From: Baaleninema simplex PCC 7105
GTDB lineage: Bacteria > Cyanobacteriota > Cyanobacteriia > Cyanobacteriales > Geitlerinemataceae
Direction of reading: 5' to 3'
Assembly (NCBI RefSeq): GCF_000332355.1
Contig: NZ_KB235959.1
Span: 691,952-726,208, forward strand
DNA: 34,257 bases
The first letter of the stretch is position 1; every line of letters begins with the position of its first letter. The notes under the pieces are model-generated. The model ran no database searches. It worked only from the letters and a program-made list of their open reading frames with translations, and was not told where the DNA came from. This document shows, one piece after another, positions 1 through 34,257 of this stretch. Both the position numbers and the translations under genes were made by a program.

Positions 1-64
1 TGGTTTATGGTGTATTGCGGACGACGTTTACGTTCTAATCGTTGCATTTTTCTCTGATAAATGT

Positions 65-107
65 CCCCGTAGAAACGGTTTGAAAAACGTCTCTACGGGG
101 ATTTTTA
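65..107 (+). terminator. Hairpin repeat, possible terminator
   Basis: The inverted repeat CCCCGTAGA (65-73) / TCTACGGGG (92-100) is followed by ATTTTT. It could terminate a plus-strand gene lying left of the window. Its core, GTAGA-nACG-AACGTCTCTAC, resembles the hairpin at 33198-33225 inside folP, so it may be a dispersed repeat family used as a terminator rather than a gene-specific terminator. Confidence 0.5.
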
Positions 108-229
108 AATAGGGCTTGCTGAAAAGAAGTGAAAAGCTTACGGTGTAAGGCTTAGAGGAGTCTTGACGTGGCTTCGAGAACCCGAAAAAGAGGTAAAATT
201 GGAAATTCCCGTGCATCCGGCAAGAAAAA

Positions 230-865
230 ATGTATCGAAAATCACAAAATCCTGACGCGCCCGAAGAAGCCTTTGAACTTCCTTTTGAAGGCAAGTTGTG
301 TGAAGAAAATCGTTGGGTAATTTTGGCGAACCTCATTCCCTGGGCAGAATTTGAGGAAGAATATGCCCAGAATTTTTCTGAGGAAATGGGAGCGCCAGCG
401 AAACCGTTTCGGATGGCACTGGGAGCCTTAATTATGGGTCTTCGGAGTTTGTGGTTATAAATGTATACCATAATACAAAAAATTGAGAATTCGAGAGCCA
501 AAACCCTTGAAATCTCGTGAAGTTAGTTTTTCTGTCACCCTAAACTCCGAAGAGCCTTAATTATTAAAGAAAAATTGGGAATAAGCGACCGAGAAACTGT
601 CGAACAAATTAAAGAAAACCCTTACCTACAGTATTTTATCGGGGAAAAGAGTTATCGAAACGAAGCGCCTTTTGATGCTTCAATGATGGTTCATTTTCGG
701 CAAAGGATTGGTCGCTCTCTACTTCAAAAAATTAATCGAAGAATTGTCCGACAAGCTTGAGGATTTCAACGGGAGGAATCTAGCACAAAAAAGTCAGAAG
801 GAGTCGAAAGAAGAAAAGAAAATAGAGGGAAACTCTTAATCGATGCGACCGTCGCACCTGCCGAT
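230..865 (+). pseudogene. Broken DUF772-type (IS5/IS1182-like) transposase
   Basis: This is the N-terminal part of an insertion-sequence transposase. It begins MYRKSQNPDAPEEAFELPFE and continues with a DUF772-like stretch (GALIIKEKLGISDRET, NPYLQYFIG, MVHFRQRIG). Three lesions are visible. A 121-bp MITE at 436-556 interrupts the gene between two Ile codons; removing it with one 8-bp duplication joins GALI to IKEKLG in frame. An in-frame TGA lies at 758-760, after which the same frame continues to GKLLIDATVAPAD. The coding similarity then stops at about 865, where a 41-nt palindromic repeat begins, so the catalytic C-terminal half is missing. It is certainly non-functional. Assignment between the IS5 and IS1182 groups is from memory of family wording and is uncertain. 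Confidence 0.8.
436..556. mobile_element. 121-bp ISL3-type MITE
   Basis: The terminal inverted repeats GGGTCTTCGGAGTTT (436-450) and AAACTCCGAAGAGCC (542-556) differ at one position. They are flanked by an exact 8-bp duplication TTAATTAT (428-435 and 557-564). The GGCTCTTCGGA-type ends and 8-bp duplication are typical of the ISL3 family. There is no coding capacity, so it would need an ISL3 transposase supplied in trans; none is in this window. Removing element plus one duplication restores the transposase frame, which proves insertion. Confidence 0.85.
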
Positions 866-866
866 A

Positions 867-907
867 ATCCCCCCGTTGCCCCCCTTTCTAAGGGGGGTTG
901 GGGGGAT
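867..907. repeat. 41-nt palindromic repeat, copy 1
   Basis: It starts ATCCCCCC and ends GGGGGGAT, with a central CCCCCCTTT..AAGGGGGG dyad. A second 41-nt copy of the same layout lies at 26212-26252. It sits exactly where the transposase relic loses similarity, so it probably entered or replaced that sequence. Confidence 0.7.
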
Positions 908-1255
908 GGTTGGGGGGATAGAGGGACTTGTCGGGTTGGGCAAAACCAGTATTTGAGTCCTCGACTCCGCTCGGACTCAACGCTGAGCGAAGTCGAAGCG
1001 AGCGAAGTCGAAGCGTTGAAATTCGGATTCCGTATCAGCCGATTTTGACGAGTCGCAACCCATCTCGATCGCCTCACGACTCTTGCAGGCGATCGCCCAC
1101 CTCCCAACTGCTGGGCAAACTGGCAAAACCTCGAGCTGGGAATCGACCCCTCACCGCAAGTGCCCGCGAGAATTGCAACCGTATCAGTTGGGAGCGATCG
1201 AGAAATCAGGCAAAATAGCTATAAAGGGAACGACCCTGTCCGTATTAAAACCCTC
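908..1255. other. Intergenic, short repeats and possible kinase promoter
   Basis: No gene is supported here. At 985-1020 the unit GCGAAGTCGAAGC is repeated, related to the GCTTGTCGAAGTGA units near 21,900. A plausible -10 box is TATAAA inside GCTATAAAGG at about 1220, some 35 nt before the kinase start chosen here; no convincing -35 box was identified. Confidence 0.4.
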
Positions 1256-3898
1256 ATGCCGCTTCAGCCTCCTTTCCGTAGACTTGCCGACATCCTGCTG
1301 TGGGTCGATGCGACCGGCCGCATCGTCGCGGCCGACCAAAACGCTCGCCATAACTTGGGCGAGGATGGCGATCCCGTCGGCCAACCGATCGCGCGTGTCG
1401 TGACCGACTGGAACGAAACCACTTGGAAACAATTGTGGATAGCCGCGAGTGCGGGGGAAACGGTGAGTCTCGAAACCCAACTGCGCGATCGCCGCTGCCG
1501 AGAGGTTCCCGTTACCGTTCGTCTCGAGAGTATCGACCTGAACGCTGAAACCTACTGCTGCGTGACGGTCTCTCCTCAGTCTGCCCCTTCCTCCGCCACT
1601 CTCGAGTGCGATCGCTTCCGCCAACTGGCCGACAACGCTCGCGATGCGATTTACTGCTACAGCCTCGTTCCCGAACCCCAATTCGAGTACATCAGTCCTT
1701 CGATCCAAACCATTACCGGCTATTCACCTCAAGACTACTACGCCGACCCCGAACTCCCTTTCAAGCAAGTTCACCCCGACGATCGCGACCTGCTCGGTCA
1801 CCTCTTGCGATCGCCGCGCGAGTCCGACTCCCTTGTGGTGTTACGCTGGTTTCACAAAAACGGTCGCGTCGTGTGGACCGAACAGCGAGACGTACGCATT
1901 TACGACAGCGACGGTTGCTGTATTGCCATCGAAGGCATCCTGCGCGACATTACCGAACGCCGCCAAAGCGAACTGGCCTTGCGCCAACAGGCCGAGCGAG
2001 AACGACTCGTCAGCGCGATCGCCCAGCGCATCCGCCAATCTCTCAACCTCGAAGATATCCTGCAAACGACCGTTACCGAAGTCAGACAGTTTCTGCAAAG
2101 CGATCGCGTCTCGATCTATCGCTTCGATCGAGATCCCTGCGAAGTTTCTAACTGTCCCGGTGTCGTCGCGGTCGAGTCCGTCGACGCGCCCTGGCCGCCC
2201 ATGCTCGACACCTCCATTCCCGTCGCGTCGTCCGCTGAAGAACTCGAACACTATATCGAGGGTCGCATTCGCACCTTCGACGACGTGCAAACCGAGGGCG
2301 AACCGAGCTTACATCCCCTATTCGAGCGGTTCGCCATCAAATCGAGCCTCATCGTCCCCATTTTGCTGCAATCCTCAGAAAGTCGCGATAACAGTCACCT
2401 GTGGGGATTGCTCGTCGCTCACCAGTGCAGAGAACACCGTCACTGGACGTCGATCGAAATCGAACTTCTCGAACAGCTAGCCACTCAAGTCGCGATCGCC
2501 ATCCAACAATCTCACCTATTCGAGCAAGTCCAGCGACAAGGTGTAGAACTCGAGCGACAAATCCGCGAACGCACCCAACAACTCCAACAAGCGCTCGAAT
2601 TCGAGGCCATGCTCAAGCGCATCACCGATAAAGTGCGCGACAGCCTCGACGAAAGCCAAATTGTCGAAACGGCGGTTCGCGAAGTCGCCGTCGGCCTCGG
2701 TGTCAAATCCTGCAACGCCGCCCTCTACGACCTCGAACGGGGAACCTCCACCATTTGTTACGAATCTGCCCCTCTCATCCCCACCTCTCAAGGGCGAGTG
2801 TCTCGCATGGGGAACTTTCCTGAAATCTACACCCAACTCCTCACGGGGAAATACTTCCAGTTTTGTTCGCTGATTCACAATCCCAAACGAGGGCGAGTTG
2901 CCATGCTCGCCTGTCCCATGTTCGACAACCAAGGGGTTCTCGGCGACCTCTGGCTCGTTCACGATCCCGACTATATTTTCAGCGATCAAGAAATTCGCCT
3001 GGTGCAACAAGTCGCAAACCAATGCGCGATCGCCATTCGTCAGGCGCGATTGTATCAAGCCTCTCAAGCCCAAGTGGCCGAACTCGAAAAACTCAATCGC
3101 CTCAAAGACGACTTTCTCAGTGCCGTCTCTCACGAACTGCGAACGCCCATCGCTAACATGAAACTGGCGATCGAAATGTTGAGGATCTTTGCCCCCGGTC
3201 GTGAAGAAACCTCCGAACCCGAACTGCTCGATCGCGAACAGATCGGACGCATTCAACGCTATCTCAAAATTCTTTCGACCGAATGCACTCGCGAAGAAGA
3301 ACTCGTCGAAGACCTCCTCGACCTCCAGCGACTCGAAAACAACGCCTATCTGATTTCTCTATCGCTCATCGACCTCAACGAATGGATTCCCTCGATCGTG
3401 CATCCGTTTTATACCCGAATCGCCGATCGCCAACAATCGCTGCACGTCGAGCGTCCCGAAAAGTTAGCTCCCTTCGTGGGCGATCGTATCAACCTCGAAC
3501 GCATTCTCGTCGAACTCCTCAACAACGCCTGTAAATACACTCCCAACCGAGGAGAAATTCAGTTAAACGTTTGCGAGTCCCAACAACAAGACGAGAACAG
3601 CGGTGAAAGTATTCCGACCCTCGAGTTTACCGTCGGCAATCAAGCCGATATTCCCCCCGAAGAACTCCCGAAAATTTTCGAGAAATTCTATCGCATCCCC
3701 AACGCCGATCCTTGGAAACAGGGGGGAACCGGTCTCGGTCTAGCATTAGTCGAAAAACTCGTCACCCAACTCGACGGCAAAATTCACGTCGAGAGCCAAC
3801 AGGGTTGGACGACCTTTACGCTCGTCTTCCCCAACCAGCGTCACAAACTCAACAGCGAGGAGGATAATCGATCGTCGATCGTCGATCGTTTTTCCTAG
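1256..3898 (+). CDS. PAS-PAS-GAF-GAF sensor histidine kinase
   Basis: A predicted soluble sensor kinase of 880 aa with no obvious transmembrane segment and no receiver domain. The start is the ATG opening MPLQPPFRRLADILLWVD; the frame stays open 32 codons further, but that part has no domain character. Approximate domains: PAS 8-105, PAS 118-235 ending in GILRDITERRQ, a phytochrome/CBCR-like GAF 260-430, a second GAF 455-620, HisKA with phospho-acceptor His626 in SHELRTP, and HATPase about 735-865. The N box LLNNACKYTPN, the FEKFYRI box and GGTGLGLALV are present. The usual DxGxG box is degenerate (VGNQADIPPEE), as I recall for other cyanobacterial kinases. The first GAF has Leu-His (352-353) where bilin-binding GAFs have Cys-His, so a covalently bound bilin is unlikely. 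Signal and partner regulator are unknown; no regulator gene is adjacent. Confidence 0.9.
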   Translation: MPLQPPFRRLADILLWVDATGRIVAADQNARHNLGEDGDPVGQPIARVVTDWNETTWKQLWIAASAGETVSLETQLRDRRCREVPVTVRLESIDLNAETYCCVTVSPQSAPSSATLECDRFRQLADNARDAIYCYSLVPEPQFEYISPSIQTITGYSPQDYYADPELPFKQVHPDDRDLLGHLLRSPRESDSLVVLRWFHKNGRVVWTEQRDVRIYDSDGCCIAIEGILRDITERRQSELALRQQAERERLVSAIAQRIRQSLNLEDILQTTVTEVRQFLQSDRVSIYRFDRDPCEVSNCPGVVAVESVDAPWPPMLDTSIPVASSAEELEHYIEGRIRTFDDVQTEGEPSLHPLFERFAIKSSLIVPILLQSSESRDNSHLWGLLVAHQCREHRHWTSIEIELLEQLATQVAIAIQQSHLFEQVQRQGVELERQIRERTQQLQQALEFEAMLKRITDKVRDSLDESQIVETAVREVAVGLGVKSCNAALYDLERGTSTICYESAPLIPTSQGRVSRMGNFPEIYTQLLTGKYFQFCSLIHNPKRGRVAMLACPMFDNQGVLGDLWLVHDPDYIFSDQEIRLVQQVANQCAIAIRQARLYQASQAQVAELEKLNRLKDDFLSAVSHELRTPIANMKLAIEMLRIFAPGREETSEPELLDREQIGRIQRYLKILSTECTREEELVEDLLDLQRLENNAYLISLSLIDLNEWIPSIVHPFYTRIADRQQSLHVERPEKLAPFVGDRINLERILVELLNNACKYTPNRGEIQLNVCESQQQDENSGESIPTLEFTVGNQADIPPEELPKIFEKFYRIPNADPWKQGGTGLGLALVEKLVTQLDGKIHVESQQGWTTFTLVFPNQRHKLNSEEDNRSSIVDRFS

Positions 3899-3904
3899 CT
3901 CCCC

Positions 3905-4055
3905 TTTTACAGTGAACAGTCAACAGTGAGAAGTGTTTCAGTCACCAGTCACCAGTCACCAGTCACCAGTGGGAACAGGGAACAGGGAACAGGGAACAGT
4001 TTCTCCCCCTCTCCCCTTCTCCCCCTCTCCCCTTCTCCCCTTCTCCCCCTCTTCG
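3905..4055. repeat. Low-complexity dispersed repeats
   Basis: Tandem CACCAGT (AGTCACC) units, then GGGAACA units, then alternating CTCCCCCT/CTCCCCTT units. The same three modules recur at 29060-29342 and in part at 30000-30058 and 22010-22050. Confidence 0.8.
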
Positions 4056-4478
4056 GAAGCTCCCCATTGTGAACGCTCCGACGATTCACTGCTAAGCAGT
4101 AGAATCGCGGCTTCCTTGTCCGGCACTCTCCCCTACGGAGCAGCTACAGTTGTCCAAGATAGGCGGCGCTCTCGCCTACGGTCAGGAACTTTGGCCTTGA
4201 CCGCACTCCGAGTCGTTTCCGCTCGTGAGTTTAAGTGATTATCGACAATGCCATACCAACTTTTGACCGGCTCCCTACTTTTAACAATCGGGCGATACCG
4301 GACTTACAGGTTTAGCTGTACCTTACCGAGCAGGTCTTGTATCTACCCGGTACTCCAGAGTTCTTATTCTGGCGGGTAATAGTGCCGTACTCAGCTAATT
4401 CAATAATAGTACACTGTTGCCCGCCGCTAACTAACGATTCACCTGACGGTAGAATCGTAGGATGCGCGACGGTTCTGC
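4056..4478. other. Gene-less stretch, possible IS605 relic
   Basis: No convincing gene. Read on the minus strand, 4082-4108 contains TACTGCTTAGCAGTGAATCG, very close to the end of the tnpB gene at 20548 (TAACTGCTTAGCAGGAATC), so this may be a decayed IS200/IS605 right end. The open frame on the minus strand (4312-4941) mostly shadows the symporter gene. The rest is unrecognised. Confidence 0.35.
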
Positions 4479-5927
4479 TCAATTCTCGCCTTGGTTTTGG
4501 CGTTCTTGAAGTTTCAGGACGATTTCCTCGTGAACCTCTCGCGTCAGGGGATAGAAATAGGCCAGAATCGAACCGATAATTAACAAGGTCGTCGGCAGCG
4601 GTCCGATCGCCAAGCGAATCGCTAACAATGCTGACTCTGGCTGTGGAGGGAGTGCCTGTCCGGGAATGGGTTCGACGAATCCTGCCAGTTCTAACATCTG
4701 GCCGACGAGGAACAATCCCAACGCCAAACCGATTTTTTGGAGCAACACCATAAACGCGTAAAACACCCCTTCGCGACGATGGCCGCTTTGGAGTTCGTCC
4801 AAATCCGTAACGTCCGTCAGCATCGACCAAGGAATTAAATAGGCCGTCGCGACGCCCAATCCCGCCATCGCACAGAGGACGTACAACAGATCTACGCGAT
4901 CGCTCGGTAAGAAAAACAAACCACCTTGGGCGACGATCCATAAGATCATCCCCGAAAAATACGCCGCTTTACGGCCGTAGCGGCGACTGATGGCACTCCA
5001 CAACAACAGGGAGACCATCGCCACCCCCTGCACCACCAACGCCACTATAAAATAGGATTCTAAGCCCATCCAGCCGATCGCGTAATAGGGAATTACGGCT
5101 GCCGTCAGTTGAAACGCCAGCCAGGAACAGAGATAAATTCCGATGACGAATAAAAACGGTCGGTTGCGAAAGACAACTTTAAGTTGTTGTTTCAACGACA
5201 GAGAGGTTTCTTTTCTAACCTCCGTCTCCGCTTCTGGTTCCGGGCGGTTGGGATCGAAGGCCGTGCGATCGGTGGTTCCCCAAATGCACCAATAGAGGGG
5301 TAACACCGCTAAAATCGCACAAATGCCCCCGAGCCACAGATACTGTTGTCGCGGGTCGTCGATCGCGCCAGCCAACGCAACGCCCAAAGCCAGAGACAGC
5401 AAACTGCCCCCGATCGAGAATACAAAGCGAAAACCCGTCAAACTGGTTCGTTCGTTGTAATTTTGCGTTAGCTCAGGTGTCAACGCCGTATAGGGCAAAT
5501 TGACCGCTGTATACGCCGTATTAAATAAAATACTGACAACCACGTAATACCAAAACAGCCCCCATTGGTCGGCCGGGTCGGGACTCGACCATTCCGGCAC
5601 CAACCAATGCAAGAAAAAGAAAATGCCAAAGGGAATACCGCCCCAAATCATCCAAGCGTGTCGTCGTCCCCAGCGAGAGCGGGTGCGATCGCTCAAAAAA
5701 CCCACGATCGGGTCGTTGACCGCATCCCAAATCTTACCGATCAACAAGACCGTTCCAGCCAATGCCGGTCGTAACTGAGCCACATTGGTTAGAAAAATCA
5801 AAAACGAAAACGCCAGCAGTGTCGCTGTAATCCCCGCACCCATATCTCCAGCACCGAAGGCTAACTTCGTCGCCACACTCAACTTTCGTCCTCGCAACTC
5901 AGACCCAGGCGCCGAATTCTCGCTCAT
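4479..5927 (-). CDS. GPH-family sugar:cation symporter (MFS)
   Basis: A 482-aa inner-membrane transporter of the glycoside-pentoside-hexuronide:cation symporter (MelB-like) family. Evidence is the N-terminal LAFGAGDMGAGI, the strongly conserved KIWDAVNDPIVGFLSDRTRSR with following WGRRHAWM loop, and about twelve hydrophobic segments along the protein. A central hydrophilic loop with EAETEVRKETSL separates the two halves. Substrate cannot be read from sequence; likely a sugar or glycoside taken up with Na+ or H+. The ATG at 5927 fits the family N-terminus. It stands alone and is transcribed away from glgC, with which it may share the upstream region. It ends with a charged tail KLQERQNQGEN. 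Confidence 0.9.
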   Translation of the reverse strand: MSENSAPGSELRGRKLSVATKLAFGAGDMGAGITATLLAFSFLIFLTNVAQLRPALAGTVLLIGKIWDAVNDPIVGFLSDRTRSRWGRRHAWMIWGGIPFGIFFFLHWLVPEWSSPDPADQWGLFWYYVVVSILFNTAYTAVNLPYTALTPELTQNYNERTSLTGFRFVFSIGGSLLSLALGVALAGAIDDPRQQYLWLGGICAILAVLPLYWCIWGTTDRTAFDPNRPEPEAETEVRKETSLSLKQQLKVVFRNRPFLFVIGIYLCSWLAFQLTAAVIPYYAIGWMGLESYFIVALVVQGVAMVSLLLWSAISRRYGRKAAYFSGMILWIVAQGGLFFLPSDRVDLLYVLCAMAGLGVATAYLIPWSMLTDVTDLDELQSGHRREGVFYAFMVLLQKIGLALGLFLVGQMLELAGFVEPIPGQALPPQPESALLAIRLAIGPLPTTLLIIGSILAYFYPLTREVHEEIVLKLQERQNQGEN

Positions 5928-6320
5928 GCGATCGCTCCCCTCTCAACACGACCCCCATTCTAAGCCATCCCCCTTCCTACCCCTCGCCGAACACTGCTCG
6001 CGTGTATATCGTCGGCGGGGGCGGTACGTGACGCGGTAACAGTTCGTTGACCTGACTTCGGCCACCTCGCCCGCGTCACACGCCCTTGTATGTGGGCGGT
6101 GTACATTGGCGGTGCGTGACGATTTATGGGTAAGCACGATTTACACCCTATTGTTCGAGTCACGCACCCTACTACTCCGTTCACTTCCCACTCTGCCCTC
6201 TGCCCTCTGCCCTCTTCACTGTAAAATCCCCCCTTGCCAAGAAACCCAGACAATCGGACACTTGATTTTGAGAGTAGGGGCGGGGTCTCGTGTCCGCCCG
6301 CAGCCGATGGAGGTTTTCCG
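5928..6320. other. Divergent intergenic region, symporter/glgC
   Basis: It holds no gene. It contains a perfect 10-bp inverted repeat GGTGCGTGAC (6111-6120) / GTCACGCACC (6159-6168), surrounded by further partial GCGTGACG copies. This is a typical small palindromic repeat. A short CTCTGCC tandem run follows at about 6189-6215. Both flanking promoters must lie here but I cannot place them. Confidence 0.5.
6309..6313 (+). promoter_or_regulatory. RBS that fixes a GTG start for glgC
   Basis: GGAGG lies 7 nt before GTG at 6321. The open frame runs 29 codons further upstream to an ATG but that extension has no family similarity, so this site supports the GTG as the true start. Confidence 0.7.
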
Positions 6321-7610
6321 GTGAAACGAGTTTTAGGCATCATTCTCGGAGGGGGCGCAGGGACGCGTCTCTATCCACTTACCAAGCTCAGAGCGAAGCC
6401 CGCCGTTCCCCTGGCTGGCAAATATCGCCTGATCGACATTCCCGTTAGCAACTGCATTAATTCCGACATTCAAAAAATTTATATCCTGACGCAGTACAAC
6501 TCGGCGTCTCTCAACCGCCATATCTCGCGGACTTATAACTTTTCTGGGTTTAGCGACGATTTCGTGGAAATTCTCGCCGCCCAGCAAACATCCGACAGCC
6601 CCGGTTGGTTCCAAGGCACTGCCGACGCCGTGCGTCAGTACATCTGGCTGATGCAAGAATGGGATATCGACGAATATCTCATTCTCTCGGGCGACCACCT
6701 GTATCGCATGGATTACAGCCAATTCGTGCAACGTCACCGGGAAACGAACGCCGATATTACTCTGTCGGTGATTCCCATCGACGAACAGCGAGCGTCGGAT
6801 TTCGGTTTGATGAAAATCGACGATTCCGGTCGGGTGATCGATTTTTCTGAAAAACCCAAGGGTGACGACCTCAAAGCGATGCAGGTCGATACGACGACGT
6901 TGGGTCTCGACGCCGAACAAGCGGCGAAAAAACCCTACATCGCCTCGATGGGCATTTATGTCTTCAAGAAAGAGGTGTTGAACGACCTGCTGCAACGATC
7001 GCCCGACCAAACGGACTTTGGGAAAGAAATCATTCCCGGTGCGGCGTCAGACTATAACGTTCAGGCGTATCTGTTCGACGGGTACTGGGAAGATATCGGA
7101 ACCATCCAGGCGTTCTACGAAGCGAATTTGGCGCTGACAAAGCAACCGCAGCCGCCTTTCAGCTTCTACGACGAGAACGCACCAATTTACACCCGCGCTC
7201 GCTACCTGCCGCCGAGCAAACTCCTCGACTGTCAGGTTACGGAGTCCATCGTCGGGGAAGGCTGTATTTTGAAAGAATGCCGGATCGATCGCTCGGTGTT
7301 GGGGGTTCGCAGCCGCATTAACGCCGGGTGCGTCATCGAAGATACCCTGATCATGGGGGCTGATTTCTATCAACCGTTCGCCGAACGGCAAGGGGAACTC
7401 GACGATCGCAAAGTTCCCATCGGAATCGGCGCCAACAGTACGATTCGCCGGGCGATCGTCGATAAAAACGCTCGCATCGGTAAGAACGTTCGCATTCTCA
7501 ATAAAGAAAACATCGAGGAAGCCGATCGCGAAAATCTCGGATTTTACATCCGCAGCGGCATCGTCGTGGTGTTGAAAAACGCGACGATTCCCGATGGGTT
7601 CGCGATTTGA
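6321..7610 (+). CDS. glgC: Glucose-1-phosphate adenylyltransferase (ADP-glucose pyrophosphorylase)
   Basis: Makes ADP-glucose from ATP and glucose-1-phosphate, the committed step of glycogen synthesis in cyanobacteria. From the GTG start the protein is 429 aa, the usual length of the cyanobacterial enzyme, beginning [20 protein letters not shown]. The nucleotide-binding GGGAGTRL loop, the [20 protein letters not shown] segment, [10 protein letters not shown] and [11 protein letters not shown] (sugar-phosphate site) are all present. The C-terminal left-handed beta-helix with hexapeptide-like repeats ([20 protein letters not shown]) follows, and the C-terminal [16 protein letters not shown] carries the 3-phosphoglycerate-activator lysine seen in plant and cyanobacterial enzymes. 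It appears monocistronic and is followed by an inverted repeat. Confidence 0.97.
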
Positions 7611-7629
7611 GGTTTGGGGAAACCCATCG
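7592..7629 (+). terminator. Inverted repeat at the end of glgC
   Basis: The perfect 9-bp repeats CGATGGGTT (7592-7600) and AACCCATCG (7621-7629) span the glgC stop codon. There is no U tract, so termination function is only suggested. Confidence 0.35.
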
Positions 7630-7809
7630 ATCGCCCGTGTTTGACCGCCAAACAGCGATCGCCAACGGCTCGAACGTCCTCGGCGTTCGCTCGAGTTCGG
7701 GTATTGCCATCGTTTTCGGAAGCGATACCCGAACTCGACGGGCGAAAGAAATCCATTAAACTAGGAACGCAAGGAACAATTGCGATCGCGATACGGATTT
7801 TAAAGTGCA

Positions 7810-8823
7810 ATGGCTGCAACGGACTTCAAAGACTATTACGCGATTCTCGGCGTAGACAAGACGGCGAGTAGCGACGAGATCAAACGCGCCTTTCGTCGCC
7901 TGGCTCGAAAGTATCACCCAGATATGAATCCCGGCGATCGCCAGGCCGAAGCGAAGTTCAAGGAAGTCAGCGAAGCCTACGAAGTTTTGTCCGATGCCGA
8001 AACGCGTCGTAAATACGACCAGTACGGCCAGTATTGGAAACAAGCGGCCAACGGCGGTTCGGCTTGGGGCGGTCGCAGTCCCGCTGGCGCACCGAACGGC
8101 TTCGATTTCGATTTCAGTCAATACGCCGACTTCGACGAGTTCATCGAGTCTCTACTCAGTGGTATGGGCGGCGGCCGGACGCGCACGCGTTGGTCTTATC
8201 AGAGCAGTCCGGGGGGGCGTACGTCGTCCGGGTTTGGCAGTGGATTCGAAGACTTTTCTCGCTACAGCAGCCGCCAACCGGGAACGTCTCTCGATCGCGA
8301 GGCGACGTTATCGCTGAGTTTTTCAGAAGCGTTTCACGGCGTCCAAAAACGCCTCAATATTGGCAGCGAAGTGATTTCAGTTCGCATTCCCCCCGGTGCG
8401 AAGTCGGGAAGCCGCGTGCGCGTCAAAGGAAAGGGCAAGAAAGACGGCTTCGGACGACAAGGGGATTTATATCTCAACATCGAATTGCAACCCCATCGCT
8501 TCTTCTCCTTCGAGGGCGATAATTTGGTGTGCGAAGTGCCGATTTCTCCCGACGAGGCCGTCTTGGGCGCGAAAATCGACGTGCCGACTCCCGACGGTTC
8601 GGTGACGGTGAGCGTTCCTCCCGGCGTGCGTTCGGGTCAAATGTTGCGCTTGCGCGGGAAAGGGTGGCGCTTGCCGAAAACGGGCGATCGCAGCGACCAA
8701 CTGGTGAAGGTCGAAATCGTACCGCCGAAGTCGCTCAGCGCCACCGAACGGGAATGTTACGAAAAACTGCGAGAGCAGCGCAGCAGCAATCCCCGAGAGG
8801 ATTTACAGGGGATCTCGATTTAA
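7810..8823 (+). CDS. Type II J-domain co-chaperone (CbpA/DnaJ-like)
   Basis: A 337-aa cytosolic co-chaperone expected to stimulate DnaK ATPase. It has an N-terminal J domain (about residues 6-72: DYYAILGVDKTASSDEIKRA, the HPD motif in YHPDMNPGDR, and YEVLSDAETRRKYDQYG). A Gly/Phe/Ser-rich linker follows (about 80-165), then the two beta-sandwich substrate-binding domains with FHGVQKRLNIGSE, RIPPGAKSGSRVRVKGKGK and VPPGVRSGQMLRLRGKGW. The CxxCxGxG zinc-finger repeats of canonical DnaJ are absent, hence type II. The stop overlaps the stop of the convergent DUF3143 gene by a few bases. Confidence 0.93.
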   Translation: MAATDFKDYYAILGVDKTASSDEIKRAFRRLARKYHPDMNPGDRQAEAKFKEVSEAYEVLSDAETRRKYDQYGQYWKQAANGGSAWGGRSPAGAPNGFDFDFSQYADFDEFIESLLSGMGGGRTRTRWSYQSSPGGRTSSGFGSGFEDFSRYSSRQPGTSLDREATLSLSFSEAFHGVQKRLNIGSEVISVRIPPGAKSGSRVRVKGKGKKDGFGRQGDLYLNIELQPHRFFSFEGDNLVCEVPISPDEAVLGAKIDVPTPDGSVTVSVPPGVRSGQMLRLRGKGWRLPKTGDRSDQLVKVEIVPPKSLSATERECYEKLREQRSSNPREDLQGISI

Positions 8824-9086
8824 GGCCCCCCAAAAACGGCGTTTTCTACGTCTTGGCGGCTTAGGGAATACTTGAACGAACGCTGGATGTCTTCTTCATC
8901 GTCGGGTTTTCGATAGCAGACGACGAGCTGGTCGATATCCAGCCAGATTTCGGCTCTCCAGGTTTGGCGATCGACCCACCAGTGGTTGAGTTCGTCGCGG
9001 TCTTGCTGGCATCCTTGGGTACGGAGCCAGTCTTCAATATCCGGTAAGGGATGGTTGTAAAGCGGCGTGGTAGCGGGCGGTGTCAT
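8820..9086 (-). CDS. DUF3143 family protein
   Basis: A small cyanobacterial protein of unknown function; I recognise the family from LYNHPLPDIEDWLRTQGC and WRAEIWLDIDQLVVCY. The chosen ATG gives MTPPATTPLYNHPLPDIEDW (88 aa), the family's usual size; an upstream in-frame ATG adds nine basic residues. It lies 36 nt downstream of a small J-domain gene on the same strand, so the two are probably one operon. In my recollection DUF3143 is often found beside small J proteins in cyanobacteria, suggesting a common role, but this is not proven. Confidence 0.8.
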   Translation of the reverse strand: MTPPATTPLYNHPLPDIEDWLRTQGCQQDRDELNHWWVDRQTWRAEIWLDIDQLVVCYRKPDDEEDIQRSFKYSLSRQDVENAVFGGP

Positions 9087-9122
9087 CTTTACTTTACGAA
9101 ACTTAAAACTCAAACCTCTCTA

Positions 9123-9602
9123 TTACAGCGGATCGCCCCTGAGCAATGCAATCGCGATCGCCAGAAACAAACTCCCTCCCAAAGAGGCGCACAGGAGAAA
9201 TAACGAGAAAACTTCTCCTGGGGACAGGGGGCGATCGACCGGATCGAGATAGGCAGAAGAGGGACGGGGGGCAGAGTCAGAGGTGGGGCGATCGAGGTCG
9301 CGAGACGGTTGCACGACCCGAATGCGAGAATAGCGAATTTGAAGGTCGTAAGCCGCCCGCCGTTCGGGATTGCTGAGGGTGGCGTAGGCTTCGTTTAACT
9401 GTTGGAATTTCGAGGTTGCCACCGCGTGGGGCAGTTCGGTGGTGTCGGGATGATAGCGTTTGCTCAGCTCCCAGTAAGCCCGCCGAATATCAATGACGGA
9501 GGCGGAGGGATGCAACCCCAACAGGGCGTAGTAGTTTTTCCCTACAGCGGCAACAGTTTCGCGCAGGGCGTCTCGGTTGGTACTGGCTCTTTGCTGTGTC
9601 AC
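9123..9602 (-). CDS. Membrane-anchored small J-domain protein
   Basis: A 159-aa protein with a J domain near its N-terminus (about residues 23-86: NYYALLGLHPSASVIDIRRA, HPD in YHPDTTEL, YATLSNPERRAAYD). A short basic/Pro-Ser linker follows, then one C-terminal hydrophobic helix (VFSLFLLCASLGGSLFLAIA), so the J domain probably faces the cytoplasm from the membrane. It would recruit an Hsp70 (DnaK) to a membrane site. It is first gene of a likely operon with the DUF3143 gene. It is distinct from the type II J protein transcribed toward it. Confidence 0.88.
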   Translation of the reverse strand: MTQQRASTNRDALRETVAAVGKNYYALLGLHPSASVIDIRRAYWELSKRYHPDTTELPHAVATSKFQQLNEAYATLSNPERRAAYDLQIRYSRIRVVQPSRDLDRPTSDSAPRPSSAYLDPVDRPLSPGEVFSLFLLCASLGGSLFLAIAIALLRGDPL

Positions 9603-9750
9603 GCTGCTTTTCCGTGGCGAAGGTCTTTCGGGCGAGCATTTTACCCATTGTAACGAGAGATTTTCGGAGTGTTAAGCTGCCCGATTCCCCCACTGTGGCG
9701 TTTCAAGAAATACTGCGCCGGAGTTTCGGAGGTTGCGCCGAAGTTGTGGA

Positions 9751-10629
9751 CTATTGCATGCGATCGATCGTCCGATACTGCACCGCTTCGGCGATATGAT
9801 GGCTTTGGATGGCGTCTTCTCCGGCTAAATCGGCGATGGTACGGGCGACTTTCAGAATGCGATCGGTGGCTCGAGCAGAAAGTCCTAACTTGCGAATCGC
9901 CCCTTCTAACAACTGTTGCGAGGTCTCGTCCAACGGACACCACTGCCGCAAGTGACGACTCTGCATTTCGGCGTTGCACTGAATCGACTCGTTAGCAAAG
10001 CGATCGCGCGATCGCTTGCGTCCGTGCAACACTCGTTCTCGCACGGTTTTCGAGTCTTCCCCCATTGACTGGCGCACGATTTCTTCCGGTTTCAAGCGAT
10101 TGACCGCGACCTGTAAGTCAATGCGATCCATTAACGGCCCCGACAACCTCGCCCAATACTGGTTTCGCTGGCGAGGGGAACAGGTACAGGGTTGAATGGG
10201 GTCGCCGTAATACCCGCAAGGACAAGGGTTCGTACTGGCGACCAGGGTAAACTGGGCGGGAAACCTTACCGATTGACGGGTGCGGGTAATCGTGACGAAG
10301 CCGTCTTCGAGGGGTTGGCGCAAAAATTCTAAGACGTTTCGCTGGACTTCCGTGAGTTCGTCTAAAAACAAAACACCTCGATGAGCCAGGGAGATTTCCC
10401 CCGGTTTCGGATAACTGCCACCCCCGACGAGAGAAGGCCCCGATGCCGAATGGTGGGGACTGCGAAAGGGACGCTGGCTGACGAGAGTACCGCGATCGCG
10501 CAACAACCCCGCGACGGAGTGAATTTTGGTCACTTCCAAAGCTTCGGAAAACGACAGGGGCGGCAAAATTCCCGGCAACCGCCGCGCTAACATGGTTTTA
10601 CCGCTGCCTGGGGGGCCGACAAAAATTAA
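9751..10629 (-). pseudogene. comM: comM/yifB, C-terminal part (disrupted)
   Basis: This is the ATPase half of a ComM/YifB Mg-chelatase-like AAA+ protein, whose family acts as a branch-migration helicase in natural transformation. The frame runs from the insertion junction: LIFVGPPGSGKTMLARRLPG (Walker A), then Walker B GVLFLDELTE, the cysteine-containing STNPCPCGYYGD insert, SGPLMDRIDLQV (sensor/arginine finger region) and the C-terminal LSARATDRILKVARTIADLAG. About 293 codons remain. Its N-terminal 216 codons are at 18370-19017, and a 7.7-kb transposon lies between, so no intact protein can be made. The first Met available here follows Walker A, so even a restart product would lack ATP binding. 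Confidence 0.93.
10622..10629. repeat. Left attachment core AAAATTAA
   Basis: One copy of the 8-bp core shared by both junctions. To its left are comM Walker A codons; to its right begins foreign sequence (TTAACAATAGC). The matching copy is at 18362-18369. It either is the recombination crossover sequence or a target duplication. Confidence 0.85.
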
Positions 10630-10684
10630 TTAACAATAGCTCTAAATAAATATTCCATATAGTAAACAACAACAACAAAACTGT

Positions 10685-10722
10685 GCTACAGTGTAGCCTC
10701 TAGAATAAAAAACTAGATCTAG
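10685..10722. promoter_or_regulatory. Dyads upstream of the tnpA-like gene
   Basis: GCTAC-AGT-GTAGC (10685-10697) and the perfect palindrome CTAGATCTAG (10713-10722) lie between the left core and the first recombinase gene. They could be recombinase arm sites or an operator. Function is inferred only from position. Confidence 0.35.
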
Positions 10723-10748
10723 TCCATACCGTCTACAAAGTATGCACA

Positions 10749-11900
10749 GTGAAAGTCCAGCGCGTTTCATTGTCCGACGCAAACCAGCACACTTGGATGC
10801 TGGTCGGTGACGACTACCTGCCCGTCGAGCCAGTTCAAGAATTTCTAGACTACCTGCGGAACGTGGGGAGGTCTCCCAATACCGTGCGCTCCTATGCGTT
10901 CCATCTGAAGCTGTATTGGGAGTGGCTGCAAGAGTCCCACCTCCAATGGACTGATGTGAGCATCGCAGAACTTGCCGATTTTATGCTGTGGCTGCGAACA
11001 CCAGAACCTACAGGTGTGGCCTCAGTCGTCGAAAGAGAGTCAGCCAGGACGGAGTCTACCGTCAACGCAATCCTGACACCGGTTTGTATGCTCTACGACT
11101 TTCACGAACGGAGCGGCAAAGTCCCGCACATCCCGCTTTATCGGTCGCAGGTCTTACCGGGTCGTCGATATAAGGGGTTTTTACACCACATCACAAAAGG
11201 CAAGCCCGTCAGAAGCCGCTTATTAAAACTTAAAACCCCAAAGCGACAACCAAAAACCCTTTCCTCAGAGCAGGTTCGAGCGGTTGTAGATGCGTGTCAT
11301 CGAGTTCGGGACAAGTTCTTACTTTGCTTGCTGCACGAAACCGGAATGCGGATCGGACAGGCGCTCGGATTGAGGCACGAAGACATACGGTCGATGGATA
11401 ACGTCGTTCAGATCGAGCCGCGAGACGACAATGAGAACGGCGCTCGCTCGAAAAGTCGAGACCCCTACTCCTTGGACGTTTCCAAGAGTTTGATGGAGCT
11501 TTACACCCAATATCTCAACGATGAGTTCATGGAAATTCTGGACGATAACTTTAGCGAATATGTCTTTGTGAATCTTTGGGACGGGCCAATCGGAGCGCCA
11601 ATGACCTACAACAACGTCATGGCGCTGTTCCGACGCATTAAAAGGAAAACGGGTATCGCGATAACGCCCCATATGCTGCGGCACACGCACGCCACGGAGT
11701 TGATTCGCAGTGGCATGGAAATGGCTTATGTCCAAAAAAGGCTCGGACACGCCAGCATCCAGACCACCATCGATACATACGTTCATGTCAGCAACGAAGA
11801 CATGAAACGGGAGTACCAGAAATACATCGAAGATCGCGATACCAATGGAACAACTCAATCTCTCCAACTGCCTAACGATTCTGGGGCAACGCCAGTCTAA
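10749..11900 (+). CDS. Tn554 TnpA-like tyrosine recombinase
   Basis: A 383-aa tyrosine recombinase expected to cut and join DNA at the element ends. It has an N-terminal SAM-like core-binding domain (about 25-125; NVGRSPNTVRSYAFHLKLYW). The catalytic domain carries the full residue set: Arg201 in ETGMRIGQALGLRHEDI, probable Lys235, His308-x-x-Arg311-His312 in HMLRHTHAT, His334 in RLGHASIQTT and the nucleophile Tyr344 in DTYVHVS. The start is GTG; no better in-frame ATG is present. Its last 18 codons overlap the next recombinase gene, so the three are almost certainly co-transcribed. The strand, order and overlap match tnpA of Tn554-type transposons. Confidence 0.9.
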   Translation: MKVQRVSLSDANQHTWMLVGDDYLPVEPVQEFLDYLRNVGRSPNTVRSYAFHLKLYWEWLQESHLQWTDVSIAELADFMLWLRTPEPTGVASVVERESARTESTVNAILTPVCMLYDFHERSGKVPHIPLYRSQVLPGRRYKGFLHHITKGKPVRSRLLKLKTPKRQPKTLSSEQVRAVVDACHRVRDKFLLCLLHETGMRIGQALGLRHEDIRSMDNVVQIEPRDDNENGARSKSRDPYSLDVSKSLMELYTQYLNDEFMEILDDNFSEYVFVNLWDGPIGAPMTYNNVMALFRRIKRKTGIAITPHMLRHTHATELIRSGMEMAYVQKRLGHASIQTTIDTYVHVSNEDMKREYQKYIEDRDTNGTTQSLQLPNDSGATPV

Positions 11901-13437
11901 CCCTGTTATTGTTTGCCCGAATTGCGGAAGCGAGGAATATCGAAAAAACGGCAAGAACAAATCGTCGGGAACTCAGATTTACTACTGTAAGCGGTGTGGG
12001 CGCGATTTTACTCCCCTACCCGCAACACCGGGGTTTGCGGTAAACCCCAAAGCGGAATACGAAAAAGACTGCTGGGATTGCCGACGTTTGGGACTCGATG
12101 GAGGGGTGGGTAAATCCAGTTACAAGCTCAATTTCAGTCAGCTTACGCAGCCCTGGCTTCGTCAGTCTGCCAAAAAATATATCAAGGTCTGCCTCAGCCG
12201 CATTACGTTTTCGTCCACTCAGGAAAAGCTGTACTCGTTGCGCCGCCTTTCTCGATTCTTGTCTCAGAACTACCCAGGTATCCAGCCAGAGGAGATCGAC
12301 CGCGACGTAATCACCGAATACATCGTCTACACCTCTGGGGAAGGACTGTCGGCTTCGACTCGCCACAAGCTTTTATGTGATGCAAAGCTTTACTTTGATG
12401 CTTGCTATCAAAATCAATGGCTCGATGTTTCGAGGTATTTGGTTCGGTCAGAAGATTTTCCAAAGCAGCCAAAATCCCTACCTCGATACATCCCCGAACA
12501 CGTCATGCAGCAGCTTAACGGATGTATCGATGACCTTCCAGAGCCGGTCATGCGAATGGTGCTGGTGTTGCAGGAATGTGGGATGCGAATTTCGGAGTTG
12601 CTTCACCTCAAGACTGACTGCCTGCTACAAGACCAGGCAGGAGACTGGTTCCTCAAGTATTACCAGTTCAAGATGAAAAAGGAGATTACGATTCCCATCT
12701 CTCGCGAAGTGGCTCGAGTCATCCAAGAGCAACGCCGCTACATCCAGTCGCATATTCCTCGCCACTTGGGATTTGACTATCTGTTCACTGCCAACGGCGG
12801 TGTAAAGCATCCTGATTTCAATCCTGTTCCCAAGGTGATGGAGCGACGGACGCTCCCTCGATACCTCAACCAACTAGCCAAGCGACACAACATTTGTGAT
12901 GAGACGGGAGAAATTTGGCACTTCCAAACCCATCAGTTCCGCCACACCGTTGGAACTCGCATGATCAACAACGGGGTTCCACAGCACATCGTTCAGCGAT
13001 ACCTCGGCCACGAATCACCCCAAATGACTGCAACCTATGCCCGTATTCACGACCAAACGATGAAAGAAGAAGTCGCGAAATTCCGAGGCAAGGTGGTCAA
13101 CATCGCGGGGGAAATCGTCGAACCAAACGACGTTGAGGCCGACGACGCCGATTTGCAGTGGGTCAAAAAGAACGTTCAGGCGCAAGCCCTCCCAAACGGG
13201 TCGTGCGCTCTCCCAGCAATTTCTCAGGGATGTCCGCACGCCAATGCCTGCCTAACTTGCACTCATTTCCGAACGACAGCCGAATACCTCGGCGACCATC
13301 ACCGCCAACTCGAACAGACTCAAGCCATCATCGCGAAAGCGAAGTCCAACGGCTGGCAACGGCAGGTGGAGATGAACGAGAAGGTCAAAGGGAATCTGGA
13401 GAGCATTATTGCTGGGTTGACGGAGTGCAAAAAATGA
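11845..13437 (+). CDS. Tn554 TnpB-like tyrosine recombinase with zinc-ribbon N-terminus
   Basis: The second tyrosine recombinase, 530 aa, needed together with TnpA in Tn554-type transposition. This TnpB is unrelated to the IS605 nuclease of that name. Catalytic residues are Arg248 (ECGMRISELL), the lysine region MKKEITIPIS, His363-x-x-Arg366-His367 (HQFRHTVGTR), His389 (YLGHESPQ) and Tyr398 (TATYARI). Before the core-binding domain there is a zinc ribbon, C24PNC27 and C48KRC51, much like the InsA/transposase ribbons, and a further CWDC. Near the C-terminus is a Cys/His cluster (about 455-480: GCPHANACLTCTHF) that I associate with this recombinase group. It overlaps tnpA by 56 nt and shares an ATGA with the third gene. 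Confidence 0.88.
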   Translation: MEQLNLSNCLTILGQRQSNPVIVCPNCGSEEYRKNGKNKSSGTQIYYCKRCGRDFTPLPATPGFAVNPKAEYEKDCWDCRRLGLDGGVGKSSYKLNFSQLTQPWLRQSAKKYIKVCLSRITFSSTQEKLYSLRRLSRFLSQNYPGIQPEEIDRDVITEYIVYTSGEGLSASTRHKLLCDAKLYFDACYQNQWLDVSRYLVRSEDFPKQPKSLPRYIPEHVMQQLNGCIDDLPEPVMRMVLVLQECGMRISELLHLKTDCLLQDQAGDWFLKYYQFKMKKEITIPISREVARVIQEQRRYIQSHIPRHLGFDYLFTANGGVKHPDFNPVPKVMERRTLPRYLNQLAKRHNICDETGEIWHFQTHQFRHTVGTRMINNGVPQHIVQRYLGHESPQMTATYARIHDQTMKEEVAKFRGKVVNIAGEIVEPNDVEADDADLQWVKKNVQAQALPNGSCALPAISQGCPHANACLTCTHFRTTAEYLGDHHRQLEQTQAIIAKAKSNGWQRQVEMNEKVKGNLESIIAGLTECKK

Positions 13438-14258
13438 AAGCTAAACGGAACACAGCAGGACTGAAGCATGGCGCACAACGCAAGCGCAAAGAGGCTTTCG
13501 AGAAATTAGAGAGCGGCATACAGACTTTGCTTAAGGAAGGGCGAGCCATCAACTTCAACAGCGTGGCCAAAGCTTCGGGAGTCAGTAAGGCGTGGCTGTA
13601 CAAAGAACCGGAGGTTAAAAGCCGCATAGAGCATCTTCGAGCGAAGCAAAGTGGCAAGAAACGTCAGCCTGTAAAGGCTTCAGCTTCTGAAGTGTCTCTC
13701 AAGTCTATGGTTGGCACTCTTCGAGAACGCATAAAAAAACTCGAAACCGAAAACCGAGAACTCCGAAAGCAAAACGAGGTTGCTTATGGGCAGGTGATGC
13801 GGGTTCGAGAATTAGAGAAGGAGAACGAGCGGCTGCGTGCTGAGAATGTTCGATTGCGTCAAGCAGGTAAATCGCCTGAAATGACTGCCTCAAGCGACTT
13901 TGTAGAACAGTTAAGGGAGCTTGGAGTCGATCTGAATTCGACCCTGGAGCGGCTTGTCTCCAAAACGCCGCGAGCAATTGTCGAGACGGCTATCGAGTCG
14001 CTACGGGAAGCCGCCAGCAACGGGAACGTGCGGAATCCAGGGGGTTTCCTGAATAAAGCGATTCGCGATGCGTGGCATCCCAACGAAGCGTATCAAGAGA
14101 AAAGTGAGATGGAGGAGTTTAACGAGTGGTGGCGATGGGCGTATCCACAGGGGTTAGTGATTGCCTCACAGCGTTGTGATGACGGGGTTTTGCGCGTTCT
14201 GACACGAGACGAAGATTGGGTTGAGTTTGATGTAGTTAAGCATAGAATAACGTGCTAA
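13434..14258 (+). CDS. TnpC/DUF6262-like protein with C-terminal extension
   Basis: Start is the ATG of the ATGA overlapping the previous stop, giving 274 aa; the frame is open further upstream only as a shadow. The N-terminal half matches DUF6262/TnpC in layout: a basic start KHGAQRKRKEAFEKL, then FNSVAKASGVSKAWLYKEPE, a small helix-turn-helix. A long coiled coil follows (about 85-140; RIKKLETENRELRKQNEVAY). Beyond the usual TnpC length there is a further domain (about 150-274) with ESLREAASNGNVRNPGGFLN and a Trp-rich EFNEWWRWAYPQG. That part recalls helical modules in plasmid replication-type proteins, but I do not recognise it firmly. The presumed role is an accessory factor for orientation or efficiency of transposition. 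Confidence 0.75.
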   Translation: MKAKRNTAGLKHGAQRKRKEAFEKLESGIQTLLKEGRAINFNSVAKASGVSKAWLYKEPEVKSRIEHLRAKQSGKKRQPVKASASEVSLKSMVGTLRERIKKLETENRELRKQNEVAYGQVMRVRELEKENERLRAENVRLRQAGKSPEMTASSDFVEQLRELGVDLNSTLERLVSKTPRAIVETAIESLREAASNGNVRNPGGFLNKAIRDAWHPNEAYQEKSEMEEFNEWWRWAYPQGLVIASQRCDDGVLRVLTRDEDWVEFDVVKHRITC

Positions 14259-14262
14259 AATC

Positions 14263-14326
14263 AAAGTGTTGACAAAATGACAAAAAAAAGACAAACTGTT
14301 GCGTAAGACAAGCTTGTCAACACTTT
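14263..14326. promoter_or_regulatory. 13-bp inverted repeat, likely operator
   Basis: The perfect inverted repeat AAAGTGTTGACAA (14263-14275) / TTGTCAACACTTT (14314-14326) has extra TGACAA or ACAA half-sites between. It sits in the 78-nt gap just before the two-gene unit that ends with an XRE-family protein, and includes a TTGACA hexamer usable as a -35 box. Autoregulation by the XRE protein is the simplest reading, an inference from position. Confidence 0.6.
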
Positions 14327-14336
14327 TGTAACGCTG

Positions 14337-15038
14337 ATGGCCACATTTCATATCGCAGATCTCCAGAAAATTTTGTCGCATAATTTTTCGGAGGCCCTCG
14401 AAATCGCAACCCTGGAAGCAATCGATATTTCATACCAGCAAACTCGCGAACACCTAACGCTTCCTTATTTTGATAGGGGAGCGTCTCGAGATCTGCGAGG
14501 ACATTATTTACGAAGTCGTGTTGAAACAAATTGGAGAAATCTTTTACAGGGATTATCTGGAGCAACAACAGGAATTCAACAAAACAGTCAAAAAACTTAT
14601 TATCATACATGGGTACGATCTGGACGATTACTATTGACAGCTTCGGCTGTTTCAGATAAATTTAAGAATCCGAGGATAGCTTTATTTCGTAAAACATATG
14701 CTTGGGATGGCCAGCTCGATCTTCTTAATCCAGAAAAAAATATCATTAACAATAGCGGTGGTTACATATACGGACTTTTAAGATATGGTCCTTCAAAAGC
14801 TTTGTTTCCTAAGTTTGTGAATATATCGTTTCCAGACGCAAATAGTGGCAAATACATAACTATTTTAGATCTTTTGAAAAAGCATCCTGGATCGATTAAT
14901 TTAGGTAATTTAGCTGAAGAAGAATATCAAGAGGAACCCATTCCAGAAATCGCTGCTTTGCCTGAAGAGGAAATTCAGGAGCCTCAATCCCCCACTTTCC
15001 GACCACGGCCTAAAAGAGTTGGAGAAGAAGAGTTATGA
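14337..15038 (+). CDS. Unrecognised 233-aa cargo protein coupled to XRE-peptidase
   Basis: I do not recognise this family. The first 175 residues look like a globular domain (MATFHIADLQKILSHNFSEA; TREHLTLPYFDRGASRDLRG with Asp-Arg-Gly; HYLRSRVETNWRNLL). The last 55 residues are acidic and Pro/Glu-rich (NLAEEEYQEEPIPEIAALPE), probably unstructured. No signal peptide or membrane segment is seen. Its stop overlaps the next start as ATGA, so the two are translated together and are likely partners. The arrangement suggests a toxin or effector with its controlling XRE/ImmA-type peptidase, but toxic activity is not shown by the sequence. The codons are AT-rich compared with the host. Confidence 0.75.
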   Translation: MATFHIADLQKILSHNFSEALEIATLEAIDISYQQTREHLTLPYFDRGASRDLRGHYLRSRVETNWRNLLQGLSGATTGIQQNSQKTYYHTWVRSGRLLLTASAVSDKFKNPRIALFRKTYAWDGQLDLLNPEKNIINNSGGYIYGLLRYGPSKALFPKFVNISFPDANSGKYITILDLLKKHPGSINLGNLAEEEYQEEPIPEIAALPEEEIQEPQSPTFRPRPKRVGEEEL

Positions 15039-16264
15039 AATTATCAACAGATGCGTCTAATTTTGTCGGTGAACGTCTTTTGCAAGCTCGAAAAGCACGA
15101 GGCTTGACAATGGAACAGTTAGCAGGGAAAGTGTCTCTTAAGCGTCAAGCAATTTCTAATTACGAGCGAGGGAAGCGTTTTCCTTCTTCTGAAACGAAAG
15201 ATATTATGGCAACAATTCTTGATTTTCCACCCTCTTTCTTTGGAAAAGAATTGATTTTAGATCGCACCAAGCAAGAGACTATTTTTTATCGCAGTATGTC
15301 TTCTGCAACAAAAAAAAGTCGTGAAAAAGTTGAAGTAGAATTAGGATGGCTGGTTTCTTTGTTCGATCTTCTTGATTTATATTTAGAGATGCCTAGCGTT
15401 CGTTTCCCCGATTTTGACATACCGCAAGATCCAACAAGGCTATCAGATCGTTCAATCGAGGCAATTGCAGAAAAAACTCGTATTTTTTGGGGATTAAAAG
15501 ATGGTCCTATCAGTAACGTGGTATGGCTACTTGAAAATCATGGGGCAGTTGTAGTTAGAAAGTCTTTATATGCTGAAAAGCTAGATGCTTTTTCTATGTG
15601 GAAAGACGATCGACCGTACGTTATCCTGTCAAGCGACAAAGATTCAGCAGCACGATCTCGATTTGACTTAGGACATGAACTAGGTCATTTAATTCTACAT
15701 AAAAATCTTCCGGAAATTTATGTGAATGACTCTAAATATTTCAAATTAATTGAGCATCAAGCAAATCTTTTTAGTGCAGAGTTTCTTTTTCCTCAAACAT
15801 CTTTTGCTAGAGAAGTTCCTCGTGTAAACCTAGAACTTTTCCGTGTTCTAAAAAAGCGTTGGAAATTGTCGATTGGAATGATGCTTTACAAAGCCAAAAC
15901 ACTAGGATTTATTGACGAACAAAGATATCAAACTCTTCAGCGTAGTTATACTCGCCATCAATGGAGACAATCAGAACCTTTCGATGATGAAATCCCAATT
16001 GAAACTCCAAAGCTCATAAGGAATTCTGTAGAAATTCTTTTAAAAAATAATGTCATCAGTCGAGAAGATATTCTTGACTATCTTGGCTTATATCATTCTG
16101 ACGCAGAAATTTGTGCTGGATTACCTGAGAATTTTTTAAATCCAAGAGCAGGAGAAGTTTACAGTTTCCGTCCTAAGCTGCGAGCTGGTTTTTCTTCTGA
16201 AAATAATAATTCAGATCCTGGAACAGTTATTCATTTTGAAAACTGGGGTCAACAAGACAGGTAG
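15035..16264 (+). CDS. XRE regulator fused to ImmA/IrrE-type zinc peptidase
   Basis: A 409-aa protein. Residues 8-65 form an XRE/Cro-type helix-turn-helix (ERLLQARKARGLTMEQLAGK, LKRQAISNYERGKRFPS). Residues about 150-260 form an ImmA/IrrE metallopeptidase with zinc motif H214-E215-L-G-H218 in RFDLGHELGHLILH and probable third ligand Glu240 in EHQANLFSAEFLFP. The C-terminal 140 residues are less clear. Family members cleave or bind a partner regulator to switch on genes of mobile elements or stress responses. It is also the domain set I recall for some toxin-antitoxin/anti-phage pairs (RosmerTA-like), a resemblance of domains only. It likely binds the inverted repeat upstream of the pair. A strong terminator follows directly. 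Confidence 0.85.
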   Translation: MKLSTDASNFVGERLLQARKARGLTMEQLAGKVSLKRQAISNYERGKRFPSSETKDIMATILDFPPSFFGKELILDRTKQETIFYRSMSSATKKSREKVEVELGWLVSLFDLLDLYLEMPSVRFPDFDIPQDPTRLSDRSIEAIAEKTRIFWGLKDGPISNVVWLLENHGAVVVRKSLYAEKLDAFSMWKDDRPYVILSSDKDSAARSRFDLGHELGHLILHKNLPEIYVNDSKYFKLIEHQANLFSAEFLFPQTSFAREVPRVNLELFRVLKKRWKLSIGMMLYKAKTLGFIDEQRYQTLQRSYTRHQWRQSEPFDDEIPIETPKLIRNSVEILLKNNVISREDILDYLGLYHSDAEICAGLPENFLNPRAGEVYSFRPKLRAGFSSENNNSDPGTVIHFENWGQQDR

Positions 16265-16270
16265 AACTAA

Positions 16271-16304
16271 AAGAGGTGGCATCAGGAAATGCCACCTCTT
16301 TCTT
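16271..16304 (+). terminator. Intrinsic terminator after XRE-peptidase gene
   Basis: A 12-bp perfect stem AAGAGGTGGCAT / ATGCCACCTCTT with a 6-nt loop, followed by TCTT. It lies 7 nt past the stop codon. It is the clearest terminator in the element. Confidence 0.85.
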
Positions 16305-16306
16305 AT

Positions 16307-16373
16307 GGGCGGCATTTGGTATCAGTGGGGCTTCCTAATCCTGTCACTGGGGGGTTCAATTCCCCTGCCGTCC
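16307..16373 (+). tRNA. Degenerate tRNA-like sequence, possibly Arg (CCT)
   Basis: A 67-nt tRNA-shaped sequence. The acceptor strands GGGCGGC and GCCGTCC pair over 7 bp (one G-U). The T arm GGGGG-TTCAATT-CCCCT is canonical, and TTCCTAA has the form of an anticodon loop with anticodon CCT. However, only 13 nt separate acceptor and anticodon stem instead of about 19, so a proper D arm is missing, and the anticodon stem has two mismatches. No CCA is encoded. It is most likely a relic, or a tRNA mimic, carried by the transposon. Confidence 0.45.
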
Positions 16374-16411
16374 AAAAGTCTGTTATATCATTTTTTAAAA
16401 ATTAGTGAATG

Positions 16412-17083
16412 TCAGCAGTATAACGGAAGCGATTGTGATTTAGCCCAGAAAACACCCATTTCAACTTTTATACCTACGGAATTCAGTTTGCTTCTAGCGG
16501 CACGAAAATGAGCGCCGCTTGTCAAAATATCATCCAAAAGTAAAAAAATTGACTTTTTTGTTTTAGAGACTTTTATTATTTGTAACCAGTTTTTATCACA
16601 CTCTAAAGAATTACAAATATCTTGCCAATCACGTGCTTTACTAGAAGAGCTTGTCTTTTCTCGGTCATGCTTTGTATACAAAATAGGTAGATAATTGCAC
16701 TTAAGGCGACAAGAAGCTCTACACGCTACTTGTTCAACTCGATTATCATATTGAGGACTATCTCTGCTTTTGGAGGGTGGTATGGGAATAATATAGATAT
16801 TAATATTATTGCTCAAAGCATAAATTGATAAATGCTTGAGAAACAATTCTAACTCAGTAGTGAATTTTTCGATGGCCTGCTTTTTATAAAAAAGCTCACT
16901 GCTTGTAGCAGATGGTGATTTTTTAAAATTAAATATCAAATTATTAGTTTCCGAATAGCTAAAACCCTGCTTTGGAGTATAAATCCGACTATATGCAAGT
17001 ACAGACGTTTTACGCTCTTGAACAGGGAAGTTTATTAGCCAGTCAGATTCATCTACTATATGCCAATGTAAACCATCACTCAC
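16412..17083 (-). CDS. Phosphoribosyltransferase-domain protein (ShosT-like)
   Basis: A 223-aa protein with a type I phosphoribosyltransferase signature: the PRPP loop LLLDDILTSGAHFRA (Asp-Asp 184-185, Thr-Ser-Gly 188-190) and an upstream ComF-like IPIPPSKSRDSPQYDNR segment. The start is GTG, with AAGAGG upstream; no ATG fits better. It begins 24 nt after the dprA-like gene ends and is surely in the same operon. A DprA-like plus phosphoribosyltransferase pair is the make-up of the ShosTA toxin-antitoxin and anti-phage system, in which the phosphoribosyltransferase is the toxin. The assignment rests on domains and pairing. Alternatively it could be a ComF-type competence protein, but those usually have a Cys4 zinc finger, which is not seen here. 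Confidence 0.75.
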   Translation of the reverse strand: MSDGLHWHIVDESDWLINFPVQERKTSVLAYSRIYTPKQGFSYSETNNLIFNFKKSPSATSSELFYKKQAIEKFTTELELFLKHLSIYALSNNINIYIIPIPPSKSRDSPQYDNRVEQVACRASCRLKCNYLPILYTKHDREKTSSSSKARDWQDICNSLECDKNWLQIIKVSKTKKSIFLLLDDILTSGAHFRAARSKLNSVGIKVEMGVFWAKSQSLPLYC

Positions 17084-17107
17084 TTTTTGATGTCCTCTTA
17101 GTATTTA

Positions 17108-17998
17108 CTAGCAATCTTGTTTTTGAATTTCTTCAAGAATTTCAGAGCCGTCAACTACCTTGATAGCTCCTTTTTTTAAAAATTCATGTGGCCACTTTAA
17201 TCCAGTCTGGAAACAGGAATTCAAAATAAATAGTTTTCTGCCTTGACTTAAGGCAGCTCTAGCTTGGGTTAAACTACCACTGGTTTCCGATGCTTCGACG
17301 ATCACAGTTGCCTTACTAAGAGCAGACATAGTTTTGTTGCGCTCTGGAAAGAAAAAGCGAGTAGCTTTGTAGTGCTGATTGGAAGTCCAGTAAAAAGGAA
17401 CTTGACTTACTAGCAAGAAATTTTTTGCAATTTTAGCTTGCAGGTCTTTATTGGATGCCGGATAACTTTTGTTTAAAGGAGTCCCAATCACAGCTATAGT
17501 TTGTCCACCTGCTTCTATTGCTGCTGTATGAGCAGCAGTGTCAATCCCCTCTGCAAGTCCTGATATAACAGTAATATCATTCTCAATCAAAATATGTGCT
17601 AACTTCTTTGCTCGACGAATTCCTTCGTTACTTGCTTTTCGTGCACCAACAATAGCAATAGAAGGAGATGACAAAATGTCTAAATTTCCTTGAAAATATA
17701 AAATTTCTGCTGGATGCTGTGCATCTTTCAGGCGAGAAGGGTACTCAAAATCATTGTAAAATAATGCAGAATAATCTGTAAAAGATAGAAAATTCTCTAA
17801 CTTTTTTTTTATTTTTTCGATTTCCTCAACTAAAATTCCTTCGCTGGAAGCGACAGTAGAAGGGAGTGCGTGATTATATTTTTGAAAAATCGTTGAAATT
17901 CTTGCTACACCAGGATTATGAGTCCATAGTGCTTCGTAAGATGAAATCTCCAAAACTGGACTTATGGTTTTTTGAATTTTTTGAATTACGTTTAGCAT
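17108..17998 (-). CDS. DprA/Smf-like Rossmann protein (ShosA-like)
   Basis: A 296-aa protein from the ATG opening MLNVIQKIQKTISP; the frame continues upstream to a TTG (18124) through a hydrophobic, unconserved stretch that I discount. The DprA core is well kept: YPSRLKDAQHPAEILYFQGN, IVGARKASNEG (118-120 GAR), SGLAEGIDTAAHTAA (146-160), FFPERNKTMSALS (218-227) and VEASETSGSLTQARAAL (234-250). There is no C-terminal winged helix (DprA domain 3). Canonical DprA loads RecA on incoming DNA in transformation. Here, directly upstream of a phosphoribosyltransferase gene in a transposon, it more likely is the antitoxin/sensor partner of a ShosTA-like pair. Confidence 0.82.
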   Translation of the reverse strand: MLNVIQKIQKTISPVLEISSYEALWTHNPGVARISTIFQKYNHALPSTVASSEGILVEEIEKIKKKLENFLSFTDYSALFYNDFEYPSRLKDAQHPAEILYFQGNLDILSSPSIAIVGARKASNEGIRRAKKLAHILIENDITVISGLAEGIDTAAHTAAIEAGGQTIAVIGTPLNKSYPASNKDLQAKIAKNFLLVSQVPFYWTSNQHYKATRFFFPERNKTMSALSKATVIVEASETSGSLTQARAALSQGRKLFILNSCFQTGLKWPHEFLKKGAIKVVDGSEILEEIQKQDC

Positions 17999-18124
17999 TG
18001 TTGTAGAAACACAAAAAACAATATACTTATTTTTATGCAAAAAAATAATAAATGACAAGGAAATACTTAATAATATTTGTTTAAAGATATTTGTGAGACT
18101 CGCTAATCGAGTTAAGGTAGTCAA

Positions 18125-18361
18125 TAATATCTGTGTAAGTTCCCGTCAGGCTATTAAGCTCTTGACGTGACAGTAAGAAGTATTTTGCTGAAATAGTCAA
18201 TACACGAAAGAGCTTGATATCTAAGTGTCTAGCATGATTTAGCTAAGTGTCAATTGTTTGTTAAGTTTTGTAATATTCGTTTAGCTTTTTACAACTGCAT
18301 GGATATGTCTACAAGGTAAAAAACTTTATTTGATAAGCATTACAGCGAATTTGCTATAGAT
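18125..18361. other. Right end of the transposon, no gene
   Basis: AT-rich, gene-less. It must contain the promoter of the dprA-like operon. Reading inward from the right core, ATCTATAGC resembles TTAACAATAGC next to the left core, sharing ATAGC at nearly equal distance, a possible recombinase recognition motif. Confidence 0.4.
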
Positions 18362-19017
18362 AAAATTAAATTATGACCGCCTGCGGCAGCGATTTCCAGG
18401 GCGCGGCGAGCGTGAGCTTGTCCTTTCACGTCTTTGAGGTCGAGGTGAAAGGCGCGATCTTGGCTGAAGAGGCGATCGAGATCGACGCAAACGGGGTCTT
18501 TCACGTCGGGGTTGTTTAGCAACTCGACTACGTCGGTAATACTGTGACAGCCGTATACATTCAAATCTCGCACGACGGCCGCTTCGCCTGCGTTCGCGGC
18601 GGGAACCACTAAGCCGCGAATTCCCATCTGTGGGGCTGCGGCGGCGATGGGGAGAACTCCGGTGACGGGGCGCAAGCTACCATCGAGAGAGACTTCCCCG
18701 AGAAACAGATAGTCTCCGAGAAGTTGTGGGTTGACTTGTTCGGAGGCGGCGAGAATGCCGAGACTAATGGGGAGATCGAAGCTCGGACCTTCTTTGCGTA
18801 AGTCGGCGGGGGTCAGGTTGACGACGATTTGTCGTTGGGGAAAGGCAAACCCCGAGTTTTTTAAAGCTGATTTGACTCGTTCGCGCGATTCTTGAACGGC
18901 GGTGTCGGGGAGTCCGACGATGGTGGTTCTCGGCAGTCCTCCAGTGACGTCTACTTCGACCCCGACGCGCACCGCTTCGAGACCGTATAGGGATGCACTC
19001 CAAATTCTGGCTAACAC
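18340..19017 (-). pseudogene. comM: comM/yifB, N-terminal part (disrupted)
   Basis: The Lon-substrate-like N-terminal domain of ComM/YifB. It starts at GTG (19017), giving MLARIWSASLYGLEAVRVGV, the family start; GGGAG lies a few bases upstream, while the longer open frame to 19116 adds 33 unrelated residues. Conserved stretches include GLPRTTIVGLPDTAVQESRE, NLTPADLRKEGPSFDLP and FLGEVSLDGSLRPVTGVLP. Host sequence ends at GGHNLI; translation then continues eight codons into the transposon and stops at 18340. Together with the part at 9751 the intact gene would have been about 509 codons, normal for the family. Confidence 0.93.
18362..18369. repeat. Right attachment core AAAATTAA
   Basis: The second copy of the 8-bp core. 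Joining comM at this core with the left copy rebuilds the codons for HNLIFVGPP exactly. Confidence 0.85.
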
Positions 19018-19600
19018 GAACTCGCTCCCTGGATGGGTTTCTCCGATCGATTCAGTTAAATTTTTATTGTCGTACGTGACGAGGATCGCTGACGTGACTG
19101 ACATCACGTTTCGCAAGTGAAGAAAAATAAAACCTATCTATATTTAAGTCCGTAATTTCGCGTAGTTTTGCGTAGTTTTAACGCGATCGCAATATTTTTG
19201 ACACGATCGCTCGAATTTTAACGAATTCTGTCCGTTGCACTCGCGTTTTCCATCGGCTTAGTCTCGCGCCAACTGGGGACGAAAATATCTCGGTTGTGGT
19301 ATGACAAGAGGGCGATCGTGTTGAAAAAGAGTTAAAACAAAGAAGGGAGTCAAGTAAACAACTGTGTTTTTTCATCAATTCTAAAGAGTTTTCAGGTTAG
19401 TTTACGTAAAAACACGGATATAGTATCCTGTGGATATACGCTATTTTACATACAGATCTCGCAGTAAATTATTAGCTAGAGATTAAACGTCGTGTTCGGG
19501 AGCGATCGCGCGACGGTTAAAATGTCTGCTGTCATGTAACTCGTACCAGACGCTGACATTAAAACGATTGAAATAAAGCCAGACCCAGCGTTTTTTTACC
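19018..19600. other. Intergenic, comM / TPR gene
   Basis: No gene is supported. It must hold the promoter of comM (minus) and of the TPR gene (plus). CGTAGTTTTG/CGTAGTTTTA is directly repeated at about 19157-19180. No clear terminator or riboswitch was seen. Confidence 0.4.
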
Positions 19601-20140
19601 ATGAACGGTTTTCTCAAAACTCAACTCGTTCGCATAGCGACTTCCTCAATAGCGATCTGGTGTGCGAGTTTGGCAACGCCATCTTGGGGTGTGGATTTAT
19701 CAAAATATTTCAACGCGATCGAGTTGCAAGAAGTAACGCCAGAACTCCAAAGTCTCGAGTTTGAAGAACTAGCAGAGTTGTGTGCGAATGCCAGTCCTGT
19801 CGACGCGATCGAAGCCTGCTCGTTGGCGGTTCAAATGCGAAGCTGTCACGAACCCCTCGAAGAAAGCGATCGCACTCCTGAATGCGTCGTACTGCTCGAT
19901 AACTTAGGTGCGGTCTTAGAACAAGTCGGCCGTTACGAGGACGCCCTGACAGTATTGCGCTACGCGTTGCAACTCCAACCCAACGACGCGAACGTTTGGT
20001 ACAACCTCGGCATCGTGTTCGCCAAACTCAACCGATACCAACAGGCATTAGATGCCTTTGAAGAAGCAGCACGTTTGAATCCTAACGATACACAAGCACA
20101 AAAACAAGCAGACTTGTTGCGCGAAATCCTCAGCTTCTAG
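19601..20140 (+). CDS. Exported TPR-repeat protein
   Basis: A 179-aa protein with a probable N-terminal signal sequence: MNGFLKTQLVRIATS, then a hydrophobic stretch ending in Ala-rich ATPSWG with a likely cleavage near residue 30. Two or three tetratricopeptide repeats fill the C-terminal half (DNLGAVLEQVGRYEDALTVL and VWYNLGIVFAKLNRYQQALD). The middle, with four Cys (SLAVQMRSCHEPLEESD and neighbours), may form disulphides outside the cytoplasm. The role is presumably as a periplasmic or thylakoid-lumen scaffold; the partner is unknown. Its stop overlaps that of the convergent yciH gene by a few bases. Confidence 0.8.
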   Translation: MNGFLKTQLVRIATSSIAIWCASLATPSWGVDLSKYFNAIELQEVTPELQSLEFEELAELCANASPVDAIEACSLAVQMRSCHEPLEESDRTPECVVLLDNLGAVLEQVGRYEDALTVLRYALQLQPNDANVWYNLGIVFAKLNRYQQALDAFEEAARLNPNDTQAQKQADLLREILSF

Positions 20141-20478
20141 CCACCACTGCGCTTGGCGGGATACCCTTTCTCTTTCAAAAACGCAACGACGCGATCGACG
20201 AACTCTCCCTGAATCTCGATCGCGTTGTCTTTTACGGCGCCCCCCGCTCCACATTGACTTTTGAGCGCTTTCGACAAGGCTTTAAGGGTTTCCGGTTTCG
20301 CCTGAAACCCTGTGACGATCGTAACTGTTTTTCCTTTGCGCCCTTTGCGCGTCGCTTGCACGCGCAAGTCTTGCTGTTGGGGAGGAAGTTCCTGCACTCG
20401 CTCCGGTTCTCGAGCCGTGGCGTCGTTACCGAACTCCGAATACACTAGGCGATCGCGATTAGATTTGTGTTTGGACAT
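20137..20478 (-). CDS. yciH: SUI1/eIF1-like translation factor YciH
   Basis: A 113-aa protein from ATG 20478 (MSKHKSNRDRLVYSEFG); the ten residues upstream to 20508 are encoded next to the IS605 right end and are not family-like. The SUI1 domain is clear in the C-terminal 75 residues: RKGRKGKTVTIVTGF, LKALSKALKSQCGAGGAVKD and IEIQGEFVDRVVAFLKEKGY. YciH proteins bind the small ribosomal subunit near the P site and influence start-codon fidelity or translation under stress. An IS605-type element ends about 30 nt before the start codon and probably has displaced or replaced the native promoter. Confidence 0.9.
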   Translation of the reverse strand: MSKHKSNRDRLVYSEFGNDATAREPERVQELPPQQQDLRVQATRKGRKGKTVTIVTGFQAKPETLKALSKALKSQCGAGGAVKDNAIEIQGEFVDRVVAFLKEKGYPAKRSGG

Positions 20479-20547
20479 GGAAATAGTCGAATTCGATTCT
20501 GCACTCAAGTTGACATACTCACCGCCCTAGAAGGGCGGTGATTCCTG

Positions 20548-21792
20548 CTAAGCAGTTACTGATTCATCGACACCACTTACTGGCTCGGGCTTCCCTTCGT
20601 CAGCAGAGGTGGGAGTCTCCTCAGTCGTTTGCGGTTTCCCGCCAGTTTCCCAATGCCCTTGGGTACTGTTCGTCCATTCCATCCCTAGAATTTCCATTCC
20701 TCGTTTGAGGATGTTCGACGCGGCGTTAGTGTCGCGGCACAACTCGATTCCACAGCTCGGGCATTTATGAGTTCGGGTGCTAAGCGATTTTTTGGCTCGA
20801 TGTCCACAATTATGGCAATCCTGGCTAGTGAAAGCCGGATTTACCGCTACAACCGCTTTATCCCAAACTCGCCCGTAGTAGTCCAGAAAATCAGTGAACT
20901 GACTCCAGGCTGCATCAGAGATAGACTTCGCTAGGTGGTGGTTTTTTACCAGATTCCGCACCTTTAAGTCCTCATACGCCACGACATCGTTGGATGACAC
21001 TAGCGCCCGAGCTTGCTTGATAGCCCAGTCTTTACGCTGGCGGTGGACGGTTAGGTGCTGCTTGCCTAGCTGTCGACGAGTCTTGTGGTAGTTAGACGAC
21101 TGTTTTTTGCCCTTTTGGTGTTGGCGACTAAGACGGCGTTGTAGCCGCTTTAATCGCAACTCCTCTCTCCTGAGATACTGAGGGTAGACAACGGCATTAT
21201 CGTTCTGGTCTTTGATGAAGAACTTAAGTCCCAAATCGATGCCTACCACGTTCCCCGTGTAGGTTCCAGGTTCTTTTCGCTCGAGAGCGAGGCAAAACTG
21301 TGCGTAATAGCCATCGGCTCGACGAACAACCCGCACTCGATTGATTTTGCTGCGAAGAATGTCTTCTCTAGCTTCACCGTTGCAGTAGAGCGAGAAGGTT
21401 CCAGCTTTAAAGCCATCGGTGAAGGTGAGGGCATATCCATCGTGCGATAGCTTCCATCCACTGGTCTTATATTCGACCGAGCGGCTGTGCTTTTTAAACT
21501 TTGGATAGCCAACGGGTTTAATCCCTTCCCGACAGTTTTGGTAGAAGCGTTTAACCGCTTGCCATGCTCGGTCAGCATGAGCCTGTCGAGCCATGCTGTT
21601 GAGTTGTTTGGCAAAAGGAAACTCGATCGCCAAACTCTTACACAAAGCCTGCATTTTGGCTCTCGTGCAGTCACGGGTATCCATCCACAGTCGCAAGCAC
21701 TTATTTCTGATGAACTGTCCGGTACGGATCGCTTCATCAAGTGCTTGATACTGCTTTGGCAAACCTTTGAGTTTGGCTTCTCGAACTAACAT
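20548..21792 (-). CDS. tnpB: TnpB RNA-guided nuclease of IS605 type
   Basis: A 414-aa protein from ATG 21792 (MLVREAKLKGLPKQYQALDE), matching the start of the related gene at 34080; the frame opens 13 codons earlier. An N-terminal helix-turn-helix region (IRTGQFIRNKCLRLWMD) leads to the RuvC-like nuclease with all three acidic residues (Asp in GIDLGLKFFIKD, Glu in VAYEDLKVRNL, Asp in CRDTNAASNIL). The zinc ribbon CHNCGH...CPSCGIELC is complete. TnpB is guided by an RNA made from the element's right end and cuts the empty donor site, favouring element retention. The guide would be copied from sequence at and beyond 20510. A polar C-terminal tail (TTEETPTSADEGKPEPV) is added. Confidence 0.92.
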   Translation of the reverse strand: MLVREAKLKGLPKQYQALDEAIRTGQFIRNKCLRLWMDTRDCTRAKMQALCKSLAIEFPFAKQLNSMARQAHADRAWQAVKRFYQNCREGIKPVGYPKFKKHSRSVEYKTSGWKLSHDGYALTFTDGFKAGTFSLYCNGEAREDILRSKINRVRVVRRADGYYAQFCLALERKEPGTYTGNVVGIDLGLKFFIKDQNDNAVVYPQYLRREELRLKRLQRRLSRQHQKGKKQSSNYHKTRRQLGKQHLTVHRQRKDWAIKQARALVSSNDVVAYEDLKVRNLVKNHHLAKSISDAAWSQFTDFLDYYGRVWDKAVVAVNPAFTSQDCHNCGHRAKKSLSTRTHKCPSCGIELCRDTNAASNILKRGMEILGMEWTNSTQGHWETGGKPQTTEETPTSADEGKPEPVSGVDESVTA

Positions 21793-21861
21793 TGCTGTTG
21801 TTGATTCCCCGATATCCTTCCATCTTGCCACAAGAATTGTCGGGTAAAGTCGTCCTAGAAG

Positions 21862-21955
21862 GCTTGCACTGCTTGCACTGCTTGCACTGCTTGCACTGAG
21901 CTTGTCGAAGTGAGCTTGTCGAAGTGAGCTTGTCGAAGTGAGCCAAGTCGAAGGG
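21862..21955. repeat. Tandem repeats inside the IS605 left end
   Basis: Four copies of the 9-mer GCTTGCACT (21862-21897) are followed by three copies of the 14-mer GAGCTTGTCGAAGT (21898-21939) and a degenerate fourth. The two arrays lie between the halves of the left-end hairpin of element A. Confidence 0.85.
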
Positions 21956-22078
21956 GCGAGGCTTTAAACCCAGCTCTTTTGGTAACGCAAAAGAGGGGGA
22001 GCGTCTTCAGGGAAGAGGGAAGAGGGAAGACAGGGAGCCAGGGAACAACTGTTAACGGCTCGCCGTTCCCTGAACAAG

Positions 22079-22107
22079 AACCCCAGTATCGTGGAAATAC
22101 TGGGGTT
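22079..22107 (-). terminator. Hairpin downstream of tkt
   Basis: An 11-bp stem AACCCCAGTAT / ATACTGGGGTT with a 7-nt loop lies 41 nt past the tkt stop. The following U-rich part is weak, so it may act as a terminator or a 3' stabiliser. Confidence 0.6.
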
Positions 22108-22147
22108 CTGGCAGTCTAGCTGCAACGAAAGGCAGATCTGACGAGGA

Positions 22148-24154
22148 TTAGCCTAAAAGTGCTTTGGCTTTGGCGAGAACGTTATCGACGGTGTAGCCGA
22201 ATTTCTCCATCACAGTGCCGCCGGGAGCGGACGCACCGAAACGATCGATGCTCACCATATCGCCTTCAGCCCCCATATAGCGTTCCCAACCGAAGCGAGT
22301 AGCTGCTTCGACGACGAGACGCTTGGTAACGGCGGAGGGTAGCACGGATTCGCGATAGGCTTCGTCTTGTTCCTCGAACAGTTCGCAGGAGGGCATGGAG
22401 ACGACGCGCACTTTCTTGCCTTCGGCGGTGAGTTTTTCAGCCGCTTCCACGCAAAGGGAGACTTCGCTACCGGTTCCGATCAGAATTAAGTCGGGGGTTC
22501 CCTCGCAATCCGAGAGGATATAAGCCCCTTTAGCCACGTTGTCGGCGGAACCCCCCGCCAGGTTGGGCAGTCCTTGACGGGTAAACGCCATCAGCGTGGG
22601 ACGCTTGCGGTTAGCCACGGCCACTTTGTACGCCCCAGAGGTTTCGTTGCCGTCTGCCGGACGAATCACCACCAAGTTGGGGATCGCTCGCAGCGAGGCC
22701 AGAGTTTCCACGGGTTGGTGCGTCGGACCGTCTTCGCCCAGGGCGATCGAATCGTGGGTCATCACGTAAACGACACCCGCTTCGGACAAGGCCGACAGGC
22801 GAATTGCCGCGCGCATATAGTCGGCGAAGACCAAGAAGGTCGCGCAGTAGGGAATCAAACCGGAGTTGTGCAGGGCGATGCCGTTACAAATGGCACCCAT
22901 GCCGTGTTCCCGAACGCCGAAGCGCAGGTTGCGGTTTTCGTACTGGCCTTTTTGGAAGTTACCGGAACACTTGAGTTCGGTGAGGTTGGAGTGGGTCAGG
23001 TCAGCAGAACCGCCGATGAGTTCCGGCAGGTTGGGGGCGAGGGCGTTGAGGCAAGCTTGGGAGTGCTTGCGGGTTGCCATGCCTTTGTCGTCGGGGGTGA
23101 AGCTAGGCAGGTCGGCATCCCATCCTTGAGGCAGGTCGCCGCGCAGCATCCGCTCGAACTCGGCGGCGTCGCTGGCGTACTTGCTGCGATAGGTATCGAG
23201 CAGTTGGTTCCACTCTTGCTCGGCTTCGGCTCCGCGATCGACCGCCTTGCGGAAGTGGGACAGTACGTCTTCGGGAACGTCGAAGGGGTCGCGATTCCAG
23301 CCGAGGTTCTCGCGGGTGGCGGCCACTTCGTCAGTGCCCAAGGCAGCCCCGTGGACGCCTGCGGTGTCAGCTTTGTTGGGAGAGCCGTAACCGATGGTGG
23401 TGGTGACTTTAATCAAGGACGGTTTGTCCGTCACTTGCTTGGCGGCTTCGATCGCCTTGTCGATGGCGTCGAGGTCAGTGTTGCCGTTTTCCACGTGTTG
23501 GACGTGCCAGCCGTAAGCCTCAAAGCGTTTGGCAACGTCTTCGGTGAAGGCGATATCGGTAGAACCGTCGATGGAAATGTGGTTGTCGTCGTAGAGGGCG
23601 ATCAGTTTACCCAGCCCTAAGTGTCCGGCCAAAGAGCAAGCTTCGCCCGAGACGCCTTCCATGTTACAGCCGTCGCCGAGAATGACGTAGGTGTAGTGAT
23701 CGACGAGGGTGCAATCGGGTTTGTTGAAGCGAGCGGCCAGGTGTGCTTCCGCCATGGCCAGACCCACTGCGTTGGCGATTCCCTGCCCCAAGGGGCCAGT
23801 GGTCACTTCGACGCCTGCGGTTTCAAAGTTTTCCGGGTGTCCTGGGGTGACCGATCCCCACTGACGGAAATTTTTGATGTCATCGAGGCCGACGCTATCG
23901 TAGCCCGTCAGGTAAAGCAGGGCGTATTGCAGCATACAACCGTGACCGGCGGAGAGAACGAAGCGATCGCGGTTGAACCATTGGGGATTTTTGGGGTTGA
24001 ACCGCATGAAGCGATCCCACAGCACGAAGGCCATGGGGGCAGCGCCCATCGGTAAACCGGGGTGGCCGGATTTCGCTTTTTCGACGGCATCGATGGCGAG
24101 AAAGCGAATGGCATTAATGCAGAGTTCTTCGAGGGATTGGGTGGCTACGGCCAT
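22148..24154 (-). CDS. tkt: Transketolase
   Basis: A 668-aa thiamine-diphosphate enzyme that moves two-carbon units between sugar phosphates in the Calvin cycle and pentose-phosphate pathway. It is full length, beginning [20 protein letters not shown]. Motifs seen: [22 protein letters not shown], the TPP/Mg motif [24 protein letters not shown], the pyrimidine-domain [13 protein letters not shown], and [15 protein letters not shown]. It lies downstream of fabF on the same strand, about 500 nt away, so it probably has its own promoter. The order acpP-fabF-tkt is common in cyanobacteria, as I recall. Confidence 0.98.
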
Positions 24155-24659
24155 AGTTTCTATCTTCTTGACAACGGTTTGCTCGGGGCTGGGTACGACC
24201 CGTTTTCTGTTTCTGTAAAATGGGGTGAAAGTCTTTCGAGTCGGAATGATTCTCGGGCTGCTTGTCGGGCGATCGCTCCGTTTTTACAGCGAGAAACTCC
24301 AGAGACCTTTTCCCATTTCACACCGATTCGATCTCGCGGTTTTATCGAGCAGGCTGGCAAAAGGCAAACTGCCGATCGAGCGAGCGAAACCCCAGATTTC
24401 TCTAAGATTTCAACGTAGCTCTGTCGGGTTGGGAGTTGCCAGCACCATACCGATTCGACGTGCCGTTTCGCACGAGGATCTCATAAACGGTTCGACGATA
24501 TCGTTTCGCTGCGGCGATCGTCGTGTCGAGAGGCGACAAAGCGGTTTCGACGATCGCGATCGCCATCAGAGTGAGTTCTTTCGTCCCCATCATCCCATTA
24601 TGGGGATCGGGGAGCAAGAGGCCGCTCGAAACGAGTCTATCGACCCCGTTTTGATGATG
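24155..24659. other. Intergenic, fabF/tkt
   Basis: No supported gene. The short open frames here (for example 24402-24617, minus) have no family character or ribosome site. It must carry the tkt promoter. A weak dyad CCCCAT (24585-24590) / ATGGGG (24600-24605) lies past the fabF stop. Confidence 0.4.
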
Positions 24660-25913
24660 TTATTGGTATTTTTTAAACACGAGCGTTACGTTATGACCGC
24701 CGAAGCCGAAAGAGTTCGACAAGGCCACGTTTACCGTATGCGATCGACTTTGCTTGGGTACGTAATCGAGGTCGCAATCGGGGTCGGGATTTTCGAGGTT
24801 GATCGTCGGCGGGACGCGATCGCGAGCCACGCTCAACACGGACAGGACGGCTTCGATGCCACCGGCTCCACCTAACAAATGCCCCGTCATCGACTTGCTC
24901 GAACTGATAACGATGTTTCTCGCGCAGTCTTCCCCGAGAGCGGTTTTCAGTGCGGCGGTTTCAGTGCGGTCGTTGGCCGCAGTACTCGTTCCGTGAGCGT
25001 TGACGTAACTCACGTCGGCGGGAACGAGGCCGGCATCTTTCAAAGCTAATTGAATCGCGCGGGCTGCGCCAGCACCGCCGGGAACCGGAGAGGTCATGTG
25101 ATAGGCATCGCAAGTCATGCCGTACCCGATGATTTCCCCGTAAATTTTTGCCCCTCGACTCAAAGCGAACTCGAGTTCTTCGAGCAAGAGAACGCCCGCT
25201 CCTTCGCCCATCACGAATCCGTCGCGTTCCGCATCGAAGGGACGGCTGGCGCGGCTGGGTTCGTCGTTGCGCGTCGAGAGGGCTTTAGCCGAGGCAAATC
25301 CAGCGACAGCCAGGGGCGTAACGGCGGCTTCAGTTCCGCCGCACAACATGGCTTGGGCGTACCCTTGCTGGATCAGGCGAAAGGCATCCCCGACGGCGTT
25401 CGATCCGGCGGCACAGGCGGTCACGGGGCAGGAATTCGGCCCTTTAGCGCCTGTATGAATGGCAGTCAGTCCGGCGGCCATGTTGGCGATCATCATGGGT
25501 ACGGTGAAGGGGCTGACGCGAGACGGACCGCGAGCGAGGTAGGTTTCCTGTTGGTCTTCCATCACTTTCAGCCCGCCGACTCCCGTTCCGATGATGACGC
25601 CGATTTGTTCGGCGTTTAAGTCGTCGATGGTGAAGTTTGCGTCGGCAAGTGCTTGTTGACTGGCTGACACCGCAAACTGAGCGAAACGAGCCATGCGTTT
25701 CGCCTCTTTACGATCGATATAGTCGTGGGGATCGTACCCTTTGACTTCTCCGGCGATGCGACAGGCGTGTTTTGACGGGTCGAAATGGGTAATCTGCCCG
25801 ATACCGCTACGCCCATCGATCGCCGCCTGCCAAAAGTCTTCGGCAGTGTTGCCAATCGGCGTAATAGCACCGAGACCTGTTACCACAACACGTTTCGGTT
25901 TGAAGTTGGTCAT
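24660..25913 (-). CDS. fabF: 3-oxoacyl-ACP synthase II
   Basis: A 417-aa beta-ketoacyl-ACP synthase II that elongates acyl-ACP by decarboxylative condensation with malonyl-ACP. The thiolase fold begins KRVVVTGLGAITPIGN. The catalytic triad is complete: Cys in VTACAAGSNAVGDAF, His in YVNAHGTSTAANDRTE and His in KSMTGHLLGGAGGIEA. The C-terminal NSFGFGGHN is typical. It stands downstream of acpP, its carrier-protein substrate, on the same strand, but an IS605-like gene-less element now separates the two. Confidence 0.97.
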   Translation of the reverse strand: MTNFKPKRVVVTGLGAITPIGNTAEDFWQAAIDGRSGIGQITHFDPSKHACRIAGEVKGYDPHDYIDRKEAKRMARFAQFAVSASQQALADANFTIDDLNAEQIGVIIGTGVGGLKVMEDQQETYLARGPSRVSPFTVPMMIANMAAGLTAIHTGAKGPNSCPVTACAAGSNAVGDAFRLIQQGYAQAMLCGGTEAAVTPLAVAGFASAKALSTRNDEPSRASRPFDAERDGFVMGEGAGVLLLEELEFALSRGAKIYGEIIGYGMTCDAYHMTSPVPGGAGAARAIQLALKDAGLVPADVSYVNAHGTSTAANDRTETAALKTALGEDCARNIVISSSKSMTGHLLGGAGGIEAVLSVLSVARDRVPPTINLENPDPDCDLDYVPKQSRSHTVNVALSNSFGFGGHNVTLVFKKYQ

Positions 25914-25951
25914 GATGTCAGTCAGTGTCGAGGGATTTTACAGAAAAGGGA

Positions 25952-26363
25952 GCAAAGCCCACGTTTTTTAAGCGTGGGACGAACGCGTTGAAGCTTTTAA
26001 GCTTCGAGGCTACAATTCTATTTGAGGCATAGGTAGCTAAATAGGTAGCTAACCTCACAAAAAACCTGGCACCGAAGGGTGAGAACTGATGATTACCGAA
26101 GTTTTTCGGTTCCACGCGGAAAACAGCTCGTGTGGGTAAAAGCTTCAAGCGTCAAACACGGAGATTCAGAATTTTTGACTCCACTGTACGGTCGGGCAGA
26201 CCGGAACAGGTATCCCCCCTTAGCCCCCCTTACCAAGGGGAGTTGGGGGGATGCGAAACGCGCCGGCGCGATATCGACCTCTGAGCATTTGGCTTCCGAG
26301 CCAAGTGCGTAAGTCGGATGGTTGAGCTAAGAATCCCACGAATTCTATTCGTGGGAGTGTCAA
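25952..26363 (+). mobile_element. Gene-less IS605-like element (PATE/MITE type)
   Basis: At the left is GCAAAGCCCACG with a CCCACG/CGTGGG hairpin (25958-25978), laid out like the left end AAAGCCCCGTCC of the tnpB element at the window's right edge. At the right is a hairpin CCCACGAAT-TCT-ATTCGTGGG (26335-26355) followed by AGTGTCAA, matching the pattern hairpin-AGTATGTCAA of element A. The interior has no tnpB frame and contains the 41-nt repeat. It is probably an internally deleted derivative. It occupies the acpP-fabF gap. Confidence 0.6.
26212..26252. repeat. 41-nt palindromic repeat, copy 2
   Basis: The same ATCCCCCC...GGGGGGAT layout and length as at 867-907. It lies inside the gene-less IS605-like element, so one repeat has inserted in another. 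Confidence 0.7.
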
Positions 26364-26484
26364 ACCCAACAAATGCCTTGTACCGTAAAGAAAAAATAGA
26401 GGAGCGATCGAGAACTGAGATTCGTGGGGGAAGCGAATCCCTGGAACTCAGCTCTAGCGATCGCGGATCGATAACTTGTCGTGT

Positions 26485-26742
26485 TTAAGCTTTCGCGACG
26501 GGGGATTTTTCGCAAAGATAATCGACGGCTGCTTGGATCGTCACCATCTTTTCAGCGTCTTCGTCGGGGATTTCGATATCGAATTCTTCTTCTAACGCCA
26601 TGACCAATTCGACAACGTCGAGAGAATCGGCTCCCAAATCGTTCGCGAAGTGGGATTCGGGTTTAATGGTGTCGGGATCGTCGATTTCGAGTTGCTCGGC
26701 GACAATGCTTTTAACTTTTTCAAAAACTGTTTCTTGACTCAT
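26485..26742 (-). CDS. acpP: Acyl carrier protein
   Basis: An 85-aa acidic protein that carries fatty-acyl intermediates on phosphopantetheine. The attachment serine is Ser40 in [20 protein letters not shown], the family hallmark. It begins [18 protein letters not shown] and ends with a short KSPVAKA tail. It is the first gene of the acpP-fabF unit on the minus strand, so its promoter lies in 26743-26951. Confidence 0.98.
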
Positions 26743-26951
26743 CGTGTACGTCCTCGATAAATGGCGAAGCCACAGTCCGAACTCAACTGAGGCACTTCCG
26801 AGTATTCGGCGGGTTCCCCGTTTCAGACAACCGACACAACCGTTTGACTCGGACTGGCTCGCGCTAGTCCTGTCCTATATTATCGGAAAGCGCGACGCGA
26901 TACGCAGTGTCGATCTCGATCGATTCTGTAAAATTCAGCACGATCCTTAAT

Positions 26952-28076
26952 TTACTGAGGATTCGCGGGTTCGATCGCTTCGGCTTCTCCAGCCCGGACG
27001 AGGGCGCGGTAGGCGATGGCCGTGACGTCAGCTCGGGTCGCGGCGCGATCGAGGTCGAGTTCTCGGTTGTCGGGGTACGCGCCGAGCAGTCCGGCGTTGA
27101 CAGCGGCCGCCACGGCGGGTTTCGCCCAGTCGGGTACGGTGTCGCGGTCGGTATAGTCGCTCAAGACGGCGTCGGGATTTTCAGGACTCTCGAGTCCCAA
27201 CCCAGAACTAAGCGACAGCAACACTTCAAAGCGAGTAACGGGTTGTTCGGGTTGGAACACCTGACCGGGATAGCCTTTGAGAAATCCCAGTCGCACGGCT
27301 TCGTTAATCGCTTCGACCGCCCAGTATTCGCCAGAAATGTCGTTAAAGGCGATCGCCTCGCTCGAGGAGGTTCGTCCTTCAAAGATTCGTCCGATTAAGG
27401 CGGCGAACTGCGCTCGAGTCACGGGTTCTTCGGGGGCGAAGCGGTTTTCTTCGACGCCTTCGACAAGATTCCGGGCGGACATGGCGTCGATGTAGGGTTT
27501 CGCCCAGTACTCTTCGGGAACGTCGACGAAGCCGATGGGAGTTCCCGGTTCGGCTAGGTTCGGATCGACTTGGGCGGGGGGAGCGGTGGCGGTTTCGGTC
27601 GGCGTCTCGGGGGTTGGAGGTTCGGGAGTCGTCTCTAACGTCGTCTCGGGAGAGATGGGTTCGGGGGAAGAGGTGGGAAACGCGCCTTCTGTATCGCCGG
27701 ACGCGTCGCGGTTGGGGTCTCGTTCTGAAGCGGGAGTCGAAGCGATCTCCCGATCGCTCTGTCGCCCGATCTCAGTATCGGATTCGGCTTCGGTTTCGAG
27801 GTCGGGGGTATCGGTTTCGGGTTCTCCGAGGTCGAAGGCGATCTCGCTAGTTGGGGTTTCCGTTTCGGTTTCGCTCTCGGACTCCTGACGAGGTTCGCTC
27901 GGGGAGGCGATCGCGTCGGACGGAGCGGTTTCTACGAGAGTCCAAGTGCGATCGCGATCGCCCAGCGCCCAAACTCCGATACCGCCCATGACGCCGAGGG
28001 CGATAAAGATCGCGATCCACTCGTCGCGACTGACGCGTCGGGAGGAGGGAGGTTCGGGGGGAGTGGGATTGACCAT
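26952..28076 (-). CDS. SLH-domain protein with membrane anchor
   Basis: A 374-aa envelope protein. A short cytoplasmic start is followed by one transmembrane helix at about residues 21-40 (WIAIFIALGVMGGIGVWALG). A long Pro/Glu/Thr/Ser linker (about 50-175) follows. Three S-layer homology repeats come next (GFVDVPEEYWAKPYIDAMSA with TRAQFAALIGRIF; FNDISGEYWAVEAINEAVRL with TRFEVLLSLSS; WAKPAVAAAVNAGLLGAYPD with TRADVTAIAYRAL). SLH domains bind cell-wall polymers, so the protein likely ties the inner membrane to peptidoglycan. The linker is so biased that its length probably varies between strains. Confidence 0.88.
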   Translation of the reverse strand: MVNPTPPEPPSSRRVSRDEWIAIFIALGVMGGIGVWALGDRDRTWTLVETAPSDAIASPSEPRQESESETETETPTSEIAFDLGEPETDTPDLETEAESDTEIGRQSDREIASTPASERDPNRDASGDTEGAFPTSSPEPISPETTLETTPEPPTPETPTETATAPPAQVDPNLAEPGTPIGFVDVPEEYWAKPYIDAMSARNLVEGVEENRFAPEEPVTRAQFAALIGRIFEGRTSSSEAIAFNDISGEYWAVEAINEAVRLGFLKGYPGQVFQPEQPVTRFEVLLSLSSGLGLESPENPDAVLSDYTDRDTVPDWAKPAVAAAVNAGLLGAYPDNRELDLDRAATRADVTAIAYRALVRAGEAEAIEPANPQ

Positions 28077-28154
28077 GCCGATCGCCTGTTCTTTCTTCCG
28101 TTTCCTTACGATACTATCAGCGAGCCTCGAATGTTGCTCGTCGATCGAGGATTG

Positions 28155-29057
28155 TTAAGAATTGGACTCCAATTGACGCAAAAATCGCTCGATGAGTCCG
28201 ACGGTGACAGCGGGGAGTTCTAGTTGAGGCGTCAACCCCACGTCTTCGAGAACTTCAAACTGTCGTACGGCGTCGCGGTTGAGGTCGGCCAGGCGTTTTC
28301 CGACATCGTAACTGACGAATTGGGTTTGTTTGCCCCAGAGCATGGCGGTGGGAACGGTGAGTTGGGGAAGATAGCGAGCCAAATCGAAGCAGCAGTCACC
28401 GCGAACGAAGGATAAGGCGGCGTATTCGGCGTTGGGTTGCGTGGCCGATTCGAGATAGGCTTTGACGATTTCGTCGTAAATTCGGTTGGGTTCGGCGAAC
28501 TGGCGTTGTTGGAGAAACGACTGAATTCCGCCGGAGGTCGCGATCGCCGTGGTGTACAGGAGGCGATCGAGCAGGGGCGTTTTCACCAGTTGGGCGAAAA
28601 AGGTATTGTTGTAATCGTTTCCGAAGTCGGACAAGCCGCTGGGATTGGTGAGAATCAGGGATTTAAACGCTTCGGGGCGATCGATGGCCGCTCGGATGGT
28701 AAATGCAGCGGTCAGAGACGACGCGATAACCGTCACCGCTCCCTCGCAGGTTTGCTCTAAAAATTCACCGATGGTCGTGATGTAATCTTCGGGTTTATAG
28801 TCTCGTTCGGGATGGTGCGATCGCCCCCAGCCTATTAAATCGGGAGCGAGAATCCGATATCGTGAGGCGAAGGCGGGATACACTTTCGACCATTCGTAAG
28901 CCGAGGAACCGCCCCCCAATCCGTGAAGGAACACGAGGGTTGGCGAGGGCGTTTCTGACGGTGCGATCGTCCACATTTCCCCGCTGGCCGTGTAATACGC
29001 CATACGTCCGAGGGACGTTTCGATCGATTTTTGCTCGAATCCAGGTGGAATTAACAT
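28155..29057 (-). CDS. Alpha/beta-hydrolase-fold protein, catalytic residues doubtful
   Basis: A 300-aa protein with the fold's landmarks: the oxyanion region VFLHGLGGGSSAYEW, YRILAPDLIGWGRSHHPER, and a nucleophile elbow in VTVIASSLTAAF. The elbow is ASSLT instead of GxSxG. The acid position, usually WGExD, reads LWGKQTQFVS without Asp. The histidine position, usually GHxPxxE, reads VGLTPQLELP with Leu. So a Ser-His-Asp triad cannot be assigned; it may be a non-hydrolytic binding protein or use other residues. No signal peptide is seen. It begins just before a block of tandem repeats. Confidence 0.8.
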   Translation of the reverse strand: MLIPPGFEQKSIETSLGRMAYYTASGEMWTIAPSETPSPTLVFLHGLGGGSSAYEWSKVYPAFASRYRILAPDLIGWGRSHHPERDYKPEDYITTIGEFLEQTCEGAVTVIASSLTAAFTIRAAIDRPEAFKSLILTNPSGLSDFGNDYNNTFFAQLVKTPLLDRLLYTTAIATSGGIQSFLQQRQFAEPNRIYDEIVKAYLESATQPNAEYAALSFVRGDCCFDLARYLPQLTVPTAMLWGKQTQFVSYDVGKRLADLNRDAVRQFEVLEDVGLTPQLELPAVTVGLIERFLRQLESNS

Positions 29058-29074
29058 AATTGATAATTGAGAGG

Positions 29075-29342
29075 GAACAGGGAACGGGGAACAGGGAACG
29101 GGGAACAGTCACCAGTGAAGACAGGGAACGGGGAACAGGGAACGGGGAACAGTCACCAGTGAAGACAGGGAACGGGGAATCGGGAATCGGGAACGGGGAA
29201 TCGGGAACGGGGAATCGGGAACGGGGAACTTTTACAGTTAGCAGTGAACAGTGAAGACAGTTAACAAGTAACAGTTTCTTCCTTAGTCTCCCCTTCTCCC
29301 CCTCTCCCCCTCTCCCCTTCTCCCCCTCTCCCCATCTCCCCC
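29075..29342. repeat. GGGAACGGGGAACA / CACCAGT / CTCCCC repeat block
   Basis: Imperfect tandem units of GGGAACRGG with interspersed AGTCACCAGTGAAGACA, then GGGAATC variants, and after 29285 alternating CTCCCCTT/CTCCCCCT. The last array runs into the 3' end of moaC and encodes its tail. Confidence 0.85.
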
Positions 29343-29813
29343 TCCGCTAGTTTTCTTCACTAAACGAATCCCTTCAATTTCCATCGTTTTTTCCAGGGCT
29401 TTGGCCATATCGTACAGCGTGAGGGCGGCGACGGAGACGGCAGTGAGGGCTTCCATCTCTACACCCGTTTCAGCTTTCGTTTTAACGGTCGCTTCGAGGC
29501 GATAACCCGGAATTTCGGAATCGGGGCTGATTCGCACGTCAATTTTCGTCAGCGGAAGCGGATGACATAGGGGAATCAGTTGAGAGGTTTGTTTGGCGGC
29601 GAGGATTCCGGCCAGTTTGGCAGTGGTGAGAACGTCCCCTTTGGGCGCGTTTCCCGATTCGATCGCTTCGAGGGTTTCCCGTTTCATGCGAATGACTCCA
29701 GCGGCTACGGCTTCTCGTACTGTGGGGGATTTGTCCGAAACGTCTACCATTCGGGCGTCACCGCCCTCGTCGAGATGGGTTAGAATTTTTTTCGGTTCGG
29801 GGGGTTGTCTCAT
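29283..29813 (-). CDS. moaC: Cyclic pyranopterin monophosphate synthase
   Basis: Makes cyclic pyranopterin monophosphate in molybdenum-cofactor synthesis, together with MoaA. From ATG 29813 the protein is 176 aa and begins [20 protein letters not shown]; the frame opens 18 codons earlier, toward tRNA-Arg. Family motifs: [36 protein letters not shown], the LCHPLPLT loop, [17 protein letters not shown] and [11 protein letters not shown]. The usual C-terminus is followed by [18 protein letters not shown], about eighteen residues encoded by the CTCCCC repeat array, so the original stop has been lost to a repeat. Confidence 0.95.
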
Positions 29814-29871
29814 CCAGAAATCTCTGTTAAGATGTAAATCTAGTGACGAGCGCGGTTTGCGAGTCACGAAG

Positions 29872-29945
29872 GGGCTTGTAGCTCAGTGGACTAGAGCACG
29901 TGGCTACGGACCACGGTGTCGGGGGTTCGAATCCCTCCTAGCCCG
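29872..29945 (+). tRNA. tRNA-Arg (anticodon ACG)
   Basis: A 74-nt tRNA. The acceptor GGGCTTG pairs with CTAGCCC (one T-T mismatch), the D arm starts GCTC, the anticodon arm is CGTGG-CTACGGA-CCACG (anticodon ACG), and the T arm is GGGGG-TTCGAAT-CCCTC. No CCA is encoded. An intrinsic terminator follows. It decodes CGN arginine codons after A34-to-I editing. Confidence 0.93.
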
Positions 29946-29956
29946 TTTTAATTGTA

Positions 29957-29989
29957 AAAGGGTCGTTCCCAAAAAGGAACGGCCTTTTT
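29957..29989 (+). terminator. Intrinsic terminator after tRNA-Arg
   Basis: A stem formed by AAAAGGGTCGTTCC and GGAACGGCCTTTTT with a short A-rich loop, ending in TTTTT. Confidence 0.85.
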
Positions 29990-30060
29990 GCAGTGAAGAG
30001 ACAAGAGTGGGGACAGGTAAAAGTTTCACCTCATCACCTCACTGGTGACTGGTGACTGTA

Positions 30061-30780
30061 TTAACTGTCTCGCAAGACGTACCCGACACCACGAACGGTT
30101 TGAATGAGGCGTTTTTCACCTTCGTTTTCAATTTTTAGGCGAAGATAGCGGATATACACTTCAATCACGTTCGATTCGCCCATAAATTCGTATCCCCAGA
30201 CGTTTTCGAGGATTTGCTCTCGGGTGAGAACCTCTCGGGGATGTTCCATGAGAAACTTGAGTAACTCGAATTCTTTCATGGTGAGATCGATCGCCCGTCC
30301 ACCTCGTATGGCTTGACGAGACGATAAGTCGAGAACGAGATCGACAAACCGCAGTTGATTTGTATCCTGACGTTCCGGCTTCAAATAAAATTCCACCATA
30401 CAGAGGAATTTCTCGCTGGAATAGGGTTTCATCACGTAATCGTCCGCCCCAGCTTCCAAACAGGCTACGCGATCGTCGACGGTATCGCTGGCGAGAAGCA
30501 TCAAAATGGGAACGCGATGTCCTGTACTGCGAAGGTGTTTGCACAGCCACAGCCCGGAATTTCCCGGTAAAATGCGATCGATGGCGATCAGTCCCGCTTG
30601 GACTTCATCAGCTTGCGTCAAACCGCTATTGGCGTCGTGGGCGAGAATCGGGTTGTATCCCCCTTCTTTCAAGTCTAAGGCGATCCGTTGGGCTAACGTC
30701 ACGTCCGATTCGACAACCAACACGCAAGACTGACAGCCAAATCCGGTTGAATCGACACGATCGAGTAAAGCAGCATCCAT
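30061..30780 (-). CDS. OmpR-family response regulator (NblR-like)
   Basis: A 239-aa DNA-binding regulator. The receiver domain (about 18-132) has the acidic start VVESD, the phospho-acceptor Asp in LIAIDRILPG, and Lys in GADDYVMKPYSSEKF. The winged-helix output domain (about 145-237) has RAIDLTMKEFELLKFLMEHP, LTREQILENVWGYEF and IRYLRLKIENEGEKRLIQTV. The segments VACLEAGADDYVMKPY and LKPE recall NblR, the regulator of phycobilisome breakdown, but I am not sure enough to name it. No kinase is adjacent. It is divergent from the methyltransferase gene at 30972. Confidence 0.9.
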   Translation of the reverse strand: MDAALLDRVDSTGFGCQSCVLVVESDVTLAQRIALDLKEGGYNPILAHDANSGLTQADEVQAGLIAIDRILPGNSGLWLCKHLRSTGHRVPILMLLASDTVDDRVACLEAGADDYVMKPYSSEKFLCMVEFYLKPERQDTNQLRFVDLVLDLSSRQAIRGGRAIDLTMKEFELLKFLMEHPREVLTREQILENVWGYEFMGESNVIEVYIRYLRLKIENEGEKRLIQTVRGVGYVLRDS

Positions 30781-30971
30781 AGGAAACTTCAGGGAGTTTG
30801 AGGGTTGAAACTGTGGCGTTGAAAGCGTTTGGAGCTAATGCCGCAACATCACCACTATAACAGTCGTCAACTGGAGCGGCGCAATGCCCTTCGTGCCAAC
30901 ATCCACCTAGGATAGAGTTGAAAGAGGTTCGATAGTTTGGGTTCGTCTGACCGTATCGGACGGAAATTCTT

Positions 30972-31592
30972 ATGACTTCCTCGTTTTTTGATGGAAAACG
31001 CCAGTTTTTCGATATCTGGGCTTCAAACTACGATTGTTTGTTGACGACGGTATTTTACCAGGCGATTCACCAACGGCTGTTGGAATTCGTCGAACTTCCA
31101 CCGTCGCCTCGGCTTCTGGATTTGGGATGTGGAACGGGGCGATTGCTCGATCGCTTCGCGAGAACCTATCCCGATTTGCAGGGAACGGGACTCGATCTTT
31201 CTTTGGAAATGATACAACAGGCCCGAAAGCGAAACGCCTTCGACGATCGCCTCGACTTTGCGGTGGGAAACGTCGAAAGCCTCCCCTTTGACGCCGAACA
31301 GTTCGACGCGGTATCTTGTACCGTCAGCTTTCTACACTATCCTCGCCCCGAGGTGGCGATCGCGGAAATCGATCGCGTTTTAAAACCGGGAGGGCGATTT
31401 TATTTCGTCGATTACCTTCCGTTTGAAGGGTTTGGCGAAAACAGTATTTATCCGGTGTCTCCTGGGGGCTTGCGGTTGTATGCGCGATCGCAGCGAGAAG
31501 ACTTCGCTAAACCCGTGGGTTGGCGGTGTGAAGGACACTATCACCTTCTGATTCGTATCGTGTTGACGATATTTGTCAAATCGGAAAATTAA
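30972..31592 (+). CDS. Class I SAM-dependent methyltransferase
   Basis: A 206-aa methyltransferase. SAM-binding motif I is LLDLGCGTGRLLDRFA, followed by the acidic GTGLDLSLEMIQQA and motif post-I NVESLPFDAEQFDAV, and DRVLKPGGRFYFVDY (UbiE/BioC-type). The N-terminal FFDIWASNYDCLL is typical of Methyltransf_11 proteins. The substrate cannot be read from the sequence. It appears to be a single-gene unit, 191 nt from the divergent response regulator. Confidence 0.9.
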   Translation: MTSSFFDGKRQFFDIWASNYDCLLTTVFYQAIHQRLLEFVELPPSPRLLDLGCGTGRLLDRFARTYPDLQGTGLDLSLEMIQQARKRNAFDDRLDFAVGNVESLPFDAEQFDAVSCTVSFLHYPRPEVAIAEIDRVLKPGGRFYFVDYLPFEGFGENSIYPVSPGGLRLYARSQREDFAKPVGWRCEGHYHLLIRIVLTIFVKSEN

Positions 31593-31733
31593 AGTCTAAA
31601 ACACTCGGGATCTGAGATAGACTCGGGTTTAGGGGTTAACGCTTTGAGAAATACTCGTCGATCGCCGATCGACTGTTTTTGAGATACCCCACAAAAAACA
31701 ACCCAGACGATCGCAACTTTGGCGAAATTATTA

Positions 31734-32234
31734 ATGAGCAAACACGTTACTATTTACACCGATGGAGCCTGTAGCGGTAACCCTGGAGTCGGGGGATACG
31801 GTACGATTTTAAGTTACGGCGAACATCAAAAAGAACTTTCAGCCGGATTCCGAAAAACCACGAACAACCGCATGGAAATGATGGCGGCGATCGTGGGATT
31901 GCAAGCTCTCAAGCAACCTTGTAAAGTATCGCTTTATTCTGACTCGAAATATCTCGTCGATGCGATGAAACAGGGATGGGCGAAACGGTGGAAAGCCAAC
32001 GGTTGGCGACGCAATAAGAAAGAGATGGCGAAAAATCCCGATTTGTGGCAACAGTTACTCGAACTGTGCGATCGCCATCAAGTGGAGTTTTTCTGGGTGA
32101 AAGGACACGCGGGACACCCGGAAAACGAACGCTGCGATGCTCTTGCGGTGGCGGCGTCGCGACAAGATGAGTTACTGGTCGATGAGGAGTATGAAAACGT
32201 TTTTGGAAATTCTACCAAACCGCTATTTGAGTAA
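31734..32234 (+). CDS. rnhA: Ribonuclease HI
   Basis: Degrades RNA in RNA-DNA hybrids. From ATG 31734 it is 166 aa, starting [18 protein letters not shown]; an upstream TTG (31719) would add five residues. The four catalytic residues are at the standard places: Asp10, Glu48 ([10 protein letters not shown]), Asp70 ([11 protein letters not shown]), Asp135 ([11 protein letters not shown]). The basic protrusion [18 protein letters not shown] and the [11 protein letters not shown] loop are complete. Confidence 0.96.
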
Positions 32235-32323
32235 GTATTTTATCTCGATTGGTTTTTGTTTCTTTCAAGAAACATCACTTATCTTCCTAAATGCTTAAAC
32301 AAGTAGGTTAAAAAGGTATAAAA

Positions 32324-33271
32324 ATGGGAGTGAGTTCAGTTTTACAAGTCCGCGATCGCCGGTTTGTTTGGGGCGATCGCACGTATATCATGGCCGTTCT
32401 TAACGTGACTCCCGATAGTTTCAGCGACGGCGGAGATTTTGACGATCTCGAAGCGGCGATCGCCCAAGCGAAGCGTTTAGAAGCGGCGGGGGCGGACGTT
32501 CTCGATATCGGCGGACAATCTACTCGTCCGGGGGCGAAAGAGGTGTCTCTCCACGAAGAAATCGCTCGCGTCGTTCCCGTTATCGAAGCCGTGCGATCGC
32601 ACAGTTCGATTCCCATTTCCATTGATACTTATCGTTCAGAAGTGGCGAAAGCTGCCCTCAACGCAGGGGCGGATATCGTCAACGACGTAACGGGAGGAAT
32701 CGCCGACTCAGAAATGTTTCCCTTAGTGGGAGAACGACAGGTTCCGATGGTGTTAATGCATATGCGCGGAACTCCGAAAACCATGCAAAAACTGACACAG
32801 TACGAGGATTTAGTCGGAGAAATTAGTCGGGTATTAGACCGTCATATCACGGCAGCTACTGCCTGCGGCGTCTCACGCGATCGCATTATACTCGATCCCG
32901 GAATTGGTTTCGCCAAAACCTACGAGCAAAATTTAGAATTATTGCGCCGACTTCCCAAATTTCGAGAGTTAGGATATCCCCTGTTAGTCGGCGTATCTCG
33001 AAAAAGTTTTATCGGACAAATTCTCGATCGCAAAAAACCTAAAGATCGGGTTTGGGGAACAGCAGCAGCTTGTACGGCAGCGATCGCGAATTCAGCAGAC
33101 ATTTTGCGAGTTCACGACGTCGCAGAAATGAGCGATGTCGCCCGCGTTGCCGATGCTATTTTTCGAGACTCCCTGCTTCGAGACTCGCCAGACGACGGTA
33201 GAGACGTTACGAAAAACGCCTCTACTGCCAGAGAAGAACGGGAATTAAATCTTAATTCAACCCAGATTTGA
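32324..33271 (+). CDS. folP: Dihydropteroate synthase
   Basis: Joins pterin pyrophosphate and p-aminobenzoate in folate synthesis. The protein has 315 aa, longer than the usual 270-285. The TIM barrel shows VLNVTPDSFSDGGDF, LDIGGQSTRPGAKEV, SIDTYRSEVAKAALNAGADI, ILDPGIGFAKTYEQNLELL and the C-terminal LRVHDVAEMSDVARVADAI. After this the tail SPDDGRDVTKNASTARE is encoded partly by a hairpin repeat at 33198-33225, so the extra residues come from a dispersed repeat. RNase HI lies upstream in the same direction, about 90 nt away. Confidence 0.96.
   Translation: MGVSSVLQVRDRRFVWGDRTYIMAVLNVTPDSFSDGGDFDDLEAAIAQAKRLEAAGADVLDIGGQSTRPGAKEVSLHEEIARVVPVIEAVRSHSSIPISIDTYRSEVAKAALNAGADIVNDVTGGIADSEMFPLVGERQVPMVLMHMRGTPKTMQKLTQYEDLVGEISRVLDRHITAATACGVSRDRIILDPGIGFAKTYEQNLELLRRLPKFRELGYPLLVGVSRKSFIGQILDRKKPKDRVWGTAAACTAAIANSADILRVHDVAEMSDVARVADAIFRDSLLRDSPDDGRDVTKNASTAREERELNLNSTQI
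33198..33225. repeat. Hairpin repeat inside the 3' end of folP
   Basis: An 11-bp stem GTAGAGACGTT / AACGCCTCTAC with one mismatch and a 6-nt loop. It is the same family as the hairpin at 65-100. Confidence 0.7.
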
Positions 33272-33282
33272 CGATACATCAA

Positions 33283-33768
33283 TTACACGGCTGCACCTTC
33301 AGCGGGTTCGGCTCCCATATTCACGACAGCATTCCGTAAAATGGTGATTTGCTGTTGAAAGTCCAGCCGAATTATGGCATCGAACAGTTCTTTCGCCTCG
33401 TCGGACAGTTGATAGTTATCTGGCATAGGAATGATGGTTCCTTCGTCCATTCCTTGAGCTAAGTAATACCAGAATGCCAGTTTTGTATTGGCACTTAGTG
33501 CTCCGTATTCGCGACTAAATCGCGTACTAGCTTTTCGGGCGATATCGCGCATAATTTGCAGTTGTTCTTCCTGGGGAGTTGCTTTGACTTGTTCGTACAA
33601 CCCACCGGCTACGTCACGAGCTGCTGTGGCGGGAGCAGCGGGAGTAACCGAATCGCCCATTTCCTTATAAATAAACCACAGTAGAGCTAATTGTCGATCG
33701 GTTTGAAGGCGATAAAATTGTTCGATCGCCGCGTCGAGATTCATTTCGATTTCTGCAAACGTAACCAT
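33283..33768 (-). CDS. Helical carotenoid protein (OCP N-terminal paralog)
   Basis: A 161-aa protein matching only the N-terminal all-helical domain of the orange carotenoid protein. LLWFIYKEMGDSVTPAAPAT, QLQIMRDIARKASTRFSREY, GALSANTKLAFWYYLAQGM and FQQQITILRNAVVNMG are conserved. Trp31, Tyr34 and Trp100 correspond to OCP Trp41, Tyr44 and Trp110, which line the carotenoid, so pigment binding is likely. The C-terminal light-sensing domain is absent, so it is an HCP acting as quencher or carotenoid carrier. The clade cannot be assigned by eye. No FRP or carotenoid ketolase gene is adjacent. Confidence 0.9.
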   Translation of the reverse strand: MVTFAEIEMNLDAAIEQFYRLQTDRQLALLWFIYKEMGDSVTPAAPATAARDVAGGLYEQVKATPQEEQLQIMRDIARKASTRFSREYGALSANTKLAFWYYLAQGMDEGTIIPMPDNYQLSDEAKELFDAIIRLDFQQQITILRNAVVNMGAEPAEGAAV

Positions 33769-34079
33769 AAATAAACTCCTTCGAGTTGCTTCAGCACAGC
33801 GAGGTTTAACGACGTTGCAACCATCGCTGCTGTTATAAAAGTTAACAATTACGATCGCTCCACCACATCTAACGATTGAAGGGAATAGGAAATTCTGCCA
33901 TCTCTATCGAGAGAGAGACGCCAGCAGTGCGATCGATTCGGTAAGGCTAGAGTAGCTGCCGAGACTTCCTTTCGATTATGGTTTACCCAAAAAAGTGGGT
34001 TTAAAGCCCCGTCCTTCTAGGACGGTTAACTTATGTTAAAAATAAAGTTATCCAAAATAAAGTCCGGTAAAATAAAACT
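33769..34079. other. Intergenic plus left end of a second IS605-type element
   Basis: The first 200 nt must hold the HCP promoter; nothing certain is seen. From about 33980 the sequence ACCCAAAAAAGTGGGTTTAAAGCC with hairpin CCGTCC-TTCTA-GGACGG (34003-34019) is an IS200/IS605 left end, like that of element A but with an unbroken hairpin. Confidence 0.65.
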
Positions 34080-34257
34080 ATGATAGTAAGAGAAGCCAAG
34101 TTGTTGAATGGGTCTAAGGCACAATATAAAGCCTTAGATGAAGCCATAAGAACTGCTCAGTTTATCAGAAACAAAGCAGTAAGGTTATGGCGAGATGAGT
34201 CTAAAGTAGATAAGGCTCGTCTCTCTCTGCTATGCAAAGAATTGGCGCGTGAGTTCC
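34080..34257 (+). CDS. tnpB: IS605-type TnpB, 5' part, cut by window edge (element B)
   Basis: 59 codons are visible, MIVREAKLLNGSKAQYKALD then EAIRTAQFIRNKAVRLWRDE and LLCKELAREF. This is co-linear with residues 1-58 of the tnpB at 20548-21792, clearly the same family but diverged. The gene runs beyond the window, so intactness is unknown. It sits 60 nt after its left-end hairpin. Confidence 0.85.
   Translation, partial: MIVREAKLLNGSKAQYKALDEAIRTAQFIRNKAVRLWRDESKVDKARLSLLCKELAREF

Follow-up and report, generated by a model that had tools for sequence, protein, structure and literature searches.

What occupies the gap between acpP and fabF in Baaleninema simplex PCC 7105? In this genome of 6.15 Mb (G000), the two genes lie 571 bp apart, compared with 55–365 bp in 27 relatives (no acpP came from G022, and G013 has, at another and more distant FabF locus, a gap of 61 bp). 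The original prediction, made on the window (the whole stretch of 34,257 nt analysed here), was that a gene-less IS605-like element had separated a normally tight gene pair, that its ends matched those of the TnpB elements in the window, that its tnpB had been lost and that an RNA could arise from its right end. Our results bear out the gene-less element and the separated pair, and revise the account of its ends, its interior and its RNA.

Boundaries, ends and copies of the element

The right terminus of the element is GGGAGTGTCAA, with GTGTCAA as the final letters, and its left edge, originally placed at 25952, is found 10 nt further out (Table 1). One CCCACG/CGTGGG hairpin is located at each end, the insertion lies 3' of a short TTAC-like target and no target duplication is present, all of which are features of the IS200/IS605 type. 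The element is also multi-copy, gene-less and provided with ends common to gene-bearing elements, as are MITEs and PATEs. The ORFs of at least 70 aa overlapping it are only 76–77 aa long, and no gene was recognised there (these ORFs are outside the Pfam scan). The insertion is precise, as shown by the exact empty site of G002, the genome with the nearest FabF (86%) among the 28 relatives searched: its acpP–fabF gap matches the joined flanks of the element at 73 of 89 positions with no break at the joint, and displays TCAC at the place of TTAC in B. simplex. Inserted 28 bp upstream of fabF, the element interrupts a small GGGTGT...CCC motif in front of this gene (25930–26380, minus strand), a motif also present in the gaps of about five relatives.

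Table 1. Position of the element, its parts and neighbouring features in the window.
Feature	Position	Strand	Basis
fabF	24660..25913	-	Pfam
Target site / predicted TAM, TTAC	25938..25941	+	Directly 5' of the element
Whole gene-less IS200/IS605-type element, 422 nt	25942..26363	+	End comparison and exact empty site in G002
Left-end hairpin 1, CCCACG...CGTGGG	25958..25978	+	Sequence; common to tnpB elements L056/L057
Sigma70-like promoter, TTGAAG-17-TACAAT	25988..26016	+	1 found vs 0.6 expected in shuffles
Left-end hairpin 2, GAAGCTTTTAAGCTTC	25990..26005	+	Sequence
5' RNA domain, pseudoknot then P1/P2 helices	26024..26181	+	Covariation; start deduced from the -10 box
Covariance model R1 match, spanning most of the 5' domain and the start of the 3' domain	26094..26283	+	143.6 bits, E 1.4e-31 (this copy belonged to the R1 training set)
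3' omegaRNA/reRNA-like domain, match to model R2	26182..26363	+	72.9 bits, E 1.8e-17 (this copy not among the R2 training sequences)
41-nt palindromic repeat, replacing a small hairpin of the RNA	26212..26253	+	Genome comparison
Right-end hairpin, CCCACGAAT...ATTCGTGGG	26335..26355	+	Sequence
Predicted guide, 16 nt of host DNA adjoining the right end	26364..26379	+	Analogy with ISDra2 (available part of PMC8612924)
acpP	26485..26742	-	Pfam
omegaRNA-like 3' end of the tnpB element in the window (possible class of partner)	20538..20670	-	R2 67.4 bits, E 5.3e-16; TnpB by Pfam

Further copies of the element exist: its stretch has 47 matches in the genome including itself, seven of them long other copies. 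Six copies of a first kind are 380–422 nt long, with 87–99% identity at aligned sites, and one pair of copies is 99.2% identical, which suggests that the element was recently active. With R1, a covariance model of 164 positions, 17 copies were found in the genome at E ≤ 1.2e-23, that of the window at C5:718045-718234. Nine of these 17 (L158–L166) constitute a second kind: they differ at the left end and terminate on the right in GTATGTCAA. The ends of the window copy closely resemble those of the tnpB-bearing elements L056 and L057 (93–94% over the first 71 nt and 91% over the 35 nt of the right end). The predicted likeness to TnpB elements therefore stands for these two, but not for elements of the window, since both lie outside it; the right end of the only TnpB ORF in the window (20548–21831, from a Pfam scan of 10 ORFs) is of the same general type but differs in sequence. 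In two further copies (L059/L008 and L060/L005), the same interior is joined to the right end of another TnpB group. Regarding the surroundings of the 17 copies, TnpB pieces occur at the far ends of the L155 flank, more than 1 kb off; in six other copies, the TnpB matches are all short (20 to 85 residues) and confined to the stretch of the element.

Several copies lie in or near genes. Those of L002, L007, L158 and L160 are in sense inside apparent genes, as judged by Pfam matches: HsdR is matched on both flanks, Uma2 on the left flank at a score under the cut-off, and a histone-deacetylase-like protein and a glyoxalase on one flank each (right and left, respectively). The copy of L152 is just upstream of metK.

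The 41-nt repeat is indeed inside the element, as originally noted, and it is a secondary guest there: only two of eight first-kind copies (L001, L060) have it, at the same place, while the others have the small hairpin. A second window copy (88%) is at 867–908, and at least 32 other places in the genome carry it (40 of 147 candidates were scored). In L014, L034, L037 and L050, the repeat overlaps the TnpB PF07282 match or is within about 10 nt of it. Another group of repeats in the window, of the GGGAAC(A/G) type (29063–29243), is related to the stretch at 3946–4011.

RNA domains of the interior

The interior appears to be a conserved structured RNA of about 340 nt. When 13 copies were aligned by MAFFT, double changes appeared at 28 of the 51 predicted pairs, and single-sequence folding gave z values of -2.9 and -3.7. 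The model-based alignment comprises 82 matches from 92 loci, with near-duplicates and weak or end-cut loci omitted. In its 72 distinct sequences, 93.7% of the cells of 36 pairs are paired, and double changes amount to 455, compared with 115.6 in shuffles, a count reached in 0 of 500 shuffles, although this alignment is fitted to the model and its rows are related, meaning that the number is not a probability. The covariation score of the 5' pseudoknot is above that of all 500 shuffles (32 rows), but only 74% of its cells pair and two of five measures are not above shuffles.

About 80 nt of the element precede the conserved domain. A -10-like box lies 60–110 nt ahead of the R1 start in 41 of 61 distinct relatives, compared with 12.3 in shuffles (63 of the 82 aligned matches were used, 61 of them distinct), and no terminator-like site was detected in 25850–26500. 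The predicted RNA is antisense to the acpP–fabF operon and directed towards acpP. The suggestion of an RNA from the right end is therefore only partly retained: a guide-RNA-like transcript is possible, but its predicted start is near the left end, with a promoter-like sequence of its own.

In the sequences scanned, Rfam has no family for the 5' domain or the element. At gathering scores, the only match in the window is one tRNA, and in 25800–26500 the matches are sub-threshold and chance-like. In 20 further sources, Rfam retrieved tRNA, CRISPR repeats, NsiR4 and two weak unrelated matches; the CRISPR repeat matches of L123 and L183 are at most 2.3 kb from the RNA element.

Regarding the 3' domain, a second model, R2, built from 14 gene-less copies only, was run against 40 sources. 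It finds sequence that follows tnpB on its own strand in 13 of the 30 TnpB loci of this genome at E ≤ 3e-17 (L033, L034, L035, L037 and L042–L050; in L049 there is a match behind a second tnpB piece) and also in L065, from another genome. Lower scores were obtained in L056, L057 and L063 (E 1e-11 to 3e-10) and in L021–L023, L038 and L039 (E 0.0009–0.015), the match in L025 is a fragment, and the other 11 of the 30 loci gave no R2 match. The low scores of the L056/L057 RNAs, compared with the higher ones of others, were obtained although the window copy has the ends of L056/L057. A strong match at L034:2041-2201 (E 1.1e-18) has no PF07282 match directly in front, and weak ones occur in L050 and in the Y1 loci L052 and L053.

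A profile of gene-less B-type 3' halves (12 sequences, two of them from one record) matches downstream of tnpB in all seven loci L021–L027 (E 6e-19 to 3e-9) and only weakly in the first TnpB subfamily (L046, 1.6e-5; L034, 1.6e-4; L050, 7e-4; L035, up to 0.02). The TnpB of L027 is 75% identical to that of L021 and 29% to that of L047, and those of L033 and L047 share 55%. Therefore, two scaffold types mirror two TnpB subfamilies and have one 5' domain in common. A third scaffold type, ending in ATGTCAC (L193, L200, L211, L213, L232, L241), carries the same 5' RNA motif; the best match of these six loci to TnpB-linked RNAs reaches only E 1.6e-6.

At the level of sequence comparison, the 3' domain is thus shown to be homologous to the TnpB omegaRNA found at the 3' end and right end of tnpB elements, and it ends exactly at the right end of the element. 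The interior is not what remains after the loss of a tnpB, as the original prediction had it, but a conserved RNA module found only in tnpB-less elements.

Distribution, predicted guides and potential partners

A 26-nt pattern of the 5' domain, searched in 84,980 species genomes, retrieved 62 stretches, all cyanobacterial by title, from genera including Microcystis, Crocosphaera, Planktothrix, Nostoc, Scytonema, Anabaena and Lyngbya; viral contigs gave 0 matches to the 5' motif. R1 matches 52 of 61 of these database loci at E ≤ 1e-9 (L221, end-cut, was left out) and R2 51 of 62. The 11 without an R2 match comprise six of the third scaffold, one variant, three truncated and one cut by the end of the stretch. 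In 58 of 60 copies compared, the right end is RTGTCAA. Among the 388 genomes of the class, R1 has a match at E ≤ 0.001 in 78 and at 1.0e-8 or better in 25 (own genome included), under stricter filters with which weak matches may be lost. R1 matches between E 1e-8 and 1e-3 were rejected as stand-alone copies, several weak ones of this genome being at tnpB 3' ends.

The RNA is rarely accompanied by tnpB. One of the 62 database loci has TnpB within 1.5 kb: L229, whose element stands between two tnpB pieces. Flanks of 1.5 kb on either side are available for 34 of the 62, L229 included, and the other 33 of these are TnpB-free; the remaining 28 have shorter flanks. Similarly, 27 of the 29 best loci of other genomes (L122–L150) have no TnpB in the flank examined, some flanks being short; L147 is tnpB-linked, and L150 is a complete element with a tnpB ORF downstream. 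The interior as well as the ends retrieved tnpB-less relatives in other genomes, within the flank examined. No neighbouring protein family was found in three or more genera except for frames of the element itself.

The 16 guides compared in this genome are all different, and no exact TTAC+12-nt guide site exists in the genome, one site having a single mismatch. The target in front of these 16 copies is TTAC in 15 and TTAT in one, and TTAT in the 17th (L152), counts that are not independent of the search, in which the left-end strings began with TTAC or TTAT. Potential partners are encoded in the genome, with 117 TnpB-type PF07282 matches and, for the Y1 transposase (PF01797), four matches over the cut-off and one below it; in none of these five Y1 loci were ends matching the element found. 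The median number of TnpB matches per genome is 29 with the RNA (n=22, best R1 E of 5.8e-9 or better) and 7.5 without it (n=20, the first 20 of 310 listed; p 0.008, ignoring kinship and genome size). This co-occurrence is weak because all 42 compared genomes have at least one TnpB-type match. Two RNA-bearing genomes (G070, G434) have only weak TnpB matches.

Competing readings and comparison with known systems

Our comparisons establish the DNA ends, the TTAC target, the precise insertion, the conserved covarying RNA, the promoter-like sequence at a conserved place and the lack of a gene. We consider it probable that this is a non-autonomous IS200/IS605-type element whose sole cargo is a guide RNA, served by a TnpB encoded elsewhere. 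For ISDra2, the available part of one study describes a reRNA of about 150 nt from the right end, the last ~16 nt of which come from flanking DNA, and puts forward cutting of the donor joint by TnpB followed by repair that restores the element (PMC8612924); in an excerpt of another, TnpB can trim the 5' side of longer RNA substrates (PMC10278001). By analogy, an RNA would be made from the left-end promoter, and a TnpB from elsewhere in the genome would trim and bind its 3' part, presumably loading in trans, with about 16 nt of flanking DNA as the guide. A Y1 transposase, also in trans, would peel the element out as a single strand, the TnpB would cut the re-joined TTAC-guide site at the excision point, and repair from another chromosome copy would restore the element. 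Cyanobacteria are often polyploid. The 5' domain accompanies different TnpB scaffolds; its probable role is to stabilise the free-standing RNA, to help it mature or to permit loading in trans. The element has the DNA and RNA parts for such ISDra2-like retention, not the proteins.

A different view of the same data would be that of a passive MITE, with ends mobilised by a transposase in trans and an interior that is a relic without RNA function. TnpA transposition should require the ends alone, whereas the 5' domain is kept across many genera, compensatory changes run all through the interior and the promoter-like box is at a conserved distance. We therefore regard this view as unlikely, even though some copies are truncated and, according to the available text (PMC3542288), MITEs with no known function abound in cyanobacteria. 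Scaffold homology without tnpB, together with a promoter-like sequence of its own, would also suit a decoy or regulator of TnpB, or a guide for a nuclease-dead TnpB controlling host genes. The guides, all different and set by the insertion, fit self-retention instead, and there is no fixed neighbour, leaving this idea quite improbable.

Slightly less probable still is an IStron-like element, the 5' domain of which would be a ribozyme that excises the element from host transcripts. In IStrons, an intron domain on the 5' side is coupled to IS605 or IS607 elements, with copies lacking full-length ORFs (available part of PMC4227781), and the four insertions of this genome apparently inside genes are all in sense. 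Nevertheless, no group I or other intron match was obtained at E ≤ 0.5 in 20 sources or at E ≤ 5 in the window element, the conserved domain starts well inside the element, the Uma2 gene would remain out of frame, the copy of L229 is antisense in a tnpB and that of the window antisense to its operon. Across 74 loci, the open frames of 70 codons or more found at the right end are in sense in 16 cases and antisense in nine. This bias was rejected as a sign of splicing, as the excess is small and genes merely starting downstream count as sense. Finally, despite its position close to fabF, a regulatory region of acpP–fabF is barely credible: the sequence was not seen in the gap of the relatives examined, which have shorter gaps and, elsewhere, only partial, end or core matches, and many copies are found elsewhere in the genome. 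The precise empty site in G002 rules out an ancestral regulatory feature of these genes.

Beyond the guide-carrying element itself, a broader reading is held more tentatively, at somewhat less than even chances: an RNA-only, long-lived mobile lineage of cyanobacteria, in which one 5' domain was joined to the scaffolds and ends of TnpB subfamilies only ~30% identical, with gene-less elements drawing on any TnpB/TnpA of the host and the 5' domain acting as a new RNA module that frees the guide from the tnpB mRNA. If true, guide RNAs can themselves be mobile elements, travelling without tnpB in many cyanobacterial genera, and would provide a natural guide that acts in trans and has a promoter and 5' domain of its own. 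TnpB is the ancestor of Cas12, and such elements would bear on the origin of separately encoded guides. They might also account for some of the cyanobacterial MITEs that are unclassified. In Anabaena sp. 90, 147 type II MITEs without evident similarity to its IS repeats are described in the accessible part of the study (PMC3542288), and some of them may be such elements.

Two features appear to be new, the conserved 5' domain and the gene-less lineage with its wide occurrence, and no description of such an RNA was found in the literature searched by titles and opening lines of abstracts. IS605 elements without genes and omegaRNAs that stand alone are already known: gene-less elements were reportedly described by Meers et al. 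in 2023, and Altae-Tran et al. in 2021 are said to have reported the IscB guide RNA (HEARO RNA) encoded without its protein. The latter situation resembles ours in a guide RNA separated from its protein, but no HEARO Rfam match was found in the sequences scanned and the scaffold of the element is of TnpB type. Like PATEs and MITEs, the element is non-autonomous, with hairpin ends and no target duplication; unlike them, its interior is a structured RNA kept across genera, not a recent local deletion product. IStrons likewise combine a 5' RNA domain with a 3' end of IS605 type and have known copies that lack full-length ORFs (PMC4227781, in part), whereas a group I intron has no Rfam match here and the sense excess is small. 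The reRNAs of IS607 TnpBs derived from RAGATH-18 are likewise conserved structured RNAs, proved to be TnpB guides (available part of PMC11061315), but they have tnpB upstream and the gene-less copies do not; RAGATH gave no Rfam match in the sequences scanned. The target TTAC is that of IS608 (PMC8612924, in part). The closest likeness in the RNA itself is to the reRNA/omegaRNA of the ISDra2 type, in that the 3' scaffold is homologous to RNAs behind tnpB and ends at the right end, with flanking DNA as the would-be guide. Published TnpB guide RNAs derive, in the parts of the studies available, from the 3' end of tnpB itself (PMC8612924, PMC10278001). The present element, in contrast, has no tnpB, has an additional conserved 5' domain of about 150 nt and carries its own promoter-like sequence instead of relying on a tnpB mRNA.
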